A stretch of DNA of 64,000 bases from Geothrix oryzisoli (GCF_022808865.1 NZ_JAKZLB010000002.1:386019-450018); one strand, 5' to 3'; counted from the stretch's first letter, positions 1 through 64,000 are shown. Numbers and translations are program-made. Notes: generated from the letters alone by a model not told the origin.

Positions 1-1625
1 AGGGCGATGGGTGGCGCCGCGGCCATGGGCGGGGCCGGCGCCGGGGCGGGCGGGGTGGGCACCGGCGGGCGGGCGCCGGGCTCGGGCAGGCCCAGGGTCC
101 GGCGGTGGATGCGGGTGGAGCCGGGGAAGAGCTGCTCCGCCATGTCCAGCAGGTGGGTGGCTTCGTACTTCTTGCCGAGCTGGACCAGGGCCTGGGCGCT
201 CTGCACATACTGCATCTGCACCTTGGTCAGGTGGCCGGTGCTGCGGTGCACCGCGACGATGGCTTCGATGAGCGTCAGGTCGGAGGGCTCCAGCTCCAGG
301 GCCTTCTTGTAGGTTTCCACGGCGCGGTCGGCGCTGCCGCTGCGGAGAAGGGCCTCGGCCTCCCGGGAGAGCTGGTCGATGCGCAGGCGCCGGATGGGGT
401 CGAGTTCGGTCTCGCCGCCGCGCCAGGTGCCTTCCTGGACCGCCGGAGCCTCGAAGCCCCCCGAGAAGCTGGGCTGGGCGGGGATCGAGGAGGTCGAGGC
501 GTCGGGCACCGCGCCCAGGGCCCGCAGCTGGCCGGAGAGGTGGCCGATCAGCGACTGGTCATTGGCCTGGTGGGCCAGTCCATAGGCGCTCTGGAGGGCG
601 TGGATCTGGTCGGCCCGGTTGCCGCTCTGGTGGGCGATCTCCGCGAGGAGCGTCCAGGCCTCGACGCTCATGTGGTTCTGCATGGCGGCCCGGAGATTCC
701 GGCCCACCGCGTCCCCGGAGCCCCGGCGGGCGAGCTCACGGGCAATGGGGGCGAACAGCCGGAGTCCCTCTTCGGCCCGATCCATGTTCACCAGGTTCCG
801 GAGGGCCTTCTCGGCGAGCGGGAGCGATTTCTCCGGGATCTGCGCGATCTCGCCCAGCGCTTCCAGGGCGTGCTCCGGATGGCCGCTGCGGAGTTCGATC
901 TCCGCCAGCGCCTCCAGCAGCTCCGTGTCCTTGGGATTCTTGGCCAGACCCTCGCGCAGGTGGTTGGCCGCCAGCGCGTAGTCGCCCTGGATCACCCCGA
1001 GCCGGCTCTGGGTGAGGAAGACCTGGGGCGTGGAGATCATCGACTTGGCGCGTTCGAGGATCAGGTTCGCCTCGCCGTGCATCTGCTCCATGGCGAAGGA
1101 CTCGGCCACCTCGAGGTAGATGCCCGCCGCGCGGTCCTTCATGCCCTCCTTGTTGTAGAGGTCCGCGAGCTTGACCTTCATCTTCAGGTTCTTGGGGTCG
1201 AGGTCGACGACTTTGTTGAACTCCTCCAGGGCCCGCTTGATGAGGCCCTTCTTCTGGAAGTGCTCGGCCACCTGCAGGTGCACCTTCACCGCATCGGTGA
1301 CCTTGTTCATCTGGCGGTAGAGGTCCGCCAGGCGCTGGGCCGCGTCGATGTCCTCCGGCGCGTTCCGCACGACTTTCTGGAAGATGGCCGCCGCCCGGGC
1401 GTGGAAGCCGTCCCGCTCGTAGGCGGTGCCCAGGCGCTTGTGGATCTCGACGCCCTCCCGCGTCCGGCCGATCTGCACGTAGAGGTCGCCGATCTGGTTG
1501 AGGGTCGAGTAGTCCTTGGGGTTGTCATCGACGAGTTTGTGGAACTCCTCGATGGCCCGGTCGACCTTTCCCGCCGTCAAGAGCTTGTCGGCTTCCTTCT
1601 TGACTTTGACGCGATCAATGGCCAT
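1..1625 (-). CDS. TPR-repeat protein (C-terminus cut by window edge)
   Basis: About 540 residues lie in the window and the frame is still open at position 1, so the C-terminus is missing. From the N-terminus the protein is a string of 34-residue tetratricopeptide repeats with the usual pattern (for example DLYVQIGRTREGVEIHKRLG and LADLYNKEGMKDRAAGIYLE), a spacer at about residues 385-410, more TPRs, then a Pro/Ala-rich stretch at the edge. There is no signal peptide. The ATG at 1625 has GAGG 6 nt upstream, and a TACACT -10-like hexamer lies at 1659-1664, so it may have its own promoter below cdd. TPR arrays are protein-binding scaffolds; the partner cannot be inferred. Confidence 0.85.
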   Translation of the reverse strand, partial: MAIDRVKVKKEADKLLTAGKVDRAIEEFHKLVDDNPKDYSTLNQIGDLYVQIGRTREGVEIHKRLGTAYERDGFHARAAAIFQKVVRNAPEDIDAAQRLADLYRQMNKVTDAVKVHLQVAEHFQKKGLIKRALEEFNKVVDLDPKNLKMKVKLADLYNKEGMKDRAAGIYLEVAESFAMEQMHGEANLILERAKSMISTPQVFLTQSRLGVIQGDYALAANHLREGLAKNPKDTELLEALAEIELRSGHPEHALEALGEIAQIPEKSLPLAEKALRNLVNMDRAEEGLRLFAPIARELARRGSGDAVGRNLRAAMQNHMSVEAWTLLAEIAHQSGNRADQIHALQSAYGLAHQANDQSLIGHLSGQLRALGAVPDASTSSIPAQPSFSGGFEAPAVQEGTWRGGETELDPIRRLRIDQLSREAEALLRSGSADRAVETYKKALELEPSDLTLIEAIVAVHRSTGHLTKVQMQYVQSAQALVQLGKKYEATHLLDMAEQLFPGSTRIHRRTLGLPEPGARPPVPTPPAPAPAPPMAAAPPIA

Positions 1626-1658
1626 TCACTGCCTCGGGATGCCTGGCTGGGTTCGGAA

Positions 1659-1664
1659 AGTGTA
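1659..1664 (-). promoter_or_regulatory. Candidate -10 (TACACT) for the TPR gene
   Basis: The minus strand reads TACACT 34 nt before the TPR start codon. It matches the TAnnnT pattern recurring before genes in this window. No convincing -35 was found. Confidence 0.3.
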
Positions 1665-1702
1665 GGCGGGGGGGAGAGGCTTGGATAGATCCATGGACGT
1701 AG

Positions 1703-2119
1703 TTACAGGAAGTTGCGGCCCGTGAAACTGTGGGGCAGCAGCTCCTCCAGTCGGTGGAGCTCCCGGGAACTGCGGTTGGCGAGGAGGACCGGCAGGCCCT
1801 CGGCGAACTCGGCCAGGGCCTGCCGGCAGGCGCCGCAGGGCGGAGTCAGCGCGGGCACATCGGTCACCACCACCGCGGCCACCAGACCCCCGGGGCGCAG
1901 ACCCGCGGCGACGGCCGCACTGAGGGCCCCCCGCTCGGCGCAGAGGGTGACGGGGTAGGCGGCGTTCTCCACATTGCAGCCGGCGACGATCTCGCCGGAC
2001 GCGGTCAACAGCGCCGCCCCGACCTGGAAGTGGGAGTAGGGGGCGTGGGCGTGGGCCCGGGCCTTCCAGGCCGCCTCCAGCAGGGGGGTCCAGGCGGGGG
2101 ATTGGGGATGGTCGAACAC
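1703..2119 (-). CDS. cdd: Cytidine deaminase
   Basis: Hydrolytic deamination of cytidine and deoxycytidine to uridine in pyrimidine salvage; cytosolic. The 138-residue product has the zinc site typical of small homotetrameric enzymes: Cys60 with Glu62 in the TLCAERGA motif (Glu is the proton shuttle) and Cys95/Cys98 in PPCGACRQ. GCNVENAAYP before it is the nucleoside-binding strand. The start chosen is GTG with AGGAGG 5 nt upstream (2125-2130). The open frame runs much further upstream but there it overlaps the DUF58 gene. It lies 20 nt below the DUF58 stop, so the two are probably cotranscribed. Confidence 0.93.
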   Translation of the reverse strand: MFDHPQSPAWTPLLEAAWKARAHAHAPYSHFQVGAALLTASGEIVAGCNVENAAYPVTLCAERGALSAAVAAGLRPGGLVAAVVVTDVPALTPPCGACRQALAEFAEGLPVLLANRSSRELHRLEELLPHSFTGRNFL

Positions 2120-2139
2120 CGGCGCCTCCTGCGTCGCCT

Positions 2140-3084
2140 TCAGCTTAACGGAGGTTCCGCCGAGGCAGGCTGCTCCCGGGCCTCCTCCGCCTGGACCAGG
2201 GCCAGGGCCCGCCAGCAGGGCGTGTGCCCGCGGATCTCGCGCGCCTGGGTGGCGCCGTGCAGTTCCAGGCTGACCTCCCGCTTCTGGAGCCGGGCCTGGA
2301 GGACGGCGCCGGAGAGCCGCTCCAGCTCCCGCTCGAAGGGCCGGCCCGGGGCCCAGGCTGTGAGGTCGAGCCTCAGGTGCAGCCCCTGGGGTCGCTCCTC
2401 CTGGAACGTGCGCACCCATAGCTGGCCCCGCTGGGCTGTCCGCTTCCAGTGGACGCGGCCAGGAGGGTCCCCCGCCCGCCAGGGCCGCGCCCCCTCCGGG
2501 CTGCTGGTCCCCTCCTGGGTCACGGTGCGACGGCCCTCGCCCCGCCAGCCCGCGGGCGAGGCCGGGGGCGTGCGGGGATGGGGCAGGATGAGCAGTTCCT
2601 GGTCCAGGTCGAGGAACCGGGCCTTCTCCACGAGCCCGAAGGGGTAGCGGGTGCGCAGTTCGAGGCGGCGCGCCCGGCTCCACCCGCGGTGGCCGGCCCG
2701 GGCGTGGAGGACCACGAGGGTCTCCCCGTCGCCGGCGGTCCGGTCCAGGAAGCCGGGATCCACCTGGGCGTCGTCCAGCGAGAGGTGCAGTTCCAGGCCC
2801 CGGATCCGGGCCCGGCCCTGGTGCTGGAGGCGTAGCCGGAGGCCGCCGCGCACCCGGGCGAACAGGTTGCCCTCCTCCAGGCCCGCGACCCGGAGGCCCT
2901 GCAGGGCCCGGCGGCTCAGCACCCCGGACACCAGGAACAGGCCCAGCATCAGGGAGAACACCAGGTAGAGGAGGTTGTTGCCCGTGTTCACGGCGAAGGC
3001 CCCCACGGCCAGCAGAGCCAGCACACACTCCACGCCCAGCCCCGTGAGGGAGAGGCGCAGGCGGCGGTCGCTCCAGAGCCTCAC
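2140..3084 (-). CDS. DUF58 family protein
   Basis: 314 residues. Two hydrophobic segments (about residues 10-55, with NTGNNLLYLVFSLMLGL) anchor the protein. The soluble remainder carries the DUF58 signature RPWRAGDPPGRVHWKRTAQR followed by LWVRTFQEE, around residues 205-235. DUF58 proteins usually accompany MoxR ATPases and von Willebrand A proteins in envelope or assembly roles; no moxR gene is next to it here, so function stays open. The GTG start has GGAGG 6 nt upstream (3091-3095). The start overlaps the stop of a 69-codon open frame (3081-3290) by GTGA; see findings. Confidence 0.82.
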   Translation of the reverse strand: MRLWSDRRLRLSLTGLGVECVLALLAVGAFAVNTGNNLLYLVFSLMLGLFLVSGVLSRRALQGLRVAGLEEGNLFARVRGGLRLRLQHQGRARIRGLELHLSLDDAQVDPGFLDRTAGDGETLVVLHARAGHRGWSRARRLELRTRYPFGLVEKARFLDLDQELLILPHPRTPPASPAGWRGEGRRTVTQEGTSSPEGARPWRAGDPPGRVHWKRTAQRGQLWVRTFQEERPQGLHLRLDLTAWAPGRPFERELERLSGAVLQARLQKREVSLELHGATQAREIRGHTPCWRALALVQAEEAREQPASAEPPLS

Positions 3085-3349
3085 GCGGCGCCTCCGCCTG
3101 ATGCACGCCGCGCCAGCTCCGGCGCGCTCAGCTTGCCGGGGCGGAGCCCCCCTGCGCTGCGCCGTTCGGGCTTCGGCTTGACTCGGACCCTTGGCGCTCG
3201 ACCCTTCGGGACCGCCTGCTTCGCGGCCGGTCCCATCCGCCTCCGGTGGATGGTTGCCCAAGTGGCACTTCGCTCCTGCTTCGTGCTCATGGTCTCCAGC
3301 CTACCCTCCGGAGCCGCCTGCTAGCATGGACCTTCTCCCCAAGGCTCCC
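3085..3349. other. Divergent intergenic region with GC hairpins
   Basis: The longest gene-poor gap in the window, between the divergent DUF58 and permease genes. It holds short hairpin-forming words (for example GGGGCGGAGCCCC near 3135) of the type seen in dispersed intergenic repeats. It also holds a TAGGCT -10-like word on the minus strand (3298-3303) and a TAGCAT one on the plus strand (3322-3327). A 69-codon minus-strand open frame spans most of it; its reality is uncertain. Confidence 0.4.
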
Positions 3350-4924
3350 ATGTACAACCGTCTCTTCCGGACCAAGACTTTGGAACAGCTGCGCGCCAGC
3401 GCAGAGGAGCCGGAGCACCAGCTCAAGAAGAACCTCACGGCCTTCGACCTCACGATGTTCGGCATCGGCGCCATCATCGGCGCGGGCATCTTCTCGAGCA
3501 TCGGCACCGCAGCCGCCGGGAACATGGCCGACGGCCGGCTGCCGGCCGGTCCCGGTCTCGTGCTCAGCATCCTCATCGTGGCCCTCATCTGCGGCTTCAC
3601 GGCCCTGGCCTATGCGGAACTGGCCTCCATGATCCCCGTGTCCGGCAGCGCCTACACCTACGCCTACGCCACCCTGGGCGAGCTGATGGCCTGGATCATC
3701 GGCTGGGACCTGCTGCTGGAGTACGCCATCTCCAACGTGGCCGTGGCCATCTCCTGGGGCGACTACGCCCGCAGCTTCCTGTCCACGGTGCTGCACGTGG
3801 ACATTCCCGGCTGGCTGGGCATGGACCCCCGGAGCGCCCTGAAGCTGGTCCAGGGCGTGCCCGCCATGGAACTCGGGACCAAGCTGCAGGTCCTGGCGCA
3901 GGCCAAGGCGGGGTTGGCCGACGGCGCCGCCATCTTCGCCAACTGGGAGGTGGTGAAGGTCGCGCCCGCGGTGGCGGGGTTCCCCATCACCATCAACCTC
4001 CTGGCGGTGATCATCACCATCCTGATCACCTGGCTCTGCTACATCGGCATCAAGGAAAGCGCCCGGGTGAACGGGGTCATGGTGGTCATCAAGGTGATCA
4101 TCCTGCTGGCGGTGGTGGGTCTCGGCATCAAGTTCATCAGCCCCGCCAACTGGCATCCCTTCGTGCCCCACGGGTGGCGCGGCATCCAGGCCGGTGCCGC
4201 CATCATCTTCTTCGCCTTCATCGGCTTCGACGCCGTGAGCACCACCGCGGAGGAATGCCGGAACCCCGGGAAGGACCTCCCTCGGGGCATTCTCGGCTCC
4301 CTGGTCATCTGCACGGTCATCTACGCCGCCGTGGCGCTGGTGGTGACGGGGATGCTGCACTACACCAAGCTGGGCGGCATCGCGGATCCGCTGGCCTACA
4401 TCTTCACCCAGCACAAGATGGCCGGCATCGCCGCCGTCATCAGCTTCGGGGCCGTCATCGCCACCACGGCCGCCCTCCTCGTCTACCAGGTGGGCCAGCC
4501 GCGCATCTTCCTGAGCATGAGCCGCGATGGCCTGCTGGGCTCCTGGTTCGGCAAGGTCCACGACCGCTACAAGACCCCTTCCCACGCCACGGTGCTCACG
4601 GGCTTCCTGGTGGCCATCCCGGCGGCCCTGCTCAACATCGACGAGGTGGTGGAGCTGGCCAACATCGGCACCCTCTTCGCCTTCGTCATCGTCTGCCTGG
4701 CAGTGCTGATCCTGCGGAAGCGCCGCCCGGAGGCGCCCCGGAAGTTCGTCATGCCCTTCGCCTGGATCGTGGCGCCCCTGGGCATCCTGGGCTGCTTCTG
4801 GATCGCCCGGGGCCTGCCCGCCCTCACCTGGTACCGGTTCTTCGCCTGGCTGGGCATCGGGCTGGTGATCTACTTCTTCTTCGGCTCGCGGAACAGCCGG
4901 CTCGCGACACCGGCCGGTTCCTGA
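3350..4924 (+). CDS. APC-family amino acid permease
   Basis: A 524-residue, roughly 12-helix cytoplasmic-membrane transporter. The first helix has the substrate-binding signature FGIGAIIGAGIFSSIG, preceded by the soluble lead LFRTKTLEQL seen in the YfnA/CAT branch (cationic or neutral amino acid uptake, proton-coupled). Later helices include GFTALAYAELASMIPVSGSA and FFAFIGFDAVSTTAEECRNP, both family hallmarks. An ATG at 3326 is in frame. I prefer 3350 because AAGG lies 5 nt before it and a TAGCAT -10-like word overlaps 3326. Substrate cannot be fixed from sequence. Riboflavin synthase follows after 28 nt. Confidence 0.9.
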   Translation: MYNRLFRTKTLEQLRASAEEPEHQLKKNLTAFDLTMFGIGAIIGAGIFSSIGTAAAGNMADGRLPAGPGLVLSILIVALICGFTALAYAELASMIPVSGSAYTYAYATLGELMAWIIGWDLLLEYAISNVAVAISWGDYARSFLSTVLHVDIPGWLGMDPRSALKLVQGVPAMELGTKLQVLAQAKAGLADGAAIFANWEVVKVAPAVAGFPITINLLAVIITILITWLCYIGIKESARVNGVMVVIKVIILLAVVGLGIKFISPANWHPFVPHGWRGIQAGAAIIFFAFIGFDAVSTTAEECRNPGKDLPRGILGSLVICTVIYAAVALVVTGMLHYTKLGGIADPLAYIFTQHKMAGIAAVISFGAVIATTAALLVYQVGQPRIFLSMSRDGLLGSWFGKVHDRYKTPSHATVLTGFLVAIPAALLNIDEVVELANIGTLFAFVIVCLAVLILRKRRPEAPRKFVMPFAWIVAPLGILGCFWIARGLPALTWYRFFAWLGIGLVIYFFFGSRNSRLATPAGS

Positions 4925-4952
4925 GGACCAATTGCGGCATGATGGAAGGGTC

Positions 4953-5603
4953 ATGTTCACTGGCCTGATCCGGCACCTCGGCACCCTTGAATCCCGCTCG
5001 GCCCGGCCGGGCGGGGCGCGGTTGCGGATCGGGGCCCCGGCGGACCTGCTGGCGCGCGCCGAGCTGGGTGCCAGCATCGCCGTGAACGGGGCCTGTCTCA
5101 CCAGCGTGGCCGTGGATGGCCGGGCCTGGGAGGCGGACCTCAGCGAAGAGACTTTGGCGAAGACCACCCTGGGCCGCCTGCCCCTGGGCGCCGCGGTGCA
5201 TCTGGAACCGGCCCTGCGGGTGGGCGATCCCCTGGACGGGCACCTCGTCTCGGGCCATGTGGATGGAGTCGGACAGCTGGTGTCCCGCCCGCAGGGCCAG
5301 CGGGGCGTGGACGAGGGTATCTGGCGCTTCTCGATGCCCCTGGACCTGGCGCCCATGACCGCCGCCAAGGGCTCCATCGCCGTGGACGGCATCTCCCTGA
5401 CAGTGGTGGACTGCGGCACGGACTGGTTCACCGTGGCCCTCATCCCGGAGACCGTGAAGCGCACGGCCATGGATGGCCTGCGCCCCGGCGAGGCCGTGAA
5501 TCTGGAGGCCGATCCCATCGGGCGCTTCGTGGCCCGCGCCCTGGCCCTCCACGGCAGCGGCGAGAAGCTGGCCCGCTTCGCCCAGGGTGGCTGGAACGGC
5601 TGA
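4953..5603 (+). CDS. ribE: Riboflavin synthase, alpha subunit
   Basis: Dismutation of two 6,7-dimethyl-8-ribityllumazines to riboflavin and 5-amino-6-ribitylaminouracil, the last step of riboflavin synthesis; cytosolic homotrimer. The 216-residue length fits. Both lumazine-binding repeats are visible: MFTGLI at the N-terminus with VNGACLTS at 44-51, then SGHVDGVGQLV around 100-110 with VDGISLTVVD in the second barrel. The start is placed at MFTGLI, with GGAAGGG upstream. No other rib gene is nearby. Confidence 0.95.
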   Translation: MFTGLIRHLGTLESRSARPGGARLRIGAPADLLARAELGASIAVNGACLTSVAVDGRAWEADLSEETLAKTTLGRLPLGAAVHLEPALRVGDPLDGHLVSGHVDGVGQLVSRPQGQRGVDEGIWRFSMPLDLAPMTAAKGSIAVDGISLTVVDCGTDWFTVALIPETVKRTAMDGLRPGEAVNLEADPIGRFVARALALHGSGEKLARFAQGGWNG

Positions 5604-5645
5604 CCCGCAGAGGCCGTGCTGGGCCACCCGCATGCCGGGCTGATT

Positions 5646-5674
5646 TTGACGGGGATGCCGCCGCGCAGTAGATT
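5646..5674 (+). promoter_or_regulatory. Candidate sigma70-type promoter for the lipoprotein trio
   Basis: TTGACG (5646-5651) and TAGATT (5669-5674) are separated by 17 nt, 36 nt before the GTG start of the first lipoprotein. Confidence 0.45.
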
Positions 5675-5710
5675 GACGGCAGCACGCCCATCCTCCTGCC
5701 CCGAGACCCC

Positions 5711-6121
5711 GTGTCCCCTCGAGCCCTCCTCCCGATGCTCTCCTTTGGTTTGGTCCTGGGGGTGGCCTGTGTCAGCCCCAGCGTGAGGCAGGAGAAGGCG
5801 CGGGCTTTCGAGACCGGGCTGCTGGGACCCATCGAGGATGGGCGGACCACCCGCCAGGAGGTTCTGCTGCGGCTCGGCTCGCCTTCCTCGGCCTTCGAGG
5901 GGGGCCGGATCCTCACCTACGATTTCGTGGTGGATCTGGATGGGGAGTGGCGCCGGGCCGGGAGCGGCCGGGCGAGCGACTGGGCCTATCCCCATCCGCG
6001 CACCGCAAGCCTGGTGCTGGTGTTCGGCCCGGATGACCGCCTGGTCCGGCACAGCCTGGTGAAGGATCTGCGCCAGCCTGATCCTCCCATCCAGGAGGCG
6101 GCGGCCCCGCCGCCCAGCTAG
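5711..6121 (+). CDS. Small lipoprotein, BamE/SmpA-like fold, copy 1
   Basis: 136 residues with a hydrophobic signal ending in the lipobox LGVAC (Cys at about residue 20). The core, DGRTTRQEVLLRLGSPSSAF then GGRILTYDF and a C-terminal strand SLVLVFGPDDRLVRHSLV, resembles the short alpha-beta fold of BamE/SmpA/OmlA lipoproteins (helix with xxR(Q/E)xVLxxLGxP, then paired strands). That link is inference from pattern only. The GTG start is chosen because it directly precedes the signal peptide. First of three tandem paralogues, with 6 nt to the next. Confidence 0.78.
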   Translation: MSPRALLPMLSFGLVLGVACVSPSVRQEKARAFETGLLGPIEDGRTTRQEVLLRLGSPSSAFEGGRILTYDFVVDLDGEWRRAGSGRASDWAYPHPRTASLVLVFGPDDRLVRHSLVKDLRQPDPPIQEAAAPPPS

Positions 6122-6127
6122 CTTCCC

Positions 6128-6508
6128 ATGGAGTCTGCCTTGGGCCTCTCCCTTCCCCTCGGTCCCTGCCTGGGCCTGGCCCTCCTGGTGGGCTGCGCTC
6201 CGCCGCAGCTGAGGCAGGCGGCGCCGGCGGAGATCCAGGCGGAGTGGCTGGCCTTCCTGAGCGACGGGAAGACCACGCGGGAGGAGGTGCTGCTCCGGCT
6301 CGGAACGCCCAGCGCACAGCTCGAGGGGGAGCGGATCCTCACCTATGCCTTCGCGCGGAACGCGGCGGGCGCCCGGAACTCCGTGGGGCGGCGCTGGGGC
6401 CAGGCGCAGAAGATGCCCGTGTTCACCGATCCCCACATCGGCAGCCTGGTGCTGGTCTTCGCGGCGGACGGCCGGCTGGTCCGCCACAGCCTCGTGGTGT
6501 CCGAATGA
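6128..6508 (+). CDS. Small lipoprotein, BamE/SmpA-like fold, copy 2
   Basis: 126 residues; signal peptide with lipobox LLVGC. It is closely related to the preceding gene: DGKTTREEVLLRLGTPSAQL, ERILTYAF and the ending SLVLVFAADGRLVRHSLV align almost residue for residue with copy 1. Between them it carries a copy-specific loop (ARNAAGARNSVGRRWGQAQK). The stop overlaps the start of copy 3 in ATGA, so the two are translationally coupled. Likely an outer-membrane-facing lipoprotein; function unknown. Confidence 0.78.
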   Translation: MESALGLSLPLGPCLGLALLVGCAPPQLRQAAPAEIQAEWLAFLSDGKTTREEVLLRLGTPSAQLEGERILTYAFARNAAGARNSVGRRWGQAQKMPVFTDPHIGSLVLVFAADGRLVRHSLVVSE

Positions 6509-6909
6509 GGCGCCCTCCGGGACTGCTCCTGGGCATCCTGGCCCTGTCCCTCCAGACCGGATGCCTGATCTGGCCCTTCCCGACCGGAGACATGCTCGCC
6601 GGACGGGGCCGGATCACCCCGCAGTATGTCTCCTCCCTCCAGGTGGGCCGGTCCACGCGGGAGGACGTGCTGCTCCACCTGGGGGAGCCGGACGAGGTGG
6701 TGGACGGCGGGAGGACCCTCGTCTACCGCTGGACCGAAGTGCGGGGCTTCCTCGCCGCAGGGGGCTATGGGGGAGCGGTGGCGATTCCCTTCTCCGGCCA
6801 CCGGGCGCTGAGGCTCGAGTTCGGGCCCGACGCACGCCTGGCCCGCCTTGCCTTCGAGCATGGCGCGCCCGGATCGCCAGCCGGGCCGGTTCCCGCCGCG
6901 GAGCCCTGA
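6505..6909 (+). CDS. Small lipoprotein, BamE/SmpA-like fold, copy 3
   Basis: 134 residues, starting at the ATG that overlaps the stop of copy 2. Signal peptide with lipobox LQTGC. The repeated core is VGRSTREDVLLHLGEPDEVV, GGRTLVYRWTEV and LRLEFGPDARLARLAF. It is more divergent than copies 1 and 2 and has a glycine-rich insertion (AAGGYGGAVAIPFSG). Together the trio looks like a local gene family expanded by tandem duplication. The smpB gene converges on it 18 nt downstream. Confidence 0.78.
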   Translation: MRRPPGLLLGILALSLQTGCLIWPFPTGDMLAGRGRITPQYVSSLQVGRSTREDVLLHLGEPDEVVDGGRTLVYRWTEVRGFLAAGGYGGAVAIPFSGHRALRLEFGPDARLARLAFEHGAPGSPAGPVPAAEP

Positions 6910-6927
6910 GGCCGCGCCCGGTGCCGG

Positions 6928-7383
6928 CTACTCCCGGGCGCCCTTCCGGATGCGGTCCATCTCGCGCTTCTGCTCGCGCTGCTTCAGGGCTTCGCGCTTG
7001 TCGCCGACGGCCTTGCCTTCGGCCAGGGCGACCTTCACCTTGATCTTCCCCTGCTCGTTCAGGTAGATGGCCAGGGGGATGATGGTGAGCCCCTTGCGCA
7101 CGACCTTGGCGGTCATCTTGGTGATCTCGGCCTTGTGCAGCAGCAGCTTGCGGGGCCGCAGCGGGTCATGGTTGGCGTAGGTGCCGAACTCGTAGGGCGA
7201 GATGTGGGCCTGCTTGAGCCACAGCTCCCCGGCCACCGCATCCACGTAGGCATCCTGCAGCTGGCCCAGGCCCGCCCGCAGGGCCTTCACCTCGGTGCCC
7301 TGGAGCGCGATCCCCGCCTCCCAGGTCTCCAGGACGTGGTAGTTGTGCAGGGCTTTGCGGTTGCGGACCAGATCCTCACTCAT
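6928..7383 (-). CDS. smpB: SsrA-binding protein SmpB
   Basis: 151 residues. Binds tmRNA and delivers it to stalled ribosomes for trans-translation. Family landmarks are present in order: NRKALHNYHVLETWEAGIAL, LQGTEVKALRAG, YANHDPLRPRKLLLH (tmRNA-binding surface), ITKMTAKVVRKGLTIIPLA and the basic C-terminal tail that folds in the decoding centre. The ATG at 7383 has no Shine-Dalgarno. A TACACT -10-like word sits only 6 nt upstream (7390-7395), which suggests a leaderless transcript. tmRNA itself is not in this window. Confidence 0.96.
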   Translation of the reverse strand: MSEDLVRNRKALHNYHVLETWEAGIALQGTEVKALRAGLGQLQDAYVDAVAGELWLKQAHISPYEFGTYANHDPLRPRKLLLHKAEITKMTAKVVRKGLTIIPLAIYLNEQGKIKVKVALAEGKAVGDKREALKQREQKREMDRIRKGARE

Positions 7384-7389
7384 GGGTCC

Positions 7390-7409
7390 AGTGTATCCGC
7401 CGGTAGACT
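7390..7409. promoter_or_regulatory. Divergent -10 elements for smpB (minus) and dedA (plus)
   Basis: TACACT on the minus strand (7395-7390) lies 6 nt before the smpB ATG, and TAGACT on the plus strand (7404-7409) lies 18 nt before the dedA ATG. Both are followed by GG, the recurring TAnnCTGG word of this window. Confidence 0.4.
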
Positions 7410-7427
7410 GGGGTTTTCGGATCGCCC

Positions 7428-8084
7428 ATGCTCCAGAAGCTCCTCGCTCCCGTCATTGCCTGGATGGTGGCCCTCATGGCCGCCATGGGGCCCCTGGGCG
7501 TCATGCTGCTCATGGCCATCGAGAGCGCCTGCATCCCGCTGCCCAGCGAGGTGATCATGCCCTTCGCGGGCTACCTGGCCTACAAGGGGCAGCTCACCTT
7601 CTTCGGCCTCGGTGCGGGCAGCCCCGTGGCCCAGATCTGGATCGCCGGCGTCTTCGGGGCCCTGGGCTGCAACCTGGGCAGCATCCCGGCCTACGAGGTC
7701 GGCGCCTGGGGCGGCCGCCGCGCCATCGAGAAGTACGGCCGCTACATCTGGCTGCACACGGGCCACCTGGACCAGGCCCACCGCTTCTTCGAGCGCTTCG
7801 GCTCCGAGGCCATCATCATCGGCCGCCTGCTGCCCGTGGTGCGCACCTTCATCGCCCTGCCCGCCGGCATCGCCCGCATGGACCGCACCCGCTTCCACCT
7901 CTACACCTTCATCGGCAGCCTGCCCTGGTGCCTGGTCCTCGCCTGGATCGGCTACAAGCTTGGCGAGAAGTGGAACACCCTGGGCCAGTACTTCCACAAG
8001 CTGGATGCGGTCATCGGCGTGCTGATCGTGGCCGGCGTGGCGTGGTTCGTCTACGACCACCTTAAGCACAGAAGCAAGGGCTGA
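7428..8084 (+). CDS. DedA/SNARE-associated family membrane protein
   Basis: 218 residues, polytopic. DedA members are undecaprenyl-phosphate or phospholipid translocases and are needed for envelope homeostasis. The two characteristic re-entrant motifs are present: ESACIPLPSEVIMPFAGYLA near the N-terminus, and GRLLPVVRTFIALPAGIARM at about residues 138-157. The C-terminus ends in basic residues. Its TGA abuts the stop of the convergent pip gene with no gap, so a shared terminator is unlikely. The start is the ATG preceding the first amphipathic helix; no clear Shine-Dalgarno. Confidence 0.9.
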   Translation: MLQKLLAPVIAWMVALMAAMGPLGVMLLMAIESACIPLPSEVIMPFAGYLAYKGQLTFFGLGAGSPVAQIWIAGVFGALGCNLGSIPAYEVGAWGGRRAIEKYGRYIWLHTGHLDQAHRFFERFGSEAIIIGRLLPVVRTFIALPAGIARMDRTRFHLYTFIGSLPWCLVLAWIGYKLGEKWNTLGQYFHKLDAVIGVLIVAGVAWFVYDHLKHRSKG

Positions 8085-9047
8085 TCAGCCGGCGAAGCGA
8101 TCCGTGGCCGCCACGAGGGCCCGCGAGATGCCGGGCTCGTAGGCGCTGTGGCCAGCATCGGGGACGATGACGAGGTCGGCTTCGGGCCAGGCCTTCGACA
8201 GGGCCCAGGCGCTCTCGATGGGGCAGACCATGTCGTAGCGGCCCTGGATGATGGCGCCGGGGATGCCCTTCAGCTTTCCAGCGTCGCGCAGCAGCTGGGC
8301 CTCGTCCATCCAGCCCTTGTTCAGGAAGTAGCTGCACTCGATGCGGGCGAAGGCCAGCGTGGTGGCCTCGTCGCCGTACGAGGCGATGAAGTCGGGATCG
8401 GGGATGAGTTTGCTGGTGGCGCCCTCCCAGATGCTCCAGGCCTTGGCCGCGGGCAGGTTCACGGCCGGATCCTCGCTCAGCAACCGCTTCGCATAGGCCT
8501 GCAGGAAGTCGCCGCGCTCGGCCTCGGGGATGGCGTCGCGGTAGGGTTCCCAGGCGTCCGGGAAGATGCGGCTGGCGCCCTCCTGGTAGAGCCAGTCCAC
8601 CTCGCGCTGGCGCAGCAGGAAGATGCCCCGGAGGATCAGCTCGGTGACGCGCTCGGGGTGGGCCTCCGCGTAGGCCAAGCCCAGCGTGGCGCCCCAGGAG
8701 CCGCCGAAGACCATCCAGCGGTCGATGCCCAGGTGCTCGCGGATGCGTTCGATGTCGGCCACCAGATCCCAGGTGGTGTTCTCGCGGACCTCGGCATAGG
8801 GCGTGCTCTGGCCGCAGCCCCGCTGATCGAAGAGGAGGATGCGGTAGACCGTCGGGTCGAAGTACCGCCGGTGCTTGGGGCTGGTGCCGCCGCCAGGCCC
8901 CCCATGAAGGAAGATGACGGGCTTCCCGGCCGGGTTGCCGCTCTCCTCGACATACAGCTCGTGCAGGTCCGACGCCTTCAAGCGCAGCACCCGGATGGGT
9001 TCGATGGGGGGGTAGAGCCAGCTGACGGGATCCTTGCGCAGAGACAT
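8085..9047 (-). CDS. pip: Prolyl aminopeptidase (alpha/beta hydrolase)
   Basis: 320 residues. Releases N-terminal proline from peptides; cytosolic serine peptidase of family S33. Visible elements: oxyanion motif FLHGGPGGG (residues 47-54), DQRGCGQS, nucleophile Ser117 in GGSWGATL, acid Asp in GRYDMVCP and catalytic His in PDAGHSAYEPG. The Glu pair that recognises the free N-terminus of proline would be in the cap domain (RGIFLLRQREVDWLYQEGAS). The start is set by AAGGAG about 7 nt before the ATG; this ribosome site overlaps the end of the upstream EamA gene, so the two form one unit. Confidence 0.92.
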   Translation of the reverse strand: MSLRKDPVSWLYPPIEPIRVLRLKASDLHELYVEESGNPAGKPVIFLHGGPGGGTSPKHRRYFDPTVYRILLFDQRGCGQSTPYAEVRENTTWDLVADIERIREHLGIDRWMVFGGSWGATLGLAYAEAHPERVTELILRGIFLLRQREVDWLYQEGASRIFPDAWEPYRDAIPEAERGDFLQAYAKRLLSEDPAVNLPAAKAWSIWEGATSKLIPDPDFIASYGDEATTLAFARIECSYFLNKGWMDEAQLLRDAGKLKGIPGAIIQGRYDMVCPIESAWALSKAWPEADLVIVPDAGHSAYEPGISRALVAATDRFAG

Positions 9048-9058
9048 GGGAACGCTCC

Positions 9059-9946
9059 TTACACGAAGAACAGCGCCGCCGCGCCCGCAAGGGCCAGCAG
9101 GGTGCCCAGGATCGCATGGCCGCCGACCTTCTCCTTGAAGATGAGGTGGGAGACGGGCAGCAGGATGACGGGGGAAAGCGACATCAAGGTGGCGGCGACG
9201 CCCATGGGTGCCCTGGCGATGGCCACCAGGGAGAGCACCACGCCCAGCACGGGGCCCGTGGCCGCGCCGAGGCCGATGAAGGCGGCGGCCCGGCCATCCC
9301 GGAGGCCGCCGAGGAGGCCGGGCAGCCGGCCGGCGGCGCCGAAGTAGACCAGGAGAGCCCCCAGGCCCGCCGTGACGCGGATGAGGTTGGCCGAGATGGG
9401 CGGGAAGCCGCCCGCCAGGCCCTTCATGCTGAAGACGAGGCCCACGGCCTGCCCCAGGGCGCCGCCTACGCCCAGCAGGACACCGCGCCAGAGGTGGGGA
9501 TGGGCCTGATGGTCGCCGCCATCCCACACCACCCAGGCGATGCCGCCCAGGGTGACGGCCATGGCCAGGGTCTTGGCCAGGCTGAGGCTCTGACCCAGGA
9601 ACAGCCAGGCCAGCAGGGCGCTGAAGACGGGGGAGAGGGTCATCAGGAGCATGGCGAGGCGGGGACCGATGAGCAGGAACGACTCGAACAGCACCGCGTC
9701 GCCCAGGGCGAAGCCGATGAGGCCCGAGGCGCCCAGCCAGCCCAGGCGCGCGGCTCCCGCGCCCAGAGGGAAGGGACTCCCGTAGAGGCCGAGGTGCAGG
9801 AGCGCCAACAGGCCCCAGGCCATGAGCAGGCGGGCCAGGTTCACGGAGGCCGAACCCACGCGGCGCCCCGCCACGGTGAAGCAGATGGAGTTGAGCGACC
9901 AGCAGAGGGAGGTGAGGAGGGCGGCGCTTTCGCCGAGATAGAGCAA
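9059..9946 (-). CDS. EamA/DMT-family transporter
   Basis: 295 residues with about ten hydrophobic helices in two EamA repeats (first LLTSLCWSLNSICFTVAGRR, second LLGVGGALGQAVGLVFSMKG). These are cytoplasmic-membrane exporters or permeases of the drug/metabolite superfamily; substrate is unknown. The start is TTG with GGAG 5 nt upstream. Last residues ALFFV end 11 nt before pip. A second, unrelated EamA gene is at 32937. Confidence 0.85.
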   Translation of the reverse strand: MLYLGESAALLTSLCWSLNSICFTVAGRRVGSASVNLARLLMAWGLLALLHLGLYGSPFPLGAGAARLGWLGASGLIGFALGDAVLFESFLLIGPRLAMLLMTLSPVFSALLAWLFLGQSLSLAKTLAMAVTLGGIAWVVWDGGDHQAHPHLWRGVLLGVGGALGQAVGLVFSMKGLAGGFPPISANLIRVTAGLGALLVYFGAAGRLPGLLGGLRDGRAAAFIGLGAATGPVLGVVLSLVAIARAPMGVAATLMSLSPVILLPVSHLIFKEKVGGHAILGTLLALAGAAALFFV

Positions 9947-10030
9947 GGGGACTCCGCGGCATTCCCCCGGGCGGCGGGGCCAACCTTCATCCTACCGTCC
10001 CAGACGGTGGCCCAGGCTGTCCGCGAGGGA

Positions 10031-10843
10031 TCAGACCGCCTCGCCGGCGGCACTTTCCGGGGCCGGGAGGTCCGAGGTCACACGCGCCAGCGCCGCCAGC
10101 CCGAGCCCCAGCAGCAGGAAACCGAGAGCCCACATCCAGAAGGGCTGGAATCGATCGTCCGCGAGGTAGGGAATCCGGTAGGCCTGGGCGAGGGCGACGG
10201 TCAGGTTGTTCAGGGCATGGGCGAACACCGCCGGCCAGAGGGAACCCGTGCGCAGCGTGAGCCAGCCGAGGGCCATCCCCAACGCCAGGACCGTGGGGAA
10301 CTGCCAGGGATTCAGGTGGACGAAGGCGAACAGCAAGGTCGAGTAGGCGATGGCCCTGCGCGCCCCGTAGCGCAGCACGAAGCCGCCGAGGATCAGCCCG
10401 CGGAAGAGCGATTCTTCGGCGAGGGGTGCGCCGAGCACGGCGCTGGGCCAACTCACTTTCGTTAGGGTTTGCCGAATCCAGGCCGAGGGAGGCATCAGGT
10501 GTGCAAGCCAACCATCTACGCCGCTGATGACCAGTATGAGCCCCGCCATGGTGACCAGGAGGACCGGCCAGACGCCAAGAGGTACAGAGGCGGTGGGGCA
10601 GGCGTCCTTCCAGGCCTTTTGGCCGAGGGGAAGGCAAACCTTCAACACCAGGAGGGTGCCCCCGAGCTGGCCTAGGAGCAGGGTCCAGGCCGCCCAGCCC
10701 GGATGGTTCAGGTCCGATAGCCTGAGCGAGGGGAGCGTGAGGAGCCAGGTGAGCAGGGTCCAGAGGAACACCACCAGCAGTGACTGGGCGAAGCCGGGAT
10801 AGGGCCTTGGCGTCGGGACAGGGGAAGGTTCAGAGGGGTTCAT
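10031..10843 (-). CDS. CPBP-family intramembrane metalloprotease
   Basis: 270 residues with about seven or eight hydrophobic helices. The Abi/CPBP (Rce1-like) active site is complete: paired glutamates in APLAEESLFRGLI (near residue 144), histidine in FAFVHLNPWQF (near 174), and a third motif HALNN near the C-terminal third. Bacterial members cleave membrane-associated peptides or act in bacteriocin immunity; the target here is unknown. The N-terminal 18 residues are Pro-rich and cytoplasmic. Confidence 0.87.
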   Translation of the reverse strand: MNPSEPSPVPTPRPYPGFAQSLLVVFLWTLLTWLLTLPSLRLSDLNHPGWAAWTLLLGQLGGTLLVLKVCLPLGQKAWKDACPTASVPLGVWPVLLVTMAGLILVISGVDGWLAHLMPPSAWIRQTLTKVSWPSAVLGAPLAEESLFRGLILGGFVLRYGARRAIAYSTLLFAFVHLNPWQFPTVLALGMALGWLTLRTGSLWPAVFAHALNNLTVALAQAYRIPYLADDRFQPFWMWALGFLLLGLGLAALARVTSDLPAPESAAGEAV

Positions 10844-10961
10844 GAAGACGTCCGCGAACAGTTGGACGGGCTGCGGGCTGAGGGAACGGGGCGTTCCGAT
10901 TCCAATCCGTCGCCGTGGTTTCGCTGAGGGTGCGTGGCTCCAGCCTACCGGAAGGAGTGCC

Positions 10962-12152
10962 TCATACGAACATCTGCAAAATCCCGTTGCTCATGAGCAT
11001 GCCGCGCGGGCTGAGGTGCACCCGGTCGCCCTCCCAGACTGTGAGGCCTTCCTTCGCAAGGGCCCGGAGCTGCGCCTCCCAGCCATCCGTCAGGGGCCGC
11101 AGGTTCAGGCTCTCTGCCTTCCGCCGCAGGGCCCCCCAGTCCACGCCGCGATGCAGGCGCAGGCCCAGCAGGGGGATTTCCGAAAGGGCCTCGGCCGCGT
11201 CCAGCTCCTGGATGTCCACCTCGCCGCGCCCTCCGGTCCAGGCGGGGATGACGGAGGATTCGGTCCACCGATAATCACCCAGCTGCGAGGCGGCGCTGGG
11301 GCCCAGGCCCAGGTAGGGGCGGCGCTCCCAGTAGCGGGTGTTGTGGATGGATTCACCGCCGGGCCGGGCGTAGTTGCTGATCTCGTAGGGTGCCAGTCCC
11401 AGGCGGGGAAGCTCCTCCTGGAGGGCCTCGAAGACATCCGCCACCTCGTCCTCCGAGGGCAGCGCCAGGCGGCCGGCGTCGATCTCGGCGCGCAGGGGGC
11501 AGGCCTTGTCCAGGTCCAGGAGGTAGATGCTGAGGTGGTCGATGCCCGTGGCCGTCAAGGTATGGGCATCGCCGACCACCTTGGACAGCGACTGTCCAGG
11601 AATGCCCACCATGAGGTCCGCGCTGCGGCGCCGGAACCCGGCCCGCTCAGCCAGATCCAGGGCTTGCAGGGCCTGGGCGGCTCCGTGGATGCGGCCGAGC
11701 CGGTCCAGCAGGGCATCGTCCAGGGCCTGCACGCCCAGGCTGACCCGGTCCCAGCCCAGGTCCCGGGCGCCCTGGAGCCAGGCCAGGTCCACGGTTCCGG
11801 GGTTGGCCTCGAAGGTGGCCTCGACGAGCGGACGGAGGTCGAAAGCCTCCCGGATCGCTCCGGTGAGATCGGCCAGCTCGCGCGGGGAAAGCAGTGAGGG
11901 CGTGCCGCCGCCCAGGTAGAGCGTGTCCACCGCGGGCCGCTCCAGGCCCGCGCCCCAGGCCCGCACCTGGGCGATGAGCCGGGCGGTGGTCTCCGGCTGC
12001 AGGCTCCGGTCCCGGGTGGTGGCGAAGGAGCAATAGGTGCAGCGATCCAGGCAGAAGGGGATGTGCAGGTAGAGCCCCAGGGGTTCCGCGTGGGCGGCGG
12101 CCCTGAGCGCCGGCAACCGCTCCGCCAGGGGGAGCGGCAGGTCAGGGATCAA
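10962..12152 (-). CDS. hemW: HemW, radical-SAM haem chaperone-like protein
   Basis: 396 residues. HemW proteins (once called oxygen-independent coproporphyrinogen oxidase-like) bind haem and a radical-SAM [4Fe-4S] cluster and pass haem to respiratory targets. The cluster motif CLDRCTYCSFA (CxxxCxxC) follows YLHIPF at about residue 30. The glycine-rich SAM motif YLGGGTPSLLS and the conserved ETFEANPGT-like stretch VEATFEANPGTVDL are present, with NYARPGGES further on. The start is TTG, overlapping the end of the upstream gene by 11 nt; the Shine-Dalgarno is weak, so expression may rely on coupling. Confidence 0.9.
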   Translation of the reverse strand: MIPDLPLPLAERLPALRAAAHAEPLGLYLHIPFCLDRCTYCSFATTRDRSLQPETTARLIAQVRAWGAGLERPAVDTLYLGGGTPSLLSPRELADLTGAIREAFDLRPLVEATFEANPGTVDLAWLQGARDLGWDRVSLGVQALDDALLDRLGRIHGAAQALQALDLAERAGFRRRSADLMVGIPGQSLSKVVGDAHTLTATGIDHLSIYLLDLDKACPLRAEIDAGRLALPSEDEVADVFEALQEELPRLGLAPYEISNYARPGGESIHNTRYWERRPYLGLGPSAASQLGDYRWTESSVIPAWTGGRGEVDIQELDAAEALSEIPLLGLRLHRGVDWGALRRKAESLNLRPLTDGWEAQLRALAKEGLTVWEGDRVHLSPRGMLMSNGILQMFV

Positions 12153-12873
12153 CCATCACCTGCTTCATGGCCTCGCGCAGGGCGCGGACCTCCCTCGGGA
12201 ACCGCCAGGGGGCCTGGGTGGGCTCGGCGGCCTGCTCCAGGGCCTGGTAGTGCTGCTGCATCAGGGTGTGGCGCTCCGGGCGCGGGACCCGGCCCCCCAT
12301 GTGGAGCTCGAGCAGTTCAAGGTTCTGCTGAAGGCGGACCGACTGGGGGTGGTAGAGGAAGACGTTCAGGAGCAGGTGCCCCAGGGCGAGGCCCAGGACG
12401 AGGAAGCCGCCCACCAGGGGGAGGCGGAGGCTGGAGTTCAGCCCCAGGGCCAGCCACCAGCCGAGGAGCCCCATGAGGGCCAGGGCGAGCAGCGGGGCCA
12501 GGGGCATGGCCCACAGGCCGCTGCCCCAGAGGCAGTCGTGGATGAGCGAGTCGGTCACCGCTTCGAGGGTGCGCTGGTCTCCGGCGGTCCGCGCCTTGAT
12601 CAGGTGCTGGTCCAGGGCCTCCCAGGCCTGCTTCTGGACGGGATTGAGCACCACATGGCGGTAGCCGGGATTCTGGCTCTGGCGGACGGGCTGCACCCGG
12701 TGGGGTCGACCCGGTTCCACCGCGGGTGGGGGCGGAGGTTCCAGGATCTCGGCATCCGGCGGCGGCGGCGTGTTGGTGACATGGGTCTGCCCGCCGGCAT
12801 CGCGCCAGTAGTAGGTCCGCCCCGGCTGGCCGAGGAGGGCCAGGACCAGCAGCCCCGCGGCGGCGGTCACCAT
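12142..12873 (-). CDS. DUF4124-like membrane protein
   Basis: 243 residues. A signal or anchor (VTAAAGLLVLALLGQ) leads into a short DUF4124-type module, TYYWRDAGGQTHVTNTPPPP at about 20-39, normally a periplasmic beta-rich domain. A proline-rich linker follows. Two hydrophobic helices in the middle (about 120-170) anchor a C-terminal region that is predicted helical and charged. The order DUF4124-linker-two helices is unusual. It sits between gmhA (6 nt upstream) and hemW (overlapping), forming a three-gene operon. Function is not known. Confidence 0.75.
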   Translation of the reverse strand: MVTAAAGLLVLALLGQPGRTYYWRDAGGQTHVTNTPPPPDAEILEPPPPPAVEPGRPHRVQPVRQSQNPGYRHVVLNPVQKQAWEALDQHLIKARTAGDQRTLEAVTDSLIHDCLWGSGLWAMPLAPLLALALMGLLGWWLALGLNSSLRLPLVGGFLVLGLALGHLLLNVFLYHPQSVRLQQNLELLELHMGGRVPRPERHTLMQQHYQALEQAAEPTQAPWRFPREVRALREAMKQVMVDP

Positions 12874-12879
12874 GCGGAC

Positions 12880-13443
12880 TCAGAACTGGGCATCGAGGGC
12901 CTCGCACCAGAAGTGGTAGATCATCTGGTGGATCTCCTGGATGCGCGCCGTCACGGTGGAGGGCACCACCAGCGCGTCATCCATCAACCCCGCCAGCTGG
13001 CCGCCGTCGCGGCCCAGGAGCCCCAGGGTGCGGACGCCCAGTTCCTTCGCGGAGGCCACGGCCCGGACGACGTTGGGGCTGTTGCCGCTGGTGCTGATCC
13101 CGATGAGGAGATCCCCCGGGCGGCCCAGAGCCTCGACCTGCCTTGAGAAGACCTGGTCGAAGCCGTAGTCGTTGCCGATGGCCGTGAGCGCCGAGGTGTC
13201 CGTGGTGAGGGCGATGCCCGCGAGGGCCCGGCGCTCCTTCAGGTAGCGCCCGCTCAGTTCGGCCGCCAGGTGCTGGGCGTCGGCGGCGCTGCCGCCGTTG
13301 CCGCAGATGAGGATGCGGCCCCCGCGCCTCAGCCGCTCGGCCATGTCGTCCGCCTGGGCGAGGATGTGCTCCAGCTCCTGGGCGAAGAAGGCCTGCTTCA
13401 GCTGGATGGACTCCTGGACGTGCTGGAGGAGGATCTGCTTCAT
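12880..13443 (-). CDS. gmhA: Phosphoheptose isomerase (sedoheptulose 7-phosphate isomerase)
   Basis: 187 residues. Converts sedoheptulose 7-phosphate to glycero-manno-heptose 7-phosphate for the LPS inner core; cytosolic homotetramer. SIS-domain phosphate loop [20 protein letters not shown] at about 54-73, then [20 protein letters not shown] and the second phosphate motif [12 protein letters not shown]. The C-terminal zinc-binding glutamine/histidine helix reads [15 protein letters not shown]. The ATG start gives the normal family length; the open frame extends 22 codons upstream without a better site. Confidence 0.94.
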
Positions 13444-13468
13444 GCCGGCGATTGTGACAGGAATTCCA

Positions 13469-13506
13469 CTCCCGCAGGCTGCCAAGCCCTGGCAGACTGC
13501 GGGGAG
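13469..13506. repeat. Extended hairpin in the gmhA/P460 divergent region
   Basis: CTCCCGCAG pairs with CTGCGGGGAG (one bulge) and the inner CTGCCA pairs with TGGCAG. It lies between the divergent starts of gmhA and the cytochrome gene. It could be an operator or an mRNA leader structure; nothing more can be said. Confidence 0.35.
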
Positions 13507-13532
13507 CATTGCCCCTTACGAGTGTGGGTCCC

Positions 13533-14495
13533 ATGGAATGGATTGCCCTCAAACACGCCCTGCTCTCCCACCTCCCGGTGGCGACCGGACTGTTGCTGCC
13601 CTGGGCGCTGTTCGCCTCCCAGCGGGCCGGCCGGGGCATGCGCCCGTGGTGGACCGTGTGCCGCTACCTGGGGTGGGTGGGCCTGCTGGGCCTGCTCGCC
13701 GCGCTCATCAGCGGCCCGGCTGCGGGTCGCCTGCACGGCCTGATCTCCGCCGGGCGGATCTTCCCCCTGCCGGCTTCCGGCTTCGGGGCCGATGCCCTGC
13801 TGTTCCGCCATGCGGTCACCGCCACCCTGGCGGCCCTGGCCTCGGTGCCGGCGCTCTGGGCCCTCAACCGGGCCCGCAAGGACCACCAGAGCCTGGGCCT
13901 CCTGGCCCTGGCGCTGGGCCTGCTCTGGTCGGCGGCGCTCCTGATGACCGGCTACACCGGCTACACGCTGGCCCACCCGAACCGGCCGGCCCCCATCCTG
14001 CCGGTGCCCGTGAAGGTCGCGGAGGCGCCCGCCCCGCCGGCGGATCCGGAAGCCCAGGCGCCCCTCCGGGCCCTGGACTACGCCGCGCTGGAGGCCCTCC
14101 ACGCCGAGCCCGTGAAATCCCCGGCCCATGGCGGCCGCTGGATCCGGGTTTGGGCCAATCCCACTGCCGCCTCCGCCTACCGTGCAGGCCGGGCGCTGCC
14201 GCCAGGGGCCCTGGTGGTCATGAGCACCCTGGAGGACCGCTGGGGCCGTCCCGGCACGGAACCCGGCCCGCTATACGCGCTGGAAATGAAGGGGGAGGCG
14301 CCCTCGCTCACGTTCTACTGGCCTCAGGTCCCTCTGGACCGTCGCCGCGAGACCGGAGGCGAGACCCGGGCCTACTGGCGGGGGCAGGATACGCACCTGG
14401 AGGCTTGCCGGGCCTGCCATGCGGGCGGCATGGCCGACCCCGCCCAGCGCAGCCGCTGGCGAGTGCCGCGCGTCCGGGTCAGCCCGGCGGAATAG
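13533..14495 (+). CDS. Membrane-anchored cytochrome P460-like c-type cytochrome
   Basis: 320 residues in two parts. Residues 1-150 hold four hydrophobic helices (LLPWALFASQRAG, LGWVGLLGLLAALISG, TATLAALASVPALWAL, LGLLALALGLLWSAALL). A linker leads to a periplasmic P460-like domain with AYRAGRALPPGALVVMSTLE, YALEMKGEAPSLTFYW and a single haem-c site CRACH at about residues 291-295. P460 proteins oxidise hydroxylamine or act in nitric-oxide or electron-transfer chemistry; many acidobacterial relatives are uncharacterised. The cross-link lysine cannot be assigned by eye. ATG 13533 is chosen over an in-frame TTG 8 codons upstream. Confidence 0.78.
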   Translation: MEWIALKHALLSHLPVATGLLLPWALFASQRAGRGMRPWWTVCRYLGWVGLLGLLAALISGPAAGRLHGLISAGRIFPLPASGFGADALLFRHAVTATLAALASVPALWALNRARKDHQSLGLLALALGLLWSAALLMTGYTGYTLAHPNRPAPILPVPVKVAEAPAPPADPEAQAPLRALDYAALEALHAEPVKSPAHGGRWIRVWANPTAASAYRAGRALPPGALVVMSTLEDRWGRPGTEPGPLYALEMKGEAPSLTFYWPQVPLDRRRETGGETRAYWRGQDTHLEACRACHAGGMADPAQRSRWRVPRVRVSPAE

Positions 14496-14540
14496 GGCGC
14501 CCGACCAGACGCCTGCTCGCCTCGCGTTCCGCTGGTGCGC

Positions 14541-14960
14541 TCAGGCCCGTTCCACCAGGGGGAACAGTCGGGTTTCCTCGAGGTCGATGCGCTGCCGGAG
14601 GACCTGCAGCAGGTCGTGGGAGGCGCTGATGAAGGCGTCGGGCGCCAGGTGGATGGTCTCCGCACTGGCCCAGTGATGGCTGAAGGCGCGCAGCCGGGAC
14701 TTCAGGTCGGCCAGGCCGGCTTCCAGCCCCCGCGCGGCGGCCTGGATGTCGGCATCCGTGACTCCCAACAGGGCCGGGTACAGGACGGCGTTCTCCATGG
14801 ACAGGTGGGCCTTGATCGAGGCGGCCAGGCGCTGGGCTCCGGCCAGGCACTGGTCCGGATGGTCCCGCACCAGGGTGGGGGCGAGCCGGGCCTCATGCTC
14901 GCGGGCCAGGCGCAGCAGTTCCTGGTGGCGGTGATGGTAGGGGGCGAGGCTGGCGTCCAC
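14541..14960 (-). CDS. Hemerythrin-domain protein
   Basis: 139 residues forming a four-helix bundle of the HHE type: early His pairs in YHHRHQELL, the mid motif KAHLSMENAVLYP (HxxxE), then FSHHWAS, SASHDLL and the terminal LEETRLFP. The di-iron site binds O2, NO or iron and often senses redox state. It is cytoplasmic because there is no signal sequence. The GTG start is chosen because AAGGA lies 6 nt upstream; an alternative in-frame GTG is six codons earlier. The convergent cytochrome P460 gene and the rhodanese cytochrome upstream suggest a redox or NO-related neighbourhood. Confidence 0.83.
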   Translation of the reverse strand: MDASLAPYHHRHQELLRLAREHEARLAPTLVRDHPDQCLAGAQRLAASIKAHLSMENAVLYPALLGVTDADIQAAARGLEAGLADLKSRLRAFSHHWASAETIHLAPDAFISASHDLLQVLRQRIDLEETRLFPLVERA

Positions 14961-15022
14961 GGCAGATCCTTCTGCCACGCGGTATCGGCACTTCCCGGCA
15001 GGGCTTGAATACCGATGGCGGA

Positions 15023-15052
15023 GAAAGGGCCGGCCCGGCGGCCGGCCCTTTC
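15023..15052 (-). terminator. Rho-independent-type hairpin after the rhodanese gene
   Basis: Perfect 13-bp stem (GAAAGGGCCGGCC with its complement) and a 4-nt loop, 17 nt beyond the stop codon at 15069, ending in CCCTTTCTCC on the minus strand. Confidence 0.7.
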
Positions 15053-15068
15053 CCGGGCGAAGGCGCTC

Positions 15069-16445
15069 TCAATCGATGGTGAATTCCCCGCTGTCGATGA
15101 TGGTGATCTCCGCGGGCAGGAACCGCACGTCGTAGCCCTTCTCCTTCAGCAGGTGGTAGGCCAGCTCGGCGCGGATCCCGGTGGAGCAATGGCAGAGGAT
15201 CCTGGCGTCCCTGGGGAGCTCGGAGAGGCGGGCCTGGAGCTGCGGCTCGGGGATCGTCAGGGCTCCCTTGATGATGCCGTTCCGGGTCTCATCGGGGTTC
15301 CGCACATCCAGGATGATGACGCCGCGCTGGGCGGGCGGCAGCTCGGCGAGCTTCGTGAACTCGGCGGGCGAGATGGAGCCCGGGCGGGGCTTGGGCACGA
15401 AGGTGGCCTTGGCGGCGAGGGCGCCGGTCTCCACGGGGAGCGCCGCGGCCTGCCAGGCCCGGAAGCCGCCGGACAGGATGTTCACGCCCACGTAGCCGGC
15501 CTTCACGAGGTCCGTGGCCACGGCCTTCGCCGCGTCACCGCCGGTGGCGTCCACCACCACCACGGGGGGCTTGAGCCGCGCGAGGGGGAAGGTCTTGAGC
15601 AGGTCGGCGGTCTTGGCGGGATCGGCGGCCACGGCGCCCTTCAGGAAGCCCTTGGCGGCTTCGGCGGCGGGCCGGGCATCGAGGATCACGAGGGGGGTGC
15701 TGGTGTCCAGGTAGGCGGCCTTCAGGGAGGCCGGGCTCAGGACGCCGAAGTGCTTCTTCGTCCAGGCTGGCATGCCCTCCACGAACACCTTGGCATGGGT
15801 GTAGCCCAGCTTCTTGGCCTTGGCCAGCGAGCCGGGGCTCATGTTGCAGGTCTTCCCGCTGCAATAGAAGATCACCAGTGCACCCTTGTCGGCGGGCAGC
15901 TTGTCGAGGTTCTTGTCGAAGGCGGGGAAGGGCAGGTTCACGGCGGTGGGAATGGCGCCCTCCATGAAGCGGGGCGCGGGGCGGGAGTCGAAGAGGAAGT
16001 ACTTCCCCTTCTCGGGTCCCAGGGCCACCAGCTTCTGGACCTCGTCCAGGGTGATGACCTCGTCCGCCGCAAGCTTGACGGGGGGTTTGACGAACACGCC
16101 CACGGCGGTCTTGATGCCGTCCTTCTCGGTGTACTCCACCCGCACTTCGTGGCCCTTGGCGATGGACTTCAGGGCCGCCTCGGCGTTGGCGGCGGGCTCG
16201 GGGGTGACCACCTTCACCTGGTCCTTGTCGAAGCGCAGCACCTCCGTGCGCTCGTCGATCTTCATCTGGAACGAGTTGTTCTTCAGGACGAGGTTGTCGA
16301 AGTGGCCGCGCAGGTTGTTGGCGGCGGTGGTGTGGCAGGTGGTGCAGAGCTTGGCGGAGGCGGGCTTCGGAGCCGGCGCGTCGGCGGCGGACACCAGGGT
16401 GCAGCTGGCCGCCAGGGGAAGGATGAAATGAGCTCGGAATGCCAT
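15069..16445 (-). CDS. Periplasmic triple-rhodanese protein with a c-type haem motif
   Basis: 458 residues. A signal peptide (to about residue 21) is followed by a haem-c motif CTTCH at 34-38. A beta-rich segment to about 125 precedes three rhodanese modules. Module 1 (about 130-235) has an active-site Cys in FYCSGKTC. Module 2 (about 240-345) has VVDATGGDA where the Cys loop should be and looks inactive. Module 3 (about 360-455) has HCSTGIRAE. It probably transfers or senses sulfur in the periplasm, with electrons passed through the haem; this is inference. ATG 16445 has GGGAG upstream, and a TAGACT -10 lies at 16474-16479. Confidence 0.8.
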   Translation of the reverse strand: MAFRAHFILPLAASCTLVSAADAPAPKPASAKLCTTCHTTAANNLRGHFDNLVLKNNSFQMKIDERTEVLRFDKDQVKVVTPEPAANAEAALKSIAKGHEVRVEYTEKDGIKTAVGVFVKPPVKLAADEVITLDEVQKLVALGPEKGKYFLFDSRPAPRFMEGAIPTAVNLPFPAFDKNLDKLPADKGALVIFYCSGKTCNMSPGSLAKAKKLGYTHAKVFVEGMPAWTKKHFGVLSPASLKAAYLDTSTPLVILDARPAAEAAKGFLKGAVAADPAKTADLLKTFPLARLKPPVVVVDATGGDAAKAVATDLVKAGYVGVNILSGGFRAWQAAALPVETGALAAKATFVPKPRPGSISPAEFTKLAELPPAQRGVIILDVRNPDETRNGIIKGALTIPEPQLQARLSELPRDARILCHCSTGIRAELAYHLLKEKGYDVRFLPAEITIIDSGEFTID

Positions 16446-16583
16446 AAACTCTCCCTTGGTCATGTACGATTGGAGTCTATGGTTGTTTGTCCATGAATGC
16501 AGACAGATTGTGACCATGGTCTACGGACACCATGCTGGAAGCTTCAGCCCACCTTGCGAGGGGGTGAAAATACAGGCGGTACC
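16446..16583. other. Intergenic region upstream of the rhodanese gene
   Basis: 138 bp between two minus-strand genes. Contains the TAGACT -10 candidate (16474-16479, minus) and an inverted repeat CATGGT...ACCATG around 16514-16533. No gene seen. Confidence 0.4.
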
Positions 16584-19154
16584 TTACTCGGCCTGGGCGA
16601 AGACTTCCCGCGGTTTCCCGGCGCCCCGGTCCGGACCCACGATGCCTTCTTCCTCCATGCGGTCGATCAACCGGGCGGCGCGGCCGTAGCCCAGGTTCAG
16701 CTTGCGCTGGAGCAGGCTCGTGCTGGCCTTGCGCTCGCGGGTGACCACGGCCACGGCGCGCACGTAGATGTCGTCGCCGCCGCCCAGCTCGGCCTCGTCC
16801 AGGAGGGCCGTCTCCTCCTCCGTCTCCATGGCGCTGATGAGGGCCTGGTTGTAGTCGGGTCGGCCGCGCTCCCGCAGCCAGGTGACGAGGCGGAGCGTCT
16901 CATCCTCGGTGAGGAAGGGCGCGTGGATGCGCTTCGGATGGCTGGCGCCGTTGGGCAGGAAGAGCGCGTCGCCCGCGCCCAGCAGCTGCTCGCCGCCGCC
17001 GGAATCCAGGATGGTGCGGCTGTCGATCTTGGTGCGCACGCGGTAGCTGAGGCGGCTGGGCAGGTTGGCCTTGATGACGCCCGTGACCACGTCCACGCTG
17101 GGCCGCTGGGTGGCGAGGATGAGGTGGATGCCCACGGCGCGGGCCTTCTGGGCGATGCGCGCGATGCTGTCCTCCACTTCGCTGCGGGCCACCATCATGA
17201 GGTCCGCCAGCTCGTCGATGACCACCACCACGTGGGGCATGGGCTCCAGCACCGCGGGACGGTCCGGCCAGCGCGGGTTCGGTGTGCGCTCCGAGATGTC
17301 CAGCGAGCCGCCGGCGTCGGCGATCTTCGTGTTGAAGCCCTTCACGTCGCGCACGCTGAGCAGGGCCAGGCGGCGGTAGCGGTCCTCCATCTGGGCCACC
17401 ACCCACTTGAGCACGCGGCCCGCCTCCTTCATGTCCGTGACCACCGGCGCCCACAGGTGCGGGATGTCCTCGTAGACGCCCAGCTCCACCATCTTGGGAT
17501 CGACGAGGATGAGCTTCACCTCGTCGGGCTGGGCGCGCACGAGGCAGGAGCAGATCATGGCGTTGACGCCCACGCTCTTGCCGCTGCCGGTGCTGCCGCC
17601 GATGAGCAGGTGGGGCATCTTGTTGAGGTCGGCCACCACGGGCTTGCCGGCGATGTCCTTGCCGAGGGCCAGCTGGAGCAGGCCCGGCGCGTCGCGGAAG
17701 GCCGGACTGTCGATGACCTCGCGGAAGGTGATGATCTCGCGCCTGGGGTTGGGCACTTCGATGCCCACCAGGTTCTTGCCGGGGATGCGGTCCATGCGGA
17801 CGGCCTCGGCCTGGAGGGCCAGGGCCAGATCCTCCTCCATGCCCAGGATGCGGGACAGCGGGATGCCCGGATCGGGCTGGAACTCGAAGACCGTCACCAC
17901 GGGGCCCGGCTGCATGCCGGTGACGGCGCCCTTGATCTTGAATTCGGACAGTTTCTGTCCAATCACATCCTTGATCGTTTCCAGCGCGGCCAAATCGGCC
18001 TTGGCGTGCTGGCCTGGCGGATCGAAGAGGCGGCGGGGCGGCAGGGTCTCCCGCGCCGCGAGGCCCGGCTCCGGGTCGGGCGGCACGGGGGGCAGCGGGC
18101 GCGAGGGCGTGGGCTCGGTGAGCGGCAGGGGCGGCTGGACGATCTCCCGGCCGTAGCGGTCCTTCGCCACCTGGGGCTTGGCGACGGTGGGCCTCGGCTT
18201 GGGTGGCGCCGGAGCCTCGGCGAGCAGCTTGGCCCGGAAGGGGGCATCGGACGCCAGGGCCGGGGTCGGCGCGGAGGTGGACGGAAGCGGCTGGGCCTCG
18301 AGCAGGGTCTGGGCGGCGTCGAGGTTGATGGATTGGATGGGCGGCAGCAGGTCCTCGGCCCGGATGACCGGTCGTTTCTTCCGGACCTCCGCCGTTTCCA
18401 GCTCGGCCTTCAGGAGGGCCTCGCGCTGGGCCTCCAGGGCATCCTGGCGCTGGGCCAGGGCCGCCAGGGCCGCGCCGTCCGCCGCGTCGAGGTCCGGCTG
18501 ATTGGGGTTGCGGCCGCGGAGGAAGGGGCGCTTCACCATGCCGAGGAACCGCTGGATGCCCTTGGCCGGCATGGGCTTCATCCAGGGCCAGGCGGTCTCG
18601 CCCAGCCAGCGGTGGAGCAGCTTGCCGAGGGCCCGCGTGAGGGCCGGGGCCAGCACCAGGGCGCAGGTGAGCACCACCAGGGCCAGCAGCAGGGGCAGGC
18701 CCACGGGACCGAGGAAGCGGCGCTGCGTGGGCCAGAGGGCGCTGCCCAGCCAGCCGCCCCAGCGGAACTCCACGGTGCCTACGCCTTCCAGGCCCGTCCA
18801 GGTCCGGCTTCCGAAGGCGCCGAGGGCGGTCCACAGGGCCAGGGCCAGGAACAGCCAGGCCAGGCGGCCGGGCCAGCGATGGCCTTCCCCGGGCCAGGCC
18901 TCCCAGAGCAGGTAGGGCGGTATGACCCAGGCGCCCATGCCCATGAGGGTCTGCAGCAGGCCGGCCACGGCCGCGCCCACGATGCCGCAGAGGTTCTGCA
19001 CGCCGGCCCCGGCGGTGCCCTGCATGAACGGATGCGGATCCAGCGGATGGAAGCTGGCCAGGGAAAGCAGCAGCACCAGGGCCACGAAGCCCAGCACCGC
19101 CCTCAGCATCCAACGGCCGATCCCCTGCAACGCGCCTCCACGGTGTCTGGGCAT
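16584..19154 (-). CDS. ftsK: DNA translocase FtsK
   Basis: 856 residues. Pumps chromosome ends through the closing septum and activates dif recombination. N-terminal membrane part with four hydrophobic helices (to about 180), then a Pro/Ala linker (to about 400), then the RecA-like motor with Walker A GGSTGSGKS near 518 and Walker B VVVVIDELADLM near 644. The C-terminal gamma winged helix (TSLLQRKLNLGYGRAARLID) reads KOPS sites. ATG 19154 gives the longest form. A TACACT -10-like word lies 1 nt upstream of it (19156-19161), and a TTG at 19130 has GGAGG 4 nt upstream, so translation may start at 19130. Confidence 0.95.
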   Translation of the reverse strand: MPRHRGGALQGIGRWMLRAVLGFVALVLLLSLASFHPLDPHPFMQGTAGAGVQNLCGIVGAAVAGLLQTLMGMGAWVIPPYLLWEAWPGEGHRWPGRLAWLFLALALWTALGAFGSRTWTGLEGVGTVEFRWGGWLGSALWPTQRRFLGPVGLPLLLALVVLTCALVLAPALTRALGKLLHRWLGETAWPWMKPMPAKGIQRFLGMVKRPFLRGRNPNQPDLDAADGAALAALAQRQDALEAQREALLKAELETAEVRKKRPVIRAEDLLPPIQSINLDAAQTLLEAQPLPSTSAPTPALASDAPFRAKLLAEAPAPPKPRPTVAKPQVAKDRYGREIVQPPLPLTEPTPSRPLPPVPPDPEPGLAARETLPPRRLFDPPGQHAKADLAALETIKDVIGQKLSEFKIKGAVTGMQPGPVVTVFEFQPDPGIPLSRILGMEEDLALALQAEAVRMDRIPGKNLVGIEVPNPRREIITFREVIDSPAFRDAPGLLQLALGKDIAGKPVVADLNKMPHLLIGGSTGSGKSVGVNAMICSCLVRAQPDEVKLILVDPKMVELGVYEDIPHLWAPVVTDMKEAGRVLKWVVAQMEDRYRRLALLSVRDVKGFNTKIADAGGSLDISERTPNPRWPDRPAVLEPMPHVVVVIDELADLMMVARSEVEDSIARIAQKARAVGIHLILATQRPSVDVVTGVIKANLPSRLSYRVRTKIDSRTILDSGGGEQLLGAGDALFLPNGASHPKRIHAPFLTEDETLRLVTWLRERGRPDYNQALISAMETEEETALLDEAELGGGDDIYVRAVAVVTRERKASTSLLQRKLNLGYGRAARLIDRMEEEGIVGPDRGAGKPREVFAQAE

Positions 19155-19178
19155 CAGTGTAGCCCAGCGCCGGGATCG

Positions 19179-20603
19179 TCAGCGGCCCTGGGAGGCGGAG
19201 ACCGGGGGTTGCAGGAGCGCGAGGCGCCGCTGGGGGTCCCAGGCCGGCTTGCCCAGGTCGTGCAGGAAGGCGCCGACGGCCACGAAGGTCCAGCCCTCCC
19301 GGCTCGCCCGATCCATGAAGGCGCCCAGGCCGGCGGAGGGCCGGTCCTTTTCGAGCCGTTCCGAGCCCAGGTGCATGAGGACGATCAGGCCGTCGCCATC
19401 GCGGTCCAGCCGCTGCCGGAGCCGGCGGAGGATGGCATCGCCGCTGCGGTAGAGCCGCCGCTCCTTCGGCGTGGCCCAGTCCAGGGTGTCCGCCCCCTCG
19501 CTCCAGCCCACATGCCGGTAGCCCAGCTCCTCGGCCCAGCGGCGGATCTCGGCGGTGTGCTCCCCGTAGGGCGCCCGCCAGTAGGGATCCATGGGGCGGC
19601 CCAGGAGCCGCACCAGTGCCGCGTCGGCTTCCAGAAGCTCGCGCTGCACCCGCTCGCGGGTCCACTTGGGATCGCGCTTCATGCCCGGTGCGAAGTGCGG
19701 GTGGTTCATGGTGTGGTTGCCCAGCTCGTGGCCTTCGGCCGCCATGCGCTTCACCAGGGCCGGAAAGCGCTGGATGAAGGCGCCCGTGAGGAAGATGGTG
19801 GTGTGCACGCCCCGGGCCTTCAGGGTGTCGAGGATCTCGGTGGCGACCTCGGCCTTGGACCCGCCGTCGAAGCTGAGGAGCAGCCGCTTCTGCCCGCCGG
19901 GACCCCGGGTGAGGTTGAGGGCTTCGCCCATGCCGGGCCAGGCGAGGGCCTGGGGAAGGGCCGCGAGGCCTGGCTCCGTCTCAGGGGCGGGCGCGCTGGG
20001 GAGGATGGGGCTGCTGAACCGGCTGGAGGCCGCCGCCGGAGCGGGCGCCAGGGCCGGGGCCGGCGGCAGGGATGGGGGCCGGCGGTCGCCCAGGGGCCCC
20101 ACCGGGGCGCTCCGGAGCCGGACTTCACTGCGGACGCGGGGCTCGGGCCGGACCGGAGTTGCGGGATCCGCGGGCGCCGGGTGCGTCGGCACCGGAGCGG
20201 GCTGCCGGGCCACTTTGGGGGCGTGCCCCCCCTTGGGCGTGGGGGCCTTGGCGAGTTTCCGGCTGAACTGGAACCGCGCCAGCTCACGGCCTTCCACCGT
20301 GCGCAGCACCGCGATCTCCCCCTCGGGAGGACGGAAGAACTCCCAGCGCACGGGGCCGGGCTCGGCGTGCCGGGCCTCGCGCACCGAGCGGCCCTCGAGC
20401 ACCAGGCTCGTGGGCTCGGCAACCTCGCCCTCGATCACCGCCAGGCTGCCCACGGGGTGCCAGGTCCAGGCGGTCGCCGGGGCCGGAGCCTGCGCGGCCG
20501 GGGGTGCGGGCGGGGTGGTCTTGGAACAGCCTGCGAGGCCGAGGACGAGGCTGAGCGTCCCTCCGACGAGGGCCGCCAGCACCGTCGGCCGGGGATCCCT
20601 CAC
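19179..20603 (-). CDS. Lipoprotein polysaccharide deacetylase (NodB domain)
   Basis: 474 residues. Signal with lipobox LGLAGC, a Pro/Ala-rich and partly beta region to about 260, then a NodB carbohydrate-esterase-4 domain. Motif 1 is LLLSFDGGS (the usual second Asp of FDDG is Gly), motif 2 NHTMNHPHF gives the two zinc histidines, motif 3 RAPYGEH, and the C-terminal LIVLMHLGS supplies the last His. CE4 enzymes remove acetyl groups from peptidoglycan or exopolysaccharide in the envelope. The GTG start overlaps the queD-like stop (GTGA), so the two are coupled. Confidence 0.85.
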   Translation of the reverse strand: MRDPRPTVLAALVGGTLSLVLGLAGCSKTTPPAPPAAQAPAPATAWTWHPVGSLAVIEGEVAEPTSLVLEGRSVREARHAEPGPVRWEFFRPPEGEIAVLRTVEGRELARFQFSRKLAKAPTPKGGHAPKVARQPAPVPTHPAPADPATPVRPEPRVRSEVRLRSAPVGPLGDRRPPSLPPAPALAPAPAAASSRFSSPILPSAPAPETEPGLAALPQALAWPGMGEALNLTRGPGGQKRLLLSFDGGSKAEVATEILDTLKARGVHTTIFLTGAFIQRFPALVKRMAAEGHELGNHTMNHPHFAPGMKRDPKWTRERVQRELLEADAALVRLLGRPMDPYWRAPYGEHTAEIRRWAEELGYRHVGWSEGADTLDWATPKERRLYRSGDAILRRLRQRLDRDGDGLIVLMHLGSERLEKDRPSAGLGAFMDRASREGWTFVAVGAFLHDLGKPAWDPQRRLALLQPPVSASQGR

Positions 20604-20950
20604 CGGGCCTCTCCGGCACGGCAGAGCGCCCAGTAGTTGGCCTTCTCGCGGATCCGCACCCACCGGGGGTTCAGGGTCGCACCCTGCAGGTGGTGGAAGG
20701 CATGCTCGGCGAGCAGTTCCGCGGTGGGATTGCGCCCGGCCAGGGAGGCGAGGTCGTTCAGCAGGTGGTAGTCGACCAGTTCCACCCAGGTGTCCAGGGC
20801 CTTGGCGAAGGCGGTTTCATCTGCCTCTGATGCGAGTTCCACGGCGGCCTCGACTTCCCAGTTATGCCCATGGCGATCTTCCTGGAAGCCTGGAAGATCG
20901 TGGAAATGATCGGCCACGAAGGGCCTGCGGAGAGAGACGGTGAAAGTCAT
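20600..20950 (-). CDS. queD: 6-carboxytetrahydropterin synthase-like (QueD/PTPS family) protein
   Basis: 116 residues, normal family length. Zinc ligands His15, His27 and His29 are in FVADHFHDLP and RHGHNWEVE; the substrate-binding Glu is in REKANYWALC. The catalytic Cys normally found 3-5 residues before the HGH motif is absent (FQEDRHGH). The true reaction may therefore differ from QueD (dihydroneopterin triphosphate to carboxytetrahydropterin for queuosine). No queC or queE is near. A TATACT word 5 nt before the ATG suggests a leaderless mRNA. It heads the unit with the deacetylase. Confidence 0.75.
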   Translation of the reverse strand: MTFTVSLRRPFVADHFHDLPGFQEDRHGHNWEVEAAVELASEADETAFAKALDTWVELVDYHLLNDLASLAGRNPTAELLAEHAFHHLQGATLNPRWVRIREKANYWALCRAGEAR

Positions 20951-20986
20951 GGCTGAGTATAGCTATCGGCCATTCGGGAACGGGGA

Positions 20987-21664
20987 TTAGCTCTGGCTTC
21001 CAGGGGCCGGATCGAGCTCGCTGCGGAGCGCGTCGAGGTAGGCGGCCATGGTGCGCTGCCGGGCCTCGGCCCGGCGGCGCCCTGCGGCCGTGGTCATCCC
21101 GGTGGCCAGCTTGAGGAGCTTCCGCTCGAAGTGATCCAGGCTCCAGGCCTTGTCGTCCAGCTCCCGCCCCTCGGCCCAGGGGTCCTCCGGGTGCCACAGG
21201 CCCGCGCCGAAGCTGGCGCCCGTGGCGAAGACCCGGGCGATGCCGATGGCGCCCAGGGCCTCCAGGCGGTCGGCATCCTGGAGCACGGCGGCCTCCAGGC
21301 TGCCGGGGGCCTGCCCCCCACTCCAACTGTGGGTGGCCACGGCGGCGGCGACGGCTTCCGCCTTCGCCGCCAGACCCGGCGCCTCCCGGCACCAGAGGGG
21401 CACCAGCTCCGCGGCCAGGCGGGCCGTGAGGGGCGACTCGGGGTGGTTCTTGGGGCGGTAGACCAGGTCGTGGAGCAGGGCCGCGGCCACACAGACCTCG
21501 ACCTCAGCCCCCTCCTCGGCGGCCAGCTCCCGCGCCAGGCGGGCCACGCGCAGGATGTGGCCCAGGTCGTGGGCCGCGTCCCGGGGGAAAGGCTCGCTGG
21601 CCAGGTGGGCGCGGAGCTTGGCCAGCAGCGGGTGGAACCAGGGGAAGGGGAGATCCGGCAGCAT
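20987..21664 (-). CDS. HD-domain phosphohydrolase
   Basis: 225 residues, cytosolic. HD motif order is clear: AHDLGHILRVARLA (first His), AALLHDLVY (HD pair), a middle His in ATHSWSGG and Asp in LQDADRLEALGAIG. This matches the YedJ-like HD hydrolases, which act on nucleotides or phosphoesters; substrate is unknown. TAGCCTGG lies 6 nt before the ATG (21671-21676), so the message may be leaderless, though GGAGCC could also serve as a weak ribosome site. Confidence 0.84.
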   Translation of the reverse strand: MLPDLPFPWFHPLLAKLRAHLASEPFPRDAAHDLGHILRVARLARELAAEEGAEVEVCVAAALLHDLVYRPKNHPESPLTARLAAELVPLWCREAPGLAAKAEAVAAAVATHSWSGGQAPGSLEAAVLQDADRLEALGAIGIARVFATGASFGAGLWHPEDPWAEGRELDDKAWSLDHFERKLLKLATGMTTAAGRRRAEARQRTMAAYLDALRSELDPAPGSQS

Positions 21665-21697
21665 GGCTCCAGGCTACCGGTTGTGTCGGGGATCACG

Positions 21698-21735
21698 ATA
21701 TTTAATATTGAGACTCTATCTCTTTTGTCTAGACT
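21698..21735 (+). promoter_or_regulatory. bfd promoter with overlapping AT-rich dyad
   Basis: TTGAGA (21708-21713), 16 nt, then TAGACT (21730-21735), 17 nt before the bfd ATG. A palindrome ATATTTAATAT (21698-21708) touches the -35. The AT-rich dyad in a GC-rich genome upstream of iron-storage genes is a reasonable iron-regulator site, but it does not match a consensus Fur box. Confidence 0.5.
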
Positions 21736-21752
21736 GGAGATGGAGGTCGGGC

Positions 21753-22025
21753 ATGTTCCTCTGCGTCTGCAACGCCATCACCGAGGACCAGGTCACCTGG
21801 GCCGTGCGGGAGCGCGGTGCGGAGTCGGTGGCGGCGGTCTTCGAGACCCTGGCCGCCAAGCCGGACTGCGGCCGCTGCCTGGGCGCCATGGCGGAGGCCG
21901 TCCTCGCCATCCGGGCCGGGGAGCCCGTCCGGGTGGGCCCGGATCCGCTGGCCACCCCCTGGGGTTGCCGGGGCCGCTGCCGGCCCACCTGGGGGGAAGC
22001 GGCTGGAATCGCCAAGGCCAGCTGA
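21753..22025 (+). CDS. bfd: Bacterioferritin-associated ferredoxin
   Basis: 90 residues. Bfd proteins carry a [2Fe-2S] cluster and reduce the ferric core of bacterioferritin to release iron. The four ligands are visible in the BFD spacing: CVC at residues 4-6 and CGRC about 32 residues later. A 40-residue C-terminal extension with three more Cys/Trp-rich positions (WGCRGRCRPTW) is not part of the basic fold. GGAGG lies about 8 nt before the ATG. Bacterioferritin follows after 60 nt, giving a two-gene iron-storage unit. Confidence 0.88.
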   Translation: MFLCVCNAITEDQVTWAVRERGAESVAAVFETLAAKPDCGRCLGAMAEAVLAIRAGEPVRVGPDPLATPWGCRGRCRPTWGEAAGIAKAS

Positions 22026-22085
22026 AAGTCGTTGTGAAGAACCGGCAAAGATGGCTATGGTGATGGCCTTTCCCGAGGAGGCCCC

Positions 22086-22562
22086 ATGCAAGGCGACGCC
22101 ACCCTCATCCAGCACCTGAACCGGCTGCTCCGCAACGAGCTCACGGCCATCAACCAGTACTTCCTCCACGCCCGCATGTGCCGGAACTGGGGCCTGAAGG
22201 AGATGGGGGAGCACGAGTACCGGGAATCCATCGATGAGATGAAGCACGCGGACCGCCTGATCGAACGGATCCTCTTCCTGGAGGGTCTGCCCAGCATGCA
22301 GGACCTGCACAAGCTCCGCATCGGACAGAACCCCAAGGAGGTCCTCGAGGGCGACCTGGCCCTGGAGATGGACGCCATGAAGGACCTGCGGGAGACCATC
22401 GCCTACGCAGAGGGCATCCGGGACTATGTGAGCCGCGACCTCGCCCGGGAGATCCTGGCCAGCGAGGAGGAGCATGTGGACTGGCTGGAGACCCAGCTGG
22501 ACCTCATCGGCCAGATGGGGCTCCAGAACTTCGTCCAGCGGGCCGCCGGTGGGTTCTCCTGA
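22086..22562 (+). CDS. bfr: Bacterioferritin
   Basis: 158 residues, normal length. 24-mer shell that oxidises and stores iron and binds haem between subunits. Ferroxidase ligands are in [17 protein letters not shown] (Glu18), the [17 protein letters not shown] stretch (Glu51, His54), and [13 protein letters not shown] (Glu127, His130 region). Met52 in the haem-binding position is seen in DEMKHAD. It shares the bfd promoter and likely its iron control. Confidence 0.95.
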
Positions 22563-22647
22563 CGCCAGTCCCACCGGGGGTTCCATCCGGGTGGCCGGTG
22601 GAGCGGCTCGAATCCGGCCATGTAAGATGGGCCTTCCTGGAGGACCC

Positions 22648-24399
22648 ATGCGGAGCCTGACCACGCTGCTGATGAGCCTGCTGTTGGCGACGGTCGCCTG
22701 GGCCCAGAGGGCGGATCCCACCTTCGATGCGGTGAGGAGCGTGAGCCTCGCCTTCCAGAATGGGGCCGTGGTGCTCACGGTGCCTGCGGGCGCCCACCTG
22801 AAGGCCTCGTTCATGGAGGTGGCGAAGAAGGGCGGGCCGGGCACCGTGAAGGTCGGGCCGCTGCCCGCCACGGATGCCAAGGACGAGATCGGCGACGGCA
22901 TCTGGCACGGCACCGTGCGCATCCCCCTGCGCGGCGAGGGCCTCAGCGGCACCGTGAAGCTCGAGGTCACCTACCAGCCCTGCACCGAGGGCGACGGGGG
23001 CGTCTGCTTTCCGCCGACCACGCGGATGCTGGAGGTGAAGGCGGCGGAGATTCCGGCCGCCGCACCCACGCCCACTGCTGCGGAGAAACCTGCGGCTTCC
23101 CCGGTGGGAAAAGCGGCAGAGCCTGAGGCCTCTGTGGCTTCATCTTCTCCCACGGTACAGGCGGCCCCGCCTGCGCCTGCTCCGACTCCGAAACAGGACG
23201 GTCTGATCTGGTCCCTGCTGCTGGTGTTCCTGGCGGGCATGGGGGCCTCGCTCACGCCCTGCGTCTACCCGATGATCCCCATCACCATGGCCATCGTGGG
23301 GGCCAAGGGCAGCGGCAAGGCCAAGGGCTTCGCGCTGTCGGCCATGCTGGTGCTCGGCATGGCAGTCACCTACACGACGCTAGGCGTGCTGGCGGCCCGC
23401 AGTGGTGCGGCCTTCGGCGCGTTCGCGCAGAAGCCGGCCTTCCTGATCCCGGTGTCCCTGCTCTTCGCGGCCTTCGCGCTGTCGCTGTTCGGAGCCTTCG
23501 AGATCGCCCTGCCCCAGAGCCTCGCGCTGAAGCTGCAGGGGGATGGCACCCGCAAGGGCTTCGGCGGCGCCTTCCTAATGGGCCTGGTGCTGGGGCCGCT
23601 TTCGGCTCCTTGTGTGGGTCCCGTGATCGGCGCCGTGCTGGTGGGCATCGCCCAGCGGGGGGATGTCTTCCTGGGCGGGCTCCAGCTCTTCGTCTTCGCC
23701 CTGGGCATGGGCGTGCTGTTCCTGGCGGTGGGGACCTTCTCGGCGGCGCTGCCCAAGAGCGGTGACTGGCTCACGCGGTTCAAGCAGGGCATGGGCCTGG
23801 TGGTGCTGGGCTTCGCAGCCTGGAACGTGCGGCTCGTGGTGCCCGAGTGGGCGAACTTCGCCATGTGGACGGTGGTGATGCTGGCGGGGGCGGCGGTCTT
23901 CGGTGCCTTCGAGGTGGCCGGCGGCCTGGTGGGCCAGCTCCGGAAGGGCGTCGCCCTGCTGATGCTGGCGCTGGCGCTGCTGCTGGGCGTGCGGACCGTG
24001 GAGACCTACCTGAAGGTGGACCTGCTGCCGAAGGGTGGCAGTGCCGCGGCGGCCCAGGAGGAGCATGCGGGCTGGATGGAACAGGATCTCGAAGGGGCGC
24101 TCGCCAAGGCCAAGGCCGGGCACAAGGTCGTGCTGGTGGACATCTACGCCGACTGGTGCGCCCAGTGCAAGGAGCTGGACGAGAAGACCTGGCCCGACGC
24201 CGCGCTGAAGCAGTGGATCGCCGCGAACGCCGTCCCCATCCGCATCGACACCGACGCCAAGCGCAAAGACCTGGCGACGAAGCTCCAGATCCGCAGCTAC
24301 CCGACGGTCCTCCTGCTGGACGCGGACGGCCGGGAGCTGCGCCGCATCCTGGGCTTCCAGAAGCCCGAGGCCATGAGGGCCTGGCTGGAAGGCAAGTGA
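22648..24399 (+). CDS. dsbD: Thiol:disulfide interchange protein DsbD
   Basis: 583 residues. Carries electrons from cytoplasmic thioredoxin to periplasmic reductases. Signal peptide to residue 19; alpha domain to about 140 with its Cys pair in YQPCTEGDGGVCFPP; an Ala/Pro linker; eight-helix beta domain with paired cysteines in SLTPCVYPMIPIT and SAPCVGPVIGA; and C-terminal thioredoxin domain with active site WCAQCKELDE. All six redox cysteines are intact. GGAGG lies 5 nt before the ATG. Two TlpA-like proteins nearby are plausible electron acceptors, together with cytochrome-c maturation elsewhere. Confidence 0.95.
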   Translation: MRSLTTLLMSLLLATVAWAQRADPTFDAVRSVSLAFQNGAVVLTVPAGAHLKASFMEVAKKGGPGTVKVGPLPATDAKDEIGDGIWHGTVRIPLRGEGLSGTVKLEVTYQPCTEGDGGVCFPPTTRMLEVKAAEIPAAAPTPTAAEKPAASPVGKAAEPEASVASSSPTVQAAPPAPAPTPKQDGLIWSLLLVFLAGMGASLTPCVYPMIPITMAIVGAKGSGKAKGFALSAMLVLGMAVTYTTLGVLAARSGAAFGAFAQKPAFLIPVSLLFAAFALSLFGAFEIALPQSLALKLQGDGTRKGFGGAFLMGLVLGPLSAPCVGPVIGAVLVGIAQRGDVFLGGLQLFVFALGMGVLFLAVGTFSAALPKSGDWLTRFKQGMGLVVLGFAAWNVRLVVPEWANFAMWTVVMLAGAAVFGAFEVAGGLVGQLRKGVALLMLALALLLGVRTVETYLKVDLLPKGGSAAAAQEEHAGWMEQDLEGALAKAKAGHKVVLVDIYADWCAQCKELDEKTWPDAALKQWIAANAVPIRIDTDAKRKDLATKLQIRSYPTVLLLDADGRELRRILGFQKPEAMRAWLEGK

Positions 24400-24412
24400 T
24401 GGGGGTCGGCGA

Positions 24413-25009
24413 CTAGAAGCGCCAAGCCGCGCCCGCGTTCACCCGGACGAGGCGGTGATCCAGCACCCGGGGAAGCAGGTTCCCCTCCAGGCGCAGGATC
24501 CAGGCCCTCCCCATCGCCACCTCGATCCCGAGACCCAGATGGCCCGTGAGTCCTGAGACCTTGGTCCCGTTCGTGTCGACGAGGAAGGCGTAGCCTCCGT
24601 CGGTGGTGGCCGTCCAGTAGGCCACCCCCGCCCGGGCGTAGGCGGACGCGGAGACCCCAAGGGGAAGCCAGGCCATCCCCGTGAGGCTGGTGGTGCAGAG
24701 ATCCCGGTCGCTGGGGACGCCCCCGGCATTCACCTTGAAGTCTCCGTAGAAGGTCTCGTCCAGTTCGAACCCCCAGGTCCTGCGCCAGCGCCCGCCGCCG
24801 TAGACCGTGAAGCCGGCTGTGGTGCGGGAAGCCGGCTCCCCGGCGACGGGGAAGGCGGGCCGGTAGTCCGCCCAGAGGAGGGAGAGCCCGGCGAACCCCT
24901 CCCAATCGGACGTCGGGGCCGGGGTCTGGGCGTGGAGCGGGGCCATCAGGGAGAGGAGAAGCCATCCGCACGACCAGCGAAGGATGGGCCTGGATGAGGG
25001 TACGGCCAT
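24413..25009 (-). CDS. Small outer-membrane beta-barrel protein
   Basis: 198 residues. Signal peptide ending LHAQT, then alternating strands rich in aromatic and Gly residues (GFAGLSLLWADYRPAF, AGFTVYGGGRWRRTWGFELD, SAYARAGVAYWTATTDGGY) and a C-terminal Phe (AGAAWRF), the standard signal for BAM-mediated insertion. The size suggests eight strands, OmpX/OmpW-like. The ATG has GGGAGG 4 nt upstream. It converges on dsbD with a 13-nt gap. Function unknown. Confidence 0.72.
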   Translation of the reverse strand: MAVPSSRPILRWSCGWLLLSLMAPLHAQTPAPTSDWEGFAGLSLLWADYRPAFPVAGEPASRTTAGFTVYGGGRWRRTWGFELDETFYGDFKVNAGGVPSDRDLCTTSLTGMAWLPLGVSASAYARAGVAYWTATTDGGYAFLVDTNGTKVSGLTGHLGLGIEVAMGRAWILRLEGNLLPRVLDHRLVRVNAGAAWRF

Positions 25010-25100
25010 GGAACCTCCCGGCTCTGGACCTCCAGATGCACGGAAAATAACCGATCGGTCGCTTTTGCGGAAGCCCCGGCCAGAGAGGTTCCGGAAGGAC

Positions 25101-26141
25101 TCACTTCCCCAGGAACGCCTCCAGCGTTCTCTCCAGGCTCCCGCCGCGCAGCTGGGCGCCCTGGGCCACGATCTTCCCGTCGGGTCCGATGAGCAGGGCC
25201 TTGGGGATGCCCATCACGCCGTAGGCGTCGGCCAGGGGGCTCCGGAATCCGCCCTCGATGTAGGCGTGCTTCCAGGGCATGGGCGTGGCGGCCTGCAGGC
25301 GGAAGGGGGCCACGTGCTCGACGCGGCGGTCGAAGGAGAGCGACAGGAAGTCGATGGGCTTGCCGTGGAAACGCGCCCAGGCCGCGTGGAGGGCGGGCAG
25401 CTCGGCGCGGCAGTCCGGACACCAGGTGGCCCAGAAGTCGATGAGCACATACCTGCCCTTGAAGGTGTCCAGGGTGTAGGTGGTCTTCGGATCGTCCAGG
25501 GCCTTCAGGCTGAAGCCCGGCGCAGGGCGGCCCACGCCGGTCTTGGCCTCGGCGTCCAGGAAGGCCTGGGCCTTCTGCTGCAGGGGGCTGTCGGGGAACT
25601 GGGCCTGGATGGCGCCGAAGGCGGCCTTCCAGCCGGGCTCATCGCCGGCTTCCAGGCGCTCCAGGAAGTGATCGAGAAGGAGGATCCGGCGCAGGGCGGC
25701 ATCGGGATGCTGGGCGCGGGCCTCGGCCACATAGGCGCCCCAGCCCTTGGGATCGGCCTGGGAACGGGCCGAGAGCAGGCCGGGATCCAGACTCCAGGCG
25801 GCGGCGACAGGCGGCACCTCCCGGCGCACCTGCTCGAGGAGGGCCGCATCCGGCTGGGTCTTGGCCAGCTGCAGGTGGAACAGCTTGCTGATGAGGAGGG
25901 CCTGGCGCAGGTCGGGCGCCCGTTCGACGGCGAGGCGGGCCTCCAGTTCGGCCAGCTCCCTCGAGCAGTCGCCCTTGAAGTCCTTGGTGTTGCCGCCGGC
26001 CCGCATGAAGGCGGTGCGGGCGTCCATCACCGACTTGGCCTTGGCCTGGGCCTTGGCCAGCACGGCCTGGGCACCGGCTCCGGGTGCCGGCGCCTGGAGG
26101 GCGGGCAGGGCCGTCATCAGGCAGATCAGGGGCAGGGACAT
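25101..26141 (-). CDS. TlpA-like thioredoxin-family protein with helical N-terminal domain
   Basis: 346 residues. Signal peptide (to about 16), a 180-residue alpha-helical region with Ala-rich repeats, then a redoxin domain from about residue 205: VGRPAPGFSLKAL, YVLIDFWATWCPDCRAELPA (CxxC) and the cis-Pro region GVMGIPKALLIGPDGK. Likely a periplasmic thiol reductase kept reduced by DsbD, about 0.7 kb away. GGAGG is present upstream of the ATG. A related but single-Cys paralogue lies immediately upstream. Confidence 0.83.
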   Translation of the reverse strand: MSLPLICLMTALPALQAPAPGAGAQAVLAKAQAKAKSVMDARTAFMRAGGNTKDFKGDCSRELAELEARLAVERAPDLRQALLISKLFHLQLAKTQPDAALLEQVRREVPPVAAAWSLDPGLLSARSQADPKGWGAYVAEARAQHPDAALRRILLLDHFLERLEAGDEPGWKAAFGAIQAQFPDSPLQQKAQAFLDAEAKTGVGRPAPGFSLKALDDPKTTYTLDTFKGRYVLIDFWATWCPDCRAELPALHAAWARFHGKPIDFLSLSFDRRVEHVAPFRLQAATPMPWKHAYIEGGFRSPLADAYGVMGIPKALLIGPDGKIVAQGAQLRGGSLERTLEAFLGK

Positions 26142-26195
26142 GGCTCCTCCGGCAAGCGGTCTGGCGGACCGGACAGGATACCTCGATTCATGAGG

Positions 26196-26957
26196 TCAAT
26201 GCTGGGCGGGCTCCGTGGCGGGGGCCGGGGCGGGGACTGGCGGCGCGGTCCGTTCACGGAGCGCTCGCATGAGGGCTTGGCCCACGAAGCCATCCTGGTA
26301 GCCGATGTGCAGCTCGGCGAGCTTCCCCTGGCGGTCCACCACGAAGAGCACGGGCACGGAGTAGACCATGTCCATGAAGGTGGAGGGGCCCTCCTTGCCG
26401 AGGCCCGGGGTGTAGACGGGCATCTTGCTGGCGTCGAAGAACTGCCGGTTCCTCAGGCGGAACTTGTTGATGGCGCGCCAGCCGCCTTCGATGGCCACGT
26501 CGACGTTGGGGGCGACCTCACCGCCCTGCTGATTCTCATCGAAGTTCACAGAGAGGATCTCGAAGCCGTACTGGACCCGCTTGGCGTAGAGGCTGGCGAA
26601 CTCCATGAGCATCTTGGCGGAGGGGTCGCAGCGGGTGCTCCAGAGCCCCACCAGCACCACCTTGCCCTTGAGGCTGGCCACGGAGGTGCCCCTGCCCTTC
26701 TCGTCGTAGGCGGCGAAGGAGGAGACATCCTTGCGCTCCGCCGGCGGGAAGTACTGGTTCCCCCACTGGGAATAGCGCACCGCCGAGGCATCCGCCCCGT
26801 TCCGGCCGTACTGGCTCTTGTAGTTCAGCTCGGTCTTCTCCTGCATGATCCTGGGGCAGGTGGGATCGCTCGGGCTGTTGGCGTTGCCGAACACGCCCTG
26901 GGCGCCCAAGGCGAGGCCGGACAGGAGGCAGAGAAGGCTCGATTCCAGGCGGCTCAT
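26196..26957 (-). CDS. TlpA-like redoxin with single active-site cysteine
   Basis: 253 residues. Signal peptide to about residue 19; Cys near 28 in SDPTCPRIM; redoxin domain from about 85 with VVLVGLWSTRCDPSAKMLM. The usual CxxC is CDPS, so only the nucleophilic Cys remains. The cis-Pro loop reads VYSVPVLFVVDRQGK. A monothiol redoxin might act as a reductase of a bound partner or have lost redox function. It lies 54 nt upstream of the dithiol TlpA gene, in the same direction. ATG start with GAGAGGAAC upstream. Confidence 0.78.
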   Translation of the reverse strand: MSRLESSLLCLLSGLALGAQGVFGNANSPSDPTCPRIMQEKTELNYKSQYGRNGADASAVRYSQWGNQYFPPAERKDVSSFAAYDEKGRGTSVASLKGKVVLVGLWSTRCDPSAKMLMEFASLYAKRVQYGFEILSVNFDENQQGGEVAPNVDVAIEGGWRAINKFRLRNRQFFDASKMPVYTPGLGKEGPSTFMDMVYSVPVLFVVDRQGKLAELHIGYQDGFVGQALMRALRERTAPPVPAPAPATEPAQH

Positions 26958-26988
26958 GGCGTTCCTCTCGGCGGGGATTGCCCACACC

Positions 26989-28449
26989 CTACCGGAAGCT
27001 CCGCACCAGGTCGAGGCCGGCTTCCGTGCGGCTGAGGTACCAGGTGAGGACCTGGCCATCCACGAGGTGCACGGCGGCCTGCGGGAAGCGTTTCTGCAGG
27101 TCGGCCTGGTGGCGGCGGTGGAAGCGGTAGGGCTCGGTGGGAAGCAGGATCACCTCCGGAGCCAGGACCTCCAGCTCCCCATCGGAGAGCACGGGGTAGC
27201 GGTCGGGTCCTATGGGGGTGAAACCACCCTGACGCAGCAGGTCGCCCAGGTAGGTGTCGGGGCCGGCGCTCATCCAGGGATCCTTCCAGATGAGGACCAG
27301 GGCCCGGGGACCCTTGAAGCGACGGCCCTTGAGCCGGGTCTCCAGCGCCAGGGCCCGGGCCTCGGCGGCCTCCGCGGCACCCACCCTGGCGCCCAGCTGG
27401 CGCAGGGCGCCGATGCAATCCTGGACTGTGCGGATCTCCAGGGCCAGCCAGGGGATGCCGAGGGCCGTCAGCGCCTCGGCCACCTCTTTCGGATTCTCGT
27501 CCCGCTCGAGGATCACGAGGTCCGGCGCCAGGTCCTTGATGCGGCCCAGGTCCGGATCCTTGGTGCCGCCCACGGCGGGCACGGTGTTGCGGATCCAGCG
27601 GGGCTCGATGCAGTAGCGGGTGCGCCCGGCCAGCCGCGCCGCCAGCCCCCACTGCACCAGCAGCTCCGTCACCGAAGGCACCAGGCTGACGATGCGTTGG
27701 GGGCCTTTGGCGGTGGGGAACTGCACATCGGGTGCGGCAGCCTGAAGACCAAGGACTGGATATCGGGGACTGGAGGCCGGCGGCGTCAGCCGGACTCCCA
27801 GGTGCGGGTCCTTGATCTGTCCGAGTCCCGTGGGGCAGAGGTCCAGCAGGGGGCAGGCCGCGCAGTCCGGACGGCGGGCGTCGCAGGTGCGGCGGCCGTG
27901 GAAGATGAGCTGATGGTGGAGCTCGATCCAGTCCTCGCGGGGGAAGAGCCGGCAAAGGTCCGCCTCGACCTTCTCGGGGGTGGGCGCCTTCGACAGGCCC
28001 AGGCGCCGGGCCACGCGGAAGATGTGGGTATCCACGGCCAGGGCCGGTACGCCGAAGGCGTTGGCGAGGACGACGTTGGCGGTCTTCTGGCCCACGCCGG
28101 GCAGGGCCCCCAGCTGGGCGGGGTCGGAGGGGACCCGGCCGCTGTGTCGCGCCAACAGAGCCTGTCCGAGTCCGATAAGGTTCTTCGCCTTGTTGCGGAA
28201 GAAGCCCGTGGACTTGATGAGGGTCTCCACCTCGTCCTGGCGTGCCTCCGCCAGGCTCGCGGCATCGGGGAACCGGGCGAAGAGGGCCGGGGTGGTGAGG
28301 TTCACCCGGGCATCCGTGCACTGGGCACTGAGGATCGTGGCCACCACCAGCTGGAAGGGGTCCCGGTGATCGAGGGCGCAGCGGGCGTCGGGATAGGCGG
28401 CGCGGAGCCGGGCTTGGAGCTCACGGGGCTGGGGCTTGGGGGCGCGCAT
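26989..28449 (-). CDS. nth: Endonuclease III fused to a BtuF-like periplasmic-binding-protein domain
   Basis: 486 residues in one uninterrupted frame. Residues 1-208 are a complete endonuclease III: HhH motif LPGVGQKTANVV with catalytic Lys122, catalytic Asp140 in VDTHIFRV, and the [4Fe-4S] ligands Cys189, 196, 199 and 205 (C-x6-C-x2-C-x5-C). After a 40-residue linker, residues 252-486 are a helical-backbone metal-receptor domain of the cobalamin/siderophore-binding type, starting RIVSLVPSVTELLVQWG and including DLVILERDENPKEVAEAL and APEVILLPTEPYRFH. There is no signal peptide, so both parts are cytosolic. TATCCT lies 6 nt before the ATG (leaderless candidate). DNA-glycosylase/lyase activity is well supported; the role of the second domain is unknown. 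Confidence 0.88.
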   Translation of the reverse strand: MRAPKPQPRELQARLRAAYPDARCALDHRDPFQLVVATILSAQCTDARVNLTTPALFARFPDAASLAEARQDEVETLIKSTGFFRNKAKNLIGLGQALLARHSGRVPSDPAQLGALPGVGQKTANVVLANAFGVPALAVDTHIFRVARRLGLSKAPTPEKVEADLCRLFPREDWIELHHQLIFHGRRTCDARRPDCAACPLLDLCPTGLGQIKDPHLGVRLTPPASSPRYPVLGLQAAAPDVQFPTAKGPQRIVSLVPSVTELLVQWGLAARLAGRTRYCIEPRWIRNTVPAVGGTKDPDLGRIKDLAPDLVILERDENPKEVAEALTALGIPWLALEIRTVQDCIGALRQLGARVGAAEAAEARALALETRLKGRRFKGPRALVLIWKDPWMSAGPDTYLGDLLRQGGFTPIGPDRYPVLSDGELEVLAPEVILLPTEPYRFHRRHQADLQKRFPQAAVHLVDGQVLTWYLSRTEAGLDLVRSFR

Positions 28450-28455
28450 GGCACC

Positions 28456-28500
28456 AGGATAGAGCCTCGTCCTGCGGAAGCGGGGCCGGACGGATAAACT
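28456..28500. promoter_or_regulatory. Divergent -10 elements for nth-btuF (minus) and folD (plus)
   Basis: TATCCT on the minus strand (28461-28456) and TAAACT on the plus strand (28495-28500). Both are followed by GG. -35 matches are poor. Confidence 0.35.
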
Positions 28501-28517
28501 GGAGGGTGAGGTGCCGC

Positions 28518-29378
28518 ATGCCCACCACGCTCACGGGGAAACTCGACTGCCAGGAGACCGCCCGCCATTACCTGGAGCTGGTGCGCTCGAACGTGAAGAA
28601 GCTCGACTTCTCGCCGGGCCTGGGCGTCATCCTCGGCAGCGAGGATCCCGGCAGCGTCACCTACCAGCGCTGGCTCATGAAGGACTGCGAGGATCTGGGC
28701 ATCAACGCCGCGGACCTGCGCGTGGAGAACGGCATGCAGCTGGTGAAGCTCATCGCCCGCCTCAACCAGGACGAGAAGACCCACGGCGTGTTCATCTTCT
28801 ATCCCCTGCGCTACCCGGAGATCAAAGATGACGAGGTGATGGACCTGGTGGACCCCAGCAAGGACATCGAGGGCCTCCACTCCATCAACATCGGCTACCT
28901 GAACAAGTACCGGAAGCGCATGGACGACGGCACGCAGCACCGCTGCATGACGCCCTGCACGGCCCGGGCCATCGTGAAGACGCTCAAGCGCGGGTTCGGC
29001 GACCAGTGGCTGGCCGGCAAGACGGTGCTCGTCATCAACGACAGCCTGCGCATCGGCCGCCCCCTCACGGCCATGGTGGCCAACCTCAAGGCCACCCCCA
29101 TCCTCTGCCACGCCGCCACCAACCAGTCGCACCTCGAAGGCTTCATCCGCATGGCCGATGTCATCGTGAGCGCCGTGCCGGCCCCCGGTTACCGCATCAA
29201 CACGGACTGGATCAAGGACAGCGCCCTCTGCTTCGATCTCAGCGGCGAGGGCAACTTCGACTACGAGGCCCTGGACCGGCGCGGGATCCCCTACACCGAC
29301 ACCACCAAGAACAGCGTGGGCAAAGTGACCCGGGCCATGGCCCTGCTGAACCTCACCTACGCGGCGGGCGTGGAGTAG
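28518..29378 (+). CDS. folD: FolD-like methylenetetrahydrofolate dehydrogenase/cyclohydrolase
   Basis: 286 residues. FolD oxidises 5,10-methylene-THF and hydrolyses methenyl-THF to 10-formyl-THF. The catalytic Tyr and Lys are in VTYQRWLMKDCEDLGI (YxxxK pattern), followed by the one-carbon pocket HGVFIFYPLRYP. The NADP loop, normally GRSxxVGxP, reads VINDSLRIGRPLTAMV, and PCTARAIVKTL replaces the usual PCTPxG stretch. This is a divergent branch, so coenzyme preference may differ. ATG 28518 has GAGG 6 nt upstream; an in-frame GTG at 28506 sits 5 nt after TAAACT and could give a leaderless start. Confidence 0.85.
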   Translation: MPTTLTGKLDCQETARHYLELVRSNVKKLDFSPGLGVILGSEDPGSVTYQRWLMKDCEDLGINAADLRVENGMQLVKLIARLNQDEKTHGVFIFYPLRYPEIKDDEVMDLVDPSKDIEGLHSINIGYLNKYRKRMDDGTQHRCMTPCTARAIVKTLKRGFGDQWLAGKTVLVINDSLRIGRPLTAMVANLKATPILCHAATNQSHLEGFIRMADVIVSAVPAPGYRINTDWIKDSALCFDLSGEGNFDYEALDRRGIPYTDTTKNSVGKVTRAMALLNLTYAAGVE

Positions 29379-29412
29379 GCTCCTATACTGGCCGGTGCTC
29401 ACCGAGGTTCCC

Positions 29413-30561
29413 ATGCGTTCCGCCGCCGCCCTTCTGGCCTGCCTCTGCTCCTTGCCGGCCCTGGCCCAGCCCGCGTCGACGGTACCAAGCGGCTCGACGG
29501 CCCTCCTCGGCGGGTCCTCGGACCCCGTGCCCTACGACTTCCAGCGTCTGGTGGTCCGGAAACAGGCCGAGCCGCCGCCGTATCCTCCCCTGGCCCGCTT
29601 CGCGAACCTGGAGGGGGAGGTTCTGCTGCGGCTGACCATCTCGCGGCTCGGGTGGGTGGAGCGGGCGGAGGCCCTGGAGGGCCCCAGGTTGCTTCGAGAG
29701 GCCGCCGTGGCCTACCTCCGGGCCTGGACCTTCCAGCCCGTCCTCGTCGACGGGAAACCCGCGCGGGTGCAGTGTGACCTGCGGGTGCCCTTCCATCTCG
29801 ACGGCGCGTCGGGCGTGCCCCAGCCCCCGCCCGCCAAGGTGGTGGTGGAGGTCGTGCAGAACCCGACGGACGGGCCGGCCCTCCTCGGGGCGGATCGCCT
29901 GGAGGCCGAGTTCGGGCGCTTCCTGGACCGGAGCGGCCTGACCCGGGTGGCCCCCATGGAAGCGGGGCCGAAGGACACCTTCCACCTCGGGCTGCAGATC
30001 CAGGTCGTGCGGGCGGAGGGTCTCGCCCTCTGCCAGGTCCGTGAGCGCTGCTCGCTCTGGGAGGACCGGGACCTGGTCGAGAACACACCCGGGAAACCGC
30101 CCCGCATCGCCTTCCTCAACCGGGTGGTGGGGCAGAAGGGTGACGACGGCCTCCAGGACCTGGTCGCCGGGGTGCTCAAGCAGAGCCTGGATGAAGTGCT
30201 GGCCCCCCCGCCCCGGATCCGGGAGGTCCGGCCCTCGGCGGCACCTGTGGCCTCCGATCCCGTTCAGAAGGCCAAGGGGGTGGTGGACTTCGACTTCAGC
30301 CAGATCCGCGTGAAGCGCCAGCCGCCCGCGCCGCGGTATCCGGCCGCGGCGAAGGAGGCCCGCGTGCAGGGCACGGTGGTCCTGGACCTGATCATCAACC
30401 CGCAGGGCGAGCCCATCCGGGCGGAGGCGCGGGAGGGGCCGGTGCCCCTCCTGCCCACCGCCATCAGCTACGCGCTGGCCTGGCAGTTCGAGCCAGCCAA
30501 GCTCAACGGGGTGCCGCAATATGCGCGGTTCCGCTTGACCATGCCTTTCCGGCTCCGCTGA
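29413..30561 (+). CDS. Exported protein with two TonB C-terminal-like domains
   Basis: 382 residues. Signal peptide ALLACLCSLPALAQP, then a TonB_C-type module (about 35-130; PPYPPLARFANLEGEVLLRL, WTFQPVLVDGKP), an unassigned 160-residue middle region, and a second TonB_C module (about 290-382; PRYPAAAKEARVQGTVVLDL, WQFEPAKLNGVP). It lacks the N-terminal membrane anchor and Pro-rich arm of classical TonB, so it may be a periplasmic accessory rather than an energy transducer. ATG 29413 has GAGG 5 nt upstream; an in-frame GTG at 29395 sits 5 nt after a TATACT -10. Confidence 0.78.
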   Translation: MRSAAALLACLCSLPALAQPASTVPSGSTALLGGSSDPVPYDFQRLVVRKQAEPPPYPPLARFANLEGEVLLRLTISRLGWVERAEALEGPRLLREAAVAYLRAWTFQPVLVDGKPARVQCDLRVPFHLDGASGVPQPPPAKVVVEVVQNPTDGPALLGADRLEAEFGRFLDRSGLTRVAPMEAGPKDTFHLGLQIQVVRAEGLALCQVRERCSLWEDRDLVENTPGKPPRIAFLNRVVGQKGDDGLQDLVAGVLKQSLDEVLAPPPRIREVRPSAAPVASDPVQKAKGVVDFDFSQIRVKRQPPAPRYPAAAKEARVQGTVVLDLIINPQGEPIRAEAREGPVPLLPTAISYALAWQFEPAKLNGVPQYARFRLTMPFRLR

Positions 30562-30591
30562 AAGGCGGGCCGGAGTTCCGGGCCGGGCGGT

Positions 30592-31140
30592 CTACCGCGC
30601 CCGCCACTCCCCGGCCAGCATGCCGTACACCGCGTGGTCCACGAAGCGGCTGCCCAGGCGTTCGGACTGCCGCAGGGTGCCTTCGTGGCAGAACCCCAGG
30701 CGCTCTGGGATGGCGCGGCTGCGGCGGTTGCGGACGCCGGCCCGGATCTCGATGCGGTTGAGTTTCAGCGTGTGGAACCCGTGGCGCGTCAGGGCCGACA
30801 CGGCCGCGGTCATCAGGCCATGCCCTTCGGCCTCCCGGGCCAGCCAGTAGCCGATGCCGGCGCTGCGGTTGGCGGGATCGATCCACACGAAGCCCGCCAC
30901 GCCCACCAGGCTCCCCTTCCACCAGAGGCCGAAGGAGAGCGCGGTGCCCAGCTTCTCCTGGGCGCGCACCCGCAGGATGTAGGCGCGGGAATCCAGCAGG
31001 CTGCGGTTCGCATCGGGCCAGGGCAGCCAGCGCCGGAGGCGATCGCGGTTGGCGTCCACCAGGGCGAACAGCGGCCTGGCATCGCGCAGGCACAGGGGGC
31101 GCAGTTCCAGGGTCCGCCCGGCCTTGATCGCCTCGGTCAT
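30592..31140 (-). CDS. GNAT acetyltransferase, RimJ/RimL-like
   Basis: 182 residues, cytosolic. Acetyl-CoA-dependent N-acetyltransferase of the ribosomal-protein type: LELRPLCLRDARPLFALVDA at the start, LVGVAGFVWIDPANRSAGIG, IGYWLAREAEGHGLMTAAVS (acetyl-CoA loop) and LNRIEIRAGVRNRRSRAIPE. The closest functional analogues acetylate N-terminal alanine or serine of L7/L12 or S5; the true target is unknown. The ATG is 8 nt after the stop of kdsA, which lies upstream on the same strand, so the pair is probably cotranscribed. Confidence 0.86.
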   Translation of the reverse strand: MTEAIKAGRTLELRPLCLRDARPLFALVDANRDRLRRWLPWPDANRSLLDSRAYILRVRAQEKLGTALSFGLWWKGSLVGVAGFVWIDPANRSAGIGYWLAREAEGHGLMTAAVSALTRHGFHTLKLNRIEIRAGVRNRRSRAIPERLGFCHEGTLRQSERLGSRFVDHAVYGMLAGEWRAR

Positions 31141-31148
31141 CGCCGCCC

Positions 31149-31979
31149 TCACTTGCCGGCAGGGTCCGACTGGGCTGCGCCCCGGCCGGCCCGCCACAGG
31201 ACGAGCAGCTCGTCCAGCAGGGCGCCGAACTGCTCCAGCCGCATGGCATTGGGACCGTCGCTCCAGGCCTTTTCCGGGCAGTCATGCACCTCGAAGAAGA
31301 AGCCGTCCACGGCCGTGGCGGCGGCCCGGGCCAGGGTGGGGATCATCTCCCGCGCCCCGCCCGTGGCGTTGCCCAAGGCGCCCGGCTTCTGCACGCTGTG
31401 GGTGGCGTCGAAGATGACGGGACAGCCGGTCTTCCTCAGGTGGGGGAAGCTCTGGAAGTCCACCACGAGGTTGCCGTAGCCGAAGCTGGAGCCGCGCTCG
31501 GTCACCCACACGGGACCGTGGCCCGGCACGGACTGGAGCTTCTCCACGCCATGCTTGAGGTCCCAGGGGGCGAGGAACTGGCCCTTCTTCAGGTTCACCG
31601 TGCGGCCCGTGCCTGCGGCGGCCAGGAGCAGATCCGTCTGGCGGCAGAGGAAGGCCGGGATCTGAAGCACGTCCACGGCCTGGGCCGCCGGGGCGCACTG
31701 GTCGCTCTCGTGCACGTCCGTGAGCACAGGCACGCCGTAGCGGCTGCGGATCTCGGCCAGGATGTCCAGGCCCCCTTCCATGCCCGGTCCCCGGTGGCTG
31801 TCGCGGCTGGTCCGGTTGGCCTTGTCGAAGCTGGATTTGTAGATGAAGGGGATGCCCCGGGCCTCCGCCAGGTCCCGCAGGCTCGACGCCATCAGGTGGG
31901 CGTGCTCCCGGCTTTCGATGACGCAGGGCCCCGCGATCAGGAAGAAGCTCTGGCCAGTGAAGGGTCGGGTGAAGTCCAT
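31149..31979 (-). CDS. kdsA: 3-deoxy-manno-octulosonate 8-phosphate synthase
   Basis: 276 residues. Condenses phosphoenolpyruvate with arabinose 5-phosphate to give KDO 8-phosphate, an essential LPS step. Motifs: FFLIAGPCVIES (metal Cys possible in this position, suggesting the metal-dependent class), FIYKSSFDKANRTS, TDVHESDQCAPAAQAVDVLQ, IPAFLCRQTDLL and the C-terminal FFEVHDCPEKAWSDGPNAM. The ATG at 31979 has AGAGG 5 nt upstream and is preferred over an ATG six codons further up. Divergent from the Lrp-type regulator. Confidence 0.95.
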   Translation of the reverse strand: MDFTRPFTGQSFFLIAGPCVIESREHAHLMASSLRDLAEARGIPFIYKSSFDKANRTSRDSHRGPGMEGGLDILAEIRSRYGVPVLTDVHESDQCAPAAQAVDVLQIPAFLCRQTDLLLAAAGTGRTVNLKKGQFLAPWDLKHGVEKLQSVPGHGPVWVTERGSSFGYGNLVVDFQSFPHLRKTGCPVIFDATHSVQKPGALGNATGGAREMIPTLARAAATAVDGFFFEVHDCPEKAWSDGPNAMRLEQFGALLDELLVLWRAGRGAAQSDPAGK

Positions 31980-32098
31980 GTGCACCTCTGCCTGCATTTT
32001 ACCTCTATCGATGCCATTTACGGGTTGTCATCCGTATTGCTGGGTAGTCTTGCACAGTGTTCAATGGATCCATCCAACCCCATTTTTCGGAGTCCAGC
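31980..32098. promoter_or_regulatory. kdsA/lrp-like divergent promoter region
   Basis: An AT-richer 119 bp with a TAGTCT word (about 32045-32050) on the plus strand. It is the natural place for autoregulation by the Lrp-type protein, but no clear Lrp site can be named. Confidence 0.3.
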
Positions 32099-32602
32099 AT
32101 GGCGAAGACGTTGATGGAAGACGATCTGAACCGGCGTCTGGTGGCCCTGCTCCAGCAGGAAGGCCGCATGAGCCACGCCGAACTGGCGGAGCGGCTCGGC
32201 GTGAGCCGTCCCACCATCATCGACCGCGTGAAGCGCCTGGAAGCGGAAGGCGTCCTGGCGGGCTACGCGGCCCGGGTGGCGCCGGCGGCGGTGAACAAGC
32301 CCAACGTGGCCTTCGTGGCGGTGCGCTACAAGGACAACAACGAGGCCATCGAGCAGCGCTTCATCAAGGCCCTGGAGGATGAGCCGGACATCCTGGAAGC
32401 CCACACGGTGGCCGGTGAGGACGCGCTCATGCTGAAGGTGGTGGCGGACACGCCGGCGGGCATCGCCGAGCGCCTGCGGCGCATCCGGGCGCTGGGCCCC
32501 ATGGTCACCACCCGCACCACCATCGTCCTGGAAACCCACTGGGAGAAGGCCGGCCCAAGCCCCTTCCCTGCCGACGGCCAGGGGAAGAAGGCCAAGAAGT
32601 GA
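32099..32602 (+). CDS. Lrp/AsnC-family transcriptional regulator
   Basis: 167 residues. N-terminal winged helix-turn-helix (LNRRLVALLQQEGRMSHAEL, GVSRPTIIDRVKRLEAEG) and a C-terminal RAM domain (about 65-145; NVAFVAVRYKDN, ILEAHTVAGEDALMLKVVAD) that binds amino acids and assembles octamers. A basic Gly/Lys tail follows. GGAG lies 6 nt before the ATG at 32099. The gene overlaps the next one by GTGA, and an EamA exporter follows. In this family such exporters are often amino-acid efflux pumps under the regulator's control. Confidence 0.88.
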   Translation: MAKTLMEDDLNRRLVALLQQEGRMSHAELAERLGVSRPTIIDRVKRLEAEGVLAGYAARVAPAAVNKPNVAFVAVRYKDNNEAIEQRFIKALEDEPDILEAHTVAGEDALMLKVVADTPAGIAERLRRIRALGPMVTTRTTIVLETHWEKAGPSPFPADGQGKKAKK

Positions 32603-32937
32603 TCGCGGCCACCCCCGAGCCGCCCTACCTCGCCGTGATCTTCAGCAGCCAGCGGACGGACGGCGATCAGGGCTATGGGGCCATGGCCGAGCGGATGGTG
32701 GAACTCGCCCGCACGCAGCCGGGCTTCCTCGGCGTGGAGAGCGCCCGGGACGCGGAGGGCTTCGGCATCACCGTGTCGTACTGGAAGGACGAGGCCTCCA
32801 TCGCCGCCTGGAAGGCCCACGCGGAGCATGCCGTGGCCCAGCGCCTGGGCCGGGAGCGGTGGTATGGCGCCTTCCACCTGCGGGTCTGCCGCGTGGAGCG
32901 TGCCTCCGGTTCCGGATCCACTCCGGAGAGGGCCTGA
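32599..32937 (+). CDS. Antibiotic biosynthesis monooxygenase (ABM) domain protein
   Basis: 112 residues, GTG start overlapping the upstream stop. Dimeric alpha-beta barrel: YLAVIFSSQRTD, the helix AMAERMVELARTQPGFLGVE and the signature ITVSYWKDEASIAAWKAHAE. ABM-fold proteins include cofactor-free monooxygenases and haem-degrading enzymes; the haem-contact Asn and Trp set of IsdG is not evident. It sits between the regulator and the exporter (TGATG overlap), so all three form one operon. Confidence 0.84.
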   Translation: MIAATPEPPYLAVIFSSQRTDGDQGYGAMAERMVELARTQPGFLGVESARDAEGFGITVSYWKDEASIAAWKAHAEHAVAQRLGRERWYGAFHLRVCRVERASGSGSTPERA

Positions 32938-33803
32938 TGCTCGCCTGGCTCGCCTACCTCACCGTGGCCGTGGTGTGGGGCTCGACGTATTTCGCCATCG
33001 CCCTGGGGCTGGAGTCCTTCACGCCCTACGGCATGGTGGCGGCGCGGTTCTCCGTGGCCGCCGTGCTGGCCCTGGGCCTGGGGCGTTTGCGCCGCGAGTC
33101 CTGGCCTGCCGCCAAAGAGGTCGGCCACCTCATGATCGTGGGGGCCCTGCTGCTGGGCGGGTCCAACGCCCTGATTACCTGGGCCGAGCTGCAGGTCTCC
33201 TCCGGGCTGGCCGCGGTGCTGGCCGCCCTGGTGCCGCTCTGGCTGGCGGTCTTCTCCATGGCGAAGGATCCCCTGGGCCCGAAGGGCTGGGCCGGGCTCG
33301 CGCTGGGTCTGGCCGGCGTCTGTGTGCTGGTCTGGCCCACGGGCAGCGTGCATGTTCCCGCCGGCGGTCTGGCGGCCCTGGTGGCTGCGCCCATGATCTG
33401 GTCCTGGGGCACCCTGCACGGCAAGCGCTTCGTCCACGGGGGCGGCCTGCTCACCAACGTGGGCATCCAGATGGCCACGGCCGCCGTCATCGGCCTTGTG
33501 GCCGCGCCCCTGCTGGGCGGCTACCTGCGGGCCCCCCTCACGCACAAGGCCTTCCTGGCCGTCGCCTACCTGGCGCTCTTCGGCTCCATGCTGGCGTTCT
33601 CCGCCTACATCTACCTGGCCAAGGCCTGGCCGCCGGCGAAGATGGGCACCTACGCCTACCTGAACCCCCTGGTGGCCGTGCTGCTGGGCAGCCTCGTCCT
33701 GCGGGAGGCCTTCGGCCTGCGCCAGGTGCTGGGCATGGCCATCATCCTGGGTGCGGTGGCCCTGGTGCAGGTACGGGTGAGGACGGCGCCTGCGGAGGCC
33801 TGA
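32937..33803 (+). CDS. EamA-family transporter (YedA-like)
   Basis: 288 residues, ten hydrophobic helices. The first repeat begins LAYLTVAVVWGSTYFAIALG, a signature of the YedA/RhaT-like branch; the second includes AYLALFGSMLAFSAYIYLAK and YAYLNPLVAVLLGSLVLREA. Probably exports an amino acid or small metabolite, in line with the Lrp-type regulator at the head of the operon. The start overlaps the ABM stop (TGATG). Its last 62 nt overlap the end of the convergent lipoprotein gene. Confidence 0.87.
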   Translation: MLAWLAYLTVAVVWGSTYFAIALGLESFTPYGMVAARFSVAAVLALGLGRLRRESWPAAKEVGHLMIVGALLLGGSNALITWAELQVSSGLAAVLAALVPLWLAVFSMAKDPLGPKGWAGLALGLAGVCVLVWPTGSVHVPAGGLAALVAAPMIWSWGTLHGKRFVHGGGLLTNVGIQMATAAVIGLVAAPLLGGYLRAPLTHKAFLAVAYLALFGSMLAFSAYIYLAKAWPPAKMGTYAYLNPLVAVLLGSLVLREAFGLRQVLGMAIILGAVALVQVRVRTAPAEA

Positions 33804-34503
33804 CCGCGGGGGGGAAGCCGGGAATGGCCTCGAGATCGTGGAAGAGTTTCCCCTCCACTTTCTGGAGGGAGGCCTGGAGCTGGCGTTCGCGCTTGGCCTG
33901 CTCGGCCGGGGGGAAGGCCGCCAGCTCCCGGCGGGCCCACAGCACATAGTAGGTCTCCTGCCACCGAGGCTTGTCCGAGGCGCCCTGGTAGAGGCGCGCC
34001 TCGACCACCGCCGGCGAGGACCATCGGCCCATGAGCATGGACCCGCCGATCCAGAAGGCGCTCTCCTCCGCCAGCTCATAGAGGCCGAGGCCCACCGCCA
34101 GTCGCGGATCGTGGGCCAGCAGGCCCACCCCCGCGCCCCAGCCCACACCGCTGGCGATGCCCCAGGCGATGTACTTGGTTCGGACCTCGCCCAGGCTGGT
34201 GATGGTCAGGTCCAGGCGGAGGTCCGCGGTTGGATCCAGGCGCAGGCCCCGGACCGCGGCTTCCGCGCGCAGGTCGGCCTCGAAGGCTGCGCGCTGGGCC
34301 TCCAGGGCGGTCCGGCGCGTGGCGGGCGTGTCCGGCTCCCCTTCAGAATCCTTGAGGTGCGCCAGCTTCCGGCTGTGGTCTTCGACCCGGACGCCCAAGT
34401 TCAGGGAGGGCGGGCCTTTCTCGCGCCTCAGGTCCACCAGGGGCGAACGGCAGGCGAGGCCCGCCAGCCCGAGGAGGACCAGCAGGTGGGAGCGGAGCCT
34501 CAT
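33742..34503 (-). CDS. Lipoprotein of unknown function
   Basis: 253 residues. Signal with lipobox LAGLAC. A lysine/arginine-rich helical section is followed by a beta segment (DLRLDLTITSLGEVRTKYIA), a Gly-rich hydrophobic stretch (GIASGVGWGAGVGLLAHD), then a helical and finally Pro-rich C-terminus. The pattern recalls lipoproteins that feed into surface polysaccharide or LPS modules, but I do not recognise the family. Third gene of the DUF2339-DUF3999 operon: its ATG overlaps the DUF3999 stop (ATGA). Confidence 0.75.
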   Translation of the reverse strand: MRLRSHLLVLLGLAGLACRSPLVDLRREKGPPSLNLGVRVEDHSRKLAHLKDSEGEPDTPATRRTALEAQRAAFEADLRAEAAVRGLRLDPTADLRLDLTITSLGEVRTKYIAWGIASGVGWGAGVGLLAHDPRLAVGLGLYELAEESAFWIGGSMLMGRWSSPAVVEARLYQGASDKPRWQETYYVLWARRELAAFPPAEQAKRERQLQASLQKVEGKLFHDLEAIPGFPPAVRPPQAPSSPVPAPGPPHPG

Positions 34504-35705
34504 GGGGCGGGCTGTCCCTTCACGAGCCTCCAGGCCACGGCGGCCAGGATCGCCGCGGCGAGCCCCGCCACCCAGGGCATCCAGGGACGGGCCCGCTCAT
34601 CCGCGCCGATGCGGCGGGGAAGGCCCTGGGGATCGGGTTCGCTGGGCCCGAGGACCAGAGGCGCGGCCGAAGCGAGGGTGCGCAGGGATGGCAGGGCGCC
34701 CAGGCTGCCGGGAGCGGGCTTGGCCTCGCCGCCCAGATGCAGCGCGTAGGCCTGACCGGCCTCCATCGGAAGGATCAGAGTCTGCCGCCGGACCAGGACC
34801 CGCAGGCTCTGGGGCGTGGCTCCGTCCGGAAGGGTGAGGGTGATCGTCTTCGTCTGCACGGGCGTGAGGGCGATGCGGGTGGCGCGGGTGTGCAGGGCCG
34901 GGAGGTTCCACACCAGATCGCCGCCGGCCCAGGTCCGTCCAGCCTCCGGGTCGTCCCCCGTGCGGATCTCCGGCGCAAGCGGGGCCGCGGGCGGTGCCAG
35001 CACCAGGTCCAGGCCCACCAAGCGCTCCGTGTCCGGCAGCGTCAGGCGCCAGGTGCGGGGCTTTCCCGGCTCGGGGGCCAGGGCCCCCTCGAGTGCCAGC
35101 TCCGCCTCAAGCGCCTCAGGCCGGGTCTCCGCCCGGACGGAGAGCCCGCGGATCCGCGGGGCTTCGCCTTGTGCCGCCAGCAGCGTCAGACGGTACCGCT
35201 GGCCGTCCCAGGGCAGGTCGAGGGTGTGGCGACTGCCCGAAGGCGCCAGGTCGTAGAGGTGCAGGGGCGTGGCGGGATCGTAGGCGATGAAGGCCCCGCC
35301 ATCCAGCTGGCGCTCGGCCTTCACCTGGGACACCCAGGGGGCGCGCCCGTCGAGGTCGAGGTCGAGCTTCAGCGTCTCGCGCTCGCCCACCTGCCAGCCC
35401 TCGGGGAGGCTCAGGGAGAACTCCACGGTGGGCCGGCCCTCGGCATCCCGGCCCGTCAGCAGGTGCTCCAGCGGCAGGGTGCGGGCTTCCCACAGGCCGT
35501 CGCGGGCTTCCAGGAAGGGGACGCTCCGGCCGGCGGCATCGCCGATCCAGGCGCCCTTCAGCTGTCGCTGGGCCTCCGCGTCGAGGGGCAGGCGCGCCCA
35601 TCCGCTGGCGGCGGCTGGTGGGAGGTTGCGGCGATGCAGGGCGGCGGTGTCCTCGCGGGTGCAGGCGAGGCCGAGGATGGCCGTGAGGAGGAGGAGCGGT
35701 CTCAT
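34500..35705 (-). CDS. DUF3999 family protein
   Basis: 401 residues. A lipobox-type signal (LLTAILGLAC) leads into an all-beta periplasmic region with repeated jelly-roll-like strands (VEFSLSLPEGWQVG, LKLDLDLDGRAPWVSQV, RIALTPVQTKTITLTLPDG). It ends with a single helix near the C-terminus (MPWVAGLAAAILAAVAWRLV) and a short basic tail, giving a type-I-like topology. DUF3999 genes are known to pair with DUF2339, as here (4-nt overlap), but the function of the pair is not established. Confidence 0.83.
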   Translation of the reverse strand: MRPLLLLTAILGLACTREDTAALHRRNLPPAAASGWARLPLDAEAQRQLKGAWIGDAAGRSVPFLEARDGLWEARTLPLEHLLTGRDAEGRPTVEFSLSLPEGWQVGERETLKLDLDLDGRAPWVSQVKAERQLDGGAFIAYDPATPLHLYDLAPSGSRHTLDLPWDGQRYRLTLLAAQGEAPRIRGLSVRAETRPEALEAELALEGALAPEPGKPRTWRLTLPDTERLVGLDLVLAPPAAPLAPEIRTGDDPEAGRTWAGGDLVWNLPALHTRATRIALTPVQTKTITLTLPDGATPQSLRVLVRRQTLILPMEAGQAYALHLGGEAKPAPGSLGALPSLRTLASAAPLVLGPSEPDPQGLPRRIGADERARPWMPWVAGLAAAILAAVAWRLVKGQPAP

Positions 35706-37426
35706 GCGTGTTCCTCGGGATGGTGCCGATGGGCGAGGATGGCCGCCGCCATGCCGATGGCGCCGACGCCGAGGAAGGCCAGGGCGCGCAGCGGCGTATC
35801 GGCGCGGTCCAGGTCGGACAGGATGAGCTTGATGCTGGCGATCCCCATCCAGGTGTAGCCGGCCGCGAGCAGGGCGCGGCGCGCCGTGTCGCGCTGGCCC
35901 AGACCGCGCATCCACTGCCAGGCTCCGGACAGGGCCCACACCAGCGTCATGGCGATGGAGGCGGCGCGGGAGGGCCCCCAGCCCATCGTGGGCCTGGGCG
36001 TCTGGAGCCACTGCACCAGCCGGGCCGCTTCGAAGGCCAGGGTCACGTTGGCCGTCAGTTGCAGGGCAAGGAAGCTGATCAGGCCGAGGGCGCCGCCCCG
36101 GCGGGTGAGCAGCCACCAGGCGCCCGCCGCCAGGGCGCCCTCGGCGAAGGCCGCGTTGAGGAACGGAGGCAGCACGGCATTCTGGAAGAAGAGCCCATCC
36201 AGACCGTGGAAGGCCCAGCGCAGGGTGGTGAGGAGGGCCAGACCCGCCGCCAGCCATCGCAGGGCGGCGGCCTCCTCGGCGAAGGCGCCGGCCTCGGCTT
36301 TCAGGGAGGCCCAGGCCATGCCCAGGGCGAAGGCGCCCCAGAGCGGGCCCACCCAGCGCCAGGCCAACGCCACGGGTACGGCCAGGGCCACGTGGCCGAC
36401 GGCCAGGGCCAGCAGGCCCCAGTCCGCCTGTCGGCTGCCCAGGCGCTGGCGCAGGGGCTTCACCAGGCCCAGGTTCAGGGCCGCCAGGATGAGCACCGGC
36501 AGGGCGAAGGTTTCGGGGGCGAGGTCGAGGCGCTTCCAGAGGAGCCCGGCATAAGAGGTGCCCAGGATGGAGGCGATGAGCCAGAGCACCGTCGGCGTTC
36601 CGGGCTGCTCCTCCCGGCCCGGCAGCCAGGCCCAGCACCCGGCGAGCGCCAGGTGAAGCATCAGCAGGCCCGCCAGCCAGGGAGCGTCGGCCCTCGTCAC
36701 CTCGGCGCAGGCGGTGAGCAGCAGGAACCAGGTGCCGAGGAGCGCCGTCCACCGGGCGCCATGCCAGACGTGGCCAGCGCCCGTGAGGTAGGGCACCGCG
36801 AGGGTCGCGGCCATGAGCACGGCCAGATAGAGGGTCAGAGCCACTTCGTGGTGGCCGCCCTGGCTGAAGACCAGGGGCGCGACCAGCCCCGAGACCAGCG
36901 CCACGGTCAAGGCTCCACCGCTGCGGCTTCGGGCTGCCAGCCCCCCGGCCACCAGGGTGACCAGGGCGACCGCAGCCAGGCCGAGCGGGGCCGGATAGAA
37001 GTGATAGGCCATGGCTCCGGCACGGAAGGTGAACTGGAGCGTCCCCAGGCCCGCCAGGAGCAGGGCCACCCCCAGGCGGCGGTTGCCCCCGAGGATGTAC
37101 CTCCCCGCCACGGCGGCGATGGCGCCACCCGCCAGCAGGCCGAGGAGGAAGCGCAGCTCGGCCCCCAGCCAGCCCCGCTGGATGGCCCAGTGGAAGAAGA
37201 AGATGGCGCCCACGAGGAAGATCGAGGCCCCGGCCCCGGCGATCCAGACCACGGGGGACAGCTCCTTCCGCGGCGTGGCGACGGGAACGGGGCGTGGCCT
37301 CGAGGGCACCGGCGGCGGCGCGGGCGCCTGCTGCCGCTGGAGGAGCCAGGTCACCTGGGCTTCCAGACGGGCCACCCGGTCGGCGAGTTCCTGTGATCCG
37401 GCTTGATCCTGCGGAAGGTCGGTCAT
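35702..37426 (-). CDS. DUF2339 multi-helix membrane protein
   Basis: 574 residues. An N-terminal cytosolic coiled coil (LADRVARLEAQVTWLLQRQ) and Pro-rich linker precede about eighteen hydrophobic helices. The second helix region has AIFFFHWAIQRGWLGAELRF, a DUF2339 signature, and FTFRAGAMAYHFYP follows. Such proteins are thought to be envelope transport or sensing components; there is no proven role. First gene of a three-gene coupled operon. An 18-bp palindrome, CCATACGGATGCGTATGG (37434-37451), lies 7 nt before the start codon. Confidence 0.84.
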   Translation of the reverse strand: MTDLPQDQAGSQELADRVARLEAQVTWLLQRQQAPAPPPVPSRPRPVPVATPRKELSPVVWIAGAGASIFLVGAIFFFHWAIQRGWLGAELRFLLGLLAGGAIAAVAGRYILGGNRRLGVALLLAGLGTLQFTFRAGAMAYHFYPAPLGLAAVALVTLVAGGLAARSRSGGALTVALVSGLVAPLVFSQGGHHEVALTLYLAVLMAATLAVPYLTGAGHVWHGARWTALLGTWFLLLTACAEVTRADAPWLAGLLMLHLALAGCWAWLPGREEQPGTPTVLWLIASILGTSYAGLLWKRLDLAPETFALPVLILAALNLGLVKPLRQRLGSRQADWGLLALAVGHVALAVPVALAWRWVGPLWGAFALGMAWASLKAEAGAFAEEAAALRWLAAGLALLTTLRWAFHGLDGLFFQNAVLPPFLNAAFAEGALAAGAWWLLTRRGGALGLISFLALQLTANVTLAFEAARLVQWLQTPRPTMGWGPSRAASIAMTLVWALSGAWQWMRGLGQRDTARRALLAAGYTWMGIASIKLILSDLDRADTPLRALAFLGVGAIGMAAAILAHRHHPEEHA

Positions 37427-37433
37427 GCTGTCT

Positions 37434-37451
37434 CCATACGGATGCGTATGG
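37434..37451. promoter_or_regulatory. 18-bp palindrome before DUF2339: possible operator
   Basis: CCATACG-GATG-CGTATGG has perfect 7-bp arms. The position, where the ribosome site would be, fits a TetR-like operator or a translational-control hairpin. No regulator gene is adjacent. Confidence 0.4.
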
Positions 37452-37505
37452 AATCATGCAGCGGGATTCCAGGCCCTGTCAAGCGGCCCGAGGCGTTCCG
37501 AATGA

Positions 37506-38972
37506 TCAGCCGATGACGCGGTTCCGGCCCTCGGTCTTGGCCTGGTACAGGGCTTTGTCCGCCCGGGCCAGGAGGCGCTCCAGGGAATCCCCGGTCCCCT
37601 CCCAGGTGGCCAGGCCGACGCTCAGGGTCACGCGGTCGTTCTGGGGAAGGCCCGGCAGGGGCTCCAGGATGACCTGTTCGCGCAGCCGCTCAGCCAGCGC
37701 CCGGATGCCCTCCAGCTCCGTCTGGGGGCCGTAGGCGAGGAACTCCTCGCCGCCGATGCGGCCGAGCTGATCCACCTTCCGCAGGGCGAACGACATGCGC
37801 TGGGCCATGACGCTGAGCACCTGGTCGCCGGTGGCGTGGCCGAAGCGGTCGTTCACGGCCTTGAAGTGGTCCAGGTCGATGAGCATCAGGGAGAGGCTCT
37901 GGCCGAAGCGCCCGCACTGGTCCACCTCGATCTTGAGCATGTCCAGGATGTGGCGGCGGTTGAAGAGGCCCGTCAGGGGATCCCGGATGGCCTGGTGGTA
38001 CAGGCGGAGCCGGGAGTCCTCCAGGGTGAGGAGGCGGCCCAGCTCCTCGTTGGCGATCTCGAACAGGCGCTCGTATTCCTCGACGGAGCGGCGCTCGGCG
38101 AAGAAGCCGAGGGCCCCCACGGCCGGGTAGCCGGGCAGGAGGGCGGGCAGCACCCGCATCACGGGATCCCGCAAGGTGCGGCGGCGCTCATCGCCGTCAT
38201 CCGTGGGGTGCCAGTGGCACTCGGTCGGGATCTCGGGGGACGCGAGCTGGAGCACGGCGGATTCGAGGGCCCTCCGGTCCTCCTCGCTGGTGGAGGCGCC
38301 GTGGACACCGTGGCAGACGGTCCCTTCCTCGCCCATGTACGCCACGAGGAGGGCGCCGGGCAGGACGAGCTCCTGGAGGATCTCGATGAAGCCCCGGATC
38401 AGCCGCAGGGTGTCGTGCTCCACGGTGTAGAGGCGGGAGATGGAGTCGCGCAGCGCGGTCTCCACCACCCGCTGCTCCAGGGCCTGGGCGAGGCGGCGCT
38501 GGATGGCGTCCACGCCGAAGTTCTCCTGGGCCAGCCGGGGCGTGCCGGGCAGGGGGCGCACCCGGTCGGTCTGCTCCACGAGGGACGTGGCGGCCTCCAC
38601 CACATGGTCGAGATCCCGTCCCTTCACCAGGAAGCGGTCGGCTCCGCAGGTCTTGGCCCAGAAGCGGGCCAGGCCCACGCCCTGGGCGGTCAGCAGGAGC
38701 ACGGGCAGGTTGCGGGTGGCCCGGTCGTCCTTGAGGAGGCGGCAGAGCTGGTAGCCGTCCAGCAGGGGCATGACGCAGTCGCTGACCACCACGTCCGGGC
38801 ATTCCGTGGCGAGGACGATGAGGGCCTCGGCCCCGTTCTTGGCTTCGAGGGTGGTGTGGCCGTGACGCTGGAAGAGGTGGTGCAGGAGGCTCAACTGGAT
38901 AGGGTTGTCGTCCACCAGTAGGACCTGGAGGGTCTTGGCGGCCTTGGGGGCCTTGGGGGCGGCAATCGTCAT
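37506..38972 (-). CDS. Response regulator with diguanylate cyclase (REC-GGDEF)
   Basis: 488 residues. Residues 1-130 are a receiver domain (VLLVDDNPIQLSLLHHLF, phospho-Asp in VVVSDCVMPLLDG, Lys in FLVKGRDLD). A 180-residue central region has GAF-like features (ALLVAYMGEEGTVCHGVHG, AVGALGFFAERRSVEEYERL). The C-terminal GGDEF domain carries RIGGEEFLAYG and the inhibitory RxxD site (RKVD) five residues before it. It therefore should make c-di-GMP under phosphorylation control with product inhibition. GATACTGG ends 5 nt before the ATG, suggesting a leaderless mRNA. No histidine kinase lies nearby. Confidence 0.9.
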   Translation of the reverse strand: MTIAAPKAPKAAKTLQVLLVDDNPIQLSLLHHLFQRHGHTTLEAKNGAEALIVLATECPDVVVSDCVMPLLDGYQLCRLLKDDRATRNLPVLLLTAQGVGLARFWAKTCGADRFLVKGRDLDHVVEAATSLVEQTDRVRPLPGTPRLAQENFGVDAIQRRLAQALEQRVVETALRDSISRLYTVEHDTLRLIRGFIEILQELVLPGALLVAYMGEEGTVCHGVHGASTSEEDRRALESAVLQLASPEIPTECHWHPTDDGDERRRTLRDPVMRVLPALLPGYPAVGALGFFAERRSVEEYERLFEIANEELGRLLTLEDSRLRLYHQAIRDPLTGLFNRRHILDMLKIEVDQCGRFGQSLSLMLIDLDHFKAVNDRFGHATGDQVLSVMAQRMSFALRKVDQLGRIGGEEFLAYGPQTELEGIRALAERLREQVILEPLPGLPQNDRVTLSVGLATWEGTGDSLERLLARADKALYQAKTEGRNRVIG

Positions 38973-39111
38973 GGGGTCCAGTATCGGCGGAAGTGGTACC
39001 AACTGGGAACTGCGGGCCTGATCATCCCTGAGCCGGGCGTGGGATGCTGGGGCAGGGAGGATGCCCCATCATGGCCATCGTCGGGTGGAAAGAACAGGGA
39101 AAGGTGAGTTC
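38973..39111. other. Intergenic region between GGDEF and NFACT genes
   Basis: 139 bp with divergent genes on each side. Contains the GATACT -10 of the GGDEF gene (38980-38985). No other feature seen; no gene. Confidence 0.3.
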
Positions 39112-40578
39112 GTGGATGCGCCCCTGATTCTAGCCCTGGGGCGGGCCTGGCTCCACGAACGGGGGGATGTCCCCCTGGAAGCGGTCTGGGCCTCGGGGCG
39201 GGCCCTGGGCCTGCGCTGGGCCGGGCGGAAGGCCGCCGAGGGCTGGGTGCTGCTGCTCCAGCCGAAGCCCGAGCTGTGGCTGCTGGGGGCGGGCCATCCC
39301 GCCTGGACGCGCCTCCAGGCCGAGGCGCCCAGGGACAGCGGGAGGGCCTGGGCCCCCTTTCTGACCGGGGCCCGCCTGAAGGCCGTGGAGGGGGATCCCC
39401 GGGAACGCTGGCTGGGCCTCGTGTTCCAGCGGCGGGCCATCACGGGTCGCCTGGAGACCCTGCGCCTCGCCTTCCAGGCCATTCCGGGCCGCGCCGGCAT
39501 CCGGGTGGATGGCCTGGATGTGCAGCTCTCCCGGCTGGGGTTGGGCTCCCCCTTCCCCGCCGCGCCGCCGGAGCCACAGGAGGACCCGCCTCCCTTCCGC
39601 CGCTGGCGGGAGCGCTGGGGCGCCGACCTCGACCGCGCCCTGGCGGGGGAGATCCCGGCGGTCCTGGACGGCGAAGGCGGTCTGCTGGACCGCCACCGCG
39701 CGTGGTCCGAAGCCCGGGCGGAGGAACTCGTCCTCGGCCCCGCCAGGGCCGCGATCGAGCGCAAGCGGCAGGCCGAGGCCGCCCGCCTCGACCGCCTGGC
39801 CCAGGCCCTGGCCCGGGACCGTGCGAAGCATGAGGCGGTGGTGCCGCTGAAGATCCGGGCCCAGCGTCTGGCCGGTGAGCTCTATCGCCTCAAGGGCGCG
39901 ACGGGCGAGGCGGTGCTGCTGGATGGCGACCGGATTCCGTTGCCCGAAGGCCGGAATGCCGAAGCCGCCGTCCAGGCCTGGTTCGCTGCCGCCAAGAAGG
40001 CCGAGCGGGGCCTGGCGCGGGTGGCCGACCTGGAAGCTGAGCTCGCGCGCGAGCGGGCCGCCTGGACCAAGCGGCTGGGGGCCGAGGGCGAGGGCCTTGC
40101 GCCGGAACCGCCCTCTGCGCGACAACCAAACGGTATGGGCGCGGCGAAGCCGAAGGGCGCCCCGAAGGACAAGGGGAAGGGACGGATGGGTGCAGCAGAG
40201 GCGAAACGCAAGGACGGCAAGGGCGTGGCCTTCCGCAGCGTCATGGTGGATGGCTTCGAGGTGCTCATCGGCAAGGGGGACGCGGAGAACGACCAGCTCA
40301 CCTTCAAGGTGGCCGACAACACGGACTTCTGGCTGCATGTGGCCAGCGTGCCCGGCAGCCACGTGGTGATCCGCAATCCCGACAAGCTGAGCGAGCTGCC
40401 CCGCCACGTGCTGGAGCGCGCCGCCGAGTTGGCCGCCTACCATAGCAAGGCCCGGGATGGCGGCAAGGTGGAGGTCCACCTCGCCCGCATCGCCGACATC
40501 AGCAAGCCCCGCGGCTTCGCCCCGGGCAAGGTGATCCTCAAAAAGTGGATTGGCATCCGCGTCTATCCCAAGCCGTGA
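39112..40578 (+). CDS. NFACT-family protein (RqcH/FbpA-like)
   Basis: 488 residues. Divergent NFACT-N domain (to about 190), an Arg/Glu/Ala-rich coiled coil (about 195-355) and the NFACT-R domain at the C-terminus: FRSVMVDGFEVLIGKGDAEN, FWLHVASVPGSHVVIRNPDK, AAYHSKARDGGKVEVHLARI. RqcH-type proteins recruit tRNA-Ala to stalled large subunits and add C-terminal alanine tails; fibronectin-binding naming is older. The DxR site of RqcH is not evident, so tailing activity is uncertain. GTG start with AAGGTGA upstream. The last 11 codons are repeated downstream; see findings. Confidence 0.85.
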   Translation: MDAPLILALGRAWLHERGDVPLEAVWASGRALGLRWAGRKAAEGWVLLLQPKPELWLLGAGHPAWTRLQAEAPRDSGRAWAPFLTGARLKAVEGDPRERWLGLVFQRRAITGRLETLRLAFQAIPGRAGIRVDGLDVQLSRLGLGSPFPAAPPEPQEDPPPFRRWRERWGADLDRALAGEIPAVLDGEGGLLDRHRAWSEARAEELVLGPARAAIERKRQAEAARLDRLAQALARDRAKHEAVVPLKIRAQRLAGELYRLKGATGEAVLLDGDRIPLPEGRNAEAAVQAWFAAAKKAERGLARVADLEAELARERAAWTKRLGAEGEGLAPEPPSARQPNGMGAAKPKGAPKDKGKGRMGAAEAKRKDGKGVAFRSVMVDGFEVLIGKGDAENDQLTFKVADNTDFWLHVASVPGSHVVIRNPDKLSELPRHVLERAAELAAYHSKARDGGKVEVHLARIADISKPRGFAPGKVILKKWIGIRVYPKP

Positions 40579-40683
40579 CCTGAATCGGAGACGGGGGGAT
40601 GGAGCGCGAGCGATGTCTCGCGTATCGCCGCAGGCGATACCGAGAAAAAGTGGATTGGCATCCGCGTCTATCCCAAGCCCTGA
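40540..40683 (+). repeat. 35-bp direct repeat of the NFACT 3' end around a double hairpin
   Basis: The 35 nt at 40540-40574 (ending in the codons for YPK and the first two bases of the last Pro codon) recur exactly at 40645-40679, each followed by one variable base and TGA. Between the copies lie two hairpins: CGCGAG/CTCGCG (40605-40622) and GTATCGCC/GGCGATAC (40622-40640). This looks like a small insertion with a target duplication, or a REP-like palindromic element. Confidence 0.75.
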
Positions 40684-40686
40684 ACG

Positions 40687-41205
40687 CTAATCCACCTTCA
40701 CCGCAAAGGGCTTGAACCCGGCCTTCTTCAGCTTTTCTGCGGCCTTGTCGATGGCGGCGCGGTCCGCGGACTTCGCCAGGCGCACCTTCAGCTGGCCCTT
40801 GTCCTTCCGGGTGGTGGTGGGGAATCCTGCGGCCTTGGCCTTGTCGGCCACGCGCTTGGCTTCAGCCGCATCGGAGGTGGCCACCAGCTGGAGGGTCCAG
40901 GTTCCGGCTTCGGCGGGGGCGGGCTCTGCCTTGGGTTCCGCCGGGGGAAGGGTGGCATCCACCCGCGGCGTGGCCACGAGCTTGTCCGGGCCATCGCCCT
41001 CGAAGATCTTGAGCTGGTCCACCAGGGGCTCGGGGAGATCCTTCAGTTCCTCCTCCACGCCCCGCTGGGCCGGGCGCCGCAGGGCCGCCCCCTGCTTGCC
41101 CACCTGGACGCCGAGGACGAACGCCAGCGTCACCAGGCCCACACCCACACCCGCCACCCAGAGGATGGACTGGCTGCCGATGCTGATCTGATCGCGGGCA
41201 TTCAT
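40687..41205 (-). CDS. SPOR-domain protein, single-pass membrane
   Basis: 172 residues. A short cytosolic N-terminus, one helix (LWVAGVGVGLVTLAFVLGVQ), a charged linker, and a C-terminal SPOR domain (TWTLQLVATSDAAEAKRVAD, GFPTTTRKDKGQLKVRL, AEKLKKAGFKPFAVKVD) that binds denuded septal peptidoglycan. It overlaps the KS-beta stop by ATGA. A TAGGCT word 9 nt before its start (41215-41220) could also give it its own transcript. Why a septal protein is attached to a fatty-acid-like operon is not clear. Confidence 0.84.
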   Translation of the reverse strand: MNARDQISIGSQSILWVAGVGVGLVTLAFVLGVQVGKQGAALRRPAQRGVEEELKDLPEPLVDQLKIFEGDGPDKLVATPRVDATLPPAEPKAEPAPAEAGTWTLQLVATSDAAEAKRVADKAKAAGFPTTTRKDKGQLKVRLAKSADRAAIDKAAEKLKKAGFKPFAVKVD

Positions 41206-42296
41206 GACGGGTCCAGCCTAACGCCTTCGAGGTGTGCCGCGAACTGGGCGCCGGAGCTGGCGGGGGCGGTGACGAGGATGCGGTGCCGGGGTTCAAGCAG
41301 GGCTGCGGCCAGGAGTTGGCCCCCGGAGCCGCCGAATTCCCCCCAGAGGTTTTTGGGGTGGCGCGGTCCCGGCCAGTCCGGGTGGGCCGCCGCCAGACTG
41401 GCCTCCAGCGCGTCTACGCGGGCCAGGCCATTGCTGCCGCCGATCCAGTGGTCGGGGCGGCCTTCGCCCAGGACCCGCGCCACCGCCAGGGCCAGGGCGC
41501 CGGTTCGTCCCTCCACGCTGGCGTCCGGTGCGGAGCGGTCTGCCAGGGCGCGGAGGAAGGCCCGGGGGCGGGCGCCCCGCGCCTCCGCGTGGTCCGCTGT
41601 CTCCAGCAGGAAGGCTTCGGCGCCTTCCCCCGGCAGGAAGCCCCGGCCCGATCCGACCTCCGGATCCGCATGGCGGACCAGCAGGCGGGCCCCGCCACAG
41701 ATGTCGAGCAGCAGGGGGAAGAGGCCGTCTGCGCCCAGGACCAGGGCGACGTCCGCGAGGCCGGCGCGCAGCCAGCGGGCGGCCTGGTCCAGGGCCGCGA
41801 AGGTGGCGTTCTCCCGATCCACGAAGGTGGCGCTGGGGCCCTTGAGTCCGAAGGCCAGGGCCAGGTGGCCGCTGGCGGCATTGGCCACGGTGTTGGGGAA
41901 GATCAGGGGGGAGGCGCCTTCGGGTCCCCGCTGGAGGTAGGGCCGCATGAAGGCCTCGCTGGCCTCGCTGCCCCCGCTCATGGTGCCCACGGCCACGGCG
42001 ATGCGGTCGCCCCCGATGCGTGCGTCGGTCCGGGGATCCAGGCCGGCGTCCCGGAAGGCCTGGTGGGCCGCCACCCAGGCGAAGCGCGAGGCCCGGTCCA
42101 GGCGGCGCAGCTGCATGGGCGGGATGATGCCCGCGGGATTGAACGCGCTGCAGGCGGCGCCCCGACCGTGGCCCAACGCTTCAGGCAGCGCTCCGAAGCA
42201 GGGGGTGCCCGACGCGAAGCTGGCCCGGGCAGCCTCGACGCCGTCGCCGCACGGCAGCACCAGTCCCAGACCCGTGATGGCCAGGGCGCCGCTCAT
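41202..42296 (-). CDS. Ketosynthase-like chain-length-factor homologue (catalytically dead)
   Basis: 364 residues of thiolase fold, clearly homologous to beta-ketoacyl-ACP synthases (LAITGLGLVLPCGDGVEAAR, IFPNTVANAASGHLALAFGL). At the active-site loop, where catalytic enzymes read DTACSSS, it reads VDRENATFAALDQ, so Cys is Asn. Neither catalytic His is kept (WIGGSNGLARVD; KNLWGEFGGSGG). It therefore resembles the KS-beta or CLF partner of type II polyketide and aryl-polyene synthases, which pairs with a catalytic KS to set chain length. It overlaps the KS-alpha stop (ATGA). Confidence 0.85.
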   Translation of the reverse strand: MSGALAITGLGLVLPCGDGVEAARASFASGTPCFGALPEALGHGRGAACSAFNPAGIIPPMQLRRLDRASRFAWVAAHQAFRDAGLDPRTDARIGGDRIAVAVGTMSGGSEASEAFMRPYLQRGPEGASPLIFPNTVANAASGHLALAFGLKGPSATFVDRENATFAALDQAARWLRAGLADVALVLGADGLFPLLLDICGGARLLVRHADPEVGSGRGFLPGEGAEAFLLETADHAEARGARPRAFLRALADRSAPDASVEGRTGALALAVARVLGEGRPDHWIGGSNGLARVDALEASLAAAHPDWPGPRHPKNLWGEFGGSGGQLLAAALLEPRHRILVTAPASSGAQFAAHLEGVRLDPS

Positions 42297-43471
42297 CGCC
42301 CCTCCCAGCGCCGGAGCGCCAGCGACACGTTGTTGCCGCCGAAGGCGAACGCATTCACCAGGGCGGCGCGGATCCGGCGTTCCTTCGCCGCCAACGGCGT
42401 GCAGTCCAAATCGCAGATGGGATCCGGCTCCTCCAGGCGCAGGGTGGGGCTCACCGCCTGGTCGCGGAGGGCCAGCAGGGCGGCGGCGGCCCCGAAGGCG
42501 CCGGCGGCGCCCAGGGTATGGCCGAACTGGCTCTTGGTGCTGGTGACGGAGACGGTGTCGGCCGCCGCGCCCAGGGCCCGGCGGATGGCCAGGCACTCAG
42601 CGCCGTCGTTGGCGGGGGTGGCGGTGCCGTGGGCGGAGACGAGGTCCACCTCGACGGGCTCCAGCCGGCCCGAACGCAGGGCCATGGCCATGGCCCGGGC
42701 GGCGCCCTCGCCTTCGGGGTGGGGAGCCGTCGGGTGGTGGGCGTCCATGCTGGCGCCGTAGCCCAGCACCTCCCCATAGATGGGGGCGCCCCGGGCAAGG
42801 GCACGGTCCAGGGGTTCCAGCAGGAGCTGCACGGCCCCCTCGCCCAGGTTGAGGCCCGCCCGGTCGCGGCTGAAGGGGCGGCATTTCCGGGGATCCACGG
42901 CCTTCAGGGAGGAGAAGCCGGCGTAGGTGGTGCGGCAGAGCCCTTCGGCGCCTCCGGCCACGGCCAGGTCCAGCTCCCCGGCGGCCAGGCGCTCCCAGGC
43001 CTGACCCAGGGCCAGCAGACTGGAAGAGCAGGCGTTCATGATGGTGCTCCGGGGGCCTTCGGCGCCGAGTTCCCGGGCCAGGGCGTCGGTGACCGTGCAG
43101 GGGCTCTGGTAGGCGGGTTCGGCGGCCCGGCCACGACGCCCGGCCAGCCGGTCGGCCAGGTAGGCCTCTGCGACGGGCAGGCCGCTGGTGCTGGCGCCCT
43201 GGAAGACACCGATGCGGCCCGGATCGCCTCCCGGCTGGAATCCGTCCAGGGCCTCCGCCAGGGCCAGGAGGGCCATGCGCACGCAAAGCGACTGGTGCCG
43301 GAGGGGCGTGAGGGGCACCTGGCCGGCGATCTGGGCCGGTTCTGCGGGCAGGTCCAGTCGGGTGAGGGCCCCCAGGCCGTCGCGGCCCTCGAGCATGGCC
43401 GACCAGGTGTCCTCGCGGTCCAGGGCCAGCGAACTCACGATGCCCAGGCCCGACACGACGACGCGGATCAT
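42293..43471 (-). CDS. Beta-ketoacyl-ACP synthase (catalytic, KS-alpha-like)
   Basis: 392 residues. The Cys-His-His triad is complete: TIMNACSSSLLALGQAWERL (Cys about 168), VSAHGTATPANDGAE (first His) and KSQFGHTLGAAGAFGAA (Lys and second His). FabF/type II PKS KS fold: VVSGLGIVSSLALDRE at the start and TYAGFSSLKAVDPRKCRPF in the middle. It should condense malonyl-ACP with an acyl-ACP, probably as a heterodimer with the downstream KS-beta. It overlaps the FabZ-like stop by ATGA. Confidence 0.9.
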   Translation of the reverse strand: MIRVVVSGLGIVSSLALDREDTWSAMLEGRDGLGALTRLDLPAEPAQIAGQVPLTPLRHQSLCVRMALLALAEALDGFQPGGDPGRIGVFQGASTSGLPVAEAYLADRLAGRRGRAAEPAYQSPCTVTDALARELGAEGPRSTIMNACSSSLLALGQAWERLAAGELDLAVAGGAEGLCRTTYAGFSSLKAVDPRKCRPFSRDRAGLNLGEGAVQLLLEPLDRALARGAPIYGEVLGYGASMDAHHPTAPHPEGEGAARAMAMALRSGRLEPVEVDLVSAHGTATPANDGAECLAIRRALGAAADTVSVTSTKSQFGHTLGAAGAFGAAAALLALRDQAVSPTLRLEEPDPICDLDCTPLAAKERRIRAALVNAFAFGGNNVSLALRRWEGR

Positions 43472-43875
43472 AGGCGCTTCACCAGCAGGGAGGCTGTGCA
43501 GATGGACCGGCCTTCGCAGGTCACGGCGCCGTTCAGCTTCATCAATCCGGCAAAGGCGCCTTCCGAGGTCACCTCCAGGCGCAGCCGGTCGCCGGGGAAG
43601 GCGGGGGCCTGGAACCGGGCATCCCGCACGCCGGCCAGGAAGATGCCGGCCCCATGGAGGGTCCCGGCCTCCAGGAAGCCGCCGGCCTGGGCCAGCATCT
43701 CCAGGAGCAGCACGCCGGGCACCAGCGGGCGGCCTTCGAAGTGCCCCTGGAGGTAGGGCTCCCCGTTGGTGACGAGCTTCTCCGCCACCACGCGCACGCC
43801 CGGTTCGCGCTCCAGCACCCGGTCCACCAGGAGAAAGGGGTAGCGGTGCGGCAGGTGGGCCGGGATGTCCGTCAT
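43468..43875 (-). CDS. 3-hydroxyacyl-ACP dehydratase, FabZ-like
   Basis: 135 residues, hot-dog fold. Signature LPHRYPFLLVDRVLE at the N-terminus, catalytic His in YLQGHFEGRPLVPGVLLLE (the acid Glu follows in the LEMLAQAGG turn), and the strand IFLAGVRDARFQAPAFPGD. It removes water from a 3-hydroxyacyl-ACP, giving a trans-2-enoyl product. It lies between the ACP (8 nt upstream) and the ketosynthase. No ketoreductase is in the operon, so the hydroxy substrate must come from a shared reductase. Confidence 0.9.
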   Translation of the reverse strand: MTDIPAHLPHRYPFLLVDRVLEREPGVRVVAEKLVTNGEPYLQGHFEGRPLVPGVLLLEMLAQAGGFLEAGTLHGAGIFLAGVRDARFQAPAFPGDRLRLEVTSEGAFAGLMKLNGAVTCEGRSICTASLLVKRL

Positions 43876-43883
43876 GGGCGGTT

Positions 43884-44141
43884 TCACGCCTTGGCGTGCT
43901 CGGCGATGAACTCCGTGAGGGCCTGGACGGACTTGAAGGCCTTCAGGCCCGCGGCCTCGTCCTCGATCTTCACGCCGAACACCTGTTCGATGCCGAGGAC
44001 GAGCTCCAGGGCGTCGATGGAGTCGAGCCCCAGCCCGTCCCCGAACAGGGGGGCCTGGTCCTCGATCTGGTCCGGGGTCATGCCTTCGAGCTTGAGGCGC
44101 TCGATGATCATCTCTTTGACGCGCAGCTTCAGGTCGCTCAT
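43884..44141 (-). CDS. Acyl carrier protein
   Basis: 85 residues, four-helix fold. The phosphopantetheine Ser is in GLGLDSIDALELVLGIEQVF, and the helix III region reads FGVKIEDEAAG. It is acidic, as expected. The first gene of the operon, it probably serves the KS pair rather than general fatty-acid synthesis, because plsX/fabD/fabG do not surround it. Divergent from nuoA. Confidence 0.93.
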   Translation of the reverse strand: MSDLKLRVKEMIIERLKLEGMTPDQIEDQAPLFGDGLGLDSIDALELVLGIEQVFGVKIEDEAAGLKAFKSVQALTEFIAEHAKA

Positions 44142-44280
44142 GACAATCCCGGCAGGACGGTGGGGAGATTGATTCTATCCCTAACCGGAGGGCCCGGTGG
44201 GGTTGTGATATTGGCACGGTTTCGGGATCTGCAAAGGGCGCTAAGCTGGATTCTCGCGGAACCCTCCGCCCGAGAGCGCC
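44142..44280. promoter_or_regulatory. ACP/nuoA divergent promoter region
   Basis: Contains TAAGCTGG on the plus strand (44242-44247 for the hexamer), 33 nt before the nuoA ATG. It has an AT-richer stretch around 44200-44215. No palindrome of note. Confidence 0.3.
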
Positions 44281-44661
44281 ATGGCCCATCCCGCATCGCC
44301 CTTCCTGCCGGTCCTGATCCTGCTGCTGGTCGCCGCCGTGACGGCCATCGCCATCCTCGTGCTGTCCGGCAAGGTGCTGCCCCTGCTCAAGCCCAACAAC
44401 CCGCAGGAGGCCAAGCTGAGGCCCTACGAATGCGGCGTGCCGGCCCAGCAGGAGGGGGCCCGGCACAAGTACTCCGTGAAGTTCTACCTCACGGCCATGC
44501 TCTTCATCCTGTTCGACGTGGAAGCGGCGTTCCTGCTGCCCTGGGCCGTGAACTTCAAGCATGCCCTCTGGACCTTCGCCGCCATGCTCAGCTTCATGGC
44601 CACCCTGCTGGTGGGCTTCATCTACGCCTGGGGGAAGGGCGCCTTCGAGTGGGAGCGCTGA
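44281..44661 (+). CDS. nuoA: NADH-quinone oxidoreductase subunit A
   Basis: 126 residues, three membrane helices. Subunit A lines the quinone-channel entrance of complex I. The conserved loop KLRPYECGVPAQQEGARHKY (with the ECG motif) follows helix 1, and KFYLTAMLFILFDVEAAFL is the second helix region, both hallmarks. ATG after a weak GAGAGC. It is followed after 1 nt by nuoB, then C and D, as in typical nuo operons. Confidence 0.95.
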   Translation: MAHPASPFLPVLILLLVAAVTAIAILVLSGKVLPLLKPNNPQEAKLRPYECGVPAQQEGARHKYSVKFYLTAMLFILFDVEAAFLLPWAVNFKHALWTFAAMLSFMATLLVGFIYAWGKGAFEWER

Positions 44662-44662
44662 C

Positions 44663-45271
44663 ATGGCCGAGATGAACATCAACGACGCGGTGGTGACCAC
44701 CCGCCTGGATGCGGTGGTCAACTGGGGTCGCAAGAACAGCCTCTGGCCGCTGCCCTTCGGCACCGCCTGCTGCGCCATCGAGTTCATGAGCATGATGGCG
44801 TCCAAGTACGACATGAGCCGGTTCGGCGCCGAGGCCATGCGCTTCAGCCCCCGGCAGAGCGACATGATGCTGATCCTCGGCACGGTCACCAACAAGATGG
44901 CCCCCGTGCTACGAACCATCTACGCCCAGATGGCCGAGCCCAAGTGGGTGATCAGCGTGGGCGTCTGCGCCTCCTCGGGCGGCATGTACCGCACCTACGC
45001 CACCCTGCAGGGCGTGGACCGGGTGATCCCCGTGGACGTCTACGTCCCCGGCTGCCCGCCCCGGCCCGAGAGCATGATCTACGGCGTGATGAAGCTGCAG
45101 GAGAAGATCGAGAAGGAATCGCTCTCCATGCGCAAGGAGCACATCGCGCGCTTCTACGAGAGCCTGGCCCGGCAGGACGCCCTCCAGGCGGAAACGGGCC
45201 TCACGGGTCAGCAGACCATCCGCAACATGCTGATGGATGCCGCGGAGCGCGGCGCGGGCACGATCTTCTAG
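44663..45271 (+). CDS. nuoB: NADH-quinone oxidoreductase subunit B
   Basis: 202 residues. Binds the terminal [4Fe-4S] cluster N2, which reduces quinone. Ligands: the adjacent Cys pair in FGTACCAIEFMSMM, Cys in VISVGVCASSGGMY, and Cys in YVPGCPPRPE. Other conserved elements are DMSRFGAEAMRFSPRQSD and AEPKWVISVG. The C-terminal 60 residues are charged and variable. ATG follows nuoA by 1 nt. Confidence 0.97.
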   Translation: MAEMNINDAVVTTRLDAVVNWGRKNSLWPLPFGTACCAIEFMSMMASKYDMSRFGAEAMRFSPRQSDMMLILGTVTNKMAPVLRTIYAQMAEPKWVISVGVCASSGGMYRTYATLQGVDRVIPVDVYVPGCPPRPESMIYGVMKLQEKIEKESLSMRKEHIARFYESLARQDALQAETGLTGQQTIRNMLMDAAERGAGTIF

Positions 45272-45283
45272 GCGGGGCGGACC

Positions 45284-45802
45284 ATGATCATCGAGCACAT
45301 CGACGCACAGCTGCCGGGCGCCGTCACGGACCGCCACGACTTCCGGGGCGACCAGACCATCGTGGTGGCGAAGGCCAGCTTCCTGCCCCTGGTGGACCTG
45401 CTCCACCGCGAAGGCTTCCAGTTCCTGGTGGACATCACGGCGGTGGATTGGCCGGAGCGGCCGAATGCCGAAGGCGGCGCCGCCGCTGGGCGGTTCGACG
45501 TGGTCTACCACTGGCTGAACCTGGCCAGCCAGGAGCGCCTGCGGGTGAAAGTGCCCGTGGCCGACGGCGAGACCATGCCCACCCTGACCGGCCACTTCAA
45601 GACGGCCGACTGGTTCGAGCGCGAGGTCTTCGACCTCTTCGGCATCCGCTTCGACGGGCACCCGAACCTGAAGCGCCTGCTCACCTGGGACGACTTCCCG
45701 GGCCATGCGCTCCGCAAGGACTTCCCCCTGGATGGCGGCGATCCCTTCTGCATGGAAGGCTGCACCGCTCCCTACAACAACGGCGAACGGGCCCGGGGCT
45801 GA
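45284..45802 (+). CDS. nuoC: NADH-quinone oxidoreductase subunit C
   Basis: 172 residues, the 30-kDa peripheral-arm subunit. Signature near the C-terminus: WFEREVFDLFGIRFDGHPNL followed by RRLLTWDDF-like KRLLTWDDFPGHALRKDFPL. The N-terminus (DQTIVVAKASFLPLVDLLH) matches the alpha-beta fold. It has no cofactor but bridges subunits B and D. It is a separate protein here, not fused to D as in Escherichia coli. 12 nt from nuoB. Confidence 0.95.
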   Translation: MIIEHIDAQLPGAVTDRHDFRGDQTIVVAKASFLPLVDLLHREGFQFLVDITAVDWPERPNAEGGAAAGRFDVVYHWLNLASQERLRVKVPVADGETMPTLTGHFKTADWFEREVFDLFGIRFDGHPNLKRLLTWDDFPGHALRKDFPLDGGDPFCMEGCTAPYNNGERARG

Positions 45803-45808
45803 GGATTT

Positions 45809-47014
45809 ATGACCATGGATTCCATCGCCCTTTCCCGGCAGCAGCTCGACGGCGATCACATGATCGTCAACCTGGGGCCTTCGCACCCCACCACCCATGG
45901 CACCTTGCGCATCATCCTCGAGCTCGAGGGCGAGACCATCCTAAAGGCCACCCCGGAGATGGGGTATCTCCACCGCGGCGTGGAGAAGCTGGGTGAGAAC
46001 CTCAGCTACCAGCAGTTCATCCCCCTGACGGACCGGCTGAACTACTGCAGCTCCATCATGAACAACGTGGGCTACACCTGTGCCGTGGAGAAGCTGCTCG
46101 GCATCGAGATCCCCAAGCGGGCGCAGCAGATCCGCGTGCTCGTCTCCGAGCTGGCCCGCATCGCCGACCACATCGTCTGCGTGGGCGTGAACGCCGTGGA
46201 CATCGGCGCCTTCACGGCCTTCCTCTACCTCTTCAAGCAGCGCGAGACGGTCTACGATCTCTTCGAGATGGCGGCCGGCCAGCGCCTGCACACCAGCTTC
46301 ACCCGCATCGGCGGCCTCTTCCGGGACCTCCCCGAGGGGTTCGTGCCCCTCTGCGAGCGCTTCCTGGTGGAATGCGAAGCCTCCGTGGACGAGTGCGAGC
46401 GCCTGCTCACCCACAACCCCATCTGGCATGACCGCACCAAGGGCATCGGGGCCATCAGCGCCGAGGACGCCGTGAACTACGGCTACACGGGCCCCTGCCT
46501 CCGTGCCGCCGGCGTCCCCCAGGACCTCCGCAAGGCCCAGCCCTACCTGGGCTACGAGACCTACGACTTCGACATCCCCGTGGGCACCACCGGGGATGTG
46601 TTCGACCGCTACCTGGTCCGCATCGAGGAGATGCGCCAGAGCCTGCGCATCATCCGCCAGGTGCTCGACCGCCTCGAGCCCGGTCCCGTCAACGTGGACG
46701 ACCCCAAGATCGCCTTGCCGTCCAAGGAGAAGGTCTACACCCGGATGGAAAGCCTCATCCACCACTTCAAGCTCATCATGCACGGCATGGAGATGCCCGT
46801 GGGCGAGGTCTACAGCGCCACCGAGGCCGCCAATGGCGAACTGGGCTTCTACATCGTCAGCGATGGCGGCAAGAACCCCTACCGCATCCGGGTCCGTCCC
46901 CCCTGCCTGCCCATCTTCAGCAGCTTCCACGACCAGGTGAAGGGCTGCCTGATCGCCGACGCCGTCGCCGTCCTTGGCGCCATGAATATTATTGCAGGGG
47001 AGCTGGACCGCTAA
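45809..47014 (+). CDS. nuoD: NADH-quinone oxidoreductase subunit D
   Basis: 401 residues, the 49-kDa subunit that forms the quinone site with subunit B. Motifs include NLGPSHPTTHGTLRIILELE (quinone-contact His), EKLGENLSYQQFIPLTDRLN, RIADHIVCVGVNAVDIGAFT and the closing NIIAGELDR. The last nine codons use unusual AT-ended triplets (AAT ATT ATT GCA). The same nine amino acids are encoded again immediately downstream (47026-47052) with GC-rich codons; see findings. Confidence 0.97.
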   Translation: MTMDSIALSRQQLDGDHMIVNLGPSHPTTHGTLRIILELEGETILKATPEMGYLHRGVEKLGENLSYQQFIPLTDRLNYCSSIMNNVGYTCAVEKLLGIEIPKRAQQIRVLVSELARIADHIVCVGVNAVDIGAFTAFLYLFKQRETVYDLFEMAAGQRLHTSFTRIGGLFRDLPEGFVPLCERFLVECEASVDECERLLTHNPIWHDRTKGIGAISAEDAVNYGYTGPCLRAAGVPQDLRKAQPYLGYETYDFDIPVGTTGDVFDRYLVRIEEMRQSLRIIRQVLDRLEPGPVNVDDPKIALPSKEKVYTRMESLIHHFKLIMHGMEMPVGEVYSATEAANGELGFYIVSDGGKNPYRIRVRPPCLPIFSSFHDQVKGCLIADAVAVLGAMNIIAGELDR

Positions 47015-47055
47015 GGCGCCGAGTGAACATCATCGCCGGCGAACTCGACCGCTAA
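46976..47055 (+). repeat. Duplicated, synonymously recoded nuoD 3' end
   Basis: GGCGCC (46976-46981) then the codons for MNIIAGELDR-stop end nuoD at 47014. GGCGCC (47015-47020) then GA, GTG and codons for NIIAGELDR-stop follow to 47055. Seven of nine shared codons differ, all at the third base; the last two (GAC CGC) are identical. The second copy is not part of any gene. Confidence 0.85.
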
Positions 47056-47074
47056 AGGGCCACCACCAGCCTGG

Positions 47075-47563
47075 CTACTTCCCCAGGGCTTCCAGCTGGG
47101 TCCGGTAGTCGTCCCGCAGACGCTCCAGCATGGCCAGGAGCTGGGCGCGCTCGTCCTCCGTGAGGCAGCGGTCCACCTGCTGGCTGAGGGCCTGGTGCCG
47201 GTCGTGCATCCGGGCCTCGAGGGCCAGGCCCTTCGGCGTGATCTGCACCCGGCTGCCCCGACGATCCGCCGGGTTCTCGCAACGCTTCACCAGACCCCGG
47301 GCCTCCAGGCGGTTCACGAGGCGAGGCACGTCGGCGAACCGGTAGATCATCCGGCAGCGGATGTCCTTCACCAGGTAGCCGTCCTTGCCGCCCCCCTTGA
47401 GGATGCGCAGCACATTGAACTGCTGGTCGGAGAGGTCCTCGGGCTCGTAGAGGGCCTGGTCGAAGAGGCGGGCCACGTACTCCCGGGTCAGGAGGAGCGC
47501 CAAGGCCACCTCGTGGCCCGGCTCGAGGGGCTTGGTGATCTGGAGTTCTTCCTGGATGTGCAT
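47075..47563 (-). CDS. MarR-family transcriptional regulator
   Basis: 162 residues. The winged helix-turn-helix region includes LSDQQFNVLRILKGG, DIRCRMIYRFADVPRLVNRL (recognition helix) and the wing CENPADRRGSRVQITPKG. The flanking helices give the MarR dimer interface. MarR proteins commonly repress the divergent neighbour and respond to phenolics or oxidants; here that neighbour is yceI. It sits between nuoD and nuoE on the opposite strand, interrupting the usual nuo order. ATG start with CCGGAGCGGG upstream. Confidence 0.9.
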   Translation of the reverse strand: MHIQEELQITKPLEPGHEVALALLLTREYVARLFDQALYEPEDLSDQQFNVLRILKGGGKDGYLVKDIRCRMIYRFADVPRLVNRLEARGLVKRCENPADRRGSRVQITPKGLALEARMHDRHQALSQQVDRCLTEDERAQLLAMLERLRDDYRTQLEALGK

Positions 47564-47587
47564 GGTCCCGCTCCGGCTGGTCCAAGG

Positions 47588-47640
47588 TTGACAGATTTCT
47601 CAAAAAAAGGTGTTGCAACTTCTTAAAATTGGTCTAGATT
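47588..47640. promoter_or_regulatory. marR/yceI intergenic promoter-operator
   Basis: AT-rich. For yceI, TTGCAA (47613-47618), 16 nt, then TAGATT (47635-47640); TTGACA also occurs at 47588-47593. Imperfect inverted arms TGCAACTT...GAATTGCA flank 47614-47648 and are a plausible MarR operator. Confidence 0.45.
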
Positions 47641-47677
47641 GAATTGCATGGTGAAACACCTATTCCCTGGAGGTCAC

Positions 47678-48271
47678 ATGCGTCACCCCTTCCGCGTTCT
47701 GCTTGCCACCCTCGCCCTGGCGGCCGTGCCCGCCCTGGCCGGTCAGGACACCTACAAGATCGACCCGGTCCACAGCGAGGTGAGCTTCAAGGTCAGCCAC
47801 CTGCTGGCCAAGGTCAGCGGCCGCTTCACGAAGTTCGAGGGGCTCATCCAGGTCGACACCGCCGACATCAGCAAGTCCAGCGTGGAGGTCACCATCGACG
47901 CCGCCAGCCTCACCACGGACAACGAGGCCCGGGACAAGCACCTGAAGTCCCCCGACTTCTTCGACGTGGCCAAGTTCCCGACCATCACCTTCAAGAGCAC
48001 GGCCGTGAAGGAAGTGGCCAAGGGCAAGCTGGAGATCACCGGCGACTTCACCCTGCACGGCGTGACCCGGCGCATCACCTTCCCCATCACCAACGCGGGG
48101 ACCCAGCCCGGCATGGCGCCCGGCACCGTGATCGCGGGCTTCATCGACGGCGCCCTGACCCTGAACCGCAATGAGTACGGCATCAAGACCTTCCCCGGCG
48201 TCATCGGCGAGACCGTCGCCGTCAGCCTGAACGCCGAGGCCGGCAAGGTCGCCCCCGCCGCCAAGAAGTAA
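47678..48271 (+). CDS. yceI: YceI-family periplasmic lipid-binding protein
   Basis: 197 residues. Signal peptide ending AVPALAG, then a lipocalin-like barrel with the YceI strands DTYKIDPVHSEVSFKVSHLL, GRFTKFEGLIQVDTADISKS, KHLKSPDFFDVAKFPTITF, GDFTLHGVTRRITFPI and NRNEYGIKTFPGVIGETVAV. Family members bind isoprenoids such as polyprenyl or ubiquinone-like chains, fitting a place beside complex I. The ATG has CTGGAGG 5 nt upstream. A terminator hairpin follows. Confidence 0.94.
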   Translation: MRHPFRVLLATLALAAVPALAGQDTYKIDPVHSEVSFKVSHLLAKVSGRFTKFEGLIQVDTADISKSSVEVTIDAASLTTDNEARDKHLKSPDFFDVAKFPTITFKSTAVKEVAKGKLEITGDFTLHGVTRRITFPITNAGTQPGMAPGTVIAGFIDGALTLNRNEYGIKTFPGVIGETVAVSLNAEAGKVAPAAKK

Positions 48272-48292
48272 CCGGACCGTCCTGTTCGTGAT

Positions 48293-48332
48293 GGGGGGCA
48301 CCCGCATTGGCGGGGCGCCCCCCTGCTTCTTT
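48293..48332 (+). terminator. Terminator after yceI
   Basis: GGGGGGC (48293-48299) pairs with GCCCCCC (48317-48323), with an inner CCCGC/GCGGG stem, followed by TGCTTCTTT. It separates yceI from nuoE. Confidence 0.75.
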
Positions 48333-48336
48333 GGGC

Positions 48337-48342
48337 TAAACT
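48337..48342 (+). promoter_or_regulatory. Candidate -10 (TAAACT) for nuoEF
   Basis: TAAACTGG lies just after the yceI terminator and 22 nt before nuoE, so nuoEF can have its own transcript. A five-codon open frame (48351-48368, MRARP) overlaps the nuoE start by ATGA. Confidence 0.35.
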
Positions 48343-48364
48343 GGCCGTTCATGCGAGCGCGCCC

Positions 48365-48940
48365 ATGAATCATCCTTTGCCTCCCGACACCGCGAACGAG
48401 CCTCTGGCCCCCGGCCAGCGGCTGCCGGACTCCGAGCGAAAGGAATTCAGCCCCGAGGCCCTGGTGGAGATCCAGGCCATCATGGCCAAATTCCCGGACA
48501 AACTCGCGGCCACGCTGCCGGCCCTGCACATCGCCCAGCGGGAGTTCGGCTTCGTGAGCCTCGCGGCCATGAAGGCCGTGGCCCAGGCCATCGGCATCCC
48601 CGAGGGCCACGTCTTCGGCGTGGCGACCTTCTACACGATGTACCAGAAGGCCCCGGTGGGCCGGTTCCACCTGCAGGTCTGCACCAACATCAGCTGCGCC
48701 CTGCGCGGCGCCGCCCAGCTGCTGGAGAAGGTCTGCGAGAAGACCGGGGTGAAACCCGGCCAGGGCCCCAGCGCCGACGGCCTGTGGAGCGTGGAGGAGG
48801 TCGAGTGCCTCGCCGGCTGCGGCAGCGGCCCCTGCGTGCAGGTGAACCACGATGTCTACGACGAGTTCGTGGACGAGAAGAAGCTCCTCGAAGTGATGGA
48901 AGCCTGCAAGCGGGGTGACTACCGCCCCTGGGCGAAGTAG
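48365..48940 (+). CDS. nuoE: NADH-quinone oxidoreductase subunit E
   Basis: 191 residues, the 24-kDa flavoprotein-arm subunit binding [2Fe-2S] cluster N1a. Four ligands: CTNISC and CLAGC within the stretches FHLQVCTNISCALRG and EEVECLAGCGSGPCVQVN. Thioredoxin-like C-domain and helical N-domain (LPALHIAQREFGFVSLAAMK) are both present. The N-terminus has about 25 extra Pro-rich residues. No Shine-Dalgarno is visible. nuoF begins 9 nt after it. Confidence 0.95.
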   Translation: MNHPLPPDTANEPLAPGQRLPDSERKEFSPEALVEIQAIMAKFPDKLAATLPALHIAQREFGFVSLAAMKAVAQAIGIPEGHVFGVATFYTMYQKAPVGRFHLQVCTNISCALRGAAQLLEKVCEKTGVKPGQGPSADGLWSVEEVECLAGCGSGPCVQVNHDVYDEFVDEKKLLEVMEACKRGDYRPWAK

Positions 48941-48949
48941 GGGGAATCC

Positions 48950-50320
<1,371 letters not shown>

Positions 50321-50336
50321 TCCCTGCCCTGCCAGG

Positions 50337-50372
50337 CTACGGAAACGGGCGCCATGGGCGCCCGTTTCCGTA
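50337..50372. terminator. 36-bp perfect palindrome after nuoF: terminator-type hairpin
   Basis: A 17-bp stem (CTACGGAAACGGGCGCC and its complement) with a 2-nt loop, 17 nt past the nuoF stop. There is no T-run after it, so the type is not textbook. Confidence 0.7.
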
Positions 50373-50389
50373 GATGGGGATAATGCTTC

Positions 50390-51733
50390 ATGCGACTCCT
50401 GCTGCTGCTCCTCCTCACGGCCCTTCTCCCGGCCCAGGACGCCTTCCTGGTGAAGCCGTACCTCCAGCTGGGCGAGGCTCCGCGGGTGCTGGCGAACGAA
50501 CGTCTGGATCTGCTGTGGCACACCGAGGACCGGGATGCGGCCTGGCTCGTGGAGGTGAAGGGCCCCAGGGGCTGGATCGCGCAGGCCGCGCCGACCTGGC
50601 GGCGCCTGGAGGCGCCGCCCCTGCCGGCCCATCGCATCTACCGGGCGACCCTGCGGAACCTCGCGCCTGGCGCGCAGGTGCCCTACCGCGTGAAGCGGGC
50701 CGGGGTGGTGGTGTTCGAAGCAGCGGCCCACGCCCGCAAGCCGGGCGCCCATCGGATGATCGTGTTCGGCGATGCGGCCAACGGTTCGAAGGAGCAGGGA
50801 GCCATTGCGAAGGCCGTGGCGGCCGCGGCGCCAGACGCCGTCTTCATCGTGGGGGATCTGGTCTACGGTCGGGGCCGGGCCTCGGAGTACCGCACCCGCT
50901 TCTTCCCCGCCTACAACGGGGAGGAGGTCCCCCTGATGCGGTCCGTACCCTTCCTGGGCGTGCCGGGCAACCATGACGTGCCCTTCAAGGGTCTGGGGGA
51001 CGCGGCCGCCTACTTCGCCTACTGGTCCCAGCCCCTCAACGGCCCGGCCCTGAAGGCGGGCGATCCCGGCGCCGCGCCCGCGATCCCGGGTCTCCATGAT
51101 GCGGTGGTCGCCGCGGCCGGCCCGGCCTTCCCGCGCATGGCCAGCTTCAGTTTCGACTATGGCAAGGTCCATTGGACCGTGCTGGATTCCAATGCCTACG
51201 CGGACTGGGAGAGTCCCGCGCTGAGGGCCTGGCTGGAGGCGGACCTGAAGGCCGCGCAGCACGCCACCTGGCGCATCGTGGCGCTGCACCATCCCCTGTT
51301 CCAGAGTTCACGCAGCCACATGGACGATCAGTGGATGCGCCCCCTCAGCCCGGTCCTCGAGAAGTACGGCGTGGATCTGGTGCTGGCGGGCCATGTCCAC
51401 AACTACCAGCGCACGGCGCCCCTCCGCTTCAAGCCCGCGAAGGCCGGTCCCCGCGGCACACCCGTGCCTGGCACCTTCACCGTGGACGAAGCCTTCGACG
51501 GGAAGACGGTCACCCGCGCGAAGGGCATCATCCACCTCGTGACGGGTGCGGGCGGAGCCGAACTCTACGATCCCTGGCAGACCGACGCGAAGGCGAGCTG
51601 GCAGCCCTGGACCCGCACCTTCATCTCCGACCGGCACTCGTTCACGGTGCTGGATGTGGACGGGCGCACCTTGAAGCTGCGTCAGCTCGATGCGGAGGGC
51701 CGTGAGCTCGACCGCATCACGATGACGAAGTGA
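50390..51733 (+). CDS. Exported metallophosphoesterase (purple-acid-phosphatase-like)
   Basis: 447 residues. Signal peptide LLLLLLLTALLPAQ, an N-terminal beta-sandwich (to about 120), then the calcineurin-type catalytic fold: IVFGDAANGSK (first metal Asp), VGDLVYG (bridging Asp), GVPGNHDVPF (Asn-His-Asp), ALHHPLFQSS and the final VLAGHVHNYQR. Ligand spacing fits purple acid phosphatases. Probably releases phosphate from organic esters in the periplasm or outside. Its end overlaps the convergent MFS gene by 17 nt. Confidence 0.87.
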   Translation: MRLLLLLLLTALLPAQDAFLVKPYLQLGEAPRVLANERLDLLWHTEDRDAAWLVEVKGPRGWIAQAAPTWRRLEAPPLPAHRIYRATLRNLAPGAQVPYRVKRAGVVVFEAAAHARKPGAHRMIVFGDAANGSKEQGAIAKAVAAAAPDAVFIVGDLVYGRGRASEYRTRFFPAYNGEEVPLMRSVPFLGVPGNHDVPFKGLGDAAAYFAYWSQPLNGPALKAGDPGAAPAIPGLHDAVVAAAGPAFPRMASFSFDYGKVHWTVLDSNAYADWESPALRAWLEADLKAAQHATWRIVALHHPLFQSSRSHMDDQWMRPLSPVLEKYGVDLVLAGHVHNYQRTAPLRFKPAKAGPRGTPVPGTFTVDEAFDGKTVTRAKGIIHLVTGAGGAELYDPWQTDAKASWQPWTRTFISDRHSFTVLDVDGRTLKLRQLDAEGRELDRITMTK

Positions 51734-53180
51734 CCTGGGTTGGGCCCGGGCGGGTGCCCCGGGCGAGGGAGGCCCAGGCCCCCAGGAGCGCGAGGCCGGC
51801 TCCCGTGGCCATGGCCGTGGCATAGCCCTGCGCGAAGGCGCCCGCGGCCTCCGGAGAGCCGCCGGCCCGGAGCAGCAGGCGCCAGCTGCCGGGGCCGAGA
51901 TGGCTCGCCGCGATGCCGCCGAGGACGGCCACGCTGAGCGCCTGGCCCGTCACCCGCATGGTGCCGAGGAAGGCGCTCGCGAGGCTGAGCTGGGATGGGT
52001 CCACGCTGCCCATGATGGCGCTGGTATTGGGCGCGCTGAAGGCGGCCATGCCGATTCCCACGATGGCCAGCGCCGCCGCGATGGGGTACAGGTCCGCGCT
52101 GCGGCTCAGGAGGCTGAGCAGGAGCATGCCCAGGGCCACGAGCCCCATGCCGGAGGTGCTCAGGACGCGCGATCCCACCCGATCGCTGAGGCGGCCCGCC
52201 AGGGGGCTCAGGCAGGCCTGCATGAGCGGCTGGCTGAGCATGATCCAGCCGGTGACGCGGGCGGAGCGCCCCTGCACGAGCTGCAGCTGGACGGCGGTGA
52301 GGATGGCGATGGCGTAGAGCGCCATGTAGTTGAGCAGGGCCGCGAGGTTGGCCGCCGCGAAGAGCCGGTTCCTGCGCAGGAGCGCCAGGTCCACCAATGG
52401 GGTGCGGGCCCGGGATTCGCGGGCGAGGAAGGCGCCGAGGGCCAGCGCGGAGCATCCGAGCAGGAGCCAGACGCGGCGGGCACCCCAGCCCCATTCCGAG
52501 GCGAAGGTGAGGGGCAGCAGCAGGCCCACCAGCAGCAGGATCAGCAACCCCGCGCCGGGCAGGTCCAGGCCCGCGGTCCGCCCGGCCGCACCCGGGCGGC
52601 GCGGCAGGATCCGCCGTCCCCACAGGAAGACCGTCAGGCCGATGGGGAGGTTCACGAGGAAGATCCAGGGCCAGCCGAAATGGTCCACGAGGAAGCCGCC
52701 CAGGGGTGGCCCCACGCTGAGCCCCAGGTAGACGGCCATGACGTTGATGCCCAGGGCCCGCCCCCGCTCATGGGCGGGGAAGACCGCGGTGACGATGGCG
52801 GCGGAGGTGGCGAACAGCAGGGCGCCGCCCATGCCCTGGACGATCCGGCTGAGGATCAGCGTGGTGCCGTTCCAGCTGAGGGCCGCTCCCAGGGAGGCCA
52901 GGGTGAAGAGGGCGACTCCGGCCAGGTAGAAGTGGACCCGCCCATGCTGATCCGCCAGGCGGCCCAGGGGGATCAGGAGGGTGGCGATGCTCAGCAGGTA
53001 GGCGGCCTGCACCCACAGCGAGGCGGCGAAGCTCAGGTTGAGGAGGGGGCCCATCTTCGGCAGCGCCACGGCCACGATGGAGCCGTCCAGGGGCGTCATG
53101 AAGGCGCCCACGCTGGTCAGAGCCAGCAGGGCCCAGCGGTGGTCGCCCGCGCCGGCCTCCCGAACCGCTGATGAACCCAT
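51717..53180 (-). CDS. DHA2-type MFS multidrug exporter (14 TM)
   Basis: 487 residues, about 14 hydrophobic helices, EmrB/QacA-like. Motif A-like GRLADQHGRVHFYLAGVALF, motif C-type GLSVGPPLGGFLVDHFGWPW and the helix-1 motif FMTPLDGSIVAVALPKM with the conserved Asp. Drug:H+ antiport is the likely activity. No EmrA or TetR-type gene is adjacent. The ATG has GGAGG 5 nt upstream. A small lipoprotein gene lies 25 nt upstream on the same strand. Confidence 0.9.
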   Translation of the reverse strand: MGSSAVREAGAGDHRWALLALTSVGAFMTPLDGSIVAVALPKMGPLLNLSFAASLWVQAAYLLSIATLLIPLGRLADQHGRVHFYLAGVALFTLASLGAALSWNGTTLILSRIVQGMGGALLFATSAAIVTAVFPAHERGRALGINVMAVYLGLSVGPPLGGFLVDHFGWPWIFLVNLPIGLTVFLWGRRILPRRPGAAGRTAGLDLPGAGLLILLLVGLLLPLTFASEWGWGARRVWLLLGCSALALGAFLARESRARTPLVDLALLRRNRLFAAANLAALLNYMALYAIAILTAVQLQLVQGRSARVTGWIMLSQPLMQACLSPLAGRLSDRVGSRVLSTSGMGLVALGMLLLSLLSRSADLYPIAAALAIVGIGMAAFSAPNTSAIMGSVDPSQLSLASAFLGTMRVTGQALSVAVLGGIAASHLGPGSWRLLLRAGGSPEAAGAFAQGYATAMATGAGLALLGAWASLARGTRPGPTQVTSSS

Positions 53181-53205
53181 GGCGCCTCCGCGTCGAGACC
53201 GGCCC

Positions 53206-53619
53206 CTAGCGCCCGCCGGAGGCGAGCGAGTAGGCGCGGATCCTGTGGTCCCGCAGCTCGAAGATCCAGGTGTCCGTCCAGATGGCGTTGGTCTGGACCT
53301 TCACGCGGACATGGACGGCGCCCTGGACCACCGTCAGGGCCCCGACCTCCACCCGGAGCTCCGGGTTCTTGCGGAAGGTGCTCTGGAAGAACGCCCGGAT
53401 CTGGGGCTTGGAGAGGGTTCCCCCCGAACCCCGGAACACGGCATCCTCGGTGAGGAGCCGCATCATGCCGTCCAGGTCCCGGTGGCCGTAGGCCTCGAGG
53501 AAGCCGAGCACGGCCCGGGTGTCGGGCGTGTCAGGGGCCGATGGGGCCAGGGTGGCCGGGCGGCAGGCGAGCAGGAGGGCAAGCACGGGAACCGCGAGGA
53601 GCGGTGCGGCGTGTTTCAT
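53206..53619 (-). CDS. SnoaL/NTF2-like lipoprotein
   Basis: 137 residues. Signal with lipobox LALLLAC, then an NTF2-fold: FLEAYGHRDLDGMMRLLTED, GTLSKPQIRAFFQST and the strand pair VHVRVKVQTN/TDTWIFELRDHRIRAYS. NTF2-fold lipoproteins have varied enzymatic or binding roles; none can be assigned. Upstream of the MFS exporter and downstream of another small exported protein, all in the same direction. Confidence 0.77.
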   Translation of the reverse strand: MKHAAPLLAVPVLALLLACRPATLAPSAPDTPDTRAVLGFLEAYGHRDLDGMMRLLTEDAVFRGSGGTLSKPQIRAFFQSTFRKNPELRVEVGALTVVQGAVHVRVKVQTNAIWTDTWIFELRDHRIRAYSLASGGR

Positions 53620-53648
53620 GCGCGACCTCCCGGACCGTCGGGCGCCTC

Positions 53649-54137
53649 CTAGCGGCTGAACTGGATCGAGTAGGTCAGCGGCTTGGGCAGTTTGGGGCTC
53701 TTCACGGTGGCGGTCATGGTCAGGGACTTGCCGTCCGGACTCATGCGGAAGACGTTGGTGCGCTCACCCTCATCGTTCTTGAAGGTCTGGATCATCTGAT
53801 CGTGGCCCACCTGGGCGGCCACCATGAACTTGTCGCCGTCCTCGCGGGTCCAGGGGGCGGCCTTGCCGCCGGGAGGCATGTGGATGGGCGCCCGCTCATC
53901 GAATTTCACGACCACTTCCTTGTCGGAGACCGTGATCATCACCTTCCTGTAGGCGGGGTTCACCTTGGTGAGCCGCCCCCGGGCGATGGGCCGCTTGATG
54001 AAGTTCATGTCCGCCACGGTGCTGTTGATGGCAGCGGCGATGTCATCGGCCTTGGTCTGGGTCCAGGTGCCGGACAGGGAGGGCTGCTGGGCCGCCAGAG
54101 AGAGGGCCGCGAATACGCAGGCGCATGGTGCCTCCAT
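53649..54137 (-). CDS. Exported protein of unknown function
   Basis: 162 residues. Short signal (CVFAALSLAAQQ) then a beta-rich body: LSGTWTQTKADDIAAAINST, YRKVMITVSDKEVVVKFDER, RTNVFRMSPDGKSLTMTATV, KPLTYSIQFSR. The pattern WTQT...TMTATV resembles lipocalin-like domains that test a compound against a buffer background, but I do not recognise the family. ATG 54137 is chosen over an upstream start because it begins the signal peptide. Confidence 0.7.
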   Translation of the reverse strand: MEAPCACVFAALSLAAQQPSLSGTWTQTKADDIAAAINSTVADMNFIKRPIARGRLTKVNPAYRKVMITVSDKEVVVKFDERAPIHMPPGGKAAPWTREDGDKFMVAAQVGHDQMIQTFKNDEGERTNVFRMSPDGKSLTMTATVKSPKLPKPLTYSIQFSR

Positions 54138-54173
54138 TGGATGGGATGAGTGGTCCCACCATAGCACTTCGCC

Positions 54174-54207
54174 AGGAGAATCGGCCCCGTTCGGGGCCGA
54201 TTCTCCT
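54174..54207 (-). terminator. Terminator hairpin after argF
   Basis: 15-bp perfect stem (AGGAGAATCGGCCCC with its complement) and GTTC loop, 23 nt past the argF stop. It separates argF from the exported protein gene downstream. Confidence 0.75.
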
Positions 54208-54230
54208 GTGGGGAAACCTGGAACCGGGGC

Positions 54231-55223
54231 CTACCCGATGGTTGCCACCATGACCGCCTTGATGGTGTGCATGCGGTTCTCGGCCTCGTCGAAGACCACG
54301 CTGTGGCGGCTGCGGAAGACCTCGTCGGTGACTTCGCGGATGTCATGGCCGAGCGCCTTCTGCTCCTTGGCCAGCTTGGTCTCGAAGTCGTGGAAGGCGG
54401 GCAGGCAGTGGAGGAACTTCACATCGGGGTTGCCCGTCTTCTGGACCATCTCCAGGGTGACCTTGAAGGGCGTGAGCAGCTTCACGCGCTGGGGGATCTG
54501 GTCCTCCTCGCCCATGCTGGCCCAGACGTCGGTGTAGAGGACATCGGCGCCCTTCACGGCGGCGGCGACGTCATCGGTGACCTCGATGGTGGCGCCGGTC
54601 TCCTCGGCGGCCTTGCGGGCGGCGGCCAGCACGGCGGGGTCGGGGGCCAGCTCCTTGGGCCCCAGGGCCACCATGTGCATGCCGGTCTTGGCGGCGCCGT
54701 ACATCAGGGCGTAGCTCATGTTGTTGCGGATGTCGCCGCAGAAGACCAGCTTCACCTTGTTCAGGGGCTTGGCCACGTGCTCCTCGATGGTGAGGAAGTC
54801 GGCGAGGATCTGCGTCGGGTGGTCCGTGTCGGTCAGGCCGTTCCACACCGGCACGCCGCTGTGCTGCGCGAGGGCCTCCACCACTTCCTGCTTGTAGCCG
54901 CGGTACTCGATGCCGTCGTAGAAGCGGCCCAGCACCTTGGCGCTGTCTTCGATGGATTCCTTCTTGCCCACCTGGGAGCTGGCGCTGTCCAGGAAGGTGA
55001 CATGGGCGCCCTCCTCCAGCGCCCCGACCTCGAAGGCGCAGCGGGTGCGGGTGCTGGTCTTCTCGAAGAGCAGCACGATGTTCTTGCCCTTGAGCGCCTC
55101 GCCGTGGAGGCCCATGCGCTTCTTGGCCTTCAGGTCGCGCGAGAGGTCGAGGAGATAGCGCACCTCCAGCGGGGTGAAGTCCATCAGCGTGAGAAAGCTG
55201 CGTCCCTTGAGGTTGACGGCCAT
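54231..55223 (-). CDS. argF: Ornithine carbamoyltransferase
   Basis: 330 residues. Transfers the carbamoyl group to ornithine, giving citrulline in arginine synthesis. Carbamoyl-phosphate site [17 protein letters not shown], ornithine-side motif [10 protein letters not shown], and [19 protein letters not shown]. The length of 330 is nearer the ArgI/catabolic ArcB size than short ArgF. No arc genes are adjacent, so the anabolic role is the default. The ATG has GGAGG 5 nt upstream. Divergent from the CBS-domain gene. Confidence 0.94.
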
Positions 55224-55433
55224 GAGGTCCTCCCGATCCGATTCAAAGGCATAGGGTAGCGCTGGGCCTGCGATGCGGCGGACCGAAAGGGGATTTGCCC
55301 ATTTTGTTTGACACAATGTCGTAACCGACCCGAGGGTCGACCTTCGCATTCGCCCTCCCGCGGCTGCGGACTTGGTCTTATAGTCAGGGCCACGCGCCCC
55401 AACCCATCATCCAGCCGACGCCCGGGAGGCATC
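55224..55433. promoter_or_regulatory. argF/CBS divergent promoter region
   Basis: 210 bp. TATAGT (55379-55384) is a good -10 for the CBS gene. TTGACA (55308-55313) lies further up. GACACAATGTC is a short dyad around 55310-55320. No ArgR-type box was recognised. No gene. Confidence 0.4.
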
Positions 55434-55862
55434 ATGCGACCACTCGCCCAGTTGATCCAAGGCAAACCGCCCGTGGTGTCGGTGCGGCCGGACGACACGG
55501 TGCTCACGGCTCTGACGCTGCTGGCCCAGCACGAGATCGGGGCCCTGCTGGTGCTGGAAGGCGGCCGGCTGGTGGGGATCTTCTCGGAGCGGGACTATGC
55601 CCGGAAGATCGTCCTCAAGGGCAAGGCCTCCCGGGACACCCTGGTGCGGGAGGTGATGAGCGACCGGGTGAGCTGCGTGACCCTCGGCGAGACCGTGGAG
55701 GAGTGCATGGCCCTCATGACCGGCAAGCACATCCGCCACCTGCCCGTGCTCGGGGAGGACAACGAGGTGCTGGGCATCCTCTCCATCGGCGATCTGGTGA
55801 AGGAGACCATCTCCGACCAGAAGTTCACCATCGACCAGCTGGTGCACTACATCCAGAACTGA
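55434..55862 (+). CDS. CBS-domain-pair protein
   Basis: 142 residues, almost entirely one Bateman module. CBS1 holds VVSVRPDDTVLTALTLLAQH and IGALLVLEGGRLVGIFSERD; CBS2 holds VREVMSDRVSCVTLGETVEE, LMTGKHIRHLPVLGEDNEV and LGILSIGDLVKETI. Such stand-alone pairs bind AMP, ATP or SAM and regulate partners. The C-terminal FTIDQLVHYIQN helix is typical of a widespread proteobacterial/acidobacterial subgroup. The ATG has GGGAGG upstream. Confidence 0.92.
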   Translation: MRPLAQLIQGKPPVVSVRPDDTVLTALTLLAQHEIGALLVLEGGRLVGIFSERDYARKIVLKGKASRDTLVREVMSDRVSCVTLGETVEECMALMTGKHIRHLPVLGEDNEVLGILSIGDLVKETISDQKFTIDQLVHYIQN

Positions 55863-55878
55863 ACCTGGCTGCGAGGGT

Positions 55879-56445
55879 CTAGGTCCTGGTCTTTTCCGGG
55901 ACCTTGCTGTGCCGGTACGAGCCGAGCAGGAGGTTCGGCCCCTGCTGGGCCACGCCGTCTTCCAGGGGCTCCGCGCCGTAGTAGAACTGGTGCTGCATGT
56001 ACACCAGGGAATGCCCGGCGAGCTCCGGGAGGCTGCGCAGCACGGCGAAGGCCAGGTGGATCAGGGCGTCCGTCGTCTGGTACTGGGTCATCGAGACGCG
56101 GTCCAGGAGCAGGTGGTCTTCGTACTTGTTCATCGGGCGGGAATAGAAGATGGTCTTCCCGTTGAACAGGATGTCCGTCCCATCCGTGGAGATGGCGTAG
56201 GTCTTGCCCTTGTCCGTGACCTCGAACTTGAAGGCCGTCCCCCGCTTGAAGGCGGTCATCAGGCTCTGGAACTTCGGGTGGTCCAGGTAGGCCGCCCCGT
56301 AGTTGACCTTCTTCACGGCGGGCTTCATCTCCTTCGCCGTGGGGCCGTACATCATGCGGTTGTAGCGCATGGCCTCGAGACGCTGCTCCGGCGTCTGCTT
56401 CTTCGCCTTTTCCTTCTTGGGGGCTTTCTCAGGCTTGGAAGTCAT
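55879..56445 (-). CDS. Hypothetical protein, Lys-rich N-terminus
   Basis: 188 residues, no signal or membrane segment. The first 25 residues are Lys/Glu/Pro-rich (KPEKAPKKEKAKKQTPEQRL). The rest is a compact alpha-beta region with many aromatics: AAYLDHPKFQSLMTAFKRGT, FEVTDKGKTYAISTDGTDIL, MNKYEDHLLLDRVSMTQYQ and SLVYMQHQFYYGAEPLEDG. I do not recognise a family. The ATG 56445 has AAGGGACC upstream and excludes five codons of a longer frame. Confidence 0.65.
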   Translation of the reverse strand: MTSKPEKAPKKEKAKKQTPEQRLEAMRYNRMMYGPTAKEMKPAVKKVNYGAAYLDHPKFQSLMTAFKRGTAFKFEVTDKGKTYAISTDGTDILFNGKTIFYSRPMNKYEDHLLLDRVSMTQYQTTDALIHLAFAVLRSLPELAGHSLVYMQHQFYYGAEPLEDGVAQQGPNLLLGSYRHSKVPEKTRT

Positions 56446-56540
56446 GGGGTCCCTTGTCACTCATCGGTGCTGGAGGCATTGTCGCACAGAGCCCCGGCGA
56501 GCGGCGGTTGCGCTGCTTCCGCGAGGGATGGCCAGGCCGG

Positions 56541-57668
56541 TCAGCCCTTGGATTTGACGGCCTCCCGCCAGGCGGCGATCAGCTTGACCTCCTGCTCGGC
56601 GGTGGGACCCGCGAGCTTGGTGCGGCCCTTCTCCGCCTTCTCCTGGGTCTTGTACCAGGCGAGGGTGTCCTTCACGGTGTCCAGGGCCGGGCGGAAGCGA
56701 AGGCCGGCCTTCACGGCCCGGTCGTTGCGCCAGGTGTGGAAGCCCTTCGTCTCGCCCGCATAGGGGGCCCAGATGGGGAACTCGAGGTCCTTCTGCTTGG
56801 CGAGGAAGTCCGTGGGGATCCACAGGGGCTTGGCGGTGGGGTTCCCGGCCTTCTGGAAGGCCGCCACCAGGGTGCCCCAGGCCAGGCGCTTCTCGGGGCC
56901 GCAGGCGTTGAAGGTGCCCACCGTGCCCTGCTCGACCAGGTGCACCAGCCAGGCGGCCAGGTCGCGCACATCGATGATCTCCACGGGATCGGAGGCGGTG
57001 CCGGGCACGGCCACCTCGCCGCCCCGGTCGAAGCGCACCGGCCAGTAGGTGAACCGGCCCGAGGGATCGTCCGGGCCCACGATGTAGCCGGGACGGATCA
57101 CCGCCGTGCGTCCGGGCAGGGCCTTCTGGGCCGCCTGCTCGCAGAGCGCCTTGAGGCCGCCGTAGTTCTGGTATTCCTTCCCCATCTCCTCCACGGCGGG
57201 ATCGGCGAGGGTGGCCAGGGGCGCGTCCTCGGTGCCGTTCTCGGGGTTGGGCTCCCGGTAGGCGCTGATGCTGGAGATGATCAGGTACTGCTTCACCCGC
57301 GGGGCCAGCAGGCCCGCCGAGGCGGCCACCATGCGCGGGTAGTAGGCGCTGTTGTCGATGACGGCGTCCCAGCTGCGGCCTTCGAGCGCCTTCAGCCCCT
57401 CGCCCTTCTTCGGGTCGCGGTCGCCGTGGAGCTTCTCCACCCCAGGGAAGAGGTCGGGCCGCGTCTTGCCCCGGTTGAACATGGTCACCTGATGGCCGCG
57501 GCTCTGGGCGATCTCGATGGTGGCGGGGCCGAGGAAGCCCGTGCCGCCGAGGATGAGGATCTTCTTCGGCGCGGCCTTGGCGGGGGCGGCGGACAGGTCG
57601 AGGCCCGTGGCGGCCAGGGCCGAGGCGGCGGCGGACCATTGGAGGAACTCGCGGCGGGAGACGGTCAT
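56541..57668 (-). CDS. Tat-exported NAD-dependent epimerase/dehydratase family protein
   Basis: 375 residues. The N-terminus is a twin-arginine signal (SRREFLQWSAAASALAATG), so a folded, cofactor-loaded protein is exported. The extended-SDR Rossmann motif ILILGGTGFLGPATIEIAQS, IISSISAY and the catalytic Tyr-Lys pair in YQNYGGLKALCEQAA follow, then PGYIVGPDDPSGRFTYWPVR. It resembles the CSP41b/isoflavone-reductase-like branch. Substrate unknown; periplasmic nucleotide-dependent enzymes are uncommon, so cofactor retention is of interest. ATG start with GGAGC upstream. Confidence 0.86.
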   Translation of the reverse strand: MTVSRREFLQWSAAASALAATGLDLSAAPAKAAPKKILILGGTGFLGPATIEIAQSRGHQVTMFNRGKTRPDLFPGVEKLHGDRDPKKGEGLKALEGRSWDAVIDNSAYYPRMVAASAGLLAPRVKQYLIISSISAYREPNPENGTEDAPLATLADPAVEEMGKEYQNYGGLKALCEQAAQKALPGRTAVIRPGYIVGPDDPSGRFTYWPVRFDRGGEVAVPGTASDPVEIIDVRDLAAWLVHLVEQGTVGTFNACGPEKRLAWGTLVAAFQKAGNPTAKPLWIPTDFLAKQKDLEFPIWAPYAGETKGFHTWRNDRAVKAGLRFRPALDTVKDTLAWYKTQEKAEKGRTKLAGPTAEQEVKLIAAWREAVKSKG

Positions 57669-57759
57669 GGGAAGCTCCGGCAGAAGGGCTGGCGTTGATG
57701 CATCGTGAATCGATATATACTCCTTCCATTCGCATCCGCAACATCTTTCCGGACTCCCC
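57669..57759. promoter_or_regulatory. Epimerase/translocase divergent promoter region
   Basis: 91 bp with an AT-rich core around 57708-57722 (ATCGATATATACTCC). TATACT on the plus strand is a good -10 for the translocase gene. No clear operator. Confidence 0.35.
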
Positions 57760-59052
57760 ATGACGCCCGCCCGCCTGCTCCGCCGCCTCGTGATGATCGA
57801 GGAGGGCGAGACTCCGGCCCTGTTCTGGTCCGCGCTGTACTTCTTCCTGCTGCTCTTCGGCTACTACCTGCTGCGGCCCGTGCGCGAGGCCATGGGCATC
57901 GCCCGCGGGGCCGACAAGCTGCCGTGGCTCATGACCGGCACGCTGATCGCCATGGCCCTGGCGAATCCGGCCTTCGCCGCGCTGGTCTCGCGGCTGCCCC
58001 GCCGGCGCTTCATCCCCTGGGCCTACCGCTTCTTCGCCCTCAACATGCTGGCCTTCTTCCTGGCTTTCCGTCTGCTGCCGGGCCACGGCGGGGCGGCCCT
58101 GGGCTATGCCTTCTACATCTGGCTCAGCGTCTTCAACCTCTTCGTGGTGTCCGTGTTCTGGGGGCTGATGTCCGATGTGTGGTCCGAGGTGCAGGGCAAG
58201 CGGCTCTTCGGGTTCATCGCCATGGGCGGCAGCCTGGGGGCCATCGCGGGCGCAGCTGTGACGGGGGCCCTCACGAAGGGGATCGCCCTGGGCGGCCTCC
58301 CGCTGAAGGTGGAGCCGCTGTCTCTGCTGCTGCTCTCCGCCCTGACGCTGGAGCTGGCCGTGCAGTGCGTGAAGCGGCTGGCGGAGCTTTTCGCACTGGG
58401 CCACGAGGCCCACGGCGCGCGCGAGCCGGGCCCCGGCCTGCTGGAGGGCCTGCGCCTCATCGGCACCTCGCGCTACCTCCAGCTCATCTGCGCCTACATG
58501 CTGCTCTTCACCATCACCAGCACCTTCCTCTACCTCCAGCAGGGCGCCATCGTGGCCTATGCCTTCAGCGGTACCGCCGCGCGCACTGCGGCCTTCGCGC
58601 GCATCGACCTCTGGGTGAACGTCCTCACGCTGGCGACCCAGCTCTTCCTCACCGGCCGCCTCATCACAGCCCTGGGCATTCCCGTGGTGCTCGCCATCCT
58701 GCCGGTGTTGACCCTGGCCGGTTTCGGCGCGCTGTGGATCTGGCCCACCTTCGGCGTCATGGCGCTCTTCCAGGTGCTGCGGCGGGGGCTCCACTACGCC
58801 GTGGACCGGCCCGCCCGGGAGATCCTCTACATCCCGCTGGGACCCGAGGAACGCTACAAGTCGAAGCCCTTCATCGACACCTTCATCTACCGGGGGGGCG
58901 ACCTGCTGGGCGTCTGGGCCCCCACGGCCTTCGCGGCGCTGGCGATCCCCGTGGGCCTGGCAGCAGTGGGCTGCTCGGGCCTGTGGCTGGGCAGCAGCGT
59001 GGCGCTGGGATCCCGCGTGGCATTAAAGCGGCAAACCAAGGATTCCCGTTGA
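57760..59052 (+). CDS. ATP/ADP-translocase-family (NTT/AAA) membrane protein
   Basis: 430 residues, about 11-12 helices. Opening PALFWSALYFFLLLFGYYLL with LLRPVREAMGIARGADKLPW, then VFWGLMSDVWSEVQGKRLFG and ALFQVLRRGLHYAVDRPARE match the nucleotide-transporter (Tlc/NTT) superfamily of intracellular bacteria and plastids, here in its free-living branch. Those relatives are not proven nucleotide exchangers and are often annotated as MFS. Function is therefore open. The ATG start has a poor Shine-Dalgarno. Confidence 0.8.
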   Translation: MTPARLLRRLVMIEEGETPALFWSALYFFLLLFGYYLLRPVREAMGIARGADKLPWLMTGTLIAMALANPAFAALVSRLPRRRFIPWAYRFFALNMLAFFLAFRLLPGHGGAALGYAFYIWLSVFNLFVVSVFWGLMSDVWSEVQGKRLFGFIAMGGSLGAIAGAAVTGALTKGIALGGLPLKVEPLSLLLLSALTLELAVQCVKRLAELFALGHEAHGAREPGPGLLEGLRLIGTSRYLQLICAYMLLFTITSTFLYLQQGAIVAYAFSGTAARTAAFARIDLWVNVLTLATQLFLTGRLITALGIPVVLAILPVLTLAGFGALWIWPTFGVMALFQVLRRGLHYAVDRPAREILYIPLGPEERYKSKPFIDTFIYRGGDLLGVWAPTAFAALAIPVGLAAVGCSGLWLGSSVALGSRVALKRQTKDSR

Positions 59053-59076
59053 CTTTCCGCCGTCTTCCCGGATGAT
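59049..59076 (+). promoter_or_regulatory. Candidate thr operon promoter
   Basis: TTGACT (59049-59054), overlapping the end of the translocase gene, 16 nt, then GATGAT (59071-59076). Predicted transcription start is about 59083, next to the ATG of the leader frame at 59084. Confidence 0.35.
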
Positions 59077-59083
59077 GTCGGAC

Positions 59084-59206
59084 ATGGTTCGACTGTCTGA
59101 ACAGTTCCTCAGTGCCTCGCGGATCTCCGCGACGGGTACGGGCCTGTCCTGCCAGATGATGACCACCAACGGTACCATTACGCACCCGGTTTCCCGCGGC
59201 GCCTGA
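59084..59206 (+). CDS. thrL: thr operon leader peptide
   Basis: 40 codons in frame from ATG 59084 to TGA 59206; a shorter form could start at the double ATG 59156, giving MMTTNGTITHPVSRGA. Thr codons are concentrated: six in the last 24 codons, with an Ile codon, as in thr leaders that sense threonyl- and isoleucyl-tRNA. The stop codon precedes the attenuator stem by 22 nt. No clear Shine-Dalgarno; the predicted transcription start next to 59084 fits leaderless translation. Too short to be sure without data. Confidence 0.62.
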   Translation: MVRLSEQFLSASRISATGTGLSCQMMTTNGTITHPVSRGA

Positions 59207-59254
59207 CCTGACCCTTCCTTCAGATTCGGCCCCGCGCACCCCGCGGGGCTTTCT
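59118..59254 (+). promoter_or_regulatory. thr attenuator: pause, antiterminator and terminator arms
   Basis: Terminator: GCCCCGCG (59229-59236), loop CACCC, CGCGGGGC (59242-59249), then TTTCT. A pause-type hairpin CGCGG/CCGCG spans 59118-59131 inside the leader frame. CCCGCGG (59193-59199), at the leader end, can pair with CCGCGGG (59241-59247), which would block the terminator. This is the layout of ribosome-mediated attenuation. Confidence 0.6.
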
Positions 59255-59277
59255 GTATAGATCCATACGGAGTCCCC

Positions 59278-61761
59278 ATGCAGCCCACCCCCATCCGCGT
59301 CATGAAATTCGGCGGGACCAGTGTCGCCGGCGCCGCGCGCCTCCGCATCGTGGCGGACCTGGTGGCCGCGGCCCGGACCACCCACCGCGTCTGTGTCGTG
59401 GCCTCCGCCATGGCCGGGGTGACGAACCTCCTGGTGAACGAGGGCCGGGTGCCCGACCGGGCGGCCGCCGACCGGCTCCTGGACGCCTTCCGGGCCGTCC
59501 ATGCCGAGGTGGTGGAGGCCCTGGCGGGGGATCTGGGCACCGGCGCGCAGGCGCTTCGCGATGAGCTGGGCGGACTGGAGGCCCTCGGCCGCAGGCTGCT
59601 CCACGGCATGGCCCTGCTGGAGGAGGGGCCGCCCTCGGTGCTGGCCCAGGTGGCGAGCCTGGGCGAGCGGGCCTCCTGCGCCATCCTGGTGGCTCTGCTG
59701 GCGGCCCGGGGGCTGAGGCCCCGCTACCTGGATCCCGTGGAGCATGTCCGCGTGGAGGGCGATCCCATCCAGGCCCGACCCTGCCTGGCGGAGACGGAGG
59801 CCCGGTTCGCCGCGGTGAAGGCCGGCGAAGGCGGCCTCTGGGTGCTGCCGGGCTTCTTCGGCGGCGATGCCCAGGGGCGCATCCTGTCCCTGGGGCGGGG
59901 CGGCTCCGACCACAGCGCGGCCCTGGCCGCCGCGGCCCTGGACGCGGACCTGCTGGAGATCTGGACCGACGTGGTCGGCCTCTACAGCGCCGACCCCCGC
60001 CTGGTGCCCGAGGCCTTCCCCCTGCCGGAGGCCAGCTTCGAGGAGGCCATGGAGCTCTCCTTCTTCGGCGCCAAGGTCCTCCACCCGAAGACCATCCCGC
60101 CCGTGCGCGAGCGGGGCATCCCCGTGCGGGTCTGCAGCAGCTTCGACCCCGCCCACCCCGGCACCGTGATCCGCGAGGCCGTGCCGCCCCCGCCCAGCGG
60201 CGTGCGGGGCATCTCCTTCCTGCGCGGGCTTTCGGTGGTCAACCTCACGGGGCCCGGCATGCTGGGCGTGCCGGGCATTGCGGGCCGCGTGTTCGGCGCC
60301 CTGGCCCGCAAGGGCATCTCGGTGGTGCTCATCACCCAGAGCTCGTCGGAGCTCTCCATCTGCTTCGCCGTGAGACAGGCCGACGGACCCGGCGCCGTGG
60401 CGGCCATCCAGGAGGCCTTCCCCGCGGAGCTGACGGCGGGCTTCCTGGATCCTGTGGACCTGCGCGAGGGGCTCTCCGTCCTCAGCATCGTGGGGGACGG
60501 CATGCGCACCCGGCCCGGCGTGGCGGGCACCTTCTTCGACGCCCTGGCAGAAGTGGGCTGCAACGTGGTGGCCATCGCCCAGGGGGCCAGCGAGCGCATC
60601 ATCTCCGCCGTGGTGGAGGAGGGCGAGGGCGCCCGGGCCCTGCCGCACATCCACCGCCGGTTCTTCCAGACCCAGGTGGTGGTGGAGGTGCACCTCCTGG
60701 GCGCGGGCAACGTGGGCGGCAGCCTGCTGGGCCAGATCCAGCGGCAGCAGGCCAAGCTGGCGGCCCAGGGCCTCGACCTGCGGGTGGCGACCATCGCGAC
60801 CAGCCGCCGCATGCGCCTGGATGCCAAGGGTCTCGACCTGGACCACTGGCGCGAGGACCTGGCCCAGGGCGAACCCATGGACCTGGATCGTCTGATGGCG
60901 GTGGTCCGCAACGGACCGCCGGCCCTGTCGGTGCTGGTGGACTGCACCACCAGCGGCGAGCTGGCGGGCCGCTACCCCGAGCTCTTCGACGCGGGCTTCC
61001 ATGTGGTGACGGCCAACAAGAAGGCGAACAGCGCCTCCCAGGCCTTCTATCGCGAGCTGCGGCAGCGCTCCTCCCGCCGGGGGCTGCGCTTCCTCTACGA
61101 GGCCAACGTGGGCGCGGGCCTGCCCATCATCGACACCGTGAAGAACCTGGTGCTGACGGGCGACCGCGTGCTGCGCGCCGAGGGCATCCTCTCGGGCTCC
61201 ATGTCGTACATCCTGGGCCTCCTGGGCGAGGGCGTGCCGCTCTCCGAGGCCGTGCGCTCCGCCAAGGAGAGCGGCTTCACCGAGCCCGACCCCCGGGACG
61301 ACCTCAGCGGCATGGACGTGGCGCGCAAGCTCCTCATCCTGGCCCGGGAGCTGGGCATGGAGCTGGAGCTGGCCGATGTCGAGGTGGAGGGCCTGCTGCC
61401 GGAGTCCTTCGACGCCAGCGGCGACATTCCCACCTTCATGGCCCGGCTGCCGGAGCTGGACGCACCCTTCCGCGAGCGCCTGGCGGCGCTGAAGGCCGAG
61501 GGGAAGACCCTGCGCTATGTGGGCAGCCTTTCGGACAGTGGCTGTCGCGTCGGCCTGCTGCCGGTGGACGCGGAGCACCCCTTCATGGCCATCAAGGGCG
61601 GCGAGAACGCCCTGGCGCTGCTCACGGAGCGCTATCAGCCCCACCCCATGGTCATCCGCGGCTACGGCGCCGGGGCCGAGGTCACGGCGGCCGGTGTGCT
61701 GGCGGACGTGCTGAGGCTGGTGCCCGCAGGGGCCCGGCCTTCGCGACGGAGGCCCGCATGA
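59278..61761 (+). CDS. thrA: Bifunctional aspartokinase / homoserine dehydrogenase
   Basis: 827 residues. N-terminal aspartokinase ([50 protein letters not shown]), then paired ACT domains (about 310-460; [38 protein letters not shown]), and a homoserine dehydrogenase with NAD(P) loop [42 protein letters not shown] and [17 protein letters not shown]. It catalyses the first and third steps from aspartate; the ACT domains imply threonine feedback. The stop overlaps thrB by ATGA. GGAG lies 5 nt before the ATG. Confidence 0.96.
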
Positions 61762-62771
61762 CGGATCGCGACTACCCGCCGGGGGGCGTCACGGCCTACG
61801 CTCCCGCCAGCATCGGCAACTTCGCCGCGGGCTTCGACCTGCTGGGCGCGGCCCTCCTGCCCCTGGACGGCAGCCTGCTGGGCGATCTGGTCCATGCCGC
61901 GCCGGCGGCGGAGGCCTCCTTCACCCTGGAAGGACCCTTCGCCCCGGCCCTGGCCGGTGAGACCCGGCCCAACCTGGCCCTCCGGGCCGCCGACCTCTTC
62001 CGGGAGGCGGCGGCGGCGAAGGGCCGGGCGGTGGGGCCCTTCGCCCTCCGGCTGGAGAAGCGGCTGCCGGTGGCCAGCGGCCTGGGGTCGAGCGCCAGTT
62101 CCATCGTGGCCACCCTGGCGGCCCTCCAGGCCCTCTGCGGCGATCCCCTCTCCGTTCCTGAGTTGCTCGAACTGGCGGGGCGGGCCGAGGGCTCCACCAG
62201 CGGCGGCATCCACCTGGACAATGTGGCGCCCTCCCTGCTGGGCGGTCTGCAGCTGACGGTGCCGGGCCGGGATGGGAAGCCCGCGGCGCGGCGCCTGCCC
62301 TGGCCGGCGGACCTGCTGCTGGTGGTGGCGCATCCCGAGTACCAGCTGCCCACCGCGAGGAGCCGGGCCGCCCTGCCGGAGCGTCCGGCCTGGGCCGACA
62401 CCGTGGCGTTTGCGGGCAACCTCGCGGGCTTCGTCCACGCCCTGCACACCGGCGACCGGGCCCTGCTGGCCCGCTGCCTGCGCGATCCCCTGGTGGAGGC
62501 CCACCGCGCGCCCCTGGTGCCGGGCTTCCGCGCCGCCCAGGCCGGGGCCCTGGCCGCTGGCGCTCTGGGGTGCACGCTGTCGGGATCCGGTCCCTCGATC
62601 TTCGCCGTGGCCGGCGACGAGGCGGATGCCGGCACCGTGGCCGCGGCCCTCCAGGGGGGCTTCGCCCAGGCGGGCCTGCCTAGCCGGGCCTGGGTCTGCA
62701 CCTTGGATCTGGAAGGCGCCCGCCTCCTGTCGCCTGTGTCCCGCCCCCTCTTCCTCGAGGCCCAGCCATGA
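61758..62771 (+). CDS. thrB: Homoserine kinase
   Basis: 337 residues, GHMP kinase fold. Phosphorylates homoserine. ATP loop [20 protein letters not shown] at about 104-123, the N-terminal [20 protein letters not shown] and the C-terminal [16 protein letters not shown]. The ATG lies within the thrA stop and its own stop within the thrC start, so the three genes are translated as a coupled unit. Confidence 0.95.
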
Positions 62772-64000
62772 AGCTCGCCAGCACCCGGAACGCCGCCTGC
62801 ACCGCCACCTTCCTGGAGGCTGCCCGCGTGGGCCTGGCCCCGGATGGCGGCCTCTTCGCGCCGGTCGAGATCCCGCGCTTCGCTGATGCCGCAGATCTCC
62901 TGGGGCTCGACTTCCTCTCCCGCTCCTCGGAGATCCTGCACCGCTTCCTGGGGGATGAGCTGTCCCGGACGGCGGTGGAAGACCTGGCGCGCTCCGCCTT
63001 CACCTTCCCGGCGCCCCTGGTGCCGGTGCGGCCCGGGATCTCCGCCCTGGAGCTCTTCCACGGGCCCACCCTGGCCTTCAAGGACTTCGGCGCCCGCTTC
63101 CTGGCCCGGGTGCTGGCCCTCGATGCGGGAGAGCAGCCGCGCACGGTGCTGACCGCCACCTCCGGGGACACCGGCGCCGCCGTGGCGAGCGCCTTCCTCG
63201 GCCTGCAGGGCGTGCGCGTGGTCGTGCTCTACCCCGCGGGCCGCGTGTCACCCCTGCAGGAGCGCCAGTTCGCCACCTGCGGCGACAATGTGCTGGCCCT
63301 GGCGGTGGAGGGCGCCTTCGACGACTGCCAGCGGCTGGTGAAGGGGGCCTTCGAGGATCCCGACCTGGTCGGCGGCCTGGGGCTCACCTCCGCCAACAGC
63401 ATCAACATCGCGCGCCTCCTGGCGCAGCTGCTGTACTACTACGAGGCGGCGGCACAGGCCCGGCGTGCCGCCCCGCTGACGGTGGCCGTGCCCAGCGGCA
63501 ACTTCGGCAACCTCTACGCGGGCCTGCTGGCCCAGGCCACGGGCGCGCCCATCCACCGCTTCGTGGTGGCCACGAACGCCAACCGCGTGGTGCCGGACTA
63601 CCTCGACACGGGCGAGTACCGTCCCCGGCCCTCCGTGGCCACGCTCTCCAACGCCATGGACGTGGGCGCCCCCAGCAACTGGGAGCGCATCCACGCCCTG
63701 TTCCACGGGGACCACGACGCCATGGCCGCGGCCCTGCGCTGGGGTGTCCGCAGCGACGCGGAGACGCGGCAGACGGTCCTGGACCTCGATCGCGAAGGCT
63801 ACCTGGCGGATCCCCACGGCGCCGTGGCCTGCGGCGTGCTCCAGGCGCAACTGCGGGAGGGCGAAGAGGGCATCTTCCTCGCCACGGCCCACCCCGCCAA
63901 GTTCCGCGAGTCCCTGGAGCCGACCCTGGGCAGGGAGATTCCGCTGCCCCGGGTCCTCAGCGACCTGCTGGAGAAGCCGCTGCTGAGCGAGCCGCTCCCC
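62768..64000 (+). CDS. thrC: Threonine synthase (3' end cut by window edge)
   Basis: 411 codons are visible and the frame is still open. Converts homoserine phosphate to threonine with PLP. PLP Lys in GPTLAFKDFGARFLARVLAL (about 100-119), the phosphate loop TATSGDTGAAVASAFLG, PAGRVSPLQERQFATCGDNV and PSGNFGNLYAGLLA are all present. The N-terminus (STRNAACTATFLEAARVGLA) places it in the Escherichia-type class. ATGA overlap with thrB. Confidence 0.95.
   Translation, partial: MKLASTRNAACTATFLEAARVGLAPDGGLFAPVEIPRFADAADLLGLDFLSRSSEILHRFLGDELSRTAVEDLARSAFTFPAPLVPVRPGISALELFHGPTLAFKDFGARFLARVLALDAGEQPRTVLTATSGDTGAAVASAFLGLQGVRVVVLYPAGRVSPLQERQFATCGDNVLALAVEGAFDDCQRLVKGAFEDPDLVGGLGLTSANSINIARLLAQLLYYYEAAAQARRAAPLTVAVPSGNFGNLYAGLLAQATGAPIHRFVVATNANRVVPDYLDTGEYRPRPSVATLSNAMDVGAPSNWERIHALFHGDHDAMAAALRWGVRSDAETRQTVLDLDREGYLADPHGAVACGVLQAQLREGEEGIFLATAHPAKFRESLEPTLGREIPLPRVLSDLLEKPLLSEPLP

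Follow-up and report, generated by a model that had tools for sequence, protein, structure and literature searches.

A compact group of genes in Geothrix oryzisoli, encoding an acyl carrier protein (ACP), a FabZ-type dehydratase, a ketosynthase (KS) and a KS-like protein devoid of the catalytic triad (KS-beta), raises the question of which genes form a functional entity at this locus and whether their products serve fatty acid or polyketide synthesis. Within the window, i.e. the whole 64-kb stretch (64,000 nucleotides) of DNA that was analysed, the relevant features are:

43884-44141, minus strand: ACP, acyl carrier protein of 85 aa, with the Ser in GLGLDSIDALEL (Pfam PP-binding)
43468-43875, minus strand: FabZ-type 3-hydroxyacyl-ACP dehydratase of 135 aa, with the catalytic His (QGHF) and Glu (LLLEMLAQ)
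42293-43471, minus strand: KS, ketosynthase of 392 aa, with Cys-His-His and Lys intact (Pfam ketoacyl-synt N and C)
41202-42296, minus strand: KS-beta, chain-length-factor-like protein of 364 aa, with Cys replaced by Glu, His by Gly and His by Glu, Lys being kept (Pfam ketoacyl-synt N)
40687-41205, minus strand: SPOR-domain protein (Pfam SPOR), overlapping the KS-beta gene by 4 nt; an older neighbour
44142-44280: divergent intergenic region of 139 nt between the ACP gene and nuoA
44281-44661, plus strand: nuoA, which opens the divergent nuo cluster and borders the insertion site on one side

On the minus strand the genes follow the order ACP-FabZ-KS-KS-beta, then SPOR, with a gap of 8 nt from ACP to FabZ and 4-nt overlaps of the ATGA type at the FabZ/KS, KS/KS-beta and KS-beta/SPOR borders. 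Profile searches against Pfam and NCBIfam agree with all gene identities, including those of the FabZ-like dehydratase and the dedicated ACP, and the coordinates, strand, order and tight coupling of the four-gene set, as described in a preceding sequence-only reading, were all borne out. That reading had also stated that no ketoreductase (KR), thioesterase or export gene is attached, which is upheld by tblastn searches of the 64-kb window: with the queries used, no homologues of KR/FabG-like proteins, thioesterases, ligases, acyltransferases, exporters or chorismatases were found. The four-gene set is beyond chance, because its order is kept in approximately 28 loci and because the dN/dS values are low for both KS (0.18-0.22) and KS-beta (0.23-0.36), indicating that even the inactive partner is under purifying selection.

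As to distribution, a close KS-beta is encoded by 41 of 47 Geothrix genomes, or by 30 of 31 when only those at least 90% complete are counted, and 11 genomes from other genera of the family have one as well. Of 46 loci found in the named collection, 45 belong to Geothrix, Holophagaceae or unnamed Acidobacteria, the remaining one being a distant match in Tumebacillus. A search of the open-access literature found no report of the cassette in Geothrix. In almost all loci read, the genes ACP-FabZ-KS-KS-beta lie beside the SPOR gene and are divergent from nuoABCD; nuoA adjoins the cassette in loci that extend to it, and the SPOR gene comes after the cassette in loci reaching that flank, with a repeat or an extra gene intervening in a few. 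Moreover, the 139-nt spacer between the ACP gene and nuoA has equal length in most Geothrix loci printed, and its sequence is largely kept.

Inspection of the nuoA site in six cassette-less genomes delimits the entity. In four of these relatives (L211, L212, L214 and L215, from two genera) nuoA lies right next to the SPOR gene in divergent orientation; no SPOR match was found at the nuoA site of the other two (L210 and L213). The cassette sits precisely at the nuoA/SPOR junction, and since this adjacency exists without it, the four genes form a unit of which SPOR and nuo are older neighbours. Hence, the earlier assignment of the SPOR gene as the operon-ending member must be rejected, the gene lying just outside the interval 41202-44141 that had been given for the set; a role of the SPOR protein in the pathway is rejected on account of the same empty site, and a role tied to nuo appears unlikely on this ground, too. 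In a nuoABCD tree, cassette carriers are spread over the two main clades of the family, which is most simply explained by gain at an early stage and several subsequent losses; that the site was filled repeatedly is less likely. The idea that the inserts between KS and KS-beta in some relatives are additional genes was dismissed, as those read consist of repeat-like DNA. The neighbours that have been inserted next to the cassette in L052, L065 and L070 were read for linked genes and yielded no common candidate.

Aligned to FabF, FabB, ApeO and ApeR of E. coli, the KS retains the catalytic Cys-His-His, as the sequence-only reading had it, and also the Lys. Its raw identity to FabF and to ApeO is approximately equal (38-40%), and its ApeO-like placement therefore rests on the tree. 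In a 70-row tree, the cassette KSs constitute a clade (100/100) that is sister (97/84) to KSs of other Acidobacteriota, and this assemblage resides within a 100/99 clade of ApeO-type KSs, outside of which are the organism's own FabF as well as E. coli FabF, FabB and ApeR. Placement in the normal FabF/FabB clade, which would have spoken against a specialised system, was thus not observed. At position 108 the KS carries Thr, like ApeO, where FabF has Ile. The single-chain structure model of the KS (pLDDT 92) matches 6kxd with a TMt of 0.88; PDB entries 9s5h/9s5i, for which the literature searches gave no paper, are the best sequence match and were absent from the best 50 Foldseek rows.

For KS-beta, the loss of all three catalytic residues was confirmed in the same alignment, the sites being occupied by Glu, Gly and Glu with the Lys kept, whereas the Asn formerly assigned to the Cys site is the next residue: the site itself is E162 in the motif DRE-N, and this Glu is invariant in 23 aligned homologues. 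Both Glu residues and the Lys are invariant, and the residue pattern is common to several Acidobacteriota KS-betas. The protein matches Pfam ketoacyl-synt at 4.5e-24, and its single-chain model (pLDDT 87) shows a KS fold, with chains of the AntDE:AntF complex (6smo/6smp) at TMt 0.75-0.78. In the 70-row tree the cassette KS-betas are monophyletic (100/100) and group with other Acidobacteriota KS-betas, the deep branches joining the KS-betas having support values as weak as 81/47 and 90/53. An active KS and an inactive KS-like partner that adjoin each other and are co-conserved correspond to the pairing of a KS with a chain length factor (CLF), and KS-beta probably sets chain length.

A dedicated dehydratase and a dedicated ACP, as expected of a highly reducing type II polyketide synthase (PKS), complete the set. 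The ACP shares 50% identity with E. coli ApeE versus 32% with the organism's own fatty acid synthase (FAS) ACP, its best NCBIfam model is PRK09184 (69.9 bits versus a cut-off of 70), and it is 78-98% identical among relatives. According to E. coli aryl polyene (APE) genetics, ApeE is the preferred starter ACP (PMC8253772). The dehydratase scores 125 bits with the FabZ model PRK00006, exceeding the cut-off of 113, and is 36% identical to the housekeeping FabZ of the same genome.

These properties suggest that the cassette encodes, as a stand-alone module, the elongation core of a type II PKS of the highly reducing, aryl-polyene-like kind, a reading that we hold to be moderately probable. The main alternative, though rather unlikely, assigns the four proteins to a dedicated branch of fatty acid synthesis which, together with FabG and the host enoyl reductase, would provide one envelope lipid with an acyl chain whose length is fixed and which is saturated (alternatively, 3-hydroxy or mono-unsaturated). 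It would fit the score of the dehydratase, which passes the FabZ equivalog cut-off, as well as the near-universal conservation in Geothrix, which resembles that of core lipid metabolism, and the fact that neither a ligase nor an aromatic starter gene is attached to the cassette. On the contrary, KS and ACP group with ApeO/ApeE and not with FabF/AcpP, and primary fatty acid enzymes do not normally require a dead KS partner. Bacterial FAS II (FabF, FabZ and AcpP) has the KS, dehydratase and ACP chemistry in common with the cassette, yet the main FAS is encoded separately: contig 1 of the same genome harbors an ACP-FabF pair (L011) and, elsewhere (C1:788243), a stronger, housekeeping FabZ. The cassette is therefore not the only FAS II condensing set of the organism, and the outcome that the sequence-only reading had named as fatal to its proposal, namely that it is the only one, did not arise.

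An APE-type locus (L009) is situated on the same contig as the cassette, approximately 270 kb away, and holds homologues of ApeC, D, E, F, I, J, K, O, P, Q and R. Given this shared contig and the homology of the components, the cassette might be regarded as an accessory of that locus providing a second KS-CLF, yet this is highly improbable: L009 already possesses its own ApeC-like CLF and two ACPs, three genomes (G057, G067 and G068) carry APE genes without the cassette, and a close ApeO occurs in merely 7 of 47 Geothrix genomes versus 41 of 47 for the cassette, which is therefore independent of the APE locus. The cassette KS is ApeO-like, the ACP ApeE-like, and both a dehydratase and a catalytically incomplete KS partner are present, as in APE biosynthesis by ApeO-ApeC, ApeE, ApeI/P and ApeQ (for APE-type KS-CLF chemistry see PMC8358021). 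However, the cassette KS-beta is full-length whereas E. coli ApeC comprises 240 aa, the distribution is that of a core genome, and ApeR, ApeQ, ApeH, a second ACP, acyltransferases and an MMPL/LolA exporter are lacking. Of these, the ApeH ligase, ApeQ KR, ApeR KS, acyltransferases and exporter are not clustered with the cassette, and those found are in L009. Hence, membership in the aryl polyene family is not supported, since most of the remaining hallmark genes are missing and genomes devoid of an APE locus retain the cassette.

Two further explanations were weighed. A machine like that for cispentacin or coronafacate, performing one condensation and ring closure by means of an ACP, a dehydratase-like protein, a KS and an inactive partner, would share the four-part composition and the weak similarity of the cassette proteins to the AmcB, AmcE and AmcF models, but all three stay below the cut-off (AmcE 56 versus 140, AmcF 201 versus 325), and with the ligase queries used no AmcH-type adenylating enzyme was found in the 64-kb window. 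Moreover, the cassette KS-beta displays an ordinary KS fold, unlike AmcG, which was reported to be without recognisable motifs (PMC10698177), and the chance that such a machine is encoded here seems very slim. Least credible is a role in biotin synthesis, in which the cassette would make pimeloyl-ACP in place of BioC. The same genome encodes bioA, bioD and bioF with no BioC found, and BioC is present in three cassette-less genomes of one genus (g9), both of which count for such a role; nevertheless, searches for BioC, BioA and BioF over 93 genomes led to its rejection, for in two genomes (G057 and G058) bioA and a bioF-like gene occur with neither BioC nor the cassette, and another (G039) carries the cassette yet gave no bioA match.

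Clusters related to the cassette exist in other Acidobacteriota, where the KS is 40-47%, the KS-beta approximately 30-40% and the adjoining ACP approximately 50% identical to the cassette proteins. These sets carry genes for an AMP-ligase and LPLAT and, variously, for FabG-like proteins, chorismatase, methyltransferase, PHP and B12 radical SAM proteins. The xanthomonadin-like and related clusters (L102-L109, L114 and L216-L218) share ACP, KS and KS-beta with the cassette, most of their KS-betas likewise featuring Glu at the Cys site and the second His site, but differ in the presence of AMP-ligase and LPLAT and, in many, of FabG-like, chorismatase, methyltransferase or B12 radical SAM genes, none of which the cassette has. 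In L109, L216 and L218, a FabZ-like gene is located beside KS/KS-beta, in addition to a divergent ACP. The AMP-ligase/LPLAT/FabG-like/chorismatase context of these relatives resembles xanthomonadin/APE loci, which counts for a PKS core. In a xanthomonadin-type pathway, hydroxybenzoate is supplied by a chorismate-using enzyme of the XanB2 type (PMC3949708). A chorismatase-derived aromatic starter was discarded for the cassette, because nearly all cassette genomes lack chorismatase, a weak match in G042 being the single one. The missing source of an aromatic starter counts against a PKS core, as does the lack of a dedicated KR, ligase, thioesterase, acyltransferase and exporter nearby.

If the cassette is indeed the elongation core of a PKS, KS and KS-beta would pair as a heterodimer with catalysis confined to KS, and KS-beta would shape the pocket or tunnel and thus limit chain length. 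The dedicated ApeE-like ACP would carry the starter and the growing chain, while FabZ would dehydrate the 3-hydroxyacyl-ACP after each condensation. Ketoreduction by FabG, malonyl loading by FabD and phosphopantetheinylation would presumably be borrowed from primary metabolism. Because no dedicated enoyl reductase is encoded, the ACP would by default end up with a conjugated polyenoyl chain as the product, and a general envelope acyltransferase may subsequently receive this chain. FabI could equally act on the chain and would then yield a saturated one, a point that counts against the PKS core. With respect to the original proposal of a type II polyene/polyketide-like core using host FabG, the core remains the best-supported reading, whereas the recourse to FabG and the nature of the product are inferred. 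Overall, Geothrix and its soil-dwelling relatives, which have long retained the intact core without the customary accessory genes, probably use it together with components borrowed from ordinary fatty acid synthesis to make a lipid or a molecule resembling a pigment.

Aryl-polyene-like and other KS-CLF systems are commonly regarded as secondary-metabolite clusters of large size and patchy occurrence. By comparison, the core described here consists of four genes under purifying selection, is devoid of dedicated accessory genes, and occupies one fixed site in nearly every Geothrix genome and in relatives from several genera. We tentatively propose, as a conjecture short of probable, that Holophagaceae turned a secondary-metabolite KS-CLF module into a vertically inherited core cassette, which would rely wholly on accessory enzymes borrowed from FAS and whose single, conserved product would be a polyketide-derived membrane lipid or redox/pigment molecule not described so far. 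The cassette points to an unrecognised envelope component or small molecule in a group of metal reducers that is common in the environment, and its compactness makes it suitable for testing how FabG and FabD are shared between KS-CLF pairs and primary fatty acid synthesis.

Several other known systems share individual features with the cassette. Iga11-Iga12, the KS-CLF of the highly reducing type II PKS for ishigamide, is comparable in that a KS and a full-length CLF are accompanied by ACP and dehydratase, and in the match of the cassette KS model to 6kxd, but in the cassette KR and starter genes are unclustered and the KS is only approximately 35% identical. The KS-beta model superposes on complex chains of the anthraquinone PKS AntDE, whereas the cassette is without cyclases or aromatases and its FabZ implies reduction. 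Polyunsaturated fatty acid (Pfa) synthases, with their multidomain PfaA bearing KS-AT-ACP repeats, differ from the single-domain cassette proteins, the PfaA model scoring 92 bits versus a cut-off of 1010. For the ladderane/anammox FASII cluster, in which radical SAM and several FabF genes are grouped, one cobalamin radical SAM query, which is not a ladderane enzyme, retrieved no homologue from the 64-kb window. Finally, small KS/KS-beta/thioesterase sets are located near smc in L107, L110 and L112.

The genome that holds the window also carries an aryl polyene (APE)-type locus (L009:4345-12410), at which no recognisable homologues of ApeH, ApeG or ApeL/M/N were detected within the 20 kb read. 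With regard to biotin synthesis, BioC was looked for in Geothrix and not found, despite the presence of bioA, bioD and bioF genes (L196, G000:C2:614000-630000).

Other Acidobacteriota harbour sets of KS, KS-beta and thioesterase in proximity to smc (L107, L110 and L112), the KS of which is sister to that of the ACP-FabZ-KS-KS-beta cassette. A distinct ACP-KS-KS-beta trio occurs in other Holophagaceae (L171-L175, L170, L177). Its neighbours are either a Lip_A_acyltrans gene together with B12 radical SAM proteins, or those of an APE cluster that surrounds it and contains an aromatic ammonia lyase; the KS-beta of this trio is devoid of the K..GE motif.

At the KS/KS-beta junction, four Geothrix genomes feature an inserted intergenic repeat that is poor in ORFs and has a GGCTTCCGGCGCAGCCGGAAG-like palindrome as its core; this repeat was not detected in the window:

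L050:8787-9213, palindromic-core repeat
L051:9307-9592, palindromic-core repeat
L056:8914-9208, palindromic-core repeat
L058:8424-8745, palindromic-core repeat

In one Geothrix genome, the cassette is adjoined by an NRPS-like protein of 1537 aa (L052:10506-15119), comprising an adenylation part and a membrane acyltransferase-like part.
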